This document shows, in pieces, positions 1 to 54,848 of a stretch of 54,848 nucleotides of DNA. Position numbers and translations under genes: made by a program. The notes beneath the pieces were generated by a model. It was not told the origin of the DNA, did no database searches, and saw only the letters and a program-made list of their open reading frames with translations. Position 1 is the first letter of the stretch, and each line of letters starts with the position of its first letter. The DNA is from Candidatus Fermentithermobacillaceae bacterium (lineage in GTDB: Bacteria > Bacillota > Sulfobacillia > Fermentithermobacillales > Fermentithermobacillaceae), in contig DUUV01000099.1 of assembly GCA_012841375.1 (NCBI GenBank), positions 1 through 54,848 on the forward strand, given 5' to 3'.

Positions 1-1
1 G

Positions 2-640
2 GGACTGGAGATTGTCGCCGGAGACCTTGAGTTCCTGGTCGCCGTGAAGAGAGGCGCCCGGTCGCTCAAGGTCATGGTCGCCGATCTGGATGACAGGGAA
101 GCGCTGCTCATTCGTCTGGGAGAAGGGTCCCGGCGGGGAGAGCTAAACCCCCTGGAGGAAGCGGAGATCATCAGGACTCTGAATCAGGAGTACGGGATGA
201 CCCAACAGGAAATCGCCATGAGGTGCGGCAAGGTTCAGTCTACGATAGCGAACAAGATGAGATTGCTCAAGCTGCCCGCCGAGGTCTTGACCGCCCTTCG
301 ATCGGGTGAGATCGGCGAGCGGCACGCGAGAGCTCTCCTCAAGGTCCAGGACCCGCTGAAGCAAGTGGAGATATTTCGTAGAGGACAGAGAACCAGGGCG
401 TCTGCTCAGGACATGGAGTCCATGTGTTCTCTCGCTTCGGGGCCGGCCAAGGGGGGCAGGGGACGCAGACGGGCCGGACGCGGTGTGGTGAAGGACATCC
501 GAATATACCAGAACGGGCTCCGTAGTGTCGTAAGAGAGATGCAGAAAGCAGGACTGAGCGTGGCATACGAAGAAGAAAATGTCGAAAATGGTTGGGAGTT
601 TAGGGTTCTGGTCAAACCGGAAGGAGAGTCCGGCTTCTAG
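2..640 (+). CDS. Divergent ParB/Noc-family protein, 5' end missing
   Basis: The frame is open from base 2 and 212 codons are visible, so the N-terminus lies outside the window. The protein is a ParB/Noc relative: the DLDDREA stretch, the LNPLEEAEII segment and the helix-turn-helix (TQQEIAMRCGKVQSTIANKMRLLKL) all match the family. Its place directly upstream of parA/parB is where Bacillota carry noc (nucleoid occlusion, DNA-binding spreader). What is odd is the CTP-binding box: where ParB and Noc have GERRLRAA, this protein reads GDLEFLVA, and the usual ENLQRE motif is also degraded (GEGSRRGE). DNA binding may therefore survive while CTP switching is doubtful. The C-terminus ends in a basic linker and a small domain that could dimerise. 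A specific noc assignment is not secure. Confidence 0.75.
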   Translation, partial: GLEIVAGDLEFLVAVKRGARSLKVMVADLDDREALLIRLGEGSRRGELNPLEEAEIIRTLNQEYGMTQQEIAMRCGKVQSTIANKMRLLKLPAEVLTALRSGEIGERHARALLKVQDPLKQVEIFRRGQRTRASAQDMESMCSLASGPAKGGRGRRRAGRGVVKDIRIYQNGLRSVVREMQKAGLSVAYEEENVENGWEFRVLVKPEGESGF

Positions 641-642
641 GG

Positions 643-1419
643 ATGTCAAAGGCCATCGCTGTAGCGAACCAGAAAGGCGGAGTCGGGAAGACGACTACCG
701 CAGTGAATCTAGGGGCTTGTCTGGGCGATTTGGGCCGCTCTGTGCTTCTCGTCGATCTCGACCCTCAGGGCAACGCCACCAGCGGTTTGGGTGTTGACCG
801 GAGGGCTATGGATGTTTCGGTGTACGACTGCCTCGTCAATGATGTCGAGCCCATAAAAGCCCTGCGCGCTACGGAGTTCAGGGGCCTCTGGCTGCTTCCC
901 TCGTCGCTGAACTTGGCAGGCGCCGAGATAGAGCTTGTGCCGATGATGGCTCGCGAGACCAGGCTGCGGCGGTGTATCGCGAAGATCAGGGACAACTACG
1001 ACTACGTGCTTATCGATTGTCCTCCCTCACTCGGGCTTCTGACGGTGAACGCCCTCTCGGCCGCAGACTCGGTGCTCATACCCATTCAATGCGAGTACTA
1101 CGCTCTGGAGGGGCTGTCCCAACTATTGAGCATAATTAAGCTGGTCAGAAACAGGCTCAATTCAACGCTTGACCTGGAAGGAGTCCTTCTCACTATGTTC
1201 GACGCCAGGACAAACCTGTCTCTCCAGGTAGCAGAAGACGTGAAGAGGTATTTCAGAGATAAGGTCTACCGGACCATAATCCCCCGGAATGTGCGCTTGT
1301 CTGAGGCGCCGTCACACGGCAAGCCCATCACCATATACGATTCAAGGTCCAGAGGGGCCGAAGTTTACAGAGAGCTCGCGGAGGAGGTTGTTAGGCGTGG
1401 CGAAGAAGGGACTGGGTAG
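643..1419 (+). CDS. parA: ParA/Soj chromosome-partitioning ATPase
   Basis: ParA-type deviant Walker ATPase of 258 residues, a normal length for chromosomal Soj. The Walker A loop KGGVGKTT lies near residues 11-18, with the deviant signature lysine, followed by VDLDPQGNATSGLG (Walker A') and DCPPSLGLLT (Walker B). The gene starts at an ATG two bases after the stop of the upstream ParB-like gene. It overlaps parB by 23 bp, so the three are almost certainly one operon. ParA works with ParB at parS to segregate origins. In spore formers the pair also influences Spo0A/DnaA activity; that role is family knowledge, not visible here. Confidence 0.95.
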   Translation: MSKAIAVANQKGGVGKTTTAVNLGACLGDLGRSVLLVDLDPQGNATSGLGVDRRAMDVSVYDCLVNDVEPIKALRATEFRGLWLLPSSLNLAGAEIELVPMMARETRLRRCIAKIRDNYDYVLIDCPPSLGLLTVNALSAADSVLIPIQCEYYALEGLSQLLSIIKLVRNRLNSTLDLEGVLLTMFDARTNLSLQVAEDVKRYFRDKVYRTIIPRNVRLSEAPSHGKPITIYDSRSRGAEVYRELAEEVVRRGEEGTG

Positions 1420-2242
1420 GGGTATAGAGGCGTTGATTCCGGTCGATCCCCAACCACAAGACACTCCTATCGTTGAGCTTGACCCTGCCGAGATCAAAGC
1501 GGATCCGCTGCAGCCGAGACAAGTCTTTGACGAGGCCAAGATAGAGGAACTGGCCGCTTCATTGAAGGAGCACGGTGTGATTCAGCCGCTTATCGTGCGG
1601 CAAGTAGGGGGGACGTACAGGCTCGTCGCCGGAGAGAGACGCCTTAGGGCAGCGATGAAGGCGGGTATTCAGAAGGTCCCGGCGGTAGTGCGGATCATGG
1701 ACGACAGGGAAGCCATGGAGGTTTCCCTGGTGGAGAACCTTCAAAGAGAAGAGTTGGGGCCCCTGGAACAAGCGGGTGCCTTTCAGAGACTCATGGATGA
1801 GTTTGGACTGACACAAGAGGAAGTGGCATCGAGGGTCGGTAAGAGCCGGCCCGAGGTAGCAAACACCGTGAGGCTCCTAAGACTTGAGCCCGAGGTCAAG
1901 AAGCTGATCTCCGACGGCAAGTTGACCGGGGGCCACGGTAGGGCCCTCCTCGGTCTCAGCGGAGCCGCACAGGTCAAAGCGGCCAGGAGCGTGTTATCCA
2001 GAGGGCTGTCCGTCAGGAAGACCGAGGAGCTGGTGTCCGGTCGCTTGGCCAGGAGACCCAAGAAGAGCGGCCCGGCCCTTCCCGTGAGACGACGGGATGC
2101 CGAAGATATCCTCTCCCGGGCTTTAGGCACGCCGGTTGAGGTCAAAGTGCAAGGGGCCAAGGGCTCGATCAACATAGCCTTCTTCGGTGAAGAGGACCTG
2201 GAACGAATAGTGGAGATGATCGAGCGAGGGAGCAAGACATAA
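1397..2242 (+). CDS. parB: ParB/Spo0J chromosome-partitioning protein
   Basis: ParB CTPase and DNA-binding clamp, 281 residues from a GTG start. That start is chosen because GAGGAGG lies 9 bases upstream and because the protein then begins with the family N-terminus AKKGLGRGIEALIP, the ParA-stimulating segment. The intact CTP box GERRLRAA is at about residues 79-86, followed by ENLQREELGPLEQA and a helix-turn-helix at about 138-160. It overlaps the end of parA. A perfect parS site lies 18 bp after its stop codon, which fits self-loading next to its own gene. Unlike the upstream paralog, all key motifs are present. Confidence 0.95.
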   Translation: MAKKGLGRGIEALIPVDPQPQDTPIVELDPAEIKADPLQPRQVFDEAKIEELAASLKEHGVIQPLIVRQVGGTYRLVAGERRLRAAMKAGIQKVPAVVRIMDDREAMEVSLVENLQREELGPLEQAGAFQRLMDEFGLTQEEVASRVGKSRPEVANTVRLLRLEPEVKKLISDGKLTGGHGRALLGLSGAAQVKAARSVLSRGLSVRKTEELVSGRLARRPKKSGPALPVRRRDAEDILSRALGTPVEVKVQGAKGSINIAFFGEEDLERIVEMIERGSKT

Positions 2243-2259
2243 AGGCGTACTCCCCCGCG

Positions 2260-2275
2260 TGTTTCACGTGAAACA
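2260..2275. promoter_or_regulatory. parS: parS centromere site
   Basis: TGTTTCACGTGAAACA is a perfect 16-bp palindrome that matches the bacterial parS consensus TGTTNCACGTGAAACA at every position. It lies between parB and alr. ParB is expected to load here and spread, which marks the origin-proximal region. Confidence 0.95.
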
Positions 2276-2347
2276 AAAGAAACTACCTGTATAGAGCCAT
2301 TTTCGGCGTCTTTCTGCAGGGACGAATTGTTTCGAGGAGGTTCCCCA

Positions 2348-3475
2348 ATGAAGCCCCCACGATTGCTGAGGCCCGTCTGGGCGGAAGTAGACTTGGCCGC
2401 CTTTCGGGAGAATGTCCAGACTGTAGCCAATCTCATCCCAAGAACGACAGGTGTTATGCCGGTCGTGAAGGCCAACGGATACGGCATTGGCGCGCTCATG
2501 GCCGCCCGCGCGGTCCGGGACCTTCCCTCAGTCATAGGGTTTGCGGTCGCCACTCCTGAGGAGGCCCTCGAACTCCGCTCCGGAGGCATCCATGAGACTA
2601 TCCTGGTGTTGGGCCCCGTCACTAGGGAGGCATCGATCGAGCTGGTGAAGGCAGGTGTCTCGCTCGCCGTCGCGTCCGTGGAGGGAATGAGCCACGCTGT
2701 CGCCGCTCAGAAGGAGACGGGTTTACCTGCTAAAGTTCATCTAAAGATCGAGACAGGTATGGGCAGGGTCGGCCTTCAGCCGGGGCCCCAACTGGAGACG
2801 GCGTTGGAGGCCCTTCACTCGGGCGGCCTTGAGTTTGAAGGCGTATTCACGCATTTCTCTGTGGCCGATGTGGACAGAGAATACACCGTGGGGCAGTTGC
2901 GAGTGTTCCAAGACGCGCTTCGTTCCATAGAGGGACGCGGTCTCAGACCGAGGTACAGACATGCCGCCAACTCCGCCGGGATCCTGGCCTACCCTGAGAC
3001 CCACCTGGACTTCGTGAGACCGGGTATCGTGATCTACGGCTCTTTCCCCGACAAATCCCTGGAGGGAAGAGCTCCCATAAAGCCGGTCGTGTCGCTGCGC
3101 GCCCGCGTGTCCCACGTCAAGAGGGTACCGGCCGGAACCGACATTGGATACGGCCGGACCTATACTACTCAGGTACCGACTACCATCGCCACCGTTCCAA
3201 TCGGCTATGCCGACGGCTACCCGAGATGCCTGTCGGGTAAAGGTTGGGTCTTGGTGAGGGGTAAGCGCTACCCGTTGGTGGGCCGGGTCTGTATGGACCA
3301 GATGATGCTAGACGTAGGTTCAGACGACGTGGCCATAGGAGACCTTGTGACCTTGATCGGGTCTGACGGGGACGCGACCATCACCGTTGATGACGTGGCC
3401 GAGACGGCCGGGACCATCGCCCATGAGATCCTTACAGGCCTCGCACAGAGAGTGCCGAGGCTTTATATATCCTAA
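2348..3475 (+). CDS. alr: Alanine racemase
   Basis: PLP-dependent racemase making D-alanine for peptidoglycan, 375 residues, a usual length. The PLP lysine sits in VVKANGYGIGA (K41), the catalytic tyrosine in IGYGRTY (about Y268), and RVCMDQMMLDV is the conserved C-terminal motif. A TTG seven codons upstream is in frame, but GAGGAGG lies between it and the ATG at 2348 with a 7-base gap, which decides the ATG. A spore-coat racemase role is possible in a spore former. Only one alr is seen in this window, so the biosynthetic role is the default. Confidence 0.94.
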   Translation: MKPPRLLRPVWAEVDLAAFRENVQTVANLIPRTTGVMPVVKANGYGIGALMAARAVRDLPSVIGFAVATPEEALELRSGGIHETILVLGPVTREASIELVKAGVSLAVASVEGMSHAVAAQKETGLPAKVHLKIETGMGRVGLQPGPQLETALEALHSGGLEFEGVFTHFSVADVDREYTVGQLRVFQDALRSIEGRGLRPRYRHAANSAGILAYPETHLDFVRPGIVIYGSFPDKSLEGRAPIKPVVSLRARVSHVKRVPAGTDIGYGRTYTTQVPTTIATVPIGYADGYPRCLSGKGWVLVRGKRYPLVGRVCMDQMMLDVGSDDVAIGDLVTLIGSDGDATITVDDVAETAGTIAHEILTGLAQRVPRLYIS

Positions 3476-3584
3476 GCTGTGGCTGGAGCGGATTCACTCC
3501 CAAGCAGGATTTTGGAAAGGGGCGTCGAACCCACTCTCGATCGGCTCAAAGTGGCCGGGCACGAAGGGATTACGTGGAGGCACT

Positions 3585-4619
3585 GTGTTCGGAACTCTTG
3601 ATGAAGCTCTATGGAGAAACAGGCTGCGTGCGAAGCGGGGGAAGAGTTCGCAGAAGCGACGCTTCACCCTATTCCTTGTTTCTTCCCACGGAGACAGCAA
3701 GTCGCTTAGCTTTGGCGCTCGGGCCCCCAGGATCGCGATGGCCTGCATATTCATGGCTATCCTCTCCCTCTTTCTGTTCATCCGGAGCTACCGGGCCCAT
3801 GCCCTAGAACTCCGCGAGCTCCGTTATATGCGGGACGTAGCCGAGTCTCAGCGCCAGCAGATAACCGAACTGGAAGAGCAGTTCTCAGAACTCAACAGCC
3901 GTCTGCAGCAGGCAGAAGTCCTCGGCAGTGAGATCCGCGAGATGCTCGATAGGGAGGGGCTAGCACCTCAAAGTTTTTCCCCTGCCTTCGGTCCGCCGGT
4001 CTCTCCGCGCGCCTTGAGGACGACCAACAGAGCTTTCACGACGACTATCCGCAATATATCTCCCGCTGACATGGGCCGGACGCTCTATGTCCTTAGGGAA
4101 AACGCGGACAAGCTCGCCGGTCAGACCGTGGAAGTATTGGAGAGGACTCGAGACCTGCATGATAAAGCGGTCCAGGTGGTTGCCAAGCTCAGGTCTACTC
4201 CGAGCATTTGGCCGGTACGTGGTGAGATCACGTCAGAGTTTGGATGGAGGCGACATCCTCTTACCTACGCGCGGGAATTTCACGAAGGGATTGATATCGG
4301 CGCCTCATCGTGGACCCCGATTGTGTCTACGGCAGACGGAGTGGTAAGCTTTGCAGGTTACAAGTACGGATACGGATGGACGGTAATCGTCACTCATGAC
4401 TATGGCTTCGAGACCCTGTATGCTCACTGTGTGCGACTAGAGGCGGACAAGGGAGATGAGGTCAAGAGGGGAGACGTCATCGCCTATGTCGGGCAATCGG
4501 GCACGGCAACAGGTCCACACGTCCACTATGAGGTCAGGCTGTGGGGCACCACAACCGATCCGTCCAAGTACTTGCCTAAGGATATCTTGGAGGTGGATTA
4601 CAATGTTCGCCAAGACTGA
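3585..4619 (+). CDS. Membrane-anchored M23 peptidoglycan endopeptidase
   Basis: Protein of 344 residues from a GTG preceded by GTGGAGG. It has a basic cytoplasmic N-terminus, one transmembrane helix at about 50-67, a coiled-coil region (about 70-120) and a C-terminal M23 (LytM) domain. The zinc ligands are intact: HEGID (H233, D237) and HVH (H312, H314). It should cut peptide cross-links outside the membrane. The next gene, a bactofilin, overlaps its end by 17 bp. M23 peptidase and bactofilin pairs are known in other bacteria, where the cytoplasmic bactofilin positions the peptidase, so a shape or spore-envelope role is a reasonable inference. The frame stays open well upstream, so a longer form cannot be fully excluded. 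Confidence 0.88.
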   Translation: MFGTLDEALWRNRLRAKRGKSSQKRRFTLFLVSSHGDSKSLSFGARAPRIAMACIFMAILSLFLFIRSYRAHALELRELRYMRDVAESQRQQITELEEQFSELNSRLQQAEVLGSEIREMLDREGLAPQSFSPAFGPPVSPRALRTTNRAFTTTIRNISPADMGRTLYVLRENADKLAGQTVEVLERTRDLHDKAVQVVAKLRSTPSIWPVRGEITSEFGWRRHPLTYAREFHEGIDIGASSWTPIVSTADGVVSFAGYKYGYGWTVIVTHDYGFETLYAHCVRLEADKGDEVKRGDVIAYVGQSGTATGPHVHYEVRLWGTTTDPSKYLPKDILEVDYNVRQD

Positions 4620-5004
4620 GACCCCGCTTAAGCCCGGGACATTTGAGAGCCTGCTCGGCAAGGGCATCGAGATCAAAGGCACTGTCCGCTCAAAAGGGAG
4701 TCTGCGCATCGAAGGGTCCGCAGAAGGCAATGTTGAGTGTGAAGGCGATGTAACCGTAGGAGAGACGGCGGTCCTGAATGCCGACGTCACGGCTCAGAAC
4801 GTGACTATCGGCGGGACTCTCTCAGGAACGGTTACCTGCTCCGGAAGGCTTGAGCTCCTGCCGACGGCCAGGGTTAAGGGTGATATCAAAGTCGGCACTC
4901 TCGTAGTCTCCGAAGGAGCCATTTTCTCCGGCACTACGCAGATGGGAGAGCAGGCCGTCAGCATAGGCAGGGAGACGGGCGAGCCTAAGCCAGAAGAAGA
5001 ATAG
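4603..5004 (+). CDS. Bactofilin (polymer-forming cytoskeletal protein)
   Basis: Bactofilin of 133 residues, starting at an ATG inside the end of the M23 gene with GGAGGTGG about 6 bases upstream. The core (about residues 15-110) shows the right-handed beta-helix pattern: repeating short strands with regularly placed glycine and valine, beginning IEIKGTVRSKGSLRIEG. The short charged tail ends EPKPEEE. Bactofilins self-assemble without nucleotide and scaffold wall enzymes. Overlap with the peptidase gene supports coupled translation and joint function. Confidence 0.92.
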   Translation: MFAKTETPLKPGTFESLLGKGIEIKGTVRSKGSLRIEGSAEGNVECEGDVTVGETAVLNADVTAQNVTIGGTLSGTVTCSGRLELLPTARVKGDIKVGTLVVSEGAIFSGTTQMGEQAVSIGRETGEPKPEEE

Positions 5005-5025
5005 ACAGGCGAGGCTGATCTCCGA

Positions 5026-5661
5026 GTGTTCGAGGACAGGACCGAGGCCGGCAGAGTTCTCGCCGGAGTCCTTAAGGAATACGAGATGCATTCTCCACTC
5101 ATCCTTGCGATTCCCCGCGGAGGTGTCGTGGTAGGTCGCGAGGTAGCCTTGGCCATCGGCGCTGACTTGGATGTCCTCTTGGCAAAGAAAATCGGCGCGC
5201 CCTATAACCCCGAGTATGCTGTCGCCGCGGTAGGGCCCGACGGCAAAGTTCTTTTTTCACCCGACGGCCACCCGGGAATATCCAGGTCCCATATCCTGGA
5301 ACTGGCACCTCAGGTCCGGCAGGCGGTTGAGCGAGACTTGGCCGCCTTCCGGCGGCACCGCCCCGAGAAGAGAATCGAAGGAAGGTCGGTCGTGGTTGTA
5401 GACGATGGCCTGGCGACCGGACTCACCGCTATGGCAGCTCTTCAGTATGTCCGCCGCCGCAATCCGCTCAGCCTGTTCCTGGCTGTTCCGGTAGCGCCTC
5501 AAGAGACAATAGAATCGCTCAAACCTCTGGTGGACGATGTCATCTGTCCGCTCCGGCCTCCGGTGTTCTATTCGGTCGGCGAATGGTACGTCTCCTTCGA
5601 TCAGGTGCCGGACACCGAAGTCAAGCGCATCTTGGACAGGTTCGAGTCAAAGCCTGACTGA
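5026..5661 (+). CDS. Phosphoribosyltransferase-family protein
   Basis: Type I phosphoribosyltransferase fold, 211 residues from GTG. The PRPP-binding loop is VVVVDDGLATGLTA at about residues 124-137, and the N-terminal PRGGVVVGREVA matches the COG1926 group of predicted phosphoribosyltransferases. The substrate is not known for this group, so no pathway is assigned. The gene follows the bactofilin by 21 bp and is probably co-transcribed with it. Confidence 0.85.
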   Translation: MFEDRTEAGRVLAGVLKEYEMHSPLILAIPRGGVVVGREVALAIGADLDVLLAKKIGAPYNPEYAVAAVGPDGKVLFSPDGHPGISRSHILELAPQVRQAVERDLAAFRRHRPEKRIEGRSVVVVDDGLATGLTAMAALQYVRRRNPLSLFLAVPVAPQETIESLKPLVDDVICPLRPPVFYSVGEWYVSFDQVPDTEVKRILDRFESKPD

Positions 5662-5678
5662 CCAGGTATTATCCTCCC

Positions 5679-5728
5679 GTGAGCTGCGCATATTCTTGAA
5701 CCAGGGGTAGTTTACATCGGCAGCTCAC
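5679..5728. promoter_or_regulatory. Inverted repeat in the yyaC leader
   Basis: GTGAGCTGC (5679-5687) and GCAGCTCAC (5720-5728) are a perfect 9-bp inverted repeat with a 32-base spacer, directly before the yyaC reading frame. In RNA it would fold as a long-loop hairpin. In DNA it could be an operator. Function is unknown. Confidence 0.5.
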
Positions 5729-5776
5729 ATTGATGCTTCCATTCCGGACGCTCCGGATAAGATCGCCCTTTCCATC

Positions 5777-6361
5777 GTGAGGGTGGCGGCAGATCTCGGC
5801 AGGACACTGCCTCTCACCGTCGTCTGCGTCGGCACCGACCGGTCAACCGGTGATTCACTCGGCCCTTTGGTAGGGAGCATGCTGACGTCTGCGGATTATC
5901 CCGGCTGTGTCATAGGCAATCTGGATGAGCCGGTGCACGCGGAAAACTTAACCCAAGCCGTCGCGTCTCTCCCTGACTGCGGCGAGTCTCTCGTCCTCGG
6001 GGTCGACGCATGCCTGGGCACAAAGTCGGAGATAGGTGTCGTTATGGTCCGGTCCGGACCTCTCCGGCCCGGCCTCGGCGTTAAGAAGAAGCTGACTCCC
6101 GTAGGCGACCTGTATCTTGCGGGAGTGGTGAATATGGGCGGCTTCATGGAGTACATGGTGCTCCAGAACACAAGGTTGAGCCTGGTGATGAGGATGGCCC
6201 GGGCCATCTCGGCAGGGATTCACAAAGCCGACTGGATCCTCCGGAACGCCTGCGGGAAAACCCGGCCCGGGCTCACCGAAAGCGGCGACGCTATTCCCTT
6301 GGTCCCAATGAACGACGCACGTCCTTCACTACTTCCTCGGGCGTTCGTCCGGCAGCGCTGA
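5777..6361 (+). CDS. yyaC: Spore protein YyaC (DUF1256)
   Basis: YyaC family, related in fold to the germination protease. The motif VCVGTDRSTGDSLGPLVG near the N-terminus and the later LGVDACLG and AGVVNMGGFMEYMVLQNTRLSLVMRMA stretches are typical. The family is confined to endospore formers. The start is uncertain. GTG at 5777 gives 194 residues but has no SD. The in-frame sequence just upstream (AHIDASIPDAPDKIALSIV) resembles the family N-terminus, yet the frame back to the stop at 5708 holds no ATG, GTG or TTG before 5777. The last 71 bases overlap the convergent ykuS gene. Confidence 0.88.
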   Translation: MRVAADLGRTLPLTVVCVGTDRSTGDSLGPLVGSMLTSADYPGCVIGNLDEPVHAENLTQAVASLPDCGESLVLGVDACLGTKSEIGVVMVRSGPLRPGLGVKKKLTPVGDLYLAGVVNMGGFMEYMVLQNTRLSLVMRMARAISAGIHKADWILRNACGKTRPGLTESGDAIPLVPMNDARPSLLPRAFVRQR

Positions 6362-6545
6362 CGACAGGAGCGTCTCCCGCGTCAGTCATGCCGAGAAAGT
6401 TGTCATCCATGCCTGAGACCACAACCGCGTGAGGTCGCGTGTTCATGACGTCCTCCGGCCTCTGTACTTCCACTACGACGAAACCCGCGTTCTTAAGGGC
6501 TTCCTGAAAAGGCCGGAGTCCTCCTTCGACTGCCACCTTTGTCAC
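6291..6545 (-). CDS. ykuS: YkuS/UPF0180 family small protein
   Basis: Small protein of 84 residues on the minus strand, from a GTG with GGGGGTGG upstream. It matches UPF0180/YkuS (about 80 residues): VAVEGGL, an EALKNAGF(V)VVEV segment, AVVVSGMDDNFLGM and a C-terminal TPEEVVKDV helix. Function is not established. The family is found mainly in spore-forming Bacillota. Its 3' end runs antisense into the last 71 bases of yyaC. Confidence 0.8.
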   Translation of the reverse strand: MTKVAVEGGLRPFQEALKNAGFVVVEVQRPEDVMNTRPHAVVVSGMDDNFLGMTDAGDAPVVSAAGRTPEEVVKDVRRSLGPRE

Positions 6546-6692
6546 CCTACCACCCCCAATCAGGTCAAGGTCATGGGTAATGTCCCACCCGCCCAATTGC
6601 GGTATTCAGTCGCCAGGGCCATACACACTAACTGGGAGGATAAGAAATCCTTCTGCTAGAATTATCCAGGGCTAAGGTTGGAGGTGGGCTCA

Positions 6693-7172
6693 GTGTGTTG
6701 GGGTTTCGAGTGTACGATCAAGAGGCTTATCGTGGACGGGAAGAGCAGTGAAGCGGCCGGACGTCTCAGAGAGCGCATGCGCCAGGAAAAGCGGCCCAAC
6801 AGCCGGTATCTGAACTACCTGGGGGTATGCGAGTCCCACATGGGGCGTCACCACATAGCCCGAGAGCTGTTCACCCAGGCGCTGATCGCCTCTCCCCGAG
6901 ATTCCCGCCCTCTCAACAACTTGGGAAATCTCGCCTTCATAAGAAGGGATGCGGAAGCGGCCCGCGAGTACTACATGAGGTCTCTCAAGGAAAATGTGTG
7001 GGCTACCGAACCCAGACACAACCTGACCGTACTCTACCAAGACATAGGACACTCCGAGAAAGCGCTCTCACACTACCAGGGGTACATGATGGTTCTCCAA
7101 GCCGTACGCTGGGGAAAGATTGCCGCACTGACCATCGTGGTCCTGCTGGTACTCTTACTTTTCAGCCTCTGA
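6693..7172 (+). CDS. TPR protein with C-terminal membrane anchor
   Basis: Protein of about 159 residues. In-frame starts exist at TTG 6678, GTG 6684 and GTG 6693; the last is chosen because GGAGG at 6680-6684 is 8 bases upstream of it. The middle holds two to three tetratricopeptide repeats (for example LNNLGNLAFIRRDAEAAREYY), and the last 20 residues form a hydrophobic tail anchor (IAALTIVVLLVLLLFSL). It is probably a cytoplasmic scaffold held at the membrane. No specific partner is known; the next genes encode a membrane-anchored propeller protein and membrane proteins. Confidence 0.75.
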   Translation: MCWGFECTIKRLIVDGKSSEAAGRLRERMRQEKRPNSRYLNYLGVCESHMGRHHIARELFTQALIASPRDSRPLNNLGNLAFIRRDAEAAREYYMRSLKENVWATEPRHNLTVLYQDIGHSEKALSHYQGYMMVLQAVRWGKIAALTIVVLLVLLLFSL

Positions 7173-7206
7173 GCACCTTCCGAAAATCGCGGTAAGAAGG
7201 GGTATA

Positions 7207-8361
7207 ATGAGCGTCCTTTTGCCCTGGACACGGAAGCAGAAGAGCAAAGACGGCCGGGGGGCTCCGGCCCATAGATCACTACCCGCGCGTCCTCGCCCGC
7301 GGTCCTGGGCAGTGCGCCTCCTTGTCATCCTGGCGGGGTTGGCGGCCGCGCTTCTCACCGTTCACGAGGCGTACCTAGACGGAACCCTACCCCGTCCCCT
7401 ACCGGGAGGTTCGAAGGTATGGGAGACGTCCCGCCTGGACTGTTTTGAAGGTCTGTACGCCTTGGGCGATGAGCCTGAAGGGCGGGCGTTCTACGGTCCC
7501 CGGGGCAAGATCGCCTCGCTCTCCAGACCTCCCGTTCAGGCGGCGATTTCAGGCGGCCGGCTGTACACGATGGAAGGAACGTCCATCTACGTTTATGGCC
7601 CTGACGGGGCTCTGTCGGCCGCAGGCACCGCCGGGGAAGGGGAGAGGTTGCTGCCGTGCTCCGGTCTTGAGGGTATCCTCATGGTCAAACCGGCAAGCGG
7701 CGGATTTGGAGAACAATGGGTGCTCAGGGTCATTACCACGGGCGGAGAGGTCTTTCGCCCGGTTCATCTACCCGGGATACCTGTCAAAGCGGCGCAACAA
7801 GGCAAGCTATTGTATCTGGGACTTCGAGACGTCGCTGCCGGTGGGCTCTCTCGACTGGCTTGTGCCGACCCGACTTCCGGGACCCTTCTGTGGTCTTTGC
7901 CCTTGGACCAAGGCCATTGGAGGTCCGTGATCCCGTCTCCTGCAGGAAAGACCGCCTACGCCACCTCTCAGGGAGCGGGCTTAGTAGGCCCAGACGGTGG
8001 TCTTCTGTGTTCATTCCCGGTTCGGGGCTCTGTATCGGCGATCGTCTGGGAGAACCAGAGCGTCATCATATGCCACGGCTCTCCGGCTCAGCCGCTTGTC
8101 ACCGTCTTATCAGAAGCCGGGCAGGTGATCTGGGAACATCCGGTCCCGTCGCCCGCCCACAGCCTTATCTATGGGGAAAGCATCGTTGTTGCTCTGTGTC
8201 AAACCCATGTGGTAGGGTTTTCATTGAGAGACGGGCACAGGGAGTTCTCGTTCACGACCCGCGACCTGCCTCTCGCACTGGGAGATGGACTTGTCCTTCT
8301 TGGGAAGGACAGCGGAGCTTGCCTTGTAGACCTTGATACAAACCTGACGCGCCTTCCGTGA
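7207..8361 (+). CDS. Membrane-anchored beta-propeller (PQQ-like) protein
   Basis: Protein of 384 residues with a basic N-terminus, one transmembrane segment at about 36-52 (VRLLVILAGLAAALLTV), and an extracytoplasmic part made of repeated four-strand blades. Examples are the segments around GTLLWSLPLD, GLVGPDGGLLCSF and EAGQVIWEHPVP, which resemble PQQ/WD-like repeats of the BamB or quinoprotein type. No catalytic residues are recognised, so a binding or scaffold role outside the membrane is inferred. The ATG follows AGAAGGGG. The end overlaps a possible upstream start of the next gene. Confidence 0.7.
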   Translation: MSVLLPWTRKQKSKDGRGAPAHRSLPARPRPRSWAVRLLVILAGLAAALLTVHEAYLDGTLPRPLPGGSKVWETSRLDCFEGLYALGDEPEGRAFYGPRGKIASLSRPPVQAAISGGRLYTMEGTSIYVYGPDGALSAAGTAGEGERLLPCSGLEGILMVKPASGGFGEQWVLRVITTGGEVFRPVHLPGIPVKAAQQGKLLYLGLRDVAAGGLSRLACADPTSGTLLWSLPLDQGHWRSVIPSPAGKTAYATSQGAGLVGPDGGLLCSFPVRGSVSAIVWENQSVIICHGSPAQPLVTVLSEAGQVIWEHPVPSPAHSLIYGESIVVALCQTHVVGFSLRDGHREFSFTTRDLPLALGDGLVLLGKDSGACLVDLDTNLTRLP

Positions 8362-8384
8362 GGGCGCGTAATGAGGGAAGACAG

Positions 8385-8735
8385 ATGTCGCGGAGGGGAG
8401 CCGGGCGCACGTTACTTCTATTGGTTGTTGCCTTCATTGCGGAGCGAGTCACCTACGGGCTGCCGCCCAGCCTTTGGTTTACGGCAGTGTTTGCAGCCGT
8501 CTTTGCTTTCGATAATATAGACAGGTTGAAGAGCAGCGCGGACAGGCCCCTTTTTGTTGAGGATATCGTGCTGGGCCTCACCTTGTACGCCGGATTCGGC
8601 TACCTTTCGTCGCTCTTGGATGGGATCCTGTTCGCTTATACCGGCAAGAACGCGTCGCCTGCTATTCCGGCGGTAGTGCTTGCCCTGTTCGACAAGTTCT
8701 ACGCGGCTCCTAGTGTCTTTTCGCGAAGGAGGTAA
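8385..8735 (+). CDS. Small integral membrane protein, unknown
   Basis: Protein of 116 residues from ATG 8385 with GAGGGAAG 5-6 bases upstream; an in-frame GTG at 8358 overlapping the previous stop is the alternative. It has a basic N-terminus, hydrophobic segments around TLLLLVVAFIAERVTYGL and WFTAVFAAVFAF, and a further one near the C-terminus, then a basic tail (FSRRR). I do not recognise a family. It lies between the propeller protein and a CvpA-like protein, in an apparent envelope operon. Confidence 0.6.
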   Translation: MSRRGAGRTLLLLVVAFIAERVTYGLPPSLWFTAVFAAVFAFDNIDRLKSSADRPLFVEDIVLGLTLYAGFGYLSSLLDGILFAYTGKNASPAIPAVVLALFDKFYAAPSVFSRRR

Positions 8736-8755
8736 TCGCCACGAACTACGTAGAC

Positions 8756-9442
8756 GTGATCATCGGGGTCTTGCTTCTCCTGGCGTTCATACGTGGGTTT
8801 AGAACGGGGTTCTGGCGTTCTGTTTTCAACCTGGCGGGCACTCTGGCTGCCTTCTTGGGGGCGTACGCGTTGTCGGGCCCGACCGTGGACTTCTTGAACA
8901 AGCAGTGGGGTCTCTTTGAGAAGACTTCGGTTTGGTGGGAGCGGGTATTTGAGACTCTGCCGCCCCTCTTGGTTCCTTATAACCCGGCCACCTTCGACCA
9001 AGCATTTTCCTCAATCGGTGGGTCTCAATGGGGGCGACTCCTCCAGGGGGCCGTCAAGCAAAACCTTGTCGCCGTCGGGCCTCTGGCAAGTCCCAACCCT
9101 ACTTGGGCCGAGATGCTCGGTCTGGCCTTGACCCGCCTGTTCCTCTCAAGCATAGCCTTCTTGGTGCTCTTCTCCTTATTGCGCCTCGTTGCCGAGATGA
9201 TCGTCAGGAGCCTGGGATTCACGGCTCCCGATTCGTTGGTGGTGCGGTTCTTAGGAGGCCTGGTCGAGACCGGCCTTTCAGTCGTATGGCTGTCGCTCCT
9301 GGCGGGGGCTCTGTATCCTTTCCTGACCGCAGGCTTTCTGGGAGGTGCCAGAGAACAAGCGTCCAGCTCCTATCTCATGGCCCTCCTCACAACGGTCTAT
9401 CAGACCCTTTGGCCCGCGGTCATCGCCAGAGTCAAGCTGTAG
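8756..9442 (+). CDS. CvpA-family membrane protein
   Basis: CvpA-like protein with several transmembrane helices. The N-terminal VDVIIGVLLLLAFIRGFRTGF matches the family start pattern (M-N-x-x-D-hydrophobic-RGFRxG). GTG 8756 gives 228 residues but lies 23 bases after the strong AAGGAGG at 8726-8732. The codon with correct spacing is ACG at 8741, which would give an N-terminus (T/M)NYVDV like the family, so a non-canonical ACG start is plausible. Family members affect envelope or biofilm traits in other bacteria; the exact role is unknown. Confidence 0.75.
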   Translation: MIIGVLLLLAFIRGFRTGFWRSVFNLAGTLAAFLGAYALSGPTVDFLNKQWGLFEKTSVWWERVFETLPPLLVPYNPATFDQAFSSIGGSQWGRLLQGAVKQNLVAVGPLASPNPTWAEMLGLALTRLFLSSIAFLVLFSLLRLVAEMIVRSLGFTAPDSLVVRFLGGLVETGLSVVWLSLLAGALYPFLTAGFLGGAREQASSSYLMALLTTVYQTLWPAVIARVKL

Positions 9443-9458
9443 TGGGGGTGAGCCAGAC

Positions 9459-9677
9459 TTGCTGACCCTAGATCCCCCGCTCAGAGCGGGCGACATCGTC
9501 CAGATGAAGAAACCCCATGCGTGTGGAGGCGACATTTGGGCCGTCCTGATGGCCGGAGCGGACGTCAGGCTGAAGTGCAGGGACTGTGGCCGTGTGGTCC
9601 TCTTGGACAGGGTGAAATTCAACTCAAAGCTCAAGAAGAGGATTAGCCCGGCTCACGAGCGGCCGGTCACCAATTAA
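9459..9677 (+). CDS. DUF951 small zinc-ribbon-like protein
   Basis: Protein of 72 residues from TTG 9459 with GGGGGTG 8 bases upstream. It matches DUF951: LRAGDIVQMKKPHACGGDIWAVL, ADVRLKC, CRDCGRVVLLDR, ending with a basic tail. The three cysteines could hold a metal. The family commonly precedes rpsF in Bacillota, as it does here, and has no assigned function. Confidence 0.82.
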   Translation: MLTLDPPLRAGDIVQMKKPHACGGDIWAVLMAGADVRLKCRDCGRVVLLDRVKFNSKLKKRISPAHERPVTN

Positions 9678-9699
9678 TGGCAATCCGGGTTTCCGGTAC

Positions 9700-9729
9700 T
9701 TGTGGCCCGGAACCGCTTTAGACTATAAT
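9700..9729 (+). promoter_or_regulatory. Predicted sigma-A promoter for the rpsF operon
   Basis: A perfect -10 TATAAT (9724-9729) lies 18 bases after a weak -35 TTGTGG (9700-9705). The transcript would begin near 9736 and have an approximately 85-nt leader before rpsF. The -35 is poor, so the call rests mainly on the -10 and its position. Confidence 0.55.
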
Positions 9730-9749
9730 TGGCTGGCGCCGGTTGAGCG

Positions 9750-9768
9750 AAAGGGGCGACGCCCCTTT
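9750..9768 (+). promoter_or_regulatory. Leader hairpin upstream of rpsF
   Basis: AAAGGGGC (9750-9757) and GCCCCTTT (9761-9768) form a perfect 8-bp stem with a GAC triloop inside the rpsF leader. Many bacteria autoregulate rpsF mRNA through an S6:S18 binding structure in this position. I cannot show the CCG-containing bulge of that motif here, so the regulatory role is inference. Confidence 0.5.
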
Positions 9769-9822
9769 ACTCCCGCCCCTACCATATACGGGGCCACAAG
9801 TCCAAGGGAGGAGGATATTGTC

Positions 9823-10281
9823 TTGCGTAAATACGAGCTGTTGTTCATCACCCGCCCCGATTACGACGAAGAGAAGATTGCCTCAATTATCTCCAGGTAC
9901 CAGGAAGTCATCACCGGCGGTAATGGCACTGTACATTCCGCCGAGAAGTGGGGAAAACGGCGACTCGCTTACGAGATCAACGACATGCGGGAAGGGCTCT
10001 ACATCATGATGCTCTTCGACGCGGAACACCAAGTCGCAGCGGAACTCGACCGTCTCATGAAGATCGACCAGGAGATCGTCCGTCACATGATCTCCAGGCT
10101 AGACAATGTGAAGCGGAAGAAGAGGACTCCAAGGCAGCCTCTCAAGCGTGCCCCGGAGCCCCGCATAGAGTCTGGCCAGGCACAGACGGTCCGAGTCGTG
10201 AAAGAAGCTCCCGCAGAGAAAGGGCCGGAAGAGGGGCTTCCTGCCGAGAAGTCCGAAGGAGAACAAGGAGAACTGAAATAA
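9823..10281 (+). CDS. rpsF: Ribosomal protein bS6
   Basis: bS6, a small-subunit protein that pairs with bS18. The core MRKYELLFITRPDYDEEKI through the RLMKIDQEIVRHMISRLD region covers the usual 95 or so residues. The start is TTG 9823 because GGGAGGAGG lies 8 bases upstream and the mature N-terminus matches the family. The protein is 152 residues, so it carries an additional low-complexity tail of about 50 residues rich in K, E, P and R. The operon continues with ssb and rpsR. Confidence 0.95.
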   Translation: MRKYELLFITRPDYDEEKIASIISRYQEVITGGNGTVHSAEKWGKRRLAYEINDMREGLYIMMLFDAEHQVAAELDRLMKIDQEIVRHMISRLDNVKRKKRTPRQPLKRAPEPRIESGQAQTVRVVKEAPAEKGPEEGLPAEKSEGEQGELK

Positions 10282-10303
10282 GCGCCGTTTTGGAGGGAAG
10301 AGA

Positions 10304-10687
10304 GTGCTCAACCGCGTTGTTTTGATAGGGAGACTGACCAGGCAGCCCGAGCTAAGGATCACTCCCAACAGCACTTCCGTGACCACGGTGACTCTGGCTG
10401 TCGATAGAAGGGTCAATCAGGCCGGACAGAAAGAAGCCGACTTCATAGACGTCGTCTTGTTCGGCAAACTTGCCGAAGTTACGTGCAAGTACCTCGATAA
10501 GGGCAGGCTTGTGGCCGTAGAAGGCCGCATACAGACCCGCTCTTTTGAAACCAAAGAGGGACAAAGGAGAAAGGTGTTCGAGGTAGTGGCAGACAACATT
10601 CAATTCCTGTCGCCCAGGCCGAAGAAAGACGCCGTCGAGGAGACGTTCATAGATGATGTAGATTTCAGTGCCAATGAACCGCAGTAG
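10304..10687 (+). CDS. ssb: Single-stranded DNA-binding protein
   Basis: SSB of 127 residues from GTG. The OB-fold is clear: [37 protein letters not shown] and GRIQTRSFE. The usual C-terminal interaction tip (DDDxPF) that recruits repair and replication proteins is absent; the protein ends [13 protein letters not shown]. It sits between rpsF and rpsR, the standard location for the main Bacillota ssb, so it is likely the essential copy. Confidence 0.94.
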
Positions 10688-10728
10688 GAACCCTGTATTG
10701 CTTGGATAGATCGAAGGAGGGCTTTTCG

Positions 10729-10959
10729 TTGAGGCGAGAAGGTGGCCGAAAGGCTAAGAAGCGCGTCTGCGCGTTCTGCGTTGACGGCTTGTCGGATATC
10801 GACTATAAGGACGTCCCGCGCCTCCGCAGGTACATTACGGAAAGAGGCAAGATCCTGCCCAGGAGGATCACGGGAAACTGCGCCCATCACCAGCGTCTTT
10901 TGACCAAGTCGATCAAGAGAGCCAGAGTGATGGCCCTAATGCCGTTTACCATCGAGTAG
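10729..10959 (+). CDS. rpsR: Ribosomal protein bS18
   Basis: bS18 of 76 residues, from TTG 10729 with AAGGAGG 8 bases upstream. The family signature runs [40 protein letters not shown] and [11 protein letters not shown]. It retains the C..C and C-HH cysteine/histidine set of the zinc-binding version. Third gene of the rpsF operon. Confidence 0.96.
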
Positions 10960-10992
10960 GATTGACCGGATAGGTTCTATTTCTGTATCTCC

Positions 10993-11020
10993 GGCGGGGC
11001 TCCTTCGCGGTAGCCCCGCC
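10993..11020 (+). terminator. GC-rich hairpin after rpsR
   Basis: GGCGGGGCT (10993-11001) pairs perfectly with AGCCCCGCC (11012-11020) around a 10-nt loop. No strong T-tract follows, so it may attenuate or pause rather than fully terminate before the DUF2232 gene. Confidence 0.6.
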
Positions 11021-11053
11021 TTGACCACATAAGGTATTTTCTGAGGACATGAA

Positions 11054-12040
11054 GTGAGGTATGGCGCATTGACTACTCCGGCGAGACCCCTTGTAGAGAG
11101 CGCCCTTCTGGCTGCTTTAGGAGCGCTTTTCATACTGGTGGCTTTTTATGTGCCTCTCCTGGGGATGTTCGCCACGCTGATCTCTCCCCTCCCTACGGCA
11201 TTCGTGGTCATACGACACGGGGTCCGGTGGGGCGTTCTGTCCTCGTTCGTGACTCTTGCCGTCCTCTTTCCTTTCTTGAGCCCCATTACCGCCATCACCC
11301 TGATGACGGTCTACGGCACAATGGGGGTTGCCTTAGGGTACAGCGTCCGTAGAAGCCTCCCGGCAGAACGTACCATAGGGCTCATGACCGGCGCTTCCAT
11401 GGTTGGAGTCGCAGTCGACATGTTGGGCGCGTATCTGGTGACGGGCCTCACGCTCCCGCAGCTGGCGGAGCAGACAGCAAAGGTGTTCAACGAGGTTTTC
11501 GAAATAAGCCATAGGATCACTGGCGGCAATCCGGCGCTGGAGGGGATGATGCAGACGGTAACGCCGGAGATGATCATGAGGACTCTGCCGGCCGGTTTCT
11601 TGCTTGGATCCTTGTTCCTCGCGTGGGTGAATTACGAAGTCGTGAGGCGGGTCCTCCCCAGGTTCGGGTACACGGTAGAGCCTTTGAGACCTTTCTCAAG
11701 GTGGATCATGCCGGAAGCCACCGGACACGTGTGGCTCCTCGCCTTTGTCGGCTTGCAGCTCAGCCCATTTTACGCGGAGAAGCTCCCTTTTCTGGCGGTC
11801 GTGGTGGACAACGTGCTCCCCATGGCCATGCTGGTCCTCTTGCTGGACGCGGCTTCGGCCTTGTGCTTCTTCCTCCTCCGGTCGGGCTTCGCGGGAGGGG
11901 TGGCCGGTCTCTTTACGTCCATGGCCGTATTCATGGCACTGTCCTCTCCCCTCCTCGGGTTCGGCGTTCAGCTTTTTGGTATGATAGATGTGCTCTTTGA
12001 CCTACGGAGAGTCAGATATCCCGAACTCAGTGATATCTAG
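11054..12040 (+). CDS. yybS: DUF2232 (YybS-like) membrane protein
   Basis: Polytopic membrane protein of 328 residues from GTG with GAGGA upstream. About eight hydrophobic segments are visible, with the DUF2232 features: N-terminal LVESALLAALGALFILVAFYVPLLG, the PTAFVVIRHG motif, and the C-terminal FGVQLFGMIDVLFDLRR. Its place between rpsR and rplI matches yybS in Bacillus. The family resembles transporter membrane subunits, but no substrate is known. Confidence 0.85.
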   Translation: MRYGALTTPARPLVESALLAALGALFILVAFYVPLLGMFATLISPLPTAFVVIRHGVRWGVLSSFVTLAVLFPFLSPITAITLMTVYGTMGVALGYSVRRSLPAERTIGLMTGASMVGVAVDMLGAYLVTGLTLPQLAEQTAKVFNEVFEISHRITGGNPALEGMMQTVTPEMIMRTLPAGFLLGSLFLAWVNYEVVRRVLPRFGYTVEPLRPFSRWIMPEATGHVWLLAFVGLQLSPFYAEKLPFLAVVVDNVLPMAMLVLLLDAASALCFFLLRSGFAGGVAGLFTSMAVFMALSSPLLGFGVQLFGMIDVLFDLRRVRYPELSDI

Positions 12041-12087
12041 GCCTATCCAGCGACATAGGTTACCCATCTTCAGAGAGGAGGTCCGCT

Positions 12088-12540
12088 ATGGAGGTTATCC
12101 TCAGACAAGATGTTCCCGGCTTGGGCAAAAAGGGAGACAAGGTGAATGTGAAGGACGGGTATGCCCGCAACTACCTCTATCCCAGGAACTTAGCGATGCC
12201 TGTCACCAAGGGCACTCTCAGGGAACACGAGGCCCTTCAGGCCGCCAAGAAGGAGAAGGAAGAAAGGCTCCTTGCCGAGGCCACGAGGCAAGGCGAGAAG
12301 ATCGCCGGCAAGACCCTGGTGTTTACCGCCAAAGCGGGCCAAGGACGGATTTTCGGCTCGGTGACTCCTCAGGAAATCGCAGCCAAGATCCAGAAAAGCT
12401 ACAAAGTCCAGGTGGACAAGAGAAAAGTCCTGCTTGGCGAGAATCTCAAAGAATTGGGTACTCATGAGGTGGAGGTCCAGCTCCATCCGAAGGTCAAGGT
12501 AACGCTGAATGTTGAGATAAGAGCGGAGGAATCCAAGTAA
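12088..12540 (+). CDS. rplI: Ribosomal protein bL9
   Basis: bL9 of 150 residues, full length. The N-terminal rRNA-binding domain shows MEVILRQDVPGLGKKGDKVNVKDGYARNYL, followed by the long connecting helix and the C-terminal domain with GRIFGSVT. The ATG follows AGAGGAGG. Its stop codon directly abuts the start of lonC. Confidence 0.97.
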   Translation: MEVILRQDVPGLGKKGDKVNVKDGYARNYLYPRNLAMPVTKGTLREHEALQAAKKEKEERLLAEATRQGEKIAGKTLVFTAKAGQGRIFGSVTPQEIAAKIQKSYKVQVDKRKVLLGENLKELGTHEVEVQLHPKVKVTLNVEIRAEESK

Positions 12541-14457
12541 TTGGACCAGAGGCGTGAAATGGCCGGGAGACTTGAGGCCGAAGAGCTCCTAAAAAGGCAA
12601 GTCAGCGCAATGTTCGGCTTCCTGGCTTCGGTATACGGGGCAGAGAAACTCGTCTTGAAGGCGGGACGCTTGGACGCGCTGGCCGGTATGCGCTCAAAGG
12701 ACCTTTCCCAGCAGGTGGCGGCGCTTCAGAAAGTGGTTTTCGAAGATCCTACAATACAGCCGCCTGTGTCTGTCGAATCCATCCCCGGCATTCTGGAAGA
12801 ATGCCAGGAGGAGATAGCCGAAAGGATAGCCAGGCAGGGCATCGAGCAGGACATCGAGGAACGGGTCTCCAGGCGCATGCAGGAAAAGCACGACGAATAC
12901 ATCCAAGACATCCGTCGTGAGGTGCTTATGGAAGACGGGGATCCCGAGACCGAAGAGACCCGCAAGAAGTTGACCCGCCTTCTCAAGCTGGAGGAGCGTT
13001 CAATCGCAAGATCTGCCCTGTACTTCCTGAGGCCGAGACGGCTCTCGGACATCGTGGGGCAAGACAGGGCCATTCGGGCTCTTCTCTCCAAGCTGGCCAC
13101 GCCCTACCCCCAGCACGTAATCCTCTACGGACCCCCGGGAGTGGGCAAGACGTCCGCCGCCCGGCTGGTGCTGGAAGAGGCGCGAAAGCTGAGCTTCTCG
13201 CCCTTTGCCAAAGACGCGCCCTTTGTCGAGACAGATGGCGCCACCATGCGCTGGGACCCGAGGGAGATAACCAACCCTCTATTGGGTTCGGTCCATGACC
13301 CCATCTATCAGGGTGCCAAGCGGGACCTTGCCGAAATAGGGGTGCCTGAGCCCAAACTGGGACTTGTGACCGAGGCGACCGGTGGCATCTTGTTCATAGA
13401 CGAGATCGGTGAGATGGACCCGCTCCTTCAGAACAAACTGTTGAAGGTGCTTGAGGATAAGCGGGTGCTCTTTGATTCTTCATATTACGACCCGTCAGAC
13501 AAGCGCGTGCCGGCGTACGTCCGGCGGCTGTTCGAGAAGGGAGCCCCCGCCGATTTCATCTTGGTGGGCGCCACTACCAGAGATCCCGAGGAGATAAGCC
13601 CCGCGCTCAGGTCGCGGGCTGCCGAGGTCTTCTTTGACGCGCTCACGCCCGCCCACATCGCCACAATCGTGAAAGGGGCTGCCCGGAGGCTCAGGGCGAA
13701 GCTTACTCCCGGGGCGGTGGAGGTCATCACCGACTATACGATTGAAGGCAGAAAAGCCGTAGGACTTCTGGCCGACGCCTATGCCATGGCGCTTCACCGG
13801 CAGGGCGAGCTCCCCAAGAGAGGTTTCCTGGCGGTAGAGGCCGGAGACGTGAGAGACGCGATAGGCGCGGCAAGGCTTTCTCCCAACGTGACCTCCAAGG
13901 CCAGCGAACGCCTGGAGGTCGGGAAGGTGTTCGGGCTCGGAGTGGTCAGTTACCTAGGTTCCACGCTGGAGATTGAAGCAGTGGCGTTTGATGCCCGGGA
14001 GAAGGGAAAAGGCACCATCCGGATGAATGAGACGGCGGGCACCATGGTGAAAGATTCTCTGTTTAACGCCTCTGTCTCGCTGCGCAGAGAGTTCGGCATC
14101 GACCTTGCCGACAAGGACGTGCACGTGAACATAGTCGGAGGCGCGAAGGTTGACGGGCCGTCGGCCGGACTGGCTATCACTCTGGCGATTTTCTCGGCCG
14201 TGACGGGCATACCGGTCAGGCAGGACGTGGCCGTAACCGGAGAGATCTCTCTGGGAGGACAAGTCAAGGCCATCGGCGGAGTCTACGAGAAGATCTACGG
14301 AGCCAAGCAAGCGGGTATGAAGAGCGTCTTGATCCCTACTGAGAACTCCGGGGGCGTCGAGGAAGTCCGCGGCATTCAGGTAGGCTTTGTCTCGTCTCTC
14401 AGTGAGGCCCTGGATTTCGTGTGCCCTGACTGGCGGACAACGGTGAAGTCCGCTTAA
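12541..14457 (+). CDS. lonC: Spore-type Lon protease LonC
   Basis: ATP-dependent serine protease of 638 residues. Order: an alpha-helical, coiled-coil-rich N-terminal region (about 1-165), an AAA+ domain with Walker A GPPGVGKTSA and Walker B GILFIDEIGEMD, and a Lon proteolytic domain with the catalytic serine in DGPSAG and the lysine in GGVYEKIYGAK. The N-terminus lacks the LAN substrate domain of classical Lon and agrees with the LonC group found in spore formers. TTG 12541 starts immediately after the rplI stop with GGAGGA 10 bases upstream; ATG 12559 is the alternative. It lies between rplI and dnaB. LonC substrates are unknown. Confidence 0.9.
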   Translation: MDQRREMAGRLEAEELLKRQVSAMFGFLASVYGAEKLVLKAGRLDALAGMRSKDLSQQVAALQKVVFEDPTIQPPVSVESIPGILEECQEEIAERIARQGIEQDIEERVSRRMQEKHDEYIQDIRREVLMEDGDPETEETRKKLTRLLKLEERSIARSALYFLRPRRLSDIVGQDRAIRALLSKLATPYPQHVILYGPPGVGKTSAARLVLEEARKLSFSPFAKDAPFVETDGATMRWDPREITNPLLGSVHDPIYQGAKRDLAEIGVPEPKLGLVTEATGGILFIDEIGEMDPLLQNKLLKVLEDKRVLFDSSYYDPSDKRVPAYVRRLFEKGAPADFILVGATTRDPEEISPALRSRAAEVFFDALTPAHIATIVKGAARRLRAKLTPGAVEVITDYTIEGRKAVGLLADAYAMALHRQGELPKRGFLAVEAGDVRDAIGAARLSPNVTSKASERLEVGKVFGLGVVSYLGSTLEIEAVAFDAREKGKGTIRMNETAGTMVKDSLFNASVSLRREFGIDLADKDVHVNIVGGAKVDGPSAGLAITLAIFSAVTGIPVRQDVAVTGEISLGGQVKAIGGVYEKIYGAKQAGMKSVLIPTENSGGVEEVRGIQVGFVSSLSEALDFVCPDWRTTVKSA

Positions 14458-14473
14458 GGAAAAGGAGTTGCCT

Positions 14474-15796
14474 ATGCTGGAACAGTCAGAAAGGGTTCCC
14501 CCTCAGAATACGGAAGCCGAGGATTCGGTCCTTGGATCGATGCTCATTGAAAGAGAAGCGGTGCTCACAGCCCTGGAGATTTTGACGGCTGAGGACTTCT
14601 ACAAAGAGCAGAACCGGATCATCTTCAGGCGGATGGCCGAGATGGCCGAGGTGCCGGAAGCGGTGGACCTGGTGACTCTTTCTGATAAGCTGCGTTCTAC
14701 CGGGGAACTTGAGAGGATCGGAGGCATGGCCGAACTCGCCAGGCTCGCCAACTTCGTGCCGACGGCCGCAAATGTGGAGTACTATGCCCGCATCGTGGCC
14801 GAGAAGGCGATCCTAAGGAGGCTCATCGCAGCCGCTACCGAGATCGCCGCGACTGCCTATCGTGGCACCGATGAGGTAGACGAGCTTTTGGACAAGTCGG
14901 AAGAACTCATATTTCAGGTTGCCAGGCGCCGGAGCCGCCAGAGCTACGTGCAACTCAAGGACGTCCTTGTGGAGACCCTGGAAAAACTCGAGTATATGGC
15001 TTCTCACGGCGGTGAGACCGTAGGCATCCCCAGCGGTTTGGGCGACCTTGATAGGCTTACCTCGGGATTTCAGCCGTCGGACCTCATCATCTTGGCCGCC
15101 CGCCCGTCGGTCGGAAAGACGTCCCTGGGACTCAACATGGCGCGCAACGTGGCTCTCAAAGCCGATCTTCCCGTTGTCGTGTTCAGCCTCGAGATGTCAA
15201 AAGAGCAGGTAGCCCAGAGGCTCCTCTGTTCCGAGGCGGCGATATCCAGCCAGAAGTTGCGGAACGGATTTCTCGATGAGGAAGAGTGGCGCCGGCTTTC
15301 CAGTGCCCTCGGGAGGCTGGGAGAAGCCAAGATCTACATAGACGACACTCCCTCCATATCCGTCATGGAACTACGGACAAAGTGCCGGAGGCTACAGGCC
15401 GAGCATGGGCTGGGGATGGTCATCGTGGACTACATGCAGCTCATGAGGCCATCAAAAAAGGCGGAAAACCGGCAGCAAGAGATCTCGGAGATTTCCCGCT
15501 CCCTCAAAGGCATCGCCCGCGAGTTGAACGTGCCTGTCATCGCCCTCTCTCAGCTGTCAAGAGCAGTGGAGCAGCGGCAAAAGCAGATTCCCCAGCTCTC
15601 GGATCTGCGTGAGTCAGGCGCCATTGAGCAGGACGCGGACATCGTCATGTTCCTGTACTCAGACCCCGAGGATCCTGAAAACACAATCCAGCTCATAATA
15701 GCCAAGCAAAGGAACGGCCCCACAGGTTCGATTAGATTGTTCTTCTCCAGGGAAATATGCAGGTTTGAGGACCTCGACGTAGATCACACCGCTTGA
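14474..15796 (+). CDS. dnaB: Replicative DNA helicase DnaB
   Basis: Hexameric replicative helicase (called DnaC in Bacillus), 440 residues. The N-terminal domain starts VPPQNTEAEDSVLGSML, and the RecA-like C-terminal domain has Walker A ARPSVGKTS, Walker B MVIVDYMQLM and the conserved LSDLRESGAIEQDAD. ATG 14474 has AAGGAG at a 6-base gap; an in-frame TTG at 14468 is too close to the SD. No intein is present. It loads on the origin-proximal region as expected for this location. Confidence 0.97.
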   Translation: MLEQSERVPPQNTEAEDSVLGSMLIEREAVLTALEILTAEDFYKEQNRIIFRRMAEMAEVPEAVDLVTLSDKLRSTGELERIGGMAELARLANFVPTAANVEYYARIVAEKAILRRLIAAATEIAATAYRGTDEVDELLDKSEELIFQVARRRSRQSYVQLKDVLVETLEKLEYMASHGGETVGIPSGLGDLDRLTSGFQPSDLIILAARPSVGKTSLGLNMARNVALKADLPVVVFSLEMSKEQVAQRLLCSEAAISSQKLRNGFLDEEEWRRLSSALGRLGEAKIYIDDTPSISVMELRTKCRRLQAEHGLGMVIVDYMQLMRPSKKAENRQQEISEISRSLKGIARELNVPVIALSQLSRAVEQRQKQIPQLSDLRESGAIEQDADIVMFLYSDPEDPENTIQLIIAKQRNGPTGSIRLFFSREICRFEDLDVDHTA

Positions 15797-15809
15797 CGGA
15801 GGTGCCGCC

Positions 15810-17204
15810 ATGGCGAAGTGGGACGTAATCATCGTTGGGGCGGGCCCGGCCGGCATTTTCGCCGCCATCGAGTTGGTCAGGAAAGCCCCTGGGCTCTCTG
15901 TTCTCATGCTGGAGAAAGGACGCTCCTTGGAGGCCCGCAATTGCCCGCGGGAGAAGGGCCTGGGAGGATGCGTGAACTGCTCGCCGTGCTCGATCACTTC
16001 CGGATGGGGTGGGGCAGGCGCTTTCAGCGACGGCAAATTGACCCTGACCACACGGTTCGGGGGATTCTTGAACGAGTATCTGCAGGAAGGCGAGCTCAGG
16101 GAACTTATCGAGTACATGGACAGCATTTGGCTTGATTTCGGGGCCTCTTCCCGTCTGTTCGGCACCGACGAAGAAGCCATTCAAGGACTCGTCGCTCAAG
16201 CCGCAAGGGCGGGCTTGGACTTTGTACCTGCTAAGATAAGACACCTGGGCACCGATCATTGCCCGGACATACTCAGGAACATGCATTTGTTCCTGGATTC
16301 AAGAATCGAGATCCGTACTTCCGTGACGGTAGATAGGTTCACCTGCGAGAGCGGAAGGGTAACGGGAGTCGTCTTAAGCGACGGAAACGAAGAGAGAGCC
16401 GGGCTGGTGATCGCGGCCCCGGGCAGGGAAGGCGCCGAATGGTTTTCGGCCGAAGCCCGACGACTGGGACTGGAGACGGAGAACAATCCCGTTGACGTCG
16501 GAGTCCGTGTCGAGGTCCCTGCCGTGGTGGCCGACCCGGTCACCGAGAAGGTGTGGGAACCCAAGATCCACTACTATTCAAAATCTTTTGACGACCTTGT
16601 CAGGACGTTTTGCGTATGTCCCCACGGCGAAGTCGTCACCGAGAATACGGGCGGCGTCGTGACGGTCAACGGGCATTCGTGGAGCGAGAAGCGCACCGAG
16701 AACTCCAACTTCGCCATCTTGGTCTCAAAGACGTTCACGGAGCCGTTCAAAGAGCCGATAGCCTATGGAAAGTACATCGCCAGCCTGGCCAACATGCTGG
16801 GCGGCGGAGTGCTTGTACAGCGGTTGGGTGATCTGTGGGAAGGCCGTCGCTCCACCGCCAAGAGGCTCGCTAAGAGCATGGTTCGCCCCACCTTGAAGGA
16901 CGCGACGCCCGGCGACCTCACTCTGGTCCTTCCGTACAGGCACGTACGAAACATCCTTGAAATGCTGGAGGCATTGGATAAGATAATGCCCGGGATATGG
17001 TCTAGGAACACGCTCCTTTACGGCGTCGAGGTGAAGTTCTACTCGTCCAGGGTGAAGGTGGACTCCTTTATGGAGACAAAGATCTCGGGCTTGTTCGCGG
17101 TGGGCGATGGAGCAGGTGTGACGAGAAGCCTGGCCCAGGCCTCCGCCGCAGGCGTCAAGGCGGCAAGATCGGTCTTGGAGCGAGTCACAAGGTCCGGCAA
17201 GTGA
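15810..17204 (+). CDS. FAD-dependent dehydrogenase (COG2509 type)
   Basis: Predicted flavoprotein of 464 residues. The N-terminal dinucleotide fold is VIIVGAGPAGIFAAIEL, followed by a cysteine-rich segment (NCPREKGLGGCVNCSPCSITSGWGGAGAFSDGK) diagnostic of the COG2509 group, and a C-terminal GLFAVGDGAGVTRSLAQASAAG closing the FAD site. The substrate is not known. The gene is 13 bp after dnaB and may be read through from it. The ATG at 15810 has a GGAGGTG sequence upstream. Confidence 0.85.
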   Translation: MAKWDVIIVGAGPAGIFAAIELVRKAPGLSVLMLEKGRSLEARNCPREKGLGGCVNCSPCSITSGWGGAGAFSDGKLTLTTRFGGFLNEYLQEGELRELIEYMDSIWLDFGASSRLFGTDEEAIQGLVAQAARAGLDFVPAKIRHLGTDHCPDILRNMHLFLDSRIEIRTSVTVDRFTCESGRVTGVVLSDGNEERAGLVIAAPGREGAEWFSAEARRLGLETENNPVDVGVRVEVPAVVADPVTEKVWEPKIHYYSKSFDDLVRTFCVCPHGEVVTENTGGVVTVNGHSWSEKRTENSNFAILVSKTFTEPFKEPIAYGKYIASLANMLGGGVLVQRLGDLWEGRRSTAKRLAKSMVRPTLKDATPGDLTLVLPYRHVRNILEMLEALDKIMPGIWSRNTLLYGVEVKFYSSRVKVDSFMETKISGLFAVGDGAGVTRSLAQASAAGVKAARSVLERVTRSGK

Positions 17205-17279
17205 GCCCCCACGGCTCGCCGGTCGGCGCGGTTCCTTCCGGCGATTGCAGGATGCTTGCTCCGGTGGGCGCCAGACGGT

Positions 17280-17308
17280 TTGAACAGGTGTGTTAATTGT
17301 GCTAGTAT
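17280..17308 (+). promoter_or_regulatory. Predicted promoter for the tRNA cluster
   Basis: -35 TTGAAC (17280-17285), a 17-base spacer and -10 TAGTAT (17303-17308), with an extended -10 TG just before it. Transcription would start near 17315, about 110 bases before the first tRNA. Confidence 0.65.
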
Positions 17309-17319
17309 GATCTATTGGA

Positions 17320-17416
17320 GAGTCGGGCTCATTAGCGCAGCATAGTATGCAGAAGTGTATGCAGTTCATGGATGTGGCTCTACCCCTTGTTGTGATTACA
17401 GTTGTGTGCCCGGCTC
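17320..17416 (+). other. Long-stem inverted repeat before tRNA-Ser, possible small RNA
   Basis: GAGTCGGGC (17320-17328) pairs with GCCCGGCTC (17408-17416) over 9 positions with one G-U, enclosing about 79 bases just downstream of a good promoter. Inside is a tandem repeat GTATGCAG-N4-GTATGCAG (17345-17364). No T-loop or anticodon arm is found, so it is not a tRNA. It could be a leader structure or a separate RNA. Confidence 0.35.
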
Positions 17417-17425
17417 GTCCATCGC

Positions 17426-17515
17426 GGAGGGGTGGCAGAGCGGTTGAATGCGGCAGTCTTGAAAACTGTTGAGGGTGCAAGCCCTCCGTGGGTTCGAATC
17501 CCACCCCCTCCGCCA
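17426..17515 (+). tRNA. tRNA-Ser (anticodon TGA)
   Basis: Acceptor stem GGAGGGG/CCCCTCC, T-arm GTGGG-TTCGAAT-CCCAC, a long variable arm as in serine tRNAs, an anticodon loop reading TGA, and an encoded CCA end (17513-17515). Confidence 0.97.
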
Positions 17516-17573
17516 CTGGTACTCTTGTTTCATACGTGGTAATATAGGTGATGCGCTTACGAAAGCGTCTTGC

Positions 17574-17666
17574 GGAGAGGTCGCCTAGCCGGCCGAGGGC
17601 GACGGTTTGCTAAACCGTTAAGGGGGGAAACCTCCTTCGAGGGTTCGAATCCCTCCCTCTCCGCCA
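17574..17666 (+). tRNA. tRNA-Ser (anticodon GCT)
   Basis: Acceptor GGAGAGG/CCTCTCC, anticodon loop TTGCTAA reading GCT, a long variable arm, T-arm GAGGG-TTCGAAT-CCCTC, encoded CCA. Confidence 0.97.
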
Positions 17667-17674
17667 CTTGTTTC

Positions 17675-17751
17675 GCGCCGGTAGCTCAATTGGATAGAGC
17701 GACAGACTACGGATCTGTAGGTTGTGGGTTCGAGTCCCGCCCGGCGCACCA
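17675..17751 (+). tRNA. tRNA-Arg (anticodon ACG)
   Basis: Acceptor GCGCCGG/CCGGCGC, anticodon loop CTACGGA reading ACG, encoded CCA. A34 of this tRNA is the substrate of TadA, whose gene starts about 120 bases downstream. Confidence 0.97.
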
Positions 17752-17759
17752 GGTAGCGT

Positions 17760-17838
17760 GCGCCCGTAGCTCAGGCGGATAGAGCGGCGGATTCCTAATC
17801 CGCGTCTGCCGGAGGTTCGAGTCCTCCCGGGCGCACCA
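17760..17838 (+). tRNA. tRNA-Arg (anticodon CCT)
   Basis: Acceptor GCGCCCG/CGGGCGC, anticodon loop TTCCTAA reading CCT, encoded CCA. Only 8 bases separate it from the preceding tRNA-Arg. Confidence 0.96.
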
Positions 17839-17870
17839 TCGATTTTACGGACTGCGTGGGGAATTGGCGC

Positions 17871-18350
17871 ATGGACGGAGCAGACTGTCACCGTTTGGGC
17901 ATGTCCCTTGCCGTCTTAGAGGCCAAGAAGGCCTATGCCTTAGGCGAAGTGCCGGTAGGCGCGGTCATATTGAAGGGCGACAAGGTGATCGGGAGAGGGC
18001 ACAACCTTAAGGAGACCCTCCAGGACCCGACGGCCCATGCGGAGATGCTGGCCATACGCCAAGCGGCCGAACATGAGGGTTCATGGCGCATCCTCGATGC
18101 CGTCATGTACTCGACTCTCGAGCCGTGTCCCATGTGCGCCGGAGCCGTTGTGATGGCTCGCATCCCTAAGCTCGTTATCGGAGCGAGGGACCCGAGGACG
18201 GGAGCATGCGGGTCACTCATGGACCTTGTGAGGGACGAAAGGTTCAATCACCGGGTAGAGGTTTTGACCGGTGTAATGGAAGAAGAATGCGCTTCACTTC
18301 TTGAAGCGTTTTTTAGGGAACTCCGGGGCGGAAGTCGGCCCGGAGTCTGA
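17871..18350 (+). CDS. tadA: tRNA-specific adenosine deaminase TadA
   Basis: Deaminates A34 to inosine in tRNA-Arg(ACG), 159 residues. The zinc deaminase motifs are HAE (H56, E58) and PCPMC (C86, C89), and the N-terminal MSLAVLEAKKAYALGEVPVGAV is typical. ATG 17871 is preferred over GTG 17856 because GTGGGGA sits about 10 bases upstream and homologs start there. Its own substrate tRNA gene lies just upstream, in the same orientation and likely on the same transcript. B. subtilis keeps tadA in the same gene neighbourhood. Confidence 0.95.
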   Translation: MDGADCHRLGMSLAVLEAKKAYALGEVPVGAVILKGDKVIGRGHNLKETLQDPTAHAEMLAIRQAAEHEGSWRILDAVMYSTLEPCPMCAGAVVMARIPKLVIGARDPRTGACGSLMDLVRDERFNHRVEVLTGVMEEECASLLEAFFRELRGGSRPGV

Positions 18351-18355
18351 TGCCC

Positions 18356-18445
18356 GGAGGGGTGTCGGAGCGGTTGAACGAGCTCGCCTCGAAAGCGAGT
18401 AGGCGTTAACGCGCCTCGTGGGTTCGAATCCCACCCCCTCCGCCA
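18356..18445 (+). tRNA. tRNA-Ser (anticodon CGA)
   Basis: Acceptor GGAGGGG/CCCCTCC, anticodon stem CTCGC/GCGAG with loop CTCGAAA reading CGA, a long variable arm, encoded CCA. Confidence 0.96.
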
Positions 18446-18479
18446 TACTTGAAAATCGATATTCTTGTCTTGAAGGCGC

Positions 18480-18569
18480 GGAGGGGTGTCCGAGCGGCCG
18501 AAGGAGCACGCCTGGAGAGCGTGTAGACGGGTAACCGTCTCGTGGGTTCAAATCCCACCCCCTCCGCCA
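18480..18569 (+). tRNA. tRNA-Ser (anticodon GGA)
   Basis: Acceptor GGAGGGG/CCCCTCC, anticodon stem CACGC/GCGTG with loop CTGGAGA reading GGA, a long variable arm, T-arm GTGGG-TTCAAAT-CCCAC, encoded CCA. Confidence 0.96.
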
Positions 18570-18577
18570 CGATAGGT

Positions 18578-18855
18578 TTGGCCGTGCTAGATGGGGAGGT
18601 AGCGGTGCCCTGTAACCCGCAATCCGCTATAGCGGGGTTGATGCCCGTCCGAGGCCGCTTCTCTTTAGGGTCTGGCCAGCGCGAGCGGCGTTGAGGGCCG
18701 GGTCCTGCGCAATGGGAACTCGTGAACCCCGCCAGGTCCGGGAGGAAGCAACGGTAAGCGAATCTTTTCATGTGCCGCAGGGGTTCCTGGTCGGAGCAAG
18801 CTACGTTGGGACCGCCTGGGGAGGACGGTCGGAGACCGGCGCACGGCCTTTGCAT
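18578..18855 (+). ncRNA. ffs: Signal recognition particle RNA, long form
   Basis: Long Bacillus-type SRP RNA of about 275 nt with an Alu domain. The 5' region carries the conserved GTGCTAGATGGGGAGGTAGC and CCCTGTAACCCGCAATCCGC segments, and the S domain has GTCCGGGAGGAAGCAAC. The ends pair: GGCCGTGC (18580-18587) with GCACGGCC (18841-18848), followed by a T-rich stretch. Exact ends are approximate. Its place between tRNA-Ser and dnaX is the same as scr in B. subtilis. Confidence 0.95.
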
Positions 18856-18884
18856 TTTTCGGCGCCGCGAGAGGGGGATCCGTG

Positions 18885-20627
18885 ATGTCTTACGTAGCCC
18901 TGTACCGCGTGTGGAGACCGTCCAGGTGGGAGGACGTCGTAGACCAGAAGGCCGTTATCCGTATATTGAAGAACGCCCTCATCACCAACAAAGTATCTCA
19001 CGCCTACCTTTTCGCCGGCCCCCGGGGAACCGGCAAGACCACAGTCGCGCGCCTCTTGGCCAAAGCCGTCAACTGCAGCGATAGATCCGAAGCCGAACCG
19101 TGCAATGAATGCCCGTCCTGCGCGTCCATAATAGACGGAAGTACGGTGGATGTGATCGAGATCGATGCCGCGTCCAACCGGGGAATTGACGAAATGCGAA
19201 GCCTGCGGGAGGCCGTACGGTACGTCCCTGTCATGGGCGGTTACAAAGTGTACATAATCGACGAGGTTCATATGCTCACTCAGGAAGCGTTCAACGCCCT
19301 ACTGAAGACACTTGAAGAACCGCCGGAACACGTCATTTTCATCATGGCCACCACGGCGCCGCACAAGATCCCCGTTACGATTACATCCCGCTGCCAGCGT
19401 CTGGATTTCAGACGGTTGTCGGTCCCCGATATTGAAGCCCAGATGCAGAAAATCCTAGAAGCCACTACGGTATCGGGAAGCCCCGTCACGTGGGATCAGG
19501 CAGCCCTCAGACTTATCGCCCGGGCAGGTCAGGGCTCTATGCGCGACGCGTTGTCCATACTGGACCTCTGTCTGACCTACGGTGGGACAAGGCTCACCGA
19601 GGGTGATGTCCGGGAAATACTCGGTGAAACTTCATCCGAGAGCTTGCAGCGGCTTTTCAGGGCCATCGCCCAGAGAGACGTCCGGACGATCCTCGACGTT
19701 ACGAGAGACGCCTCGGACAAAGGCAAGGATATGGGCGAGATGTGTCAGGAGATCGGGATGTACGCCAGAGATATGCTGCTTCTCCGTTCCGGCGCCAAGC
19801 CTTCGGAGTTGGGGCGTCCCCAAGACGAGGCAGACAGCATGGGTTCCGTCGCCCGCACTTTTGCGACGCCCCTTCTCGTCAGCGTCCTTGAGGCCGTGTC
19901 CAAGGCGGCCTTGACCGTGAAGAATCAAGACGACCCGAGGCTAGCGTTGGAGGTAGCCCTTCTGGGGCTCTTTATGGGCGATGAGGCGCTTCCGGCAGGA
20001 GTATTTCCGGGTAATAAGCCTGAGGGGGCGCTTGAACCTCTTGCCGGCGTCTCCGGTCCGGCCCTAGGCGGCGGTGTCAGCGACGCGGATCCGGTGCCGG
20101 CTAAGGAAGAGCCGAAGGCCCGCCGTGAGCCTCTGGCCACTACGTCTCAGGCATCGGCCGGCGACCCCAGGCCTGGGCCTGGAGGGCCTGACTCCGGGCA
20201 GCCGGTGACCGAAACTGAGGAGTCCCTGTCCGACGAGAGACTGGCAGAGATCGTCAAGGCCGCATGGCCAAGGCTCCTGGAAGCTCTCTTCAAGAGCAAG
20301 AGGGTGAAGGTACGCGCTTACCTGATCGAGGCAAGTCCCATAAGGGTAGAGGGAGGCAAGACGCTTATCCTCTCGTATCCCAAAGGTTACATGACCCACA
20401 TGGAGCAGATAATGGTTGACGAGAACAGGCGGATCGTTGAAGCCGGCCTCTACAGACTCACGGGAAGGCGCTTCAAGATCGCCGTAGAGACAAGCGACCT
20501 AAGCCACAGGGGCGGAGCAGGTGGAAACGGGCAAGACGGGATGAACAGGAGTGGGGCCGAAGAATTGCATCCCCTGGTGAAAGCTGCAATAACTATATTG
20601 GACGGAAAGGTAGTAACGAAGGAATAA
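18885..20627 (+). CDS. dnaX: DNA polymerase III subunits gamma/tau
   Basis: Clamp-loader ATPase of 580 residues. Walker A is GPRGTGKTT, a zinc module reads CNECPSC (with an upstream cysteine), Walker B is VYIIDEVHML, and sensor/SRC is ITSRCQRLDF. Domain III follows, then a Pro/Gly/Ala-rich linker at about 370-450 and a tau-specific C-terminal domain. ATG 18885 has GAGGGGG at a 7-base gap; the GTG one codon earlier is too close. No slippery A-run suited to a programmed gamma frameshift was noticed. First gene of dnaX-ybaB-recR. Confidence 0.96.
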   Translation: MSYVALYRVWRPSRWEDVVDQKAVIRILKNALITNKVSHAYLFAGPRGTGKTTVARLLAKAVNCSDRSEAEPCNECPSCASIIDGSTVDVIEIDAASNRGIDEMRSLREAVRYVPVMGGYKVYIIDEVHMLTQEAFNALLKTLEEPPEHVIFIMATTAPHKIPVTITSRCQRLDFRRLSVPDIEAQMQKILEATTVSGSPVTWDQAALRLIARAGQGSMRDALSILDLCLTYGGTRLTEGDVREILGETSSESLQRLFRAIAQRDVRTILDVTRDASDKGKDMGEMCQEIGMYARDMLLLRSGAKPSELGRPQDEADSMGSVARTFATPLLVSVLEAVSKAALTVKNQDDPRLALEVALLGLFMGDEALPAGVFPGNKPEGALEPLAGVSGPALGGGVSDADPVPAKEEPKARREPLATTSQASAGDPRPGPGGPDSGQPVTETEESLSDERLAEIVKAAWPRLLEALFKSKRVKVRAYLIEASPIRVEGGKTLILSYPKGYMTHMEQIMVDENRRIVEAGLYRLTGRRFKIAVETSDLSHRGGAGGNGQDGMNRSGAEELHPLVKAAITILDGKVVTKE

Positions 20628-20670
20628 GAGGGTCATAAGGCTCACAAGGCTTAATTAGGAGGAGAACGAT

Positions 20671-21006
20671 ATGCCGAGATTCCCCGGTCCGGGCGGTTTC
20701 GATATGCAGAAGCTCATGAGGGAAGCCCAAAAACTCCAGACAGAGATGGCCAAGGTACAAGAGGAGCTTGCTTCTCGGACCGTGGAAGGTTCCGCCGGAG
20801 GCGGAATGGTGAAGGCAACTGTAACCTGTAGCCTTGATCTCAAGTCCATCGAGATCCAGAAGGAAGTCGTGGACCCTGACGATGTTGAGATGCTTCAGGA
20901 CCTCGTAGTCGCCGCGGTGAACGCGGCCGTGGCCAAAGCCAGAGAGACGGCCGATCAGGAAATGGCCAGGGTCACCGGCGGTGCCGGGCTCCCCTTTAAG
21001 ATGTGA
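20671..21006 (+). CDS. ybaB: YbaB/EbfC nucleoid-associated protein
   Basis: Small DNA-binding dimer of 111 residues. Family features are MQKLMREAQKLQTEMAKVQEELA, VEGSAGGGMVKATVTC and the C-terminal MARVTGGAGLPF. The ATG follows TAGGAGGAG. It sits in the standard dnaX-ybaB-recR order, overlapping a possible recR start. Confidence 0.95.
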   Translation: MPRFPGPGGFDMQKLMREAQKLQTEMAKVQEELASRTVEGSAGGGMVKATVTCSLDLKSIEIQKEVVDPDDVEMLQDLVVAAVNAAVAKARETADQEMARVTGGAGLPFKM

Positions 21007-21008
21007 TT

Positions 21009-21617
21009 ATGTCCCACCTTCCGGAAGCAATATCGCAACTGGTAGAGGAACTCAGAAAACTACCGGGAATTGGCCCCAAGACGGCCCAACGCCTGGCTTT
21101 CCACCTCGTGGTTTCAGGGAAAGATTCCATGAACCGCCTTGTGTCGTCTTTGATTGAGGCCAGAGACAAGATAGGATACTGTTCCGTCTGCGGAAACCTC
21201 ACCGACGTCGACCCTTGTGGGATCTGCCAAGACGTCCGTCGCGATCCGTCGGTCATCTGCGTGGTGGCCTACCCCAAGGACGTCCTGGCCATAGAGCGCG
21301 CCGGAGCTTTTCGCGGTCTATATCACGTCCTGCACGGTTACATAGAACCTCTCAAGGGGATTGGGCCGGAAGAGATAAGGGTTAAAGAGCTTATGGACAG
21401 GCTCGTGTCTACCGGCCGCGAAGTCAAAGAGGTTATTCTCGCCACAAACCCCGACGTCGACGGCGAGACCACCGCGTTGTACCTGGCGAAGGAGCTCAAG
21501 CCCCGCAACGTTAAAGTGACCCGGTTGGCCCGGGGCCTTCCTTTTGGCGCCGACCTGGACTACGCGGATGAAGTCACGCTCTCCAAGTCCCTTGAGGCCC
21601 GAAGGGAAATGACATAA
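21009..21617 (+). CDS. recR: Recombination protein RecR
   Basis: RecFOR pathway protein of about 202 residues that forms a DNA-clamping ring with RecO. It shows the N-terminal helix-hairpin-helix (LRKLPGIGPKTAQRLAFHL), the C4 zinc finger (CSVCGNLTDVDPCGIC) and a Toprim domain (AYPKDVLAIERAGAFRGLYHVLHG, and EVILATNPDVDGETTALYL). Either GTG 21003 or ATG 21009 could be used; neither has a clear SD, which suggests translational coupling to ybaB. Confidence 0.95.
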   Translation: MSHLPEAISQLVEELRKLPGIGPKTAQRLAFHLVVSGKDSMNRLVSSLIEARDKIGYCSVCGNLTDVDPCGICQDVRRDPSVICVVAYPKDVLAIERAGAFRGLYHVLHGYIEPLKGIGPEEIRVKELMDRLVSTGREVKEVILATNPDVDGETTALYLAKELKPRNVKVTRLARGLPFGADLDYADEVTLSKSLEARREMT

Positions 21618-21823
21618 GCCCTTAGGTGATTGGCCCCTTAGCCGCTTGATGCCCCGGTTGGTCCGCTCCCCGGTCCACTACTGAAGACATACCACTCCCG
21701 GACCCCTCCATGAAACATAGAGCAGGACAAAGAAACGTTCATGTGACGAGAACCTGCGCTGTATTAATTTACCATGCCGCGTCCATACTTTTCAGTGACG
21801 TCCGGCTTACGAGATGAGTAGAC

Positions 21824-22078
21824 ATGAATCATGGAGGCGATAGACCCAGAATGTTGTTTCGGAAAACGCGGGCCAATGGGGCGGTTGACAGGGAAAGGGA
21901 CGACTACCTGTTTGCGCTCAATCAGGCGCAAAGCGAGTACGAGGTGGCTAAGTCGTGCTTTTCCGAAGCCGTCGAGCCGGAGATAATTGACGAAGCCATA
22001 TTTCTCATGCAGGCCGCCCGCAAGAAATACTCCTACTTCCTCAAGAAGGTCAGAGAGTCCTCGACGCGGTTTATGTAA
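21824..22078 (+). CDS. yaaL: YaaL-like small protein (DUF2508)
   Basis: Charged small protein of up to 84 residues (75 from ATG 21851, the alternative start). The pattern ERDDYLFALNQAQSEYEVAKSCFSEA and ...AIFLMQAARKKYSYFLKKVRE is that of DUF2508. The order recR - yaaL - bofA is conserved in spore formers, which supports the name. Function is unknown. It is preceded by a 206-bp gap in which no gene is visible. Confidence 0.8.
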   Translation: MNHGGDRPRMLFRKTRANGAVDRERDDYLFALNQAQSEYEVAKSCFSEAVEPEIIDEAIFLMQAARKKYSYFLKKVRESSTRFM

Positions 22079-22122
22079 TATCCGGAGCCTCTCCCTCATA
22101 CGGATTTGCCGGAGGGATGACC

Positions 22123-22383
22123 ATGGATCTCAACGTAATCCTGGGAGCAGGGGTTCTTCTTCTCGTTGCATTTTATCTGGTTAAGGCCTTATCCCGGCCA
22201 CTCGCCGGGTTGGGAAAGATCGCGCTCAGGTCAGGGGTCGCGCTTGCCGTCATCTGGGCGGTAAACGTCGTTGGGCACTACTTCGGCTTTCACATGGGGA
22301 TGAACCTGGTGTCGGCGCTCACTGTGGGAGTATTGGGCATCCCGGGAGCGGCGCTCCTCCTCGCGGTGAAATATCTCATCTGA
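22123..22383 (+). CDS. bofA: BofA-like pro-sigma-K processing inhibitor
   Basis: Small membrane protein of 86 residues with two to three hydrophobic segments (VILGAGVLLLVAFYLV, ...GVALAVIWAVNVV and LGIPGAALLLAVKYLI). The C-terminal VGVLGIPGAALLLAVKYL is the BofA signature. BofA holds the SpoIVFB protease inactive in the mother-cell membrane of sporulating cells. The start is ATG 22123, since GGAGGG ends 6 bases upstream; an in-frame ATG at 22117 touches the SD. Confidence 0.88.
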   Translation: MDLNVILGAGVLLLVAFYLVKALSRPLAGLGKIALRSGVALAVIWAVNVVGHYFGFHMGMNLVSALTVGVLGIPGAALLLAVKYLI

Positions 22384-22486
22384 GGAGCCCTCTCACCCGA
22401 GCCACTTGACCAAATCATCGGCTGCTCCGTTCATGATTCAACAATCCACGGGCCGCCTGATGGGTCTCAGGTAGTTTTGAGTTTGA

Positions 22487-23536
22487 TCAAGGCAGGTAAT
22501 CCCGGGGGTTTAACGTCCTACCGTTCTTCCTTATCTCGAAGTGGACGTGGGGCCCCGTGGCGTCGCCCGTTTGACCCACGTAGCCAATGGTCTCTCCCGC
22601 CGAGACAGACTGTCCCGTCGAGACACCGATTGACGACATATGAGCGTATCTCGTCTCCAGCCCGTCGCCGTGGTCGATGATCACGAGTCTTCCGTAGCCG
22701 CCCAGCCAACCGGCGTGCTTCACAGTTCCCCCGGCCGCGGCGCCTATGGAAGTCCCCGTGCTCGCCGCGATATCCAGCCCGTCATGGAAGGACTGTTTTC
22801 CCGTGATGGGGTGAGTGCGCCATCCGTACCCGCTGGTCAAGGACCCTTGGATTGGCCACCTGAAGGAAGACGACCGGGATACAACCGGGACCGACCTGGC
22901 CGAAGCGCCCGGGAGGATCAACGTCATGCCCACGTTCAATACTTGAGAACTATCGAGGTTGTTGGCTTTTTCTATCTCGGCAATCGACACCCCGTATCGT
23001 CTGGATATGTCCCACAGCGTATCGCCTTCCGTGACTTTGACCACGACTCCCGAAGCGTTTTCCATGACGGAGAGTTCCATCCCAACACTGATACGGTCGG
23101 GAGAAGATAGACCGTTAAGCTGGGCCAGTGAAGCGGTGGATGTGTTGAACGACGCGGCGATGGCCGAGAGCGTGTCCCCCGGCTGGACCTTATACGTGGT
23201 CAGTCTCACCGGAGGTCGCGAATATCCCGGAGTAGTCCCGTCGCCTGCCATTCGCACGGAAGACGCCGAAGGCGCGTCGGGAATGAAGACCGGAGCGGCA
23301 ACGAGTTCTCCCAAGCTCTGGGCAGCCACGAAGTTTGCCGGAAGGGAAGGCGGCGGGTGGGGGCGTCCGGCCGTCCTGACCGGTTCTCCCTGGGGTGTAC
23401 GGTGTAGTCCAATAGCCACACCCAAAAGCAAGAAAGCGACACACAAGAGGGGCCATCCAAAACGAAGCCTTCGCGCCTCGTGAGAGGCCTCAGGCTTAAC
23501 CCGGAAGGACAGGACGCTTATGTGTCGCCGTCGCAC
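22487..23536 (-). CDS. LysM/M23 cell-wall endopeptidase
   Basis: Minus-strand protein of 349 residues from GTG 23536. It has a basic N-terminus, a transmembrane helix at about 26-44, a proline-rich linker, two LysM peptidoglycan-binding modules (about 114-157 and 166-209) and an M23 domain with HDGLD (H251, D255) and HVHFE intact. The start is set by a promoter 43 bases upstream and an AGGAAGG-type SD. The frame runs on upstream but crosses that promoter. Organisation resembles EnvC/NlpD-like or spore-wall hydrolases; the active site looks catalytic. Confidence 0.88.
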   Translation of the reverse strand: MRRRHISVLSFRVKPEASHEARRLRFGWPLLCVAFLLLGVAIGLHRTPQGEPVRTAGRPHPPPSLPANFVAAQSLGELVAAPVFIPDAPSASSVRMAGDGTTPGYSRPPVRLTTYKVQPGDTLSAIAASFNTSTASLAQLNGLSSPDRISVGMELSVMENASGVVVKVTEGDTLWDISRRYGVSIAEIEKANNLDSSQVLNVGMTLILPGASARSVPVVSRSSSFRWPIQGSLTSGYGWRTHPITGKQSFHDGLDIAASTGTSIGAAAGGTVKHAGWLGGYGRLVIIDHGDGLETRYAHMSSIGVSTGQSVSAGETIGYVGQTGDATGPHVHFEIRKNGRTLNPRDYLP

Positions 23537-23585
23537 TCTGTGGGCACACCTTCCTCTTCTTGATCTTATTTGGTGCCTCAGGTGA

Positions 23586-23614
23586 ATTATACCGCTTGGC
23601 CGAGGTAATGACAA
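23586..23614 (-). promoter_or_regulatory. Sigma-A promoter of the LysM/M23 gene
   Basis: On the minus strand: -35 TTGTCA (23614-23609), a 17-base spacer and a perfect -10 TATAAT (23591-23586). Transcription would start near 23579, 43 bases before the GTG start. Confidence 0.8.
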
Positions 23615-23691
23615 TTCGTCTACCTGGGGAAACTCTGCCAATGACACATCATGGCCCCGGTCTTCCTGAGACCCAATCCCCTGATCCCGTG

Positions 23692-23719
23692 TTGCCAAGT
23701 ACCTGACACGCCATATAAT
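23692..23719 (+). promoter_or_regulatory. Sigma-A promoter of the SCIFF operon
   Basis: -35 TTGCCA (23692-23697), a 16-base spacer and a perfect -10 TATAAT (23714-23719). The start would be near 23726, giving a leader of about 60 nt before the SCIFF peptide gene. Confidence 0.75.
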
Positions 23720-23784
23720 CATACTTGTGAACCACCCTGTGACATCTTATGTAAACTACACTTATTTTGGGAGGAGAATTTGAC

Positions 23785-23925
23785 GTGAAACCAAAACACA
23801 TTGTCCCCGTGATCGTTCCCGACTGGAAAAAGGAACGTCCTGACTGCGAGGCTTGCCAGTCTTCGTGCCAGTCGGCGTGCAAGACTTCATGCACCGTGTC
23901 CAATCAACCGTGCCCCCTGAAGTGA
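23785..23925 (+). CDS. SCIFF ranthipeptide precursor (six cysteines in forty-five)
   Basis: A 46-residue peptide from GTG 23785 with GGGAGGAG about 8 bases upstream. The six cysteines at 21, 24, 28, 32, 36 and 43 and the core CQSSCQSACKTSCTVSNQPC match the SCIFF family, which is near-universal in Clostridia. The neighbouring radical-SAM enzyme is expected to install thioether links from cysteine sulfurs to non-alpha carbons. The biological role of SCIFF is not settled; quorum-type signalling has been proposed in some clostridia. Too short for simple length cut-offs, so easily missed. Confidence 0.95.
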   Translation: MKPKHIVPVIVPDWKKERPDCEACQSSCQSACKTSCTVSNQPCPLK

Positions 23926-25334
23926 CGAGAGGACGACTTAGAGGGCTACACGTTTTCGAGGCCGGGGGCGAGTGTTTGGCGTATGACGGCGCCTCGGGCG
24001 CGCTCCATTGGCTGGACGATGTAGGGCGGGCCGTCGTCGCCTGGCTCATGGACAACCCTTCTTCCGCCGGCAGCGACCCGGTCCCTGATGGCCTCATGGA
24101 TGTCTTGAGCGGCAAGTTCTCAGAGTCCGAAATACGAGAGGCTTGGCGGGAGATGAACGCGGCCTTTGGGGTGACTCTGTTTGCTCCCGATGAGACGCTA
24201 GTGGCTCACTCCGTCGAAGAAGACCGCTTTTCGCCGATTGAGGCAGGCCTAAAGTCGATGTGCCTGGATATCGCCCACGACTGCAACCTGTCATGCGCGT
24301 ATTGCTTCGCGTCTCAGGGTTCATTTGGCGGAGAACCGTCGCTCATGTCTAAAGAGGTGGGAAAGGCCGCCATCGACTATTTCCTTGATGCCTCCAAGAA
24401 CAGAAAGTACCTCGATGTGGATTTTTTCGGAGGCGAGCCGCTTCTGGCCTTCGATACAGTCAGGTCGGTCTTGCTCCATGCCAAGCGTGAAGGGTTTAGG
24501 CGCGGGAAGGAATTCCGCTTCACGCTCACCACCAACTGCACCCTGCTGGATGACGAAAAGATCTCCTTCCTCAGAGACCACGACGTCAGCCTGATCTTGA
24601 GCATAGACGGTAGGAGCGAGGTCCACGACCGGATGCGGCCTATGCGGGGCGGGCAGCCAACCCATACCCTTGTAGTCCAACGGGCGAGGGCCGCGGCCGA
24701 AGCCAAAGGCGGAAAAGACTACTACATACGAGGAACCTACACCAAGCATAACCTTGACTTCGACGAGGATGTGAAGTTCCTCTACAGGCAAGGGTTCAGA
24801 CAGATCTCGTTGGAGCCGGCAGTAGGCCAGGGGCCGTGGGGGCTCACCCGGACCGACTTGCCCGCACTACGTGAGTCGTACGCTCGCCTTGTCGGATTTT
24901 GGCTGGACTGTCACCGCTCCGGCGACCCCTTTGAGTTTTACCACCTGAACCTGGGTCTCCATAAAGGACTCTGCAGGGAGCGAAGGGTGACCGGCTGCGG
25001 GGCGGGTTACGAGTACGTGGCGGTTACGCCCGAGGGAGAGATCTTTCCTTGCCACCAATTGGTCGGCCGGAGGGAGTACTCTATGGGCGACATCCGTAAC
25101 GGTATCCACAGAAAGGACCTCATGAGGCGCTTCTGTGAATCACGGGTACCCCGAAAACCGGATTGCGTCTCTTGTTGGGCCCGTTATCTCTGTGGGGGCG
25201 GCTGCCACGCCAGGGCCGTAGACTCCACCGGCGACCTTATGAAGCCGGATCTCCTTTCCTGCGATTTTATGAAGGCCCGTCTTGAGTACGCTCTCCTGGC
25301 CCAATATTCATTGGCGACGGAAGGTCGCCCGTAG
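23922..25334 (+). CDS. SCIFF peptide maturase, radical SAM/SPASM enzyme
   Basis: Radical SAM thioether synthase of about 470 residues (CteB type). An N-terminal peptide-recognition domain comes first (LAYDGASGALHWLDDVGRAVVAWL). The radical SAM cluster motif is CNLSCAYC (C121, C125, C128). A C-terminal SPASM region with further cysteines (CGAGYEYVAVTPEGEIFPCHQ, CVSCWARYLCGGGCH) holds auxiliary Fe-S clusters. GTG 23922 overlaps the SCIFF stop codon (GTGA), pointing to translational coupling; ATG 23889 is an in-frame alternative. Neither has a good SD. Confidence 0.93.
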   Translation: MTRGRLRGLHVFEAGGECLAYDGASGALHWLDDVGRAVVAWLMDNPSSAGSDPVPDGLMDVLSGKFSESEIREAWREMNAAFGVTLFAPDETLVAHSVEEDRFSPIEAGLKSMCLDIAHDCNLSCAYCFASQGSFGGEPSLMSKEVGKAAIDYFLDASKNRKYLDVDFFGGEPLLAFDTVRSVLLHAKREGFRRGKEFRFTLTTNCTLLDDEKISFLRDHDVSLILSIDGRSEVHDRMRPMRGGQPTHTLVVQRARAAAEAKGGKDYYIRGTYTKHNLDFDEDVKFLYRQGFRQISLEPAVGQGPWGLTRTDLPALRESYARLVGFWLDCHRSGDPFEFYHLNLGLHKGLCRERRVTGCGAGYEYVAVTPEGEIFPCHQLVGRREYSMGDIRNGIHRKDLMRRFCESRVPRKPDCVSCWARYLCGGGCHARAVDSTGDLMKPDLLSCDFMKARLEYALLAQYSLATEGRP

Positions 25335-25352
25335 GAAGGAGATCAGATATCT

Positions 25353-25380
25353 TGGTTCGAATATCATGATCTGGTTCGAA
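25353..25380 (+). repeat. Direct repeat TGGTTCGAA x2
   Basis: TGGTTCGAA at 25353-25361 and again at 25372-25380, 19 bases apart start to start, that is about two helical turns. It lies in the 127-bp gap before the G5/LysM/M23 gene and could be a regulator site. No convincing promoter is seen beside it. Confidence 0.4.
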
Positions 25381-25461
25381 ACCGCTTCAGTTGGTAAGAC
25401 TATGCAGAGTGTTTTCCGATAATATTCCTACTACGAGACATCGGGGTGCGACCGAGAGACA

Positions 25462-26913
25462 ATGGGCTCAGAGAGAGAGATCCCTAACATAAAGATGGAC
25501 AAGGGTACCTACCGCCTGCACAGTCTAGGGCTCAAGGGGTTCGGAGCCAGACGCAGGAGATCTCCGCGTAGAATTCGCTCGAACATCTTCTTCTTTAGCG
25601 CGGTGCTCACAGCGTTTCTTGTATTTCTGCTCGTGAGAGGGACTGACGCCACACCCGTATATGCCGTAAAGGTGGGCGGTACGGTTGTAGGATACACCGA
25701 CACGGAAGAGCTTCACACAGAGATCGTGGACCTTCTGGTTGAGGCGGAGGGTCAGGCGACCGGTACTGAAGTTGTCTTGGACTGCGAAATCACATGTGAA
25801 AAAGTGGAAGACCCACCCAAGGACCTCACACTGTGTGACGGTGAAGAGTTGGCGGCGTCGATTCGCGACAAGGTTTCCTACCTCGCCAAAGGATACGTCA
25901 TCTCGGTAGACGGAGTCGATATAGTCGCTCTTTGTTCAGAGGAAGAAGCCAGAGGAGTCTTAGCGGATCTCAGGGCCAACTACGTTGCCGAGATAGCGGG
26001 TTCCGGCGACAAGGTGATTGAAGAGGTTCTCATCAAGGAGAACGTTGGCCTGGAGCCAAAGAGTGTTTCCACCGACATGTTCCGCAATCGCGAAGAGGCG
26101 GTCAGAATTTTGACCCGGGGCACTGACAAAGTGATGAATTATGTCGTACAGAGAGGAGACTCTCTCTGGGCCATCGCCAACGCCAACGGCCTCACTCTTG
26201 AGGATATCCTGAAGGCAAATCCCACGATAAACGCCGATCTCCTTCAAATCGGTCAGAATCTCAACTTGGTTGTCCCTGATCCGTACGTAACGCTGGCGTC
26301 CCGCGAAGTTGTCACCTACACGGTATCCATACCCTACTCCGTGGAAGTAACCTACGACGAAAGCATGTGGCCCTGGCAGGAGACAGTTATCCAAGCAGGC
26401 AGGAGCGGTTCCAAGGAGATCACTCAGGAGATCATCAGAGAGAACGGCAAAGAGATGTCCAGGGTGACTCTTAATGAGAAGTTGCTTTCCTATCCCGTCA
26501 CGAAGAAGATATCCCGCGGCTCCAAACAGGTCCCGCCTATGGGTTCAGAAGATATGGTATGGCCCATTCAAGGGACAATCACATCCCATTTCGGTTGGCG
26601 CTGGGGCAGAATGCACGAAGGAGTGGACATAGGCGCCAAGACCGGAACCGAGGTTCTTGCCGCCGATTCGGGAATGGTCAGTTTTGCCGGATGGAACGGC
26701 AATTACGGCTATCTCGTCAAGATAGATCATGGCGGAGGCAAGGAGACCCGGTACGCTCATTTGAGTAAGATGGCGGTGAAAACCGGTGATACGGTCACCA
26801 AAGGCAAAGTCATCGGCTATGTCGGCTCAACCGGAAGGTCTACCGGCCCTCACCTTCACTTTGAGGTCCGCATAAACGGGACCGCCAAGAACCCGTTGGG
26901 CTTCTACGAGTGA
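25462..26913 (+). CDS. G5-LysM-M23 cell-wall endopeptidase
   Basis: Membrane-anchored protein of 483 residues. A basic N-terminus is followed by a transmembrane helix at about 41-59, an extracytoplasmic region of about 160 residues, a LysM module (YVVQRGDSLWAIANANGLTLEDI, about 225-268), a G5 domain (about 275-350) and a C-terminal M23 peptidase with HEGVD and HLHFE intact. This layout is common in spore-forming Bacillota. It likely cleaves peptidoglycan during growth or sporulation. The ATG at 25462 has a weak SD; ATG 25495 is an alternative. Confidence 0.9.
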   Translation: MGSEREIPNIKMDKGTYRLHSLGLKGFGARRRRSPRRIRSNIFFFSAVLTAFLVFLLVRGTDATPVYAVKVGGTVVGYTDTEELHTEIVDLLVEAEGQATGTEVVLDCEITCEKVEDPPKDLTLCDGEELAASIRDKVSYLAKGYVISVDGVDIVALCSEEEARGVLADLRANYVAEIAGSGDKVIEEVLIKENVGLEPKSVSTDMFRNREEAVRILTRGTDKVMNYVVQRGDSLWAIANANGLTLEDILKANPTINADLLQIGQNLNLVVPDPYVTLASREVVTYTVSIPYSVEVTYDESMWPWQETVIQAGRSGSKEITQEIIRENGKEMSRVTLNEKLLSYPVTKKISRGSKQVPPMGSEDMVWPIQGTITSHFGWRWGRMHEGVDIGAKTGTEVLAADSGMVSFAGWNGNYGYLVKIDHGGGKETRYAHLSKMAVKTGDTVTKGKVIGYVGSTGRSTGPHLHFEVRINGTAKNPLGFYE

Positions 26914-27033
26914 GTGGAGGAGCGTTTCTGGCAGTATCTTCTTGCCGCCCGTTTGTCGAGCCACGCAGGAATGCGGACCGCCGTACCGTATTGTACGACT
27001 AGATGCTCTTGACGGGTTAGGAGACTGTCGAAT

Positions 27034-28287
27034 ATGTCGAAGCTTGTCATACGCGGAAGATGCCGGCTTGAAGGCGAAGTCACCATTGGGGGGTCCAAGA
27101 ACTCCTCGGTTGCCATTATCCCTGCGGCGCTCTTAGGCGAAGGGCCTAGTACCCTCGAAAACGTCCCCAGGATAAATGATGTTGCCGTATTCGCCGAGAT
27201 TCTGATAGACCTGGGCGCAGTGGTTTCCATGGACGGCACCTGCATGACCGTTGCCCCCAACGGATTCGTCTCGCACATCGCGCCCTACGACCTTGTGAGG
27301 AAACTCCGCGCCTCCTACTACCTTATGGGAGTCTTGCTCGCCAAGTTTGGACAGGCTGAAGTAGGTCTGCCAGGCGGTTGCGACATAGGCCCCAGGCCTG
27401 TGGATCAGCACCTAAAGGGGTTCCGGGCGTTAGGCGCCGAGGCCAGCGTTGAAGGCGGGGTCGTAAGGCTCAAGGCGAAAAAGCTTGTAGGGTCTCCTGT
27501 GTATCTCGATTTCCCCAGCGTAGGGGCTACTATTAACATCATGCTGGCCGCGTGCAGGGCGGAAGGCACCACGGTCATCGAAAACGCCGCCAAAGAACCC
27601 CACGTCGTCGATCTGGCCAACTTCTTGAACGCGATGGGAGCCCGGGTCCTGGGAGCAGGTACCGATGTCGTGCGTGTCAGGGGCGTTAAGACGCTGACCG
27701 GTACTTGCCACTCCATCATCCCGGATGACATCGAGGCCGACACCTACATGATGGCTGCAGCGGCGACAGGCGGCGATGTCACCGTAAGGAATGTCATCAC
27801 GAAGCATCTCGAGCCCGTAAGCGCAAAACTCCGCGAGGCGGGAGCGATAGTAGATGAAAACGGCGATTACGTGAGGGTCATAGGGCCTCAGAGGCCTAAG
27901 GCGCTCAATGTGAAGACACTGCCCTACCCCGGTTTTCCCACCGATGCCCAGCAGCCCCTTGTGGCCGTCCTGTCGCGCGCCGAGGGCGTCAGCGTTGTGC
28001 AGGAGTCCATCTATGACAACCGGCTCGGCTATGTCTCGGAGCTGGTCAAGATGGGTGCAAACATAAAGGTCGAAGGCAAGACCGCCATTGTGGAAGGGGT
28101 GCCGAGGCTTGTGGGAGCACCTGTGAAGGCCAACGACCTCAGGGCAGGCGCCAGTCTCATGATAGCCGGCCTTTCCGCCGACGGCGTCACCGAGGTCTAC
28201 GGGCTAGAGATAATCTCCAGAGGTTATGAGATCGTGGACGAGAAGCTTAGAGGCCTGGGCGCACAGGTGGAGATCCGGCCTGACTGA
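27034..28287 (+). CDS. murA: UDP-N-acetylglucosamine 1-carboxyvinyltransferase
   Basis: MurA catalyses the first committed step of peptidoglycan synthesis, transfer of enolpyruvate from PEP to UDP-GlcNAc. The protein is 417 residues. Visible motifs are GGSKNSSVAIIPAALL (substrate-binding lysine and asparagine), LPGGCDIGPRPVDQHL with the catalytic cysteine that fosfomycin attacks, and SVGATINIMLAA. The ATG has GGAG upstream. It is flanked by wall hydrolase genes. Confidence 0.95.
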   Translation: MSKLVIRGRCRLEGEVTIGGSKNSSVAIIPAALLGEGPSTLENVPRINDVAVFAEILIDLGAVVSMDGTCMTVAPNGFVSHIAPYDLVRKLRASYYLMGVLLAKFGQAEVGLPGGCDIGPRPVDQHLKGFRALGAEASVEGGVVRLKAKKLVGSPVYLDFPSVGATINIMLAACRAEGTTVIENAAKEPHVVDLANFLNAMGARVLGAGTDVVRVRGVKTLTGTCHSIIPDDIEADTYMMAAAATGGDVTVRNVITKHLEPVSAKLREAGAIVDENGDYVRVIGPQRPKALNVKTLPYPGFPTDAQQPLVAVLSRAEGVSVVQESIYDNRLGYVSELVKMGANIKVEGKTAIVEGVPRLVGAPVKANDLRAGASLMIAGLSADGVTEVYGLEIISRGYEIVDEKLRGLGAQVEIRPD

Positions 28288-28500
28288 GCGTAAAGCCTGA
28301 GAGACACAGCAGCGTTGCCCATCTAGTGCACACCGTCTCCTGGTGACGGGTCTTGGGAAGCACCCGTGACCGGGCGCCGCGACCGCCGAGCCACCCTTAA
28401 TACAATGTTCAAACCCAAGAAGACAGCCCTTTGATAGATTATTCTTTGGATATGGCTTTCTGAAACGACATCTTGAACATCAATGAAGGAGGGCATTCTC

Positions 28501-29658
28501 ATGGATTACGACGTCCCGGCACAAGAGAGGAAGCCGTCTTTCTTGTCATACTTGATGGTGGGGCTTGTAGGCGCCGTCATCGGTGGGTTCCTCGTCTTGG
28601 GTATAGCTCCTCAAATAATCATGCACAGGGCAGGCACCCTCCCACTGGCTGCTTCCGGCTCCGATGGCACGGCGAACATACCTGCGCCCCCGGTCTACCT
28701 GAATGCCACAGACCTGGAGGACCCCTATGCGGCGATCATGCTTGTGGCTCAAGAGGTGAGCCCTGCCGTGGTAGGCATCACCAACCAGGCATCCATGGGA
28801 TTTGACTTCTTCGGAAGGGAGTACGTGCAGGACACAGGCGGTACCGGCGTGATCATCTCTGAAGACGGCTACATCGTCACAAACGAGCATGTCGTCGCCA
28901 ACGCAAAGTCGCTGACGGTTTCCCTGGCCGACGGACGGAGCTTCCCGGCGACCGTGGTAGGAGCCGAGAAGTCCACCGACCTGGCGGTCATCAAGATCGA
29001 CGCGACGGGTCTACCAAAGGCAACCTTCGGTGATTCCGACAACCTGAAAATCGGCCAGTTGGCGGTGGCGATAGGCAACCCGCTGGGGATGGAATTCAGC
29101 CGCACAGTAACTGCCGGCATCATCTCGGGCGTGGACAGGATCCTCAACATCAGTCAGGACTCGGCCATCAGGCTTATCCAGACCGACGCGGTCATCAACC
29201 CGGGGAACAGCGGGGGACCCCTGGTGAACGCGAAGGGCGAAGTCATAGGGTTGAACTCGATGAAGCTGGCTTCATCCCAGGTGGAGGGCATGGGGTTCGC
29301 AATCCCCTCCAACCAGGTTGAGAGGGTGGCAAAGGAGATAATCGAGACGGGCCGGGTGAGACGGGCTGTGATGGGAGTCCATCTAGTCGACAAGGAAATA
29401 GTCAAAAGGAACAACCCGAACATCAAAATCGACCGTGGTGTCTATGCATCCAGGGTTGTGAGCGATGGCGCGGCCCACAAAGCAGGCATGAAGGACGGAG
29501 ACATCATCATCGAGGTCGGAGGCGTACAGGTCTCGAAAGTCTCTGCCATTCAGGCTTATCTATCGGAAAAGTCTCCCGGAGACACCTTGGTAGTGAAAGT
29601 CCTCAGAGGAAATCAAGAGATGGTGTTTGAGCTTGTTCTTCAGGAAGCCGAGAACTGA
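28501..29658 (+). CDS. HtrA/DegP-family serine protease
   Basis: Membrane-anchored protease and chaperone of 385 residues. A single N-terminal transmembrane helix (YLMVGLVGAVIGGFLVLGIA) is followed by a trypsin-like domain with catalytic triad His (TNEHVVANA), Asp (STDLAVIKID) and Ser (NPGNSGGPL), and a C-terminal PDZ domain (HKAGMKDGDIIIEVGGVQV). ATG 28501 is chosen because AAGGAGG lies at 28486-28492; the ATG at 28483 precedes that SD. The 213 bases upstream of it hold no recognisable gene. It handles misfolded exported proteins. Confidence 0.92.
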   Translation: MDYDVPAQERKPSFLSYLMVGLVGAVIGGFLVLGIAPQIIMHRAGTLPLAASGSDGTANIPAPPVYLNATDLEDPYAAIMLVAQEVSPAVVGITNQASMGFDFFGREYVQDTGGTGVIISEDGYIVTNEHVVANAKSLTVSLADGRSFPATVVGAEKSTDLAVIKIDATGLPKATFGDSDNLKIGQLAVAIGNPLGMEFSRTVTAGIISGVDRILNISQDSAIRLIQTDAVINPGNSGGPLVNAKGEVIGLNSMKLASSQVEGMGFAIPSNQVERVAKEIIETGRVRRAVMGVHLVDKEIVKRNNPNIKIDRGVYASRVVSDGAAHKAGMKDGDIIIEVGGVQVSKVSAIQAYLSEKSPGDTLVVKVLRGNQEMVFELVLQEAEN

Positions 29659-29660
29659 CT

Positions 29661-31805
29661 CTAAGGACTCAGGACGGGGGCCTCCACCGGATATACCATG
29701 GGGGCCTTCCCCAGGTTCTCGTGTTCCTCTTCCGGCTTTCCGATTCCCGGCAGGATGAAGTCAGGCAGCAATATCCCTCTCAGCCACCCGGGCACTCTGA
29801 AGTGGTTCGTGCTGTCGACCGGAGGTAGAGCGTCCTTCCGGAATACTTCGTAGTGCCGCCGGAAGCACGTCGGCCCTGCCAATAAGCCTGTGTCGCTGCA
29901 GACAGCCGCCCAGGTCACGTTATTGGGAAGTGTCCAGTCACTTACGGGGATGTTCCGGTGGGCAGCGCCCATGAAAGCCGCCCATACGGGTCCTGCCACG
30001 GCGGCTCCGGTTCCCGGAAGTGATTTCTCCCTGTTGTCCCACCCTACGTAGACCGAACACGCCAGGTTCTTTGTATAGCCCACAAGCCAGGCTTCCAGTT
30101 CGTCATCGGTAGTCCCTGTCTTGGCGGCCACGGGCCGGTCCCCCAGAAAAGCCTCAAGGCCCGACGCAGTCCCCGCGGGAGCGAACACAGATCGGAGCAT
30201 GCTGGTCACTATGTAGGCGGTTCCCTCATCCAGGACAGGGGTGCGCTTGACCGTGTTCTCTTCGATGACCACGCCTGACGGGTCGATCAGTTTGAGCACC
30301 ATGAGCGGTTCCGGCCGGATGCCTCCGGCCGATAGGGTCGCCGCGGCTACGGTCATCTCCAAAGGGGTCACTTCGGAAGCCCCCAGCGCCAGAGGGATGG
30401 TTGGCTCCAAGCGGCTCTTCACACCCATCTTGGCCGCGTAGCTCGCTATGGTGGAAGGTCCGACCTCCTGCGCCCACTTGGTGGCCACCACGTTGTCGGA
30501 GATGGCTACGGCCGTCCTCATCGTCAGCGGGGCGTGATGGTAGGGGTTTCTGCCGTAGTCAACGGGCCTGTACCTATCGCCGGCCGTCGCGCCAGGGTAC
30601 TCCACCGGCTCACAGACCTTTGTCTCTGTAACCGGGTGTTTGAGGTCGACGGCCGCGGTGTATGCGAAGATCTTGAAGGCCGAGCCCGGCTGGCGCTTCA
30701 CCTGATATGCCCGGTTAAGCTGGGTCTCGTCCCAGTCCCGCCCCCCGATGAGCGCCTTTATGTATCCGGTGGCCGGTTCGATGGCTACCAGAGCCCCCTG
30801 GGGTTGGGTGATCCCTTGGGAGTCCTTCTCTCCCTTAGGCATGTATCTTTCGAAAGCTTCTTCCGCGGCTTTCTGCATATCGAGGTCAAGGGTGGTGTAG
30901 ACCTGGTAGCCACCGCGGTAGATGTTCTTGGCTATCTCCGGGTGGCGCGTGCCGATGTCCGCTACCACGTAGCTCACGAAATAGGGCGCCACGCTCTCCG
31001 GCAGCCCGGCCAGTTCCACGGGCTCCGAGTTTGCCCGCTCTTCTTCCTCGTCGTCGATATACCCTTGTTCCTTCATGAGGGCCAGGGTGAGTGCCCGCCG
31101 CTCAAGCGCCCGTTCCATGCTGTGGTAGGGCGAGTAGTACTCAGGGCTCCTGATGAGGCCGGCCAGGAGCGCCGCCTCGGCCAGATTCAAGTCCTGGACG
31201 CTCTTTCCGAAGTATGCCCGGGACGCCACTTCGCACCCCCACGCCCCGTGTCCCCAGTAGATCTCGTTCAGGTACCCCGTGAGGATCTCGTCCTTCGTGT
31301 ACCGCATCTCGAGCTTCAGCGTGTACACGAGCTCGATGAGCTTTCTCTGGATGGTCCGTTCATGGGTTAGGAACAGGTTCTTGGAGAGCTGCTGGCTGAT
31401 GGTGCTGCCGCCTTCCAGGATCTCGCCGGCCTTCAGGTTCCTGACTATCGCCCTGCCTATGGCCTTGAGATCGAACCCGTGATGGGAGTAGAAGCGCATG
31501 TCTTCCACGGCCACGACGGCCTTCTTCAGCGTGTCAGGTATGTCGGAAGACGGGACGACGGTCCTGTTTTCCACAAAGAGTGATGAGATGGGGCGGCCCC
31601 TTATGTCATATACCTTGGTTGCCTGAGGGACCGGCGCTTTAGGCAGAGGCAGGAATATGACCAGGGCCAGAAAGACAGTGACGAACACAAGCCCTGCGAA
31701 GGCTAGCGCTTTCGCGGCGAGGATTACGCCTGACTTCAATGTCAACCCGGAAAGGCGTTGTCTGCCCCTCCCGGCGCTCCGCCCGTTCTTTCGAACTCCA
31801 GCCAA
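29661..31805 (-). CDS. Class A penicillin-binding protein (PBP1A type)
   Basis: Bifunctional peptidoglycan synthase of 714 residues on the minus strand, from TTG 31805 with TTGGAGGTC 7 bases upstream. A basic cytoplasmic tail and one transmembrane helix (about 28-52) precede the glycosyltransferase domain (EDMRFYSHHGFD, GGSTISQQLSKNLFL) and the transpeptidase domain with SxxK (PGSAFK), SxN (SDN) and KTG (AKTGTTDD). It is convergent with the htrA gene, with only 2 bp between stops, and divergent from speE. PBP1A or a sporulation-specific relative are both possible. Confidence 0.93.
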   Translation of the reverse strand: MAGVRKNGRSAGRGRQRLSGLTLKSGVILAAKALAFAGLVFVTVFLALVIFLPLPKAPVPQATKVYDIRGRPISSLFVENRTVVPSSDIPDTLKKAVVAVEDMRFYSHHGFDLKAIGRAIVRNLKAGEILEGGSTISQQLSKNLFLTHERTIQRKLIELVYTLKLEMRYTKDEILTGYLNEIYWGHGAWGCEVASRAYFGKSVQDLNLAEAALLAGLIRSPEYYSPYHSMERALERRALTLALMKEQGYIDDEEEERANSEPVELAGLPESVAPYFVSYVVADIGTRHPEIAKNIYRGGYQVYTTLDLDMQKAAEEAFERYMPKGEKDSQGITQPQGALVAIEPATGYIKALIGGRDWDETQLNRAYQVKRQPGSAFKIFAYTAAVDLKHPVTETKVCEPVEYPGATAGDRYRPVDYGRNPYHHAPLTMRTAVAISDNVVATKWAQEVGPSTIASYAAKMGVKSRLEPTIPLALGASEVTPLEMTVAAATLSAGGIRPEPLMVLKLIDPSGVVIEENTVKRTPVLDEGTAYIVTSMLRSVFAPAGTASGLEAFLGDRPVAAKTGTTDDELEAWLVGYTKNLACSVYVGWDNREKSLPGTGAAVAGPVWAAFMGAAHRNIPVSDWTLPNNVTWAAVCSDTGLLAGPTCFRRHYEVFRKDALPPVDSTNHFRVPGWLRGILLPDFILPGIGKPEEEHENLGKAPMVYPVEAPVLSP

Positions 31806-31858
31806 TACGTGACCTCCAAGGGAAGCGTCTAAGCAAAATACCAGCGTCTCCCTCTAAG

Positions 31859-31887
31859 TTTTGTCCAACACCCATATCTGATATAAT
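31859..31887 (+). promoter_or_regulatory. Predicted promoter for speE
   Basis: A perfect -10 TATAAT (31882-31887) with a weak -35 (TTTTGT at 31859-31864, 17-base spacer). It lies in the divergent gap between the PBP gene and speE, about 45 bases before the speE start. Confidence 0.6.
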
Positions 31888-31933
31888 GCGTTCGACGTTT
31901 TCGGGACTTTTCTGGGTACGAGGAGGCAGGACA

Positions 31934-32764
31934 TTGGAGCTTTGGTTCACTGAGGAATGGGTGCCCGGCCTCGAGCTGTCGGTCCAGGTGAAATCGATTG
32001 TACATAAGGCCAAGACGAAGTTTCAGGAATTGGCGATTTACGACACGGAAGCCTTAGGCCGTATCCTTGTACTGGATGACGTGATCCAGACAACTGAGAT
32101 AGATGAGCACATTTACCACGAGTGCATCGTCCATGTGCCGCTATTGGCTCACCCCAACCCCGAGGAAGTGCTCATCGTTGGGGGAGGAGACGGTGGTTCC
32201 TTGAGAGAGGTGCTCAAGCACCCGTCGGTCAAGCGCGCGACCCTTGTAGACATCGACGAGGGTGTCATAGAGGCGTCCAAGAGGTTCCTTCCCCAGTGGA
32301 ATACCGGATGGAGTGACCCGCGCGCGAGGGTTGTGATCGCCAACGGCCTGGATTTTGTGGCGAAGGCCAAAGAGGAATACGACGTGGTCATCGTCGACTC
32401 AACCGATCCGATCGGTCCGGGGGAAGCCCTCTTCCGGGAGGAGTTCTACCGGTCGATTAAAGGGGCTCTCCGCCCCGGCGGCGTGATGTCGGCCCAGACC
32501 GAGAACCCCATATTCATGCCCGACCTGGTGCGTACCGTCTTTGGGCGCGTCGCCAACGTATTCCCGGTCGCCAAACTGTACACGGGGCCTATGCCCACCT
32601 ATCCGGGAGGCTTTTGGTGCTATACCTGCGCAACGCTTGGCCCCGACCCCAGTGAGCCGGTTCGAGAGCCCCAAGGCCTGGCCTTTAGGTACTATTCGCC
32701 CGAGATCCATAGAAGGGCCTTCGTGCTGCCGCCTGAAGTGGCCCGGAGTGTCAACGCCCGTTAA
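31934..32764 (+). CDS. speE: Spermidine synthase
   Basis: Polyamine aminopropyltransferase of 276 residues. TTG 31934 is chosen because GAGGAGG lies 7 bases upstream and the protein then begins MELWFTEEWVPG like the family. The dcSAM-binding GGGDGGSLREVLKH, the acceptor-site DSTDPIGP and the YTGPMPTYPGGFWCY segment are present. It transfers aminopropyl from decarboxylated SAM to putrescine. The next small gene overlaps its last 17 bases. Confidence 0.93.
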   Translation: MELWFTEEWVPGLELSVQVKSIVHKAKTKFQELAIYDTEALGRILVLDDVIQTTEIDEHIYHECIVHVPLLAHPNPEEVLIVGGGDGGSLREVLKHPSVKRATLVDIDEGVIEASKRFLPQWNTGWSDPRARVVIANGLDFVAKAKEEYDVVIVDSTDPIGPGEALFREEFYRSIKGALRPGGVMSAQTENPIFMPDLVRTVFGRVANVFPVAKLYTGPMPTYPGGFWCYTCATLGPDPSEPVREPQGLAFRYYSPEIHRRAFVLPPEVARSVNAR

Positions 32765-32933
32765 GCGCGGAGGCGCGGATTGCCGGGATATCGTAGCCGA
32801 CCTGGTGGAAGTCGCTCCGGCCTACGACACCATAGGACAGACCGGGCTCTTGGCAGCGGCCATTGTGAGGGAGTTTCTCTTACTCCTGGCGCCGGAAAGA
32901 GACCGGATAGAACCGGCGGGCGCCAAAGCCTGA
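32748..32933 (+). CDS. Small protein of unknown function
   Basis: Possible 61-residue protein from GTG 32748 inside the end of speE, with a GAAGTGG-like SD. It is predicted mostly helical (DIVADLVEVAPAYDTIGQTGLLAAAIVREFLLLLAPE) and ends 13 bases before argS. I recognise no family. Evidence for coding is the tight fit between speE and argS and the protein-like composition. It could instead be spacer. Confidence 0.45.
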   Translation: MSTPVKRGGADCRDIVADLVEVAPAYDTIGQTGLLAAAIVREFLLLLAPERDRIEPAGAKA

Positions 32934-32946
32934 AGGGAGATATGTA

Positions 32947-34653
32947 GTGGTGGATGCCAGTTACAGCGTGCTGGGTGAGATCAAGAAAGATATCGTCGCG
33001 CGGATCGCCGGGGCGATATCCAAGGCCAAGGAAAAAGGCGAATTCCCTACGGAGCTCAATCCCGACATCAGGATCGAAACGCCTTCCCGCCCCGACCTGG
33101 GCGACTTCGCAACCGGAGTGGCAATGGCAATCGGCCGGGAGATCAGGACCGACGGGCGTTCGGCCGCAGGGGTCATCGTCAGGCACCTCGACCTGGAGAA
33201 TTCGCCTATCAGGCAGGTAGATATCGCCGGCCCCGGTTTCCTCAACTTTTTCTTGGACAAGAGTTGGCTGCAACCTGCCATGGCCCGCATCTGGGCGGAA
33301 GGGCCTTCCTACGGAAGGACCGGCTACGGTAAGGGTAAGAAAGTTCTCATCGAGTTCGTAAGCGCCAATCCCACCGGTCCCCTCAATGTCGTGAACGCCA
33401 GGGCGGCGGCTGTGGGCGACTGCCTGGCATCCCTCATGCAGATGTCCGGCTATGAGGTGCACCGGGAGTTCTACGTGAACGACGCCGGGAACCAGGTGGT
33501 CAGACTGGCGGCGTCCCTTGAGGCCCGCTTGCGGCAAGTCAGGGGCGAGGACGTCGAGGTGCCCGAAGGCGGGTACCGGGGAGAATACCTCTTGGACATG
33601 GCCAAGGAGCTCAACGAGACCCAGGGTGAGGCGCTCCTCAAAATGGACCCGGAGGAACTTCGCGAGTTTCTGGGCAGGTACGCCGTTGAACATATTGTTG
33701 AGGAGCAGCGCCGAGTACTCCTGGAGTACGGACTCAAGTACGATACGTGGTTTTCTGAGAAGCGCCTGAGGGATGGAAACGCGTACATGCAGGTCGTGGA
33801 ACTCCTGCGACTTAAGGGTCTCACGTATGAGAAGGACGGGGCCTTGTGGTTCAAATCAACAATGTTCGGCGACGACAAGGACCGTGTGCTCCTCAGGTCC
33901 GACGAAAAGGGAACCGCTACCTACATCGTGCCGGACCTCGCCTATCACAAGAACAAGTTTGAAAGAGGCTACGAACTGCTCATAGACTTGTTGGGTCCCG
34001 ACCATCACGGCTACCTCGGCCGGCTAAGGGCCGGGCTCATGGGCCTGGGCTATCCGGCAGAAGCCTTGGAGATCCTGATCGTCCAAATGGTCCGGCTGCA
34101 GAGGAGCGGCGAGGCCGTCAAGATGTCAAAACGGGGTGGAGAGTTCATCACGATGGAGGAACTCCTCGAGGAAGTCGGCAAAGACGCCGCCAGGTTCTTC
34201 TTCCTCATGAGGTCGCCCGAGAGCCACCTGGATTTCGACCTTGACCTTGCCAGGCTCCAGTCAAACGAGAACCCGGTGTTTTACGTTCAGTACGCCCACG
34301 CGCGGATAGCCAGCATCTTCCGGCAGGCCCGGGAGGAAGGCGCGGCTTTGTCGGTTGGTCCCAACGAAGTCGACTTCTCGCTTCTGAAAGACCCGTCCGA
34401 AGTTGCGCTTATGAAGTTGTTGGCGGCTTTTCCCGAGGAAGTCCATGAGATCGCCGAGGCCCGGGAGCCCAACAGGCTTATCAGGTACATGACCGATGTG
34501 GCGTCGGCCTTCCACTCCTTCTATACAAAGTGCAGGGTCATAGGCGACGACAAGTCCCTCACCGAAGCCCGGCTGTACCTGGCGAGGCTGTGCCAGATCG
34601 TCCTCGCCAACGCGCTCCGGCTTGCGGGTATATCGGCACCTGAGTCGATGTAG
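32947..34653 (+). CDS. argS: Arginyl-tRNA synthetase
   Basis: Class I synthetase of 568 residues from GTG. The N-terminal additional domain, catalytic core and C-terminal anticodon-binding domain (ALRLAGI end) are all there, and KMSK is intact (K392-K395, VKMSKRGGE). The HIGH signature is unusual: after SANPTGPL, where most ArgRS have HVGH or HIGH, this one reads NVVN (147-150). Everything around it is conserved (NARAAAVGD, YVNDAGNQ). The signature may be naturally relaxed in this lineage. It is the only argS seen in the window, next to two tRNA-Arg genes 15 kb away. Confidence 0.93.
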   Translation: MVDASYSVLGEIKKDIVARIAGAISKAKEKGEFPTELNPDIRIETPSRPDLGDFATGVAMAIGREIRTDGRSAAGVIVRHLDLENSPIRQVDIAGPGFLNFFLDKSWLQPAMARIWAEGPSYGRTGYGKGKKVLIEFVSANPTGPLNVVNARAAAVGDCLASLMQMSGYEVHREFYVNDAGNQVVRLAASLEARLRQVRGEDVEVPEGGYRGEYLLDMAKELNETQGEALLKMDPEELREFLGRYAVEHIVEEQRRVLLEYGLKYDTWFSEKRLRDGNAYMQVVELLRLKGLTYEKDGALWFKSTMFGDDKDRVLLRSDEKGTATYIVPDLAYHKNKFERGYELLIDLLGPDHHGYLGRLRAGLMGLGYPAEALEILIVQMVRLQRSGEAVKMSKRGGEFITMEELLEEVGKDAARFFFLMRSPESHLDFDLDLARLQSNENPVFYVQYAHARIASIFRQAREEGAALSVGPNEVDFSLLKDPSEVALMKLLAAFPEEVHEIAEAREPNRLIRYMTDVASAFHSFYTKCRVIGDDKSLTEARLYLARLCQIVLANALRLAGISAPESM

Positions 34654-34736
34654 GCGCTAATGCCGAGATTTCGGGAGCGATCGCCTGCCCGAGGGTAGAG
34701 GAATACCACCAGCACCTGCCGAATATTATGCTCTAT

Positions 34737-34754
34737 ATGCCGGGATTCCGGCAT
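34737..34754. promoter_or_regulatory. Palindrome at the promoter of the lysine-locus regulator
   Basis: ATGCCGG-GATT-CCGGCAT (34737-34754), a perfect 7-bp-arm inverted repeat. It begins 7 bases after a possible -10 (TATTAT, 34724-34729) and ends 26 bases before the regulator start. Position suggests an operator or an RNA hairpin controlling the regulator gene. No clear -35 is seen. Confidence 0.5.
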
Positions 34755-34780
34755 CCCATGTGAGGCAAGGCGGTGGTTTC

Positions 34781-36328
34781 GTGGACATATCCTCTTCTTT
34801 GTCCGTGATACTCGAGGGCATCAGCCAGGGAGTTCATGTTGTGGACCGAGACGGCGTGACCGTCATCTACAACAAGGCCGCGTCCGAGATAGACGGTCTT
34901 TCCGATCGTGAGGTCATTGGGAAGGACGTGCTCTCGGTATTTCCTTCGCTGGACCGGCACACGAGCACTCTCTTAAGAGTCTTGAGGACGGGGATACCCG
35001 AAGTCGACCGCCAGCAGACCTTCACGAACTACAAAGGCAAGAAGATAACCACCATCAACTCGACATATCCAATCATGTCCGGAGGCAAGGTGATCGGAGC
35101 CTGCGAGATATCCAGTGATGTCACTGGTCTCAAGGAGATGTCCGAACGGATCCTCGACCTCCGGAGAGAATTGAGGGGACGGAGATCCCCTGCCCGGGGC
35201 GCCAGAGCCCTGTACACGCTGGACGACATTGTCGGCGAATCCCAGGTCATGCGCGAGGTGAAGAGGACCGCCGCCCGGGTCGCGGAGAGCGACGCAGGGG
35301 TGATGGTGTGGGGAGAGACCGGGACCGGCAAGGAACTCCTGGTCCAGGCGATTCACTCCGCGTCTCCCAGGGCGGGCTCTCCGTTTGTCCCCCAGAACTG
35401 CGCTGCCATGCCTGAGAGCCTTCTGGAGGGCCTATTTTTCGGCACCTCTCGAGGCGGGTTCACCGGTGCCACCGACCGGCCCGGACTCATGGAGATCGCC
35501 GCCGGAGGCACGCTGTACCTGGATGAAATCGACTCAATGCCTTTGGGGCTGCAAGCCAAGATGCTCAGGGCGATCCAGGAGAAGAAGGTCAGGCGTCTGG
35601 GAGATACCCGGGAAAGGCCTGTAGATGTGCGCTTTATCGCCTCCACCAGCGTCAGTCCCGCCCAAGCGGTGAAAGCCGGACTCCTGCGTTCCGACCTCTA
35701 CTACCGTCTTTCGGTTGTAGAGATCGGCCTGCCCAGGCTGAGGGACCGGCGAGAGGACATCCCCCTCCTATGGGATCACTTCCTCCACAAGCACTCCAAG
35801 GGCCCGGCGGCGGGCGGGAGTCAGCATATCAAACAACTGTCGCCCCAGGTAATGGCCGCTTTCTTGGCGTATGAGTGGCCGGGCAATGTGCGCGAGTTGG
35901 AACACGCCATCGAGGGGAGCCTGGCCCTATCCAGGGGACCCGTCATAGAGATCGAGGATCTGCCCCCGGCGGTCCGGGGCATCGGACACACAGCGTCCGT
36001 GTATATGGAGGCGGCTCTGGCCGGACATGGGAAATCCCCGGCCCAGATGACCGGCCGCCAGTTGGTAGAGCCCGGGTCGGCGTCCGCCCCGGTCGCCCGC
36101 GGCCTCCATCCGTCGGGCCATCCCCGAGACGACGAGACCGGTATGAGCGCTTCGCTCCCTTTGAAGCACAGGCTGCGCCTGGAGGAGAGAGCGGCCGTAG
36201 AGGAGGCCCTGAAAGCGGCAGGAACGGTTGCCAAAGCGGCTAGGCTGCTGGGAATCCCCAGGCAAACGCTGCAATACAGGATGAAAGTATTGGGTATAGC
36301 GGCCCCCTCCGCCCATGCCCAAAAGTGA
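34781..36328 (+). CDS. Sigma-54-dependent activator of the lysine locus
   Basis: Enhancer-binding protein of about 515 residues from GTG 34781 (SD AAGGCGGTGG; GTG 34760 is an alternative). Order: a PAS sensor domain (about 10-110), an AAA+ domain with Walker A GETGTGKE, the sigma-54 contact loop GGFTGA (a variant of GAFTGA), Walker B GGTLYLDEID, and a C-terminal Fis-type helix-turn-helix (AARLLGIPRQTLQYRMKVLGI). It directly precedes a perfect sigma-54 promoter and the kdd-kam genes, so it very likely activates them. The PAS ligand, perhaps lysine or a product, is unknown. Confidence 0.9.
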   Translation: MDISSSLSVILEGISQGVHVVDRDGVTVIYNKAASEIDGLSDREVIGKDVLSVFPSLDRHTSTLLRVLRTGIPEVDRQQTFTNYKGKKITTINSTYPIMSGGKVIGACEISSDVTGLKEMSERILDLRRELRGRRSPARGARALYTLDDIVGESQVMREVKRTAARVAESDAGVMVWGETGTGKELLVQAIHSASPRAGSPFVPQNCAAMPESLLEGLFFGTSRGGFTGATDRPGLMEIAAGGTLYLDEIDSMPLGLQAKMLRAIQEKKVRRLGDTRERPVDVRFIASTSVSPAQAVKAGLLRSDLYYRLSVVEIGLPRLRDRREDIPLLWDHFLHKHSKGPAAGGSQHIKQLSPQVMAAFLAYEWPGNVRELEHAIEGSLALSRGPVIEIEDLPPAVRGIGHTASVYMEAALAGHGKSPAQMTGRQLVEPGSASAPVARGLHPSGHPRDDETGMSASLPLKHRLRLEERAAVEEALKAAGTVAKAARLLGIPRQTLQYRMKVLGIAAPSAHAQK

Positions 36329-36345
36329 CTGGCACGGATCTTGCT
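36329..36345 (+). promoter_or_regulatory. Sigma-54 promoter of the kdd-kam operon
   Basis: CTGGCACGGATCTTGCT matches the -24/-12 consensus YTGGCACGRNNNTTGCW at every defined position: GG at 36331-36332 and GC at 36343-36344. Transcription would start near 36355, leaving a leader of about 140 nt before kdd. It begins one base after the activator gene's stop codon. Confidence 0.93.
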
Positions 36346-36493
36346 TCAATACACTGAAGTAACGCGCTCTTTCGCTCGGGTGCCTGTTCCGAGTGGCCGA
36401 CCGCTGAAGGCCCCATGGATCTCCAATACGTTCCATGCCTTAGGTACCTGAGAGCCGGAAGGCGTGAAGTGACAGCGAAGTGAGGTCGGAGCG

Positions 36494-37591
36494 ATGCCGG
36501 ATAAGCCGAGAGGGCCCGAGTCTCTTGCCTTTCAACCGGGCTGCCCGTACGGGATTCACAGGGTGATTGAACCGGAGGGCGTCCTTCCCCAGGCGGCGTG
36601 GAAGTTAGACAACTCCCCGGTCATCCGCGACAACGAAATCCTTATAGATGTCGGTACTTTGAACATCGACGCCGCCAGTTTCAAGCAGATAGTCTCCACG
36701 GCGAAGCCCGGCGCCTCGCCTGCTGAAAAGCGCGAGCACGTGGCGAGGACAGTGTCCGACATAGTCTCCCGGCGGGGCAAGATGCATAACCCCGTGACCG
36801 GGTCTGGGGGAATGCTCTTGGGGCGGCTCCGGCAGTTCGGGCCCAAAGCTCCCCGGAGGGGCGGCGCCAAGGAAGGCGACTTCGTGGCCACGTTGGTGTC
36901 CCTGTCTCTCACTCCGCTCAGGATAGACAAGATAAAGGAAGTGCATCTGGATAAGGACCAGGTGGATATCGAAGGCACCGCGGTGGTCTTCGAGTCGGGC
37001 CCGTACGCTGTGATCCCCCCTGATTTCAGGAAGACGCTGGCATTGGCGCTTCTGGATGTAGCCGGCGCTCCGGCTCAGGTCGCCCGGCTGGTCGGCAAGG
37101 GAGACACCGTCCTGGTACTGGGCGCGGGCGGCAAGTCCGGCCTCATCTCATCCGCGGTAGCCCGTGAGAAGGTCGGACCCGAGGGCAAGGTGATAGCTGT
37201 CGCTCACAGCAAGGCGTCTACCGAACGGGCAATGAAACTGGGCGCAGCCGATGTGGTCTTATCGGCCGATGCCAAAGACGCAATCAGCACCATGGTAGCC
37301 GTGCTGAAGGCCAACGGAGGAAGGAAGGCCGACGTCACCATAAACTGCGTGAGCGTCCCGGGCACCGAGATGGCCTCCATACTCTGCACCCAGAGTCGCG
37401 GAAAAGTCTACTTTTTCTCCATGGCCACGAGTTTCACCGCGGCGGCCCTTGGAGCCGAAGGAGTAGGCGCCGACGTGGAGCTCATTATCGGTAACGGTTA
37501 CGCGGAGGACCACGCGGAGATAGCTCTGGAGCTTCTCCGCCAAAATCAGAAGCTCAGAGCGATTCTTGAGGATATGTTCCCTGGCGAATAG
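36494..37591 (+). CDS. kdd: L-erythro-3,5-diaminohexanoate dehydrogenase
   Basis: NAD-dependent deaminating dehydrogenase of 365 residues that converts 3,5-diaminohexanoate to 3-keto-5-aminohexanoate in lysine fermentation. The N-terminal GCPYGIHRVIEPEGVLPQAAWKLDN is characteristic, and a Rossmann nucleotide site is visible at VLVLGAGGKSGLISSAVAREK. First gene after the sigma-54 promoter, 25 bp before kamA. Confidence 0.94.
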   Translation: MPDKPRGPESLAFQPGCPYGIHRVIEPEGVLPQAAWKLDNSPVIRDNEILIDVGTLNIDAASFKQIVSTAKPGASPAEKREHVARTVSDIVSRRGKMHNPVTGSGGMLLGRLRQFGPKAPRRGGAKEGDFVATLVSLSLTPLRIDKIKEVHLDKDQVDIEGTAVVFESGPYAVIPPDFRKTLALALLDVAGAPAQVARLVGKGDTVLVLGAGGKSGLISSAVAREKVGPEGKVIAVAHSKASTERAMKLGAADVVLSADAKDAISTMVAVLKANGGRKADVTINCVSVPGTEMASILCTQSRGKVYFFSMATSFTAAALGAEGVGADVELIIGNGYAEDHAEIALELLRQNQKLRAILEDMFPGE

Positions 37592-37616
37592 TGATGAGAG
37601 GGGTGGGTCGCGGGAA

Positions 37617-38882
37617 ATGCGGCACTGGAAGGAAATACCGCTGTTCAAAGACGTTACTTACGGAGAGTGGAGCGATTGGCGGTGGCAATGGCGGAACCGC
37701 ATTGAAAGTGTGGAGGAGCTCTCCAAAGTCATACCTCTCACCGAGGAGGCCGCCGAGGGTATCAACACCGCGCTTCAAAAAGTCAGGATGGCCATCACTC
37801 CCTACTACGCGAGCCTCATTGACTCCGACGACGAACGGTGCCCCATCAGGATGCAGGCGGTCCCCACGGCTTCGGAAACCCTGGTGAAACCCTGGGAGTC
37901 TGTAGACCCCCTGGATGAGGACGCCGATTCGCCGGTGGAGGGCCTCGTACACCGGTATCCGGACCGGGTCCTGTTCCTTGTAACCGAGCAGTGCTCCATG
38001 TACTGCCGGCACTGCACCAGGCGGCGCGTAGTCGGCGTCACCGACAGGGTTGCCACCAAGGAGAGGATGGAAAAGGGCATCCGCTATATCAGGGAGCACA
38101 AGGAAGTCCGCGATGTCCTCATATCCGGCGGGGACCCGCTCACCATGTCCGACGACCGGCTTGAGTGGATACTGCAACGTCTCAGGGAGATCCCACACGT
38201 GGAGGTCCTGAGGATCGGATCCAGGATCCCGGTGGTGCTTCCTCAGAGGATCACCGGTCATTTGGCGAAGATGCTGGCCAAATATCACCCGCTGTACGTC
38301 AATACGCATTTCAACCACCCGAAGGAGATCACTCCTGAGACCACTAAGGCATGCGCGATCCTGGCCGACCACGGCATCCCTCTCGGCAATCAAAGCGTGC
38401 TCCTCCGCGGTGTCAACAACTGCCCGCAAGTGATGAAAGACCTGGTCCATGGCTTGGTACGGATCAGAGTGAAGCCCTACTACATCTACCAATGCGACCT
38501 CACGTGGGGCTTGGATCACTTCCGTACGACGGTCGGTGAGGGTCTGGAGATAATGGAGGCCCTGCGCGGCCATACAAGCGGATTCGCCGTACCGACATAC
38601 GTCATCGACGCCCCGGGCGGGGGCGGCAAAGTGCCCATCAGCCCCCAGTACATCCTCACAATGGGCGAAGGCACCGTGATAGTGAGGAACTACGAAGGCG
38701 TCATAGCGGCCTACCATGAGCCCAGGCACGACCCTTTCGAGAAGTACGGTGAGGACGGGGTCTGCAAGCTCTGTGGAACGAAGCACCGGGGTTCAAGGGG
38801 GCTGGCGTCGATCTTGGCGGGCGAACGCCCGAGCCTTATCCCCGAAAGCACCGACCGTTTTGAGAGGCGGAAGAATCACTAG
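37617..38882 (+). CDS. kamA: Lysine 2,3-aminomutase
   Basis: Radical SAM, PLP-dependent mutase of 421 residues that makes L-beta-lysine. The cluster motif is CSMYCRHC, the PLP region follows in the barrel (a lysine near PTYVIDAPGGGGKVP), and the C-terminal zinc cysteines (VCKLCGTKH) are present. ATG 37617 follows a G-rich SD (GAGAGGGGTGGG). The frame is open further upstream into kdd, but homologs begin near RHWKEIPLFKDV. It carries out the first step of the pathway although it is second in the operon. Confidence 0.95.
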   Translation: MRHWKEIPLFKDVTYGEWSDWRWQWRNRIESVEELSKVIPLTEEAAEGINTALQKVRMAITPYYASLIDSDDERCPIRMQAVPTASETLVKPWESVDPLDEDADSPVEGLVHRYPDRVLFLVTEQCSMYCRHCTRRRVVGVTDRVATKERMEKGIRYIREHKEVRDVLISGGDPLTMSDDRLEWILQRLREIPHVEVLRIGSRIPVVLPQRITGHLAKMLAKYHPLYVNTHFNHPKEITPETTKACAILADHGIPLGNQSVLLRGVNNCPQVMKDLVHGLVRIRVKPYYIYQCDLTWGLDHFRTTVGEGLEIMEALRGHTSGFAVPTYVIDAPGGGGKVPISPQYILTMGEGTVIVRNYEGVIAAYHEPRHDPFEKYGEDGVCKLCGTKHRGSRGLASILAGERPSLIPESTDRFERRKNH

Positions 38883-38971
38883 GAGCCGCCGGGGCGATGG
38901 CCGGCGAGCGATGCTGAAGCATGTCCCTGGTTTGGCTGCCTCCGGATTTGTCGGAAGTCTAGATCGGATGG

Positions 38972-40111
38972 GTGGTGATTTCCCTGGACCTTGCGGACCT
39001 GGTTGTCGCGGCGGGAGCCAAGTCGGTGGCGATCGTAGGCACGGCAAAAAACGTAGGCAAAACCGTGACCATGAACTATCTGGCATCCAAGCTGAGCGAG
39101 CGCGGCCATGTGGTCGGCCTGGTGTCCAGCGGCAGGGACGGGGAGACCACCGATTCCTTCACCGGCGAGCCCAAGCCTTCGGTGATCCCGCCCGAGGGGA
39201 CGTGGATCGCCACCGCCGAAGGGGTCCTCGGCGAGGCTGCGGGCTCACTGGAAATAGCGGATGTCTTTGAGAAGGCCGGCCTCTTTGGCAGGCTGGTCTT
39301 GGGGAGAGTGAGGGACGCCGCGCCTCTCGAGCTGGTCGGTCCCCAGAGCGCTAAAGAGCTGGCGACCGTTGTAGGCAGGCTGCATGAGTATGGAGCTCAG
39401 GTTGTGCTGGTTGACGGAGCGCTGGACAGGGTCGCGGCCGCGAGCCCCTTTGTGACCGGTGCCGTGATCCTTTCCACCGGAGCCGCCGCCGGGGCCGATC
39501 CGACCCTTGTGGCCAGGTCCGCCGCGTTCATCGTGAAGGTTTGGTCTCTCAGGCGTCCTGATGACCCTGAAGTGCTGGCGCTTGCCTCAGAAGCCATAGA
39601 TGAAGGCCACGTGGCGTTCCTTGACGGCCTGTCTGGCTCCGCGTCGCCGGGGTGTAGTAGGGGTAGCCCGAGAGAGGCCCCCGGCAGGAAGACGAGCCGC
39701 TACGTGCTGAGGAGGACGGCCTTCGGCACGGTCCTCGGACGCGAAGAGGAAGTCCTCTCCCAGGCTAAGGGGGCGTCATTCATAGTGGTGCCCGGCGCCG
39801 TCAGCGAGACACTGCTTTCAGGGGCCGGGGGGCGGCCCGAGGGGGACCGTCTCGCGGTCATCACCAAAGACCCGACCAACCTTTTCATCCGGTCTGAGCC
39901 GGAAGTGCCCGTATATGTGACGCGGGAAATGAGACTTCTCGCCATAACCGTGAACCCTGTATCGGGCAGGGGTATGTCCTACGACCCGGCCGAGATGGTA
40001 GCGGAAGTATCCCGGGAGGTCCTCCGCTCCGCTGGAAAGAGCGTGCCTGTGTTTGACGTTGTCTCGGGCGAACAAGAGATCCGGGAGGTGCGTGACGTGG
40101 TCGTGGGGTAG
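38972..40111 (+). CDS. kamB: KamB, aminomutase-reactivase subunit (P-loop protein)
   Basis: Protein of 379 residues with an N-terminal P-loop (AIVGTAKNVGKTVTMNYLASKL). It matches the KamB/OraS-partner proteins that accompany the MutS-like KamC in lysine and ornithine aminomutase loci. The pair is proposed to reactivate the B12 enzyme by exchanging damaged cobalamin. The start GTG 38972 is followed by a second GTG; SD is weak. The 89-bp gap after kamA contains GC-rich inverted repeats. Confidence 0.85.
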   Translation: MVISLDLADLVVAAGAKSVAIVGTAKNVGKTVTMNYLASKLSERGHVVGLVSSGRDGETTDSFTGEPKPSVIPPEGTWIATAEGVLGEAAGSLEIADVFEKAGLFGRLVLGRVRDAAPLELVGPQSAKELATVVGRLHEYGAQVVLVDGALDRVAAASPFVTGAVILSTGAAAGADPTLVARSAAFIVKVWSLRRPDDPEVLALASEAIDEGHVAFLDGLSGSASPGCSRGSPREAPGRKTSRYVLRRTAFGTVLGREEEVLSQAKGASFIVVPGAVSETLLSGAGGRPEGDRLAVITKDPTNLFIRSEPEVPVYVTREMRLLAITVNPVSGRGMSYDPAEMVAEVSREVLRSAGKSVPVFDVVSGEQEIREVRDVVVG

Positions 40112-40215
40112 CGCCGTTCTTCGCCGGCGAGTCCACAGGAGCTTCTACGGGATTCCTGGAAGTTTGGGAACGAGTCTCTCCAAAGTCCTCCCTCGGACGC
40201 AGGGTAAAGGGCAAA

Positions 40216-41760
40216 GTGGAGCCGAGAGGTCCCGGTCAGGAAGAAGAACTGAGGACTGAGCTCAAGGCCATTTCTTCGCTGGTTGGCGCCATGAGAGCGT
40301 ACCCCGATGTCTTTTCGCGACTGGACAACATCCTTGGAACCCTCAAAGACCCGTCTCACGCGATAAACCTTCTTGACGAAGGGAAGACATTGACCCCTCC
40401 CGAGATCTTCGTGTTGGCGCACCTCGCGTTTTCCGTGGGCCGCCTGAGGCCCGTCATGGCCGAACCGCCGGTCCCATGGCCTCAGAGAACGATACCTCCG
40501 TCGCTCGAAGCTGTAGAAAAGAGGCTCCTACCGGGTTTCTCGGGGCAGCCGGTGTTCTATGTGTCAGACAGCTACCATCCTGAGCTTTCAAGGGTGAGAG
40601 CCGAGCGCAAGGCCAAAGAGAGAGCCTGGCGGGCCGAGATGACCAAAGAGGCAATCGCTGCAGAGCGAGTATTAGGACGCCGCCCCGGTCTCCGTGAAGA
40701 GGTGGCCATCCGCAAGACAAATGCCGCCGCCATTGAACAAGCCAGGCTCATGCCCGAATTGGGCGAGACCAGAGAGACCCTTACCCACGTCCATTTCAAA
40801 CTCAAGGCCACGCGCGAGGCGTTGAGGCTTGAGCGGGAGATGAGCCGTCTCCGACAAAAGGAGACGGCTCTGGAAGGTGAGGTCCTCTCGGCCCTTTCCA
40901 CGGAGCTCCGCGAGTGGAGGGACCAACTGGAGAAGGCGGCCTGGGCGTTGGGTGAACTGGATTACCTCCTCCGAAAGGTTCAGCTGGCCTACCGGTGGGA
41001 CGCCCGGGAGCCGGTGATAAACCGGGAGCCCGGCCCGCTTATCCTGGACGGAGCCTTTCATCCCCGGCTACGTGACGAGGTCGAAGGTCGAGGCGGCAGG
41101 TACCAGCCGCTATCGCTGTCCATCGATTCTCCCGTATCCGTGGTGACGGGGCCCAACATGGGTGGAAAGACCGCTTCTTTGGCCACGGTCGGACTCTGCG
41201 TCTCATTGGCCCAGTGGGGGTTTCTGCCCCCGTGTTCCCGTATGGAGTTCTCTCTTTACGATTACGTCTACTTTCAGCCCGAGACATTTGGGAAGCCGGG
41301 TCTCTCGAGTTTTGCCGCGGAGCTCGTGGCCATGAGAGACCTCCTTTCACGCGTAGATGAACGGGGACTCATTTTGCTTGACGAGGTCGGCAGGGGAACC
41401 AACCCGGCCCAAGGGATGGCTCTTTACGCTGCTATTTTGGACTATCTCCGCCGGAACTCCGGAGACCGCTCAACCGTAATCGCCAGCACCCATTATCACG
41501 GTCTGGCATCGGCGCTCGACGTGCCTCACTGGCAAGTGGCAGGTCTTAGGGCGGGAGCGAGAGGTCCGGAGGAGGATGAAGCTCTGGGAGATGGCCCAAA
41601 GAACCTGGACTGGCTCTACCGTCATATGGATTACAGGCTGCTCAAAGTAGGTCCTGACACACCCGTCCCCCAAGACGCTCTCACGGTGGCAAGAGTACTT
41701 GGGCTCGACGATGAGATCATCCGGCGGGCAGAGGATTTCGTGACAAAGGGCGCGTTCTAG
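40216..41760 (+). CDS. kamC: KamC, MutS-like aminomutase-reactivase ATPase
   Basis: MutS-related ATPase of 514 residues. A helical region (about 1-270) precedes a MutS V-type ATPase with Walker A GPNMGGKTASL (about 311-321), Walker B LILLDEVGRGTNP and the ASTHYHGL switch. It lacks the mismatch-recognition domains of MutS. Location between kamB and kamD identifies it as the reactivase ATPase rather than a repair protein. GTG 40216 has AAAGGG upstream; the exact start is uncertain. Confidence 0.88.
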   Translation: MEPRGPGQEEELRTELKAISSLVGAMRAYPDVFSRLDNILGTLKDPSHAINLLDEGKTLTPPEIFVLAHLAFSVGRLRPVMAEPPVPWPQRTIPPSLEAVEKRLLPGFSGQPVFYVSDSYHPELSRVRAERKAKERAWRAEMTKEAIAAERVLGRRPGLREEVAIRKTNAAAIEQARLMPELGETRETLTHVHFKLKATREALRLEREMSRLRQKETALEGEVLSALSTELREWRDQLEKAAWALGELDYLLRKVQLAYRWDAREPVINREPGPLILDGAFHPRLRDEVEGRGGRYQPLSLSIDSPVSVVTGPNMGGKTASLATVGLCVSLAQWGFLPPCSRMEFSLYDYVYFQPETFGKPGLSSFAAELVAMRDLLSRVDERGLILLDEVGRGTNPAQGMALYAAILDYLRRNSGDRSTVIASTHYHGLASALDVPHWQVAGLRAGARGPEEDEALGDGPKNLDWLYRHMDYRLLKVGPDTPVPQDALTVARVLGLDDEIIRRAEDFVTKGAF

Positions 41761-41866
41761 GGGCCCAATCCGCAGTCTGGCGAAGTGGTTTGCCGGCGAC
41801 CCCGAGTCCTCAGATGCTGTGGTCGCAGGCGGGTACAGTTCTCATTGGATTCCGGAGGGATAAGCG

Positions 41867-43423
41867 ATGTTGAGGTTGGAGCCTGATAGATCAACGGTGG
41901 GATCATGCCACAGGCTGGCCGAGAGCGTGGCGCGAAGCGTGAACGAGGAGTTGGCGGGCCGGAGCACCGTCACCATCGAACGCACCGTAGCCAGGCTCTT
42001 CGGCGTCGACGGCTTGGGACCGTCGGGGATCCCGCTGGCGAACACGGTTGTGGACCACTTGATCTCCCTGGGGAAGCTTGAGGAGGGCGTTGCCCTTCGC
42101 TTGGCTAACGCGTCTTTGGTCCTGAATGCCACGCCGGCGGAGGTGGCGGAGAAGATCGCCGCCAAGAAGGTTGATCTGGGGAGCCTTCCGTGGCACGGTA
42201 CCGAAGCGTGCCGGGCAAAAGCCGGTAAACTGGCGGCGGCCGCCTTGGAGCGAATCAAAGACAGGCGGCTGGAGCGGCAGGAGCTTTTGAACGCTTACCC
42301 CGTTCACGGCAGTCCGTGGCTCTACGTGATCGTCGCCACCGGAGACATACACGAAGACATCATCCAGGCGAGGATGGCCGCGGCGCAAGGCGCCGATGTC
42401 ATCGCCGTAATAAGGTCAACGGGCCAGAGTCTCCTCGACTATGTCCCCCACGGGGCAACCCGCGAAGGATACGGCGGGACGTACGCTACCCAGGAGAACT
42501 TCAGGCTCATGCGCGAGGCTCTCGACGAAGAGTCCAAGCGGTTGGGAAGGTATATAAGATTGGTGAATTACTGCTCCGGGCTCTGCATGCCGGAGATCGC
42601 CGCTATGGGTGCCCTGGAGCGCTTGGACATTATGCTGAACGACGCCATGTACGGCATTTTGTTTAGAGACATAAACGCCGAGAGGACCTTGGTAGACCAG
42701 CGGTTTTCGAGGATGATCAACGCTTACGCGGGGATTATCATCAACACGGGTGAAGACAATTACCTAACGACGGTAGATGCCCTTAGCTCAGGGCACTCGG
42801 TAGTGGCGTCGCAGTTTATGAACTACCATTTCGCAAAGCTGTCCGGTCTTCCGGATGAGCAGATAGGTCTCGGGCACGCGTTTGAGATCGACCCCAACAT
42901 TGAAGACAGCCTCCTTCTGGAGATTGCCGGCGCTCTCCTGGTTCGGGAGCTCTTTCCCTCATGCCCGGTGAAGTATATGCCTCCTACCGTGCACAAGACC
43001 GGTGACATCTTTTTTGCCCACGCCTTGGACGCCGCTTTCAACCTGGTTTCCACGGCGACCGGGCAGACGATCCACCTGGTGGGAATGCTGACCGAGGCCG
43101 TCCACACGCCCCTTCTGCAAGATAGATACGCGTCAATCAGGGCCGCCGCCTACGCGCGGAAGTCGGCCCGGCACCTGCGGGAGAACCTGAGGCTGGAAAA
43201 GGGCGGAAAGGTCGAGCGCAGGGCAGCCGAGATCCTGGACAAAGCTCTGTCCTTGCTCGGCGAAGTCGAAAGCAAGGGTTTGTTCAGGGCGTTGGAGGAC
43301 GGCGTATTCGCCGGAATCCGCAGGAAGAGAGACGGAGGCAAGGGCCTGGAAGGCGTCTTCACCAAAGGCCCTACGTACTTCAATCCGATTGAGGAAGGGT
43401 TGAGACGGGAACTCGGGATCTAA
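41867..43423 (+). CDS. kamD: Lysine 5,6-aminomutase alpha subunit
   Basis: Large subunit (518 residues) of the adenosylcobalamin- and PLP-dependent mutase that turns beta-lysine into 3,5-diaminohexanoate. The TIM-barrel sequence includes NAYPVHGSPWLYVIVATGDIHEDIIQAR, RSTGQSLLDYVPHGATREGYGGTYATQENF and the INTGEDNYLTTVDA region, all typical. The ATG follows GGAGGGAT. Its stop directly abuts the kamE frame. Confidence 0.95.
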   Translation: MLRLEPDRSTVGSCHRLAESVARSVNEELAGRSTVTIERTVARLFGVDGLGPSGIPLANTVVDHLISLGKLEEGVALRLANASLVLNATPAEVAEKIAAKKVDLGSLPWHGTEACRAKAGKLAAAALERIKDRRLERQELLNAYPVHGSPWLYVIVATGDIHEDIIQARMAAAQGADVIAVIRSTGQSLLDYVPHGATREGYGGTYATQENFRLMREALDEESKRLGRYIRLVNYCSGLCMPEIAAMGALERLDIMLNDAMYGILFRDINAERTLVDQRFSRMINAYAGIIINTGEDNYLTTVDALSSGHSVVASQFMNYHFAKLSGLPDEQIGLGHAFEIDPNIEDSLLLEIAGALLVRELFPSCPVKYMPPTVHKTGDIFFAHALDAAFNLVSTATGQTIHLVGMLTEAVHTPLLQDRYASIRAAAYARKSARHLRENLRLEKGGKVERRAAEILDKALSLLGEVESKGLFRALEDGVFAGIRRKRDGGKGLEGVFTKGPTYFNPIEEGLRRELGI

Positions 43424-43438
43424 ATGGGGGTGTGGGGT

Positions 43439-44197
43439 ATGAGTAAAGACAGCGTCCGTGAGAGATTTATCCTTCCCTACGGCGACCACCGGGGAGACGG
43501 GGTGGTCCAGGTAAGCTTCACCTTGCCCCTGCCCGACGGACCGTTGGGTGACGAGGCCGCGAGACAGGTGATGCGCCAGATGGCCCTCAATGACCCCCAG
43601 GTCGCCGAATCGACTTCCCTCGGTGAGAACTATACTTTCTATGTCGGTTACGGGAAACTCTCGCGTCCGGTGGAGACAGGAAAACTGAAAGTGGCGAGGC
43701 CGCTTTGGGATAAGATCGAGCCTGCCGCCGTGGAAGAGATGGTGAACAGGCGGCTGGGCCGGCCCATTGTCGTGGTTGGGGCCGCCACGGGGTCCGATGC
43801 TCATACGGTGGGCCTTGACGCGATTCTCAACTATAAGGGTTTCGCCGGAGACCACGGACTGGAAGCATATTCGTGCTTCAAGGTGGTTAACATGGGTAGC
43901 CAGGTGCCCAACGAAGACCTGGTCTCGAGGGCGGCCCGGGAGAAGGCAGACGCCATACTGGTCTCACAGGTGGTGACCCAAGGAAATGTCCACCTTGCGA
44001 ACCTGACCAACCTTTCAGAGTTGCTTGAGGCCGAGGGATGGCGTGACAAAGTGGTGCTTGTGGCCGGAGGCCCCAGAATCACCCATGCCCTTGCCCTGGA
44101 ACTCGGATACGATGCCGGGTTCGGCGCCCAGACCCGACCGCAAGACGTGGCATCTTACCTGGCCCAGGAGGTGCTGAGGAGGAAGTCTTTGTACTGA
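43439..44197 (+). CDS. kamE: Lysine 5,6-aminomutase beta subunit
   Basis: B12-binding subunit of about 252 residues. The cobalamin motif DAHTVGLDAILN lies near residue 120, and the PLP-binding lysine is in NYKGFAGDHGLEAY. The Rossmann part carries the VVVGAATGSD and VVLVAGGPRI strands. ATG 43439 has GGGGGTG at 6 bases; an ATG at 43424, straight after the kamD stop, is in frame and also possible. Last gene of the operon: kce and kal do not follow. Confidence 0.95.
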   Translation: MSKDSVRERFILPYGDHRGDGVVQVSFTLPLPDGPLGDEAARQVMRQMALNDPQVAESTSLGENYTFYVGYGKLSRPVETGKLKVARPLWDKIEPAAVEEMVNRRLGRPIVVVGAATGSDAHTVGLDAILNYKGFAGDHGLEAYSCFKVVNMGSQVPNEDLVSRAAREKADAILVSQVVTQGNVHLANLTNLSELLEAEGWRDKVVLVAGGPRITHALALELGYDAGFGAQTRPQDVASYLAQEVLRRKSLY

Positions 44198-44248
44198 TTG
44201 CTCTGGAGACCCAAGTGGTGTATCTTCAACGGCACCTCCATGCGCATA

Positions 44249-44277
44249 TTGAATACGGGTATGAGGGTGAGTACAAT
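44249..44277 (+). promoter_or_regulatory. Sigma-A promoter of rpoE-pyrG
   Basis: -35 TTGAAT (44249-44254), a 17-base spacer and -10 TACAAT (44272-44277). The start would be near 44284, about 37 bases before rpoE. It separates this pair from the kam operon. Confidence 0.75.
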
Positions 44278-44320
44278 TACTGAAGGCAATCTTCCCGAAA
44301 CTTTGCAGGGGGTGGTACTC

Positions 44321-46371
<2,051 letters not shown>

Positions 46372-46417
46372 TGTGGTACGATGTTTTCAATCATCTGAAT
46401 TAATGGAGTGACTGACT

Positions 46418-47848
46418 ATGGATTCCATGACCGAAGGAAATGTCACGAAGCGGGTCCGAATAACCGACACCACTCTCCGGGATGGGCATCAATCACTCTT
46501 AGCTACCCGTATGAAGACGCCTGATATGTTGCCTATCGCGGAAAAGATGGACCGCGTGGGGTTCCACTCTGTTGAAGTCTGGGGCGGAGCCACATTTGAC
46601 ACCGCCATGAGGTTTCTGAATGAAGATCCTTGGGAGAGGCTTGTAGCGCTGAAGAAGGCCTTCAAGAACACTCCGCTTCAGATGCTTCTCCGTGGACAAA
46701 ACCTGGTAGGCTACAAGCATTATCCCGACGACGTAGTAGAACCGTTCGTGAAGGCGGCAATCAGGAACGGCATCTCCATAATGAGGATCTTCGACGCGGT
46801 CAACGATGTGCGCAACATGTGGAAGGCCATCGAAGTTTCCAAGACCGAGGGCGCCCACGTGCAGGCAACCGTCTGCTACACCATAAGCCCCGTGCACGAC
46901 TTGAAGCACTACGTGTCGGTCGCCCAGGAGCTCAAGAAGATGGGCGCCGATTCTCTCTGCCTGAAAGACATGGCCGGGATCCTTTCGCCCAGCAAAGCAT
47001 ATGACATCGTGAAGCGCTGGAAAGAGGAGATCGGTCTCCCGGTCCAGGTGCACACCCACTACACCTCCGGCATGGGCTCGATGGCTTACCTGAAGGCCAT
47101 CGAAGCCGGCGCCGATGTAGTGGACTGCGCCATCTCCACCATGTCAATGTCGACTTCCCAGCCTCCCGTCGAGTCATTGGTCGCCGCCCTGGAGGGCACG
47201 GTGTATGACACCGGTCTCGACTTGGAGATCCTCTCAGAGCTCGCCCAATACTTCCAGGAGGTCCGCAGCCATTACACCCAGTTCGACAAGGCTTCGCCCA
47301 CGCCCGACGCCAACGTCTTGAGGTACCAGATCCCGGGCGGCATGATATCCAACTTCATCTCCCAACTGCGCGAGCAAGGGCAAATAGACAAACTGCCTGC
47401 GGTGTTCGAGGAAGTGCCTCGTGTGAAGGCAGATATGGGTCACCCACCGCTGGTCACTCCCAGCAGCCAGATTGTTGGCACTCAGGCGGTGTTCAACGTC
47501 CTTTTGGGCGAACGGTACAAGATCATCACCAATGAAGTCAAAGACTACTTCAGGGGACTTTACGGCAAGCCTCCGGCGCCCGTCGACCCCGAAATCCAAA
47601 AGAAGGTTATCGGCGACGAAGAGCCTATCAAGGATAGGCCCGCGGATCATATTGAGCCCGGATACCAGAAGGCCAAAGAGGAGCTGGGAGCCCTATATAC
47701 TAAGGAAGAAGATGTCCTTTCCTACGCTCTCTTCCCGCCTCAGGCCAAGAAGTTCCTCGAAGAGAGGCTGGCCGCCCGCACCGGAGTGGACCAGAACCTC
47801 CTGGAACAGTCTAAGAAAGACCATCCCATGGGGTATATGCCTGTGTAG
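46418..47848 (+). CDS. Biotin-dependent carboxyltransferase subunit (PycB/OadA type)
   Basis: Carboxyltransferase of 476 residues acting on pyruvate/oxaloacetate. The barrel begins ITDTTLRDGHQSLLATRM, with the carbamylated lysine in SLCLKDMAGILSP and metal histidines in VHTHYTSGM. The conserved PYC/OADA domain follows. The C-terminus ends without a biotinyl domain, so a separate biotin carrier and biotin carboxylase must exist elsewhere. Pyruvate carboxylase B, oxaloacetate decarboxylase alpha or transcarboxylase 5S roles cannot be separated from sequence alone. Confidence 0.88.
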   Translation: MDSMTEGNVTKRVRITDTTLRDGHQSLLATRMKTPDMLPIAEKMDRVGFHSVEVWGGATFDTAMRFLNEDPWERLVALKKAFKNTPLQMLLRGQNLVGYKHYPDDVVEPFVKAAIRNGISIMRIFDAVNDVRNMWKAIEVSKTEGAHVQATVCYTISPVHDLKHYVSVAQELKKMGADSLCLKDMAGILSPSKAYDIVKRWKEEIGLPVQVHTHYTSGMGSMAYLKAIEAGADVVDCAISTMSMSTSQPPVESLVAALEGTVYDTGLDLEILSELAQYFQEVRSHYTQFDKASPTPDANVLRYQIPGGMISNFISQLREQGQIDKLPAVFEEVPRVKADMGHPPLVTPSSQIVGTQAVFNVLLGERYKIITNEVKDYFRGLYGKPPAPVDPEIQKKVIGDEEPIKDRPADHIEPGYQKAKEELGALYTKEEDVLSYALFPPQAKKFLEERLAARTGVDQNLLEQSKKDHPMGYMPV

Positions 47849-47884
47849 CCCCTGAGGGTATGGGCTTTGAAAATGAGATGTTAG

Positions 47885-47920
47885 GACGTCGCCGCGCCGG
47901 TCAGGTCGCGGCGATGTCTT
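47885..47920 (+). terminator. Terminator-like hairpin after the carboxyltransferase gene
   Basis: GACGTCGCCGCG (47885-47896) pairs with CGCGGCGATGTC (47907-47918) over 12 positions with one G-U pair and a 10-nt loop, followed by a short TTCT. The U-tract is weak but the stem is strong. Confidence 0.65.
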
Positions 47921-47996
47921 CTCGATGAGATTGGCGACAATGATAGACGCCAATGAAATCGATGATACCGTGGACCGGTCGAGGAGGATACATAAT

Positions 47997-48944
47997 ATGA
48001 AGACAGTTGACATATATCAGGTGGATGCTTTCACCGATGTGGTGTTCGGGGGGAACCCTGCCGGGGTGGTGCCCGACGCCACAGGGCTATCTGAGGAGAC
48101 AATGCAGAAGGTCGCCCGGGAGATGGCTTTGTCGGAGACGGCGTTCATCATTGACACCCGGGGGAAAGGGCCTGCCGATTTTGACGTCCGCTTCTTCACT
48201 CCCCTTGCCGAGGTGGACCTCTGCGGGCATGCCACCATCGGCTCCTTCTGGCTGCTCGCGGAGCTGGGGATGATCGGTGAAGGACCTCAGGGTGACGCAG
48301 GCGAGGTGCGGGTCCACCAGCTCACCAAAGCGGGTAGGCTGCCTGTTGACATTTCGTTTGGCTGCGAAGGCGCTCCGTCCCGGATCATGATGACCCAGAA
48401 CCTGCCCGAAGTCGTAGGCCAACCCTCGCGGGAAGAACTACACGAGCTGGAACGCATCCTGGGAGCCCCAGAGGGCTGCATAACTGAATTCGAGAGGGCG
48501 ACACCCCAAGTGGTGTCCACCGGGCTCCCCGACCTCATAGTCCCCGTAACGTCGAGAGAAGCCCTGCTTTCAATGAGGCCGAATATGGCGGCAGTCGCCG
48601 ATTTCTGCGTGCGCCGCGGCATCATCAGCGTGCATTGCCTCACTCTAGAAACGCTTGACCCTGCCTCGACGATCCACTGTCGTGACTTCTCGCCTTCGGT
48701 AGGAGTACCTGAGGAATCGGCAACCGGAACGGCCTCAGGCGCCACGGGTGCGTATCTCGTCCTGAACCGCCTGGTTGAGGTTAAGGAACCCGTCACCAAG
48801 ATAATCTGCGAGCAAGGACACATCCTCAAGCGTCCATCCCTGATTCACGTAGAGGTTGCCTCCAAGGCGGGCGAGATAACCTCTGTGCGTGTGGGCGGCA
48901 GCGCGGTCACGGTGATTAGGGGCTCAATCGCGATAGGAGACTAG
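47997..48944 (+). CDS. PhzF-family isomerase/epimerase
   Basis: PhzF-like protein of 315 residues with two diaminopimelate-epimerase-like halves. The catalytic glutamate lies in LSETAFI; VDLCGHATIGSFWLL and ATGTASGATGAYLVLNR are the conserved glycine-rich motifs of each half. ATG 47997 is preceded by GAGGAGG at 9 bases. Substrates of most PhzF homologs outside phenazine loci are unknown, and no phenazine genes are here. Confidence 0.88.
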   Translation: MKTVDIYQVDAFTDVVFGGNPAGVVPDATGLSEETMQKVAREMALSETAFIIDTRGKGPADFDVRFFTPLAEVDLCGHATIGSFWLLAELGMIGEGPQGDAGEVRVHQLTKAGRLPVDISFGCEGAPSRIMMTQNLPEVVGQPSREELHELERILGAPEGCITEFERATPQVVSTGLPDLIVPVTSREALLSMRPNMAAVADFCVRRGIISVHCLTLETLDPASTIHCRDFSPSVGVPEESATGTASGATGAYLVLNRLVEVKEPVTKIICEQGHILKRPSLIHVEVASKAGEITSVRVGGSAVTVIRGSIAIGD

Positions 48945-49038
48945 CTGGGGCTCAAGTGTCTGCTCCCTAACTCGTAGTCTTGTTCGCGGTTCTGTAGGTC
49001 TGATTCGACACAGTCTGCTGGACTTGCGCTTCGAAAGG

Positions 49039-49075
49039 TGTTACATTGCTATGCGATGGATCGGTTGATGTAACA
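49039..49075. promoter_or_regulatory. Inverted repeat, likely operator of the XRE cassette
   Basis: TGTTACAT (49039-49046) and ATGTAACA (49068-49075) are a perfect 8-bp inverted repeat with a 21-base spacer, ending 31 bases before the XRE gene. It is well placed for repressor binding and self-control. A standard promoter could not be fixed with confidence. Confidence 0.55.
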
Positions 49076-49106
49076 GATGGGCCACCTCGAGTGGAGGGAA
49101 GTACCT

Positions 49107-49445
49107 ATGAGTAAGCCCATGAGTCTGGGTCCCCGGCTGAAGAATGTTCGCTTATCCATAGGCAAGACACAGAGCGACGTGTCTCGCGACACCGGCTTTT
49201 CTCGTGAGATGATTTCCTATTGGGAGACGGGTACACGATTTCCATCGGTTTCGCAGATTGGTGTGCTGGCTGACTACTACGGTGTGGACCTCGGCATGCT
49301 TGTGGATCCCGATGCGCCCGAAATCAAGGTCGCTTTCAGGAATCGGGATATGACAGATCACGACCGCGAGGTGATCTACTGGGCTCGCAAAGTACTATCG
49401 GGCTACTGGGCGATGAACTCCCTGGTACCGGAGAGAAAGCCATGA
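49107..49445 (+). CDS. XRE-family transcriptional regulator
   Basis: Protein of 112 residues from ATG 49107 (GGAGGGAAG upstream). The helix-turn-helix covers about residues 8-62 (LGPRLKNVRLSIGKTQSDVSRDTGFSREMISYWETGTRFPS), Cro/C1 type, followed by LADYYGVDLGMLV and a short C-terminal helical part. Its stop overlaps the next start (ATGA). With an ImmA/IrrE partner next door it likely acts as a repressor that the protease can inactivate. Confidence 0.88.
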   Translation: MSKPMSLGPRLKNVRLSIGKTQSDVSRDTGFSREMISYWETGTRFPSVSQIGVLADYYGVDLGMLVDPDAPEIKVAFRNRDMTDHDREVIYWARKVLSGYWAMNSLVPERKP

Positions 49446-50209
49446 CATCCAGGTTACCCCCCCACCGTGCACTTGAAGCTGCTGCCGGAATCAGAGGAGT
49501 CTTGGTTCAAAAGGGTCTCCTCAAGGCAATTGGGGCTCCCGTATCTGATGAGGTCTTGGAAGAACTACTCCGTCAAGAGAAAATACTGCTCGCCCGAGTT
49601 GCTCTCTCGGATAAGGTTTCGGCCGTGTACATGAGGAGTGATCCTTACGCCCTCATCCTGCTCAACTGCACAAGCACAGTGGGCCACCAGCGGTTTTCAC
49701 TTGTTCATGAACTGTGTCATCACTTCCTGCATACAGAACTGAACACCTGGGCATGCCCGGTAGCTGTGCAGGGAGCTCGGGGACATGAGAGGGAGGCAAA
49801 CCAATTTGCGGCGGCGTTTCTGCTGCCCGCGCGCAGCGTGTGCGATGATTTCTTCCGGCTCATGGATGAGACGAACGATTTGTGCCGCAGTACAATCGAA
49901 ATATGCGAGCGGTATCGGACCAGCTGGCAGAGCACCGTTGGGCGGCTGCGTGATCTGAGTCTTATAGGAAAACACGAACAAGACGCGCTGCTTGAAAGCA
50001 AGGTTATGGCTCTTGCGCGAAAGTATGAGGTTTCTCTTGACCTTTTCAGGCCAAGCGGGCAGCTACAGATACCAGCTGAGTTCGCAGAACTAGCCAGGGA
50101 TCTTAGAGAAAGGGCGGTCATCTCTGAGCGTAAGTATCAGTCACTGATGGATGATCTAGAGGCCCTAATGGAATGTGGGCACCCAGGAGTGGAGGTATCG
50201 AAGCGGTGA
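49442..50209 (+). CDS. ImmA/IrrE-family metallopeptidase
   Basis: Zinc metallopeptidase of 255 residues with HELCHH (HEXXH) in the segment RFSLVHELCHHFLHTE and a downstream glutamate in EREANQFAAAFLLPA, the typical third ligand. The C-terminal half is helical and cysteine-poor. In ICEBs1 and related systems ImmA cleaves the XRE repressor encoded beside it. The ATG overlaps the XRE stop by 4 bases and its own stop overlaps the next start (GTGA), so three proteins are probably made in fixed ratio. Confidence 0.88.
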   Translation: MTSRLPPHRALEAAAGIRGVLVQKGLLKAIGAPVSDEVLEELLRQEKILLARVALSDKVSAVYMRSDPYALILLNCTSTVGHQRFSLVHELCHHFLHTELNTWACPVAVQGARGHEREANQFAAAFLLPARSVCDDFFRLMDETNDLCRSTIEICERYRTSWQSTVGRLRDLSLIGKHEQDALLESKVMALARKYEVSLDLFRPSGQLQIPAEFAELARDLRERAVISERKYQSLMDDLEALMECGHPGVEVSKR

Positions 50210-50811
50210 GTCGTCTTGTAGACTCCGATGTTTTCGTGGATACCTCTATTCTTGTGACCCTGACTCGCGTTTCGAGGCTTGATCTCCTTTGGAAAACATA
50301 CCCAGGCAGGCCGACTATCCCTGGTCCTCTCCTCCGCCTCGAGATCACGGGGAGTAATCTCAGACTCCCTCTGGGCAAGCGAATCACTAGGAAAAAGACG
50401 AACCCCCTTTGGCTTGATATGGCAAAGAGAGTTACGAAAGCTATTGAGAGTGGATATATAAAGACAGCAGAGCCCACCCACATAGAGGAAACGCTAGCTC
50501 TTACCGTCGCTCAAAAAGGGATGCATCCTGGTGAGGCCATCGTCTACGCAATGGCCTTCAATCGAAACGCGATCTGCTGTTCGTCGGATATGAGGGCCCT
50601 CCTGAAAACGTGTGTGTCAAACCGCGTTCCATTACTAGGGGTCTTTGGCATCGTATACGATTCTCTCGCCGAAAACGTCATTGACGATTCAGAAGCAGAG
50701 TCTCTCTTAGAAGCCATAGTTAGTAGTGAAGAAGACAGATTGCCGAATGTCGGGCTTCCCGAAGTTAAGGATTGGTTTGATAGACAAACAGGCAAACCTC
50801 TTTTTGACTAA
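50206..50811 (+). CDS. PIN-like nuclease domain protein
   Basis: Protein of 201 residues from GTG 50206, which overlaps the stop of the metallopeptidase gene, with GGAGG upstream. The N-terminal VFVDTSILVTL and the later GEAIVYAMAFNRNAICCSSDMRALL resemble the acidic motifs of PIN ribonucleases (D near the start, E of GEA, D of SSD). No VapB-type antitoxin lies beside it; the XRE protein is the only candidate. Parts of the gene are AT-richer than the rest of the window (24 of 60 G+C at 50401-50460). Family assignment is by motif pattern only. Confidence 0.6.
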   Translation: MSRLVDSDVFVDTSILVTLTRVSRLDLLWKTYPGRPTIPGPLLRLEITGSNLRLPLGKRITRKKTNPLWLDMAKRVTKAIESGYIKTAEPTHIEETLALTVAQKGMHPGEAIVYAMAFNRNAICCSSDMRALLKTCVSNRVPLLGVFGIVYDSLAENVIDDSEAESLLEAIVSSEEDRLPNVGLPEVKDWFDRQTGKPLFD

Positions 50812-50947
50812 CCCGCGGACAAGCCTCCCTAACGATTGAGTGGCATAATATCCCCTCAAAAGGATTATCCATCAACAGGGAGAAAGATCCCCTCTCAAGG
50901 AACACGATCGCATTTATGTCGTCTAACCGCCATAAGAGGTGAAGCGA

Positions 50948-51592
50948 GTGAAAGGGAGGATCCTCGTCACAGGGTTCGAGCCTTTCGGAGGCGACGACGT
51001 CAATCCTTCCGGCGACGTCCTGAGCGTGCTGGACGGAGCAGAGATTTCCGGCTACTCGATCGTGACGGCTTTGCTCCCGGTAGAGTGGGGAACGGTAAAG
51101 AGCCGTTTGGAGGCCCTAATCGACGAGGTTCAACCTGTCGTGATCCTTTCCCTGGGGCTGGCCGCCGGGCGATCCGAGGTTTCGGTTGAGAAGGTGGCAA
51201 TCAACTATACATCCGAATCCAAGGACAACGCAGGCGTGATACCGGTCGAGAGGATGATCATTCCGGGAGCTCCCGATGGGTATTTCGCCACCTTGCCGGC
51301 CGAAGACATCGTCGAGGGGGTGAAAGCGGCAGGCATACCTGCCAGGTTGTCTCTCTCCGCAGGGGCTTACCTCTGCAACTATGTCTTTTACTGCGCGGCT
51401 CATCTGGCCAAGCAGAGTGGGGGCAAGACGCGGGTCGGCTTCATCCATATCCCGGCTACGCCCGAGATGGTGGCCAAGAGAAAGAACAGCATACCTTCTA
51501 TGGACCTTAGTCGCATCAAGAGGGCTGTCGAGATATCGTTGATAACTACCGTCAAGTCATTCCAAAATGTGGGTGACAAAGAAGGATTTTAG
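50948..51592 (+). CDS. pcp: Pyroglutamyl peptidase I
   Basis: Cysteine peptidase of 214 residues removing N-terminal pyroglutamate. The family triad is visible: glutamate in GLAAGRSEVSVEKVAINY, cysteine in SAGAYLCNYVFY and histidine in GFIHIPATPE. GTG 50948 has AGAGGTGA at a good distance; GTG 50939 is also in frame. It lies between the XRE cassette and the S-layer gene, with its own 3' hairpin. Confidence 0.93.
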   Translation: MKGRILVTGFEPFGGDDVNPSGDVLSVLDGAEISGYSIVTALLPVEWGTVKSRLEALIDEVQPVVILSLGLAAGRSEVSVEKVAINYTSESKDNAGVIPVERMIIPGAPDGYFATLPAEDIVEGVKAAGIPARLSLSAGAYLCNYVFYCAAHLAKQSGGKTRVGFIHIPATPEMVAKRKNSIPSMDLSRIKRAVEISLITTVKSFQNVGDKEGF

Positions 51593-51597
51593 TGGAG

Positions 51598-51627
51598 AGC
51601 GACGAATACCTTCTGTCGCTAGGTTTT
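51598..51627 (+). terminator. Hairpin after pcp
   Basis: AGCGAC (51598-51603) pairs with GTCGCT (51615-51620) around an 11-nt loop and is followed by AGGTTTT. It is a weak intrinsic terminator just past the pcp stop. Confidence 0.5.
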
Positions 51628-51697
51628 GGTGGTGTTTTCCCATTTGCACCGCAGGCTGCGTAAAGGGATTTGCCTGTGGTTTCCTTGACAACATGGA

Positions 51698-51727
51698 TTG
51701 ACCTTAGTTGGTGGAGGGTGCTATAAT
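51698..51727 (+). promoter_or_regulatory. Sigma-A promoter of the S-layer gene
   Basis: -35 TTGACC (51698-51703), an 18-base spacer and a perfect -10 TATAAT (51722-51727). Transcription would start near 51734. This gives an unusually long leader of about 330 nt. A second TTGACA at 51685-51690 is too far from the -10. Confidence 0.75.
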
Positions 51728-51733
51728 GCCCAC

Positions 51734-52064
51734 TAGCCTGGATGGTTGTCCAATAATCCCAGGTTAAGTGCCAAAAGTACCGGCGAAACCAATAAGACAA
51801 TCGAAAGGTACCTACCCGGAAAAGAGCTCCCGAAGATCGATTTTATGCGGACTCCTTCTTCATATCAAAGACAAAGGGAGTCACCCTCCCGGTAAACGTG
51901 AGGGAGGGTTAACCGGGCAAGGTGGAAGGCTGTAAAGGAATTTTCGGAAGGGGGGATCCCGGGCAATCCGAGACCTAGCGCTTGTAGGAAGTTTTGTTAA
52001 GGGCAGTTCACCGGTTAAGTACTCTAAGGGTACCGAAGACCGACAAAGGAGGATAAAAGAGAGG
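51734..52064 (+). promoter_or_regulatory. Long structured 5' leader of the S-layer mRNA
   Basis: No gene is visible between the pcp stop and the S-layer start (472 bp). The transcribed part can form several stems: GACTCC/GGAGTC (51850-51855 with 51877-51882), and ACCCTCCC/GGGAGGGT (51883-51890 with 51902-51909). A competing stem pairs CCCGGTAAAC (51888-51897) with GTTAACCGGG (51908-51917) at 9 of 10 positions. The two latter stems share bases and exclude each other. A GGTTAAGT...TACCG motif occurs near both ends (51762 and 52013). I recognise no known riboswitch class. Confidence 0.5.
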
Positions 52065-54554
52065 ATGTCTAAGAAGATTCTTGCTGTTGCTCTAGCAGCG
52101 GCAATGATTCTCGGCCTCGCCAGCGTAGCGTTTGCCGCGTCGTTCAGCGACACGGTTGACCACGAGCGCGAGATCGCCATCAAGCAGCTCGCCGGTTTGG
52201 GCCTGCTTAATGGTTACGAGGACGGCACCTTCAGGCCCGACAATCCCATCACCAGAGCGGAATTTGCGAAGGTAATGGTGTACGCATTGGGTCTTAAGGA
52301 CGCTGCAGAGATGCTCGCCGGCGTTCCCGTTCCTTTCACGGACGTCGAGGCGAATCACTGGGCGACCGGGTACATTTCCATTTCCACAAGCCAGGAGATC
52401 GTAAAGGGATATCCCGATGGCACGTTTGGACCACAGAACAACGTGACCTACGCCGAAGTTCTTACCATGATCCTGAGAGCTCTCGGCTACGGGCCCATCC
52501 TTGACAAGGGTCCCTGGCCCACGGCATACCTCACCAAGGCTGCCGAGCTGAAGCTCAACAAGGGAATCAACGTCCTTTCCAACGCTCCTGCAACCCGCGG
52601 TGATGTCGCTGGATTGGTTGCTAATGCGATCAGCAAACCCAAACTCATACCTGTTGCGTGGGGTCCGGATGGTAATCCTACTCAATATGGAGTGAGCAAG
52701 GGCGAAGATCTGGTCACCCTGCTGCACGATATGGGCGCAGAATCAGTTGATGGATGGCTAATAGATTCTCCCGAGCTGTTCTCCAACGATGGCACGGAGA
52801 TCAGGCTCGCCGATGCAACAGGCGCAATGGATCTAGTGGAAGGCACAGACTGCACTGGCCTCCTAGGCCATAAGGTTCGTGCCTGGGTGAACGACGAGGG
52901 TCAGGTGTTCTTTGTTGAGGACATCACCCCTGAGTCAGATGTGCGCGAAGGCACCTATGTTGAGATCAAGAAGGATGAAGAGAGCAAAGACATCGGCGTG
53001 ACTCTCAAGGTCAACAAGAAGAACGTGGACTTCCTAGGTGACGTCGTGTTCTACAACTACGGCGATGCTGCTCTTGGGACTGCAGATCTCGAAAATGCCG
53101 AGATCACGGTCACTTTCGATGGCGATACTCCGATGTACGTAGTGGCCAAGGAGTACGTCTGGGGTGTAGTCGAGGTCGCGAGCCCGACTTACGAAAGGAT
53201 CACCTTCGAGGAATATGGCCCCGGTGGACGTGCCACTCTGCGGGTTGCCGACTATGACGTCGTCTGGGTCGGTGCTGCTGATTCCTTTGAGGATCTTGAG
53301 GCAGACGATGTCGTTGAGTACATCGTGAATTCGACCCACAAGAAGGCAGTCTTTGTCGTGACGCGGAATGCCGTTGAAGGAGAGTTCTCCAAGCTTGCCA
53401 CCAAGGCAACCGTTGACGGGACTGACTATGATGTTGTCGCTGGTGCTGTAGGGGTCGGGACTGGCAACCTCGGATATGACGTGATCGCCCTGCTGAACAA
53501 AGATGGGGATATTGTCATGATCAAGAAAGTCAGCGATGCCCCCGTGCCCAGCAGCCTGGCGGTTGTCTTGGACATGGGTGTGGAAGAGGACGCGTTTGAT
53601 AACCGTCTCTTCAAAATCCGTCTGTTCCTCACCGATGGCTCAAAAGCAGTCGTGGATCTGGCATCAAAGGTGGCCTTTGGGGATGCCGACGCAGCCGCGA
53701 TCGAAAACCTGGATGCACTCAAGGCTAAGCTGGCGAAGGGCGATGTCATCTCCTACAAGACCAATAGCAGTGGTGCCATCACTTCAATAAAGACCAAGGT
53801 TGCGTTTACGCAGATTGACGATGCGGCGCTTGCCATAAACGATACCCGGTCTACCGTCAACAACTTGAAGGTCAGCTCCGACACCATAGCGTTCAACATC
53901 ACCACTAATGAGGGTGCTAGGACGTTCAAGGGTGTCGAGGTCATCACCGGCAAGACTCTCCTGAGCCTTGCTAACAAGGACCTATTCGATGGTACTCTCC
54001 TGGGCTATGTAGATCCCGACGGTGGTTTTGCCGGTATCGTGGTTGCGCGTGACGCAGTCACTGCGGCGAGCGAACTCACCTACGGCATGGTCTACGGATC
54101 GTATCAGGCTAAGGTCGGGTCAGACGTAGAATGGCTGCTTCGCATCCTGGTTGATGGTAGCATCACTGATTACCCGGCTACCTATACAGGATTCGACATC
54201 GACGACTTTGACAATGAGACAATCGTCACGTTCCAGTTGGTTGATGACGAGATCGCCAGCGCTGCCGCTTTGATTCCCGACATCTCATCCGACGTGTACA
54301 AGGCGAGAGTCGCCGATGTGGATCTCGAAAATGGACTTATCACCATCGAACTTAAGGATGATGATACAGGCCATGTAAAGGACGCCTACTACCTGTTCGT
54401 TGATGAGGATACCCTGTACTACGACGTAGCGGGAAGCACACGCGCTTCGCTGACTCTGGAGGAGATTACCAGAGAGGCAGAAGTCGATGTGTACGTAGAA
54501 GGCGTACCAGCGAATGGCGCATTGGTTAAGGTTCTGGTGATCCAGAGCTACTAA
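52065..54554 (+). CDS. S-layer protein with SLH domains
   Basis: Secreted surface protein of 829 residues. It has a signal peptide (MSKKILAVALAAAMILG..., cleavage after AFA) and three SLH repeats at about 26-80, 90-145 and 147-195 (patterns LNGYEDGTFRPDNPITRAEFAK and VKGYPDGTFGPQNNVTYAEVL), which bind pyruvylated wall polymer. A long acidic, beta-rich region follows with no recognised domain. ATG 52065 follows AAAGGAGGAT. The gene has its own promoter and a strong terminator, as expected of an abundant product. Confidence 0.93.
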   Translation: MSKKILAVALAAAMILGLASVAFAASFSDTVDHEREIAIKQLAGLGLLNGYEDGTFRPDNPITRAEFAKVMVYALGLKDAAEMLAGVPVPFTDVEANHWATGYISISTSQEIVKGYPDGTFGPQNNVTYAEVLTMILRALGYGPILDKGPWPTAYLTKAAELKLNKGINVLSNAPATRGDVAGLVANAISKPKLIPVAWGPDGNPTQYGVSKGEDLVTLLHDMGAESVDGWLIDSPELFSNDGTEIRLADATGAMDLVEGTDCTGLLGHKVRAWVNDEGQVFFVEDITPESDVREGTYVEIKKDEESKDIGVTLKVNKKNVDFLGDVVFYNYGDAALGTADLENAEITVTFDGDTPMYVVAKEYVWGVVEVASPTYERITFEEYGPGGRATLRVADYDVVWVGAADSFEDLEADDVVEYIVNSTHKKAVFVVTRNAVEGEFSKLATKATVDGTDYDVVAGAVGVGTGNLGYDVIALLNKDGDIVMIKKVSDAPVPSSLAVVLDMGVEEDAFDNRLFKIRLFLTDGSKAVVDLASKVAFGDADAAAIENLDALKAKLAKGDVISYKTNSSGAITSIKTKVAFTQIDDAALAINDTRSTVNNLKVSSDTIAFNITTNEGARTFKGVEVITGKTLLSLANKDLFDGTLLGYVDPDGGFAGIVVARDAVTAASELTYGMVYGSYQAKVGSDVEWLLRILVDGSITDYPATYTGFDIDDFDNETIVTFQLVDDEIASAAALIPDISSDVYKARVADVDLENGLITIELKDDDTGHVKDAYYLFVDEDTLYYDVAGSTRASLTLEEITREAEVDVYVEGVPANGALVKVLVIQSY

Positions 54555-54580
54555 CGCCATGAGCTACCGCTGGTTTGATT

Positions 54581-54612
54581 GGGAGGCCCTTCGGGGCCTC
54601 CCTTCATTTTCC
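54581..54612 (+). terminator. Strong intrinsic terminator of the S-layer gene
   Basis: GGGAGGCCC (54581-54589), a TTCG tetraloop and GGGCCTCCC (54594-54602) form a perfect 9-bp stem, followed by TTCATTTT. Confidence 0.92.
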
Positions 54613-54676
54613 GAACAGGAAAGAACGACTATGTGATTGAAGTCCTTATTATGACTGGAACACAGTTGCTTCCGAA

Positions 54677-54703
54677 TACGTCTGACCTTAATGGTCAGGC
54701 GTA
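54677..54703. repeat. Palindromic hairpin before the last gene
   Basis: TACGTCTGACC (54677-54687) and GGTCAGGCGTA (54693-54703) pair over 11 positions with one G-U and a 5-nt loop. It lies between the S-layer terminator and the last gene. No T-tract follows. It may be an operator or a leader hairpin. Confidence 0.5.
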
Positions 54704-54738
54704 GTCATATAGGTCTGACTAAACGTGGGGGGAGATAC

Positions 54739-54848
54739 ATGAGGCGCGGTAGTGTACTGAGGGGTGTCCTGGCGTGCTTCATGATGCTACTTGGCGTGCT
54801 TGGTTCATTTGGAATGGTCTATTCCGCATCTGACCTTCTTCCCTCCGA
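54739..54848 (+). CDS. Exported protein, 3' end missing
   Basis: ATG 54739 with GGGGGGAG upstream opens a frame that runs off the window after 36 full codons. The visible part is a signal peptide: a basic start (MRRGSVLRG), a hydrophobic core (VLACFMMLLGVLGSFGMV) and a likely cleavage after YSA. Following the S-layer gene, another surface protein is likely, but nothing of the mature chain is visible. Confidence 0.65.
   Translation, partial: MRRGSVLRGVLACFMMLLGVLGSFGMVYSASDLLPS

Follow-up and report, generated by a model that had tools for sequence, protein, structure and literature searches.

Organization and insertion of the cassette

The window under study is a stretch of 54,848 nucleotides, which holds three genes that follow each other on the same strand:

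49107–49445, + strand: XRE/CapH-like repressor gene, 112 aa (HTH_31, 2e-10, Pfam; capH, 4e-5, PADLOC)
49442–50209, + strand: ImmA/IrrE (CapP-like) zinc metallopeptidase gene, 255 aa (Peptidase_M78, 2.4e-13, Pfam; capP, 7.6e-16, PADLOC)
50206–50811, + strand: PIN-domain protein gene with a GTG start, 201 aa, putative RNase toxin/effector (AlphaFold2, Foldseek)

The start of the XRE gene is best put at the ATG at 49107, after a GGAGG, and successive genes share 4-base stop/start overlaps (ATGA at 49442–49445 and GTGA at 50206–50209), exactly as an earlier note on this DNA had described. We have compared the cassette with a set of 107 trios, in which one subfamily dominates, the window member is distant from it and some genomes occur twice. 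As the start-codon heuristic applied to junction overlaps at the other loci gave scattered values and made no call at 27 and 14 of the 107 junctions respectively, the 4-base overlaps are claimed for the window cassette only.

The nearest neighbour genes are of the pyruvate-carboxylase-type, PhzF, pyroglutamyl-peptidase and SLH kinds, and in agreement with the earlier note no integrase is found among them; on the right, the contig and with it the window end after 4 kb. Downstream of ImmA lie the PIN gene and then the pyroglutamyl peptidase, with no CBASS or similar immune operon adjacent. The flanks of the trios mix metabolic genes with some defence genes and, in an uncontrolled assessment, give no clear defence-island pattern. 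The G+C content of the cassette is 52.3%, versus 58.1% for the window, and the GC3 of the PIN gene is 0.50, versus 0.63–0.73 for the neighbour genes. The earlier note had illustrated this difference with two 60-nucleotide counts (24/60 and 40/60 G+C), which are correct as counts but are both picked extremes.

Comparison with three genomes of the same genus indicates that the cassette is an insertion, as in these congeners the PhzF and pyroglutamyl-peptidase genes are adjacent and the cassette is absent. Similarity to them at the DNA level breaks off at about 48,916–48,923 and picks up again at 50,837–50,843, and from these limits the insert comprises the trio with its operator and little else. 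The corresponding features are:

48924–50836, no strand: segment missing from the PhzF–Pcp junction in three same-genus genomes, the inserted cassette
48963–48971, no strand: left copy of the 9-bp direct repeat CTCCCTAAC, near the insert end
50825–50833, no strand: right copy of the 9-bp direct repeat CTCCCTAAC, near the insert end

Around 0.04 direct repeats of this kind are expected by chance, and the pair is suggestive of a target duplication; neither a transposase nor a terminal repeat was found in the insert. Judged from its sequence, the trio looks like a mobile, self-controlled unit.

The peptidase and the repressor

The residues on which the activity and the predicted target of the peptidase would depend are listed below, with their frequencies over the 107 trios:

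49706–49720, + strand: HELCH zinc-binding motif of ImmA (H89, 107/107; E90, 106/107; H93, 107/107)
49754–49756, + strand: C105 of ImmA, predicted cysteine switch (C 102/107, S 5/107), equivalent to C229 of VapB52 (PMC13273310)
49787–49789, + strand: E116 of ImmA, third zinc ligand (107/107)
49335–49340, + strand: F77–R78 of XRE, beyond the HTH domain, where cleavage is predicted (counterpart of the VapB52 'FR motif')

These positions find their counterparts in VapB52, whose residues F75–R76, H216, H220, C229 and E245 match the motif, zinc and switch positions of the cassette; in that protein a cysteine caps the zinc, ssDNA releases the cysteine and the chain self-cleaves (PMC13273310). Indeed, the top match of the ImmA profile among PDB sequences is 9vzy_A, which is VapB52 (5.8e-11), and the best PDB fold for the ImmA model (pLDDT 89.6) is CapP 7t5t, with IrrE/PprI also among the closest. 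From these agreements in motif, sequence and fold, ImmA is very probably an ssDNA-activated kind of protease, even though the identity of the window protein to the relatives sampled does not exceed 28%. It retains a conserved C-terminal tail. The cysteine switch is not universal, since Ser takes the place of the cysteine in five trios (L018, L054, L091, L094 and L097).

In the XRE protein, the arginine of the [FLMY]-R motif is present in 106 of the 107 trios and is preceded by F in 66, L in 38, M in 2 and Y in 1. By analogy with the systems above, XRE is very probably the substrate of the ImmA peptidase.

The third protein is a divergent protein of PIN fold

Pfam holds no family for the third protein, and its assignment comes from structure. 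The AlphaFold2 model, built from a 33-sequence alignment, has a pLDDT of 87.3 and a pTM of 0.86, and when compared with the PDB using Foldseek it yields a listing dominated by PIN/VapC structures, with TM-scores up to 0.71 (by target length), which bears out the PIN-like nature proposed in the earlier note. As far as can be told from the entries, nearly all of the best 50 PDB matches listed are of PIN/VapC type, with exceptions near the bottom; they include Rv0301, the Shigella and Salmonella VapC proteins, PAE2754, Nob1 and VapC4. The acidic residues expected of this fold are present:

50239–50241, + strand: D12, PIN acidic residue (D 106/107)
50341–50343, + strand: E46, PIN acidic residue (E 106/107)
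50533–50535, + strand: E110 (GE motif), PIN acidic residue (E 107/107)
50587–50589, + strand: D128, the fourth acid, shared with ordinary VapC (relatives: N 103/107, D 3/107)

At position 14 the window protein has Ser, versus a second Asp (D14) in 102 of the 107 relatives. It is at most 25–26% identical to the sampled relatives, and as a single-sequence query it matched nothing in the genome contigs, nor in the plasmid and phage collections, from which we regard it as divergent. No DUF4411 match was obtained for the cassette PIN, the VapBC52 database entry being likewise unmatched, and its match to PDC-S70 (PADLOC) is weak (1.8e-4).

A putative operator precedes the trio

Upstream of the XRE gene lies the perfect 8-bp inverted repeat reported in the earlier note, with 21 nt between its arms:

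49039–49046, no strand: putative operator, left half-site TGTTACAT, perfect inverted repeat
49068–49075, no strand: putative operator, right half-site ATGTAACA, whose end is 31 nt ahead of the XRE start

The pattern TGTTACAT-N15..27-ATGTAACA occurs only at this site in the 2.37 Mb genome. Arms of at least 8 with a spacer of 0–30 arise in 5.5% of shuffles of an equal-size stretch, a figure that narrows to 1.25% when the spacer is restricted to 18–26, and so the window repeat by itself is modest evidence; its credibility derives from relatives that have an operator at the same place. In fact, an inverted repeat of at least 7 lies ahead of XRE in 70 of 95 dereplicated loci, versus 25 expected. 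The commonest operator among the relatives is TGTCATA-N26-TATGACA, with both half-sites perfect in 72 of the 107 trio loci, a spacing of 26 in 77 of the 90 loci with at most 3 mismatches, and a right half-site usually 35–41 nt before the XRE start. By eye, it is placed between a -35-like TTGA and a -10-like TATAAT, and a bound repressor would therefore cover the promoter. In the window and its nearer relatives the version is GTTACA-based instead, the window operator departing from the family consensus both in sequence and in spacing.

Searching 399 genomes with the operator pattern gave a single match in each of 22, and 15 of these matches lie directly 5' of XRE-ImmA. No wider XRE regulon was found in this search; with a single copy per genome, mostly ahead of XRE-ImmA, the repressor seems to serve its own operon alone. 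The other 7 matches have no neighbouring trio and are probably chance, since some genomes also yield matches to a control pattern that was reversed. Perfect TGTCATA-N25..27-TATGACA sites with no XRE-ImmA nearby were seen at L121, L125 (at a contig end), L126, L128, L134, L136 and L140.

Conservation of the trio across genomes

Using a profile search, PIN relatives were found in 58 of 399 genomes of the phylum, and most of the fetched loci have ImmA and XRE upstream in the same order. The earlier note had raised the idea of a trio fixed beyond this genome, and this holds in the 80 named loci, where ImmA is directly upstream of PIN in 80/80 and XRE in 79/80, the sole exception being cut by a contig end. 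As these loci were fetched with the PIN profile of a tight subfamily (A8), some of them from genomes already sampled before, the count describes mainly one subfamily. XRE and ImmA are fused in 1 of the 80 and in one locus of the earlier set, the fused form being seen in L064 and L024. Most hosts belong to the Bacillota; Deltaproteobacteria, Lentisphaeria and Cryosericum each appear as the label of one record, and Sphaerochaeta as that of two. The distance matrices of XRE, ImmA and PIN correlate with r between 0.79 and 0.90, the largest shuffled value being 0.30, and on this sequence evidence the three appear to behave as genes moving together do.

With respect to PADLOC, the trios match PDC-M69A in 27 of 29 XRE proteins, PDC-M69B in 31 of 31 ImmA proteins and PDC-S70 in 30 of 33 PIN proteins, with M69C matched in 3 of 33; the window itself matches M69B only (4.3e-11), its XRE and PIN having no M69A or M69C match. 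PDC-M69 and PDC-S70 are computational candidates, the latter described as 'single-gene'. Placing the trio PINs within PDC-S70 was considered and set aside in spite of the 30 matches, since strong PDC-S70 proteins mostly occur without ImmA: in a control on such members it was nearby in 2 of 30 loci, one of which is a trio already counted.

Two side observations were made among these loci. At L002 (1399–3102), in a genome of the same order, a PIN remnant with neither ImmA nor XRE lies next to roughly 18 repeats that resemble a CRISPR array. At L041, L042, L043, L044 and L061, which are differently named Clostridia records, the layout of cassette, operator and downstream ORF is nearly identical, which suggests recent transfer of a longer segment.

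The genome under study holds further cassettes of this kind. A second split XRE-ImmA-PIN cassette lies near cheR/cheB-like genes (L034, contig C151, 2404–4133, - strand). On contig C138 (L039, 548–2181, - strand) a fused XRE-ImmA gene overlaps by 4 bases the DUF4411 PIN gene (3.9e-37) that comes after it, and this is the layout of VapBC52. Another fused XRE-ImmA gene (L037, contig C17, 164–1324, - strand) sits close to a contig end with no partner gene in view. The alignment of the cassette's ImmA profile to the fused C138 protein spans 220 columns and takes in almost all of the peptidase part, C-terminal tail included, and the cassette's PIN profile does not align to the C138 DUF4411 PIN (hhalign probability 0.5); these results suggest that one regulatory module is combined with different PIN subfamilies within one cell.

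Proposed mechanism and alternative explanations

We consider it probable that the cassette is an ssDNA-triggered, protease-gated three-component toxin-antitoxin or defence unit, in which ImmA would cut XRE and by doing so derepress the operon and free the PIN RNase. XRE would sit on the split operator over its own promoter, keeping the whole operon off, and might also bind the PIN protein, whereas ImmA would be produced inactive, its zinc capped by cysteine 105. Single-stranded DNA arising from DNA damage or phage infection would activate ImmA, and a cut at Phe77–Arg78 would split the DNA-binding head of XRE from its C-terminal segment. The repressor would then leave the operator, the operon would be induced, the PIN RNase would be freed or overproduced, and its cutting of RNA would stop growth. 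The idea of the earlier note, that destruction of the repressor by the protease would release the nuclease, agrees with the conserved cleavage-type motif, the cysteine switch and the dedicated operator; the cassette would most likely fire on host DNA damage or phage attack.

How the toxin would be restrained is the point on which the main alternatives differ. It is quite possible, though somewhat short of likely, that XRE and ImmA jointly form an antitoxin that holds PIN inactive, with cleavage destroying the complex and the operator serving only for autoregulation. Indeed, binding by the VapB52 NTD is required to hold VapC52 (PMC13273310), and both the conserved C-terminal tail of ImmA and the near-complete alignment of its profile, tail included, to the peptidase part of the VapB52-type protein of this genome are in line with such a role. 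However, with the genes split, XRE and ImmA are made as two chains, the interface with PIN is purely putative, and the PIN subfamily differs from that of VapC52.

We find it rather unlikely that XRE represses transcription only, in a pure CapHP-type switch where the PIN effector has no protein inhibitor. The matches to the capH and capP models and the dedicated operator would fit, but an uninhibited RNase would be costly at basal expression, and a coupled order with the regulators first and the toxin last is that of a typical toxin-antitoxin operon. A further possibility starts from VapKSC, a three-gene cassette of a DNA-damage sensor, an antitoxin and a VapC that protects against a phage (PMC13373217), and which, unlike the present one, has a kinase and a STAS protein in place of the protease and XRE. 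The cassette could be its protease-gated counterpart, an autonomous anti-phage/DNA-damage suicide module with XRE as repressor on a fixed N26 operator as well as antitoxin, and with a non-Pfam PIN subfamily, usually having Asn for the fourth acid and an extra Asp (D14), whose target is perhaps unlike the tRNA loops cut by VapC52; this full version we likewise consider rather unlikely.

That ImmA is the toxin, XRE its antitoxin and PIN an accessory, as suggested for XRE-COG2856 pairs (PMC2701414, PMC6929052), is very improbable, as this protease family was later shown to cut XRE repressors (PMC10904395, PMC13273310) and PIN is obligate in the trio. Weaker still, to the point of being hardly tenable, is the view that XRE and ImmA are remnants of integrative-element immunity control (ImmR-ImmA of ICEBs1) with the third gene a passenger: the ICEBs1 Xre regulator is the top PDB match of the XRE profile and the cassette is an insertion, but the insert contains only the trio and the fixed trio, with PIN always third across unrelated genomes, contradicts it.

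Relation to known systems and significance

The closest characterised system is VapBC52 (VapB52-VapC52; PDB 9vzy/9vzz), described in 2026 and amounting to a fused version of the cassette, 9vzy being among the entries of that paper (PMC13273310). Both have an XRE head, an FR motif, an M78 peptidase in which the Glu and the switch Cys accompany HExxH, and then a PIN RNase, predicted as such in the cassette. They differ in that VapB52 is one fused chain, whereas XRE and ImmA are two overlapping genes in the cassette, and in that the cassette PIN is not of the VapC52/DUF4411 subfamily, the sole fused-layout PIN found in the genome being DUF4411. Already in 2009 Makarova et al. put forward a system of three components: a PIN or RelE toxin, an XRE repressor by which this toxin would be controlled or neutralised, and COG2856, which would cut the repressor (PMC2701414). 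It shares with the cassette the presence of XRE, COG2856/M78 peptidase and PIN in one operon and the idea of a protease that cuts the repressor; however, the prediction came mostly from XRE-COG2856 fusions and left operator, motif and PIN subfamily undefined. A Geobacillus survey noted unfused XRE-COG2856 genes in one operon with an unknown third gene (PMC6929052).

According to the account cited in PMC13373217, CapH and CapP control adjacent immune operons and CapP is activated by ssDNA; as far as that account goes, they resemble the cassette in having a split XRE and an ssDNA-activated protease (predicted in the cassette, where the capH and capP models match), but they control CBASS and other immune operons, unlike the single PIN gene that is the predicted effector here. 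In Deinococcus, the IrrE/PprI protease is stimulated by ssDNA and cuts the XRE repressor DdrO (PMC10904395), a pair that runs a DNA-repair regulon and not a toxin, whereas the cassette has a single local operator per genome. RosmerTA (RmrA/RmrT) is alike in that RmrA joins XRE and ImmA domains, pieces of which both window proteins match, and unlike in that the cassette genes are split and scanning its PIN with PADLOC gave no RmrT match.

Given the three-component idea of 2009 and VapBC52 as a characterised fused version, the split cassette is not a new category; what appears not to have been characterised before is the split arrangement, together with this PIN subfamily and this operator. What it adds is that the kind of ssDNA-sensing protease and repressor credited with governing CBASS and, in Deinococcus, the repair regulon also comes in a fixed arrangement of separate genes with one PIN nuclease, a pairing that spans many Bacillota and a few other phyla. 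Since repressor, protease and toxin are separate, tests on one gene at a time can tell whether cleavage acts by derepression or by toxin release, something the fused VapB52 precludes. Finally, the N26 operator provides a DNA signature for finding further members, and an orphan PIN family that otherwise weakly matches the 'single-gene' PDC-S70 gains a three-gene context.
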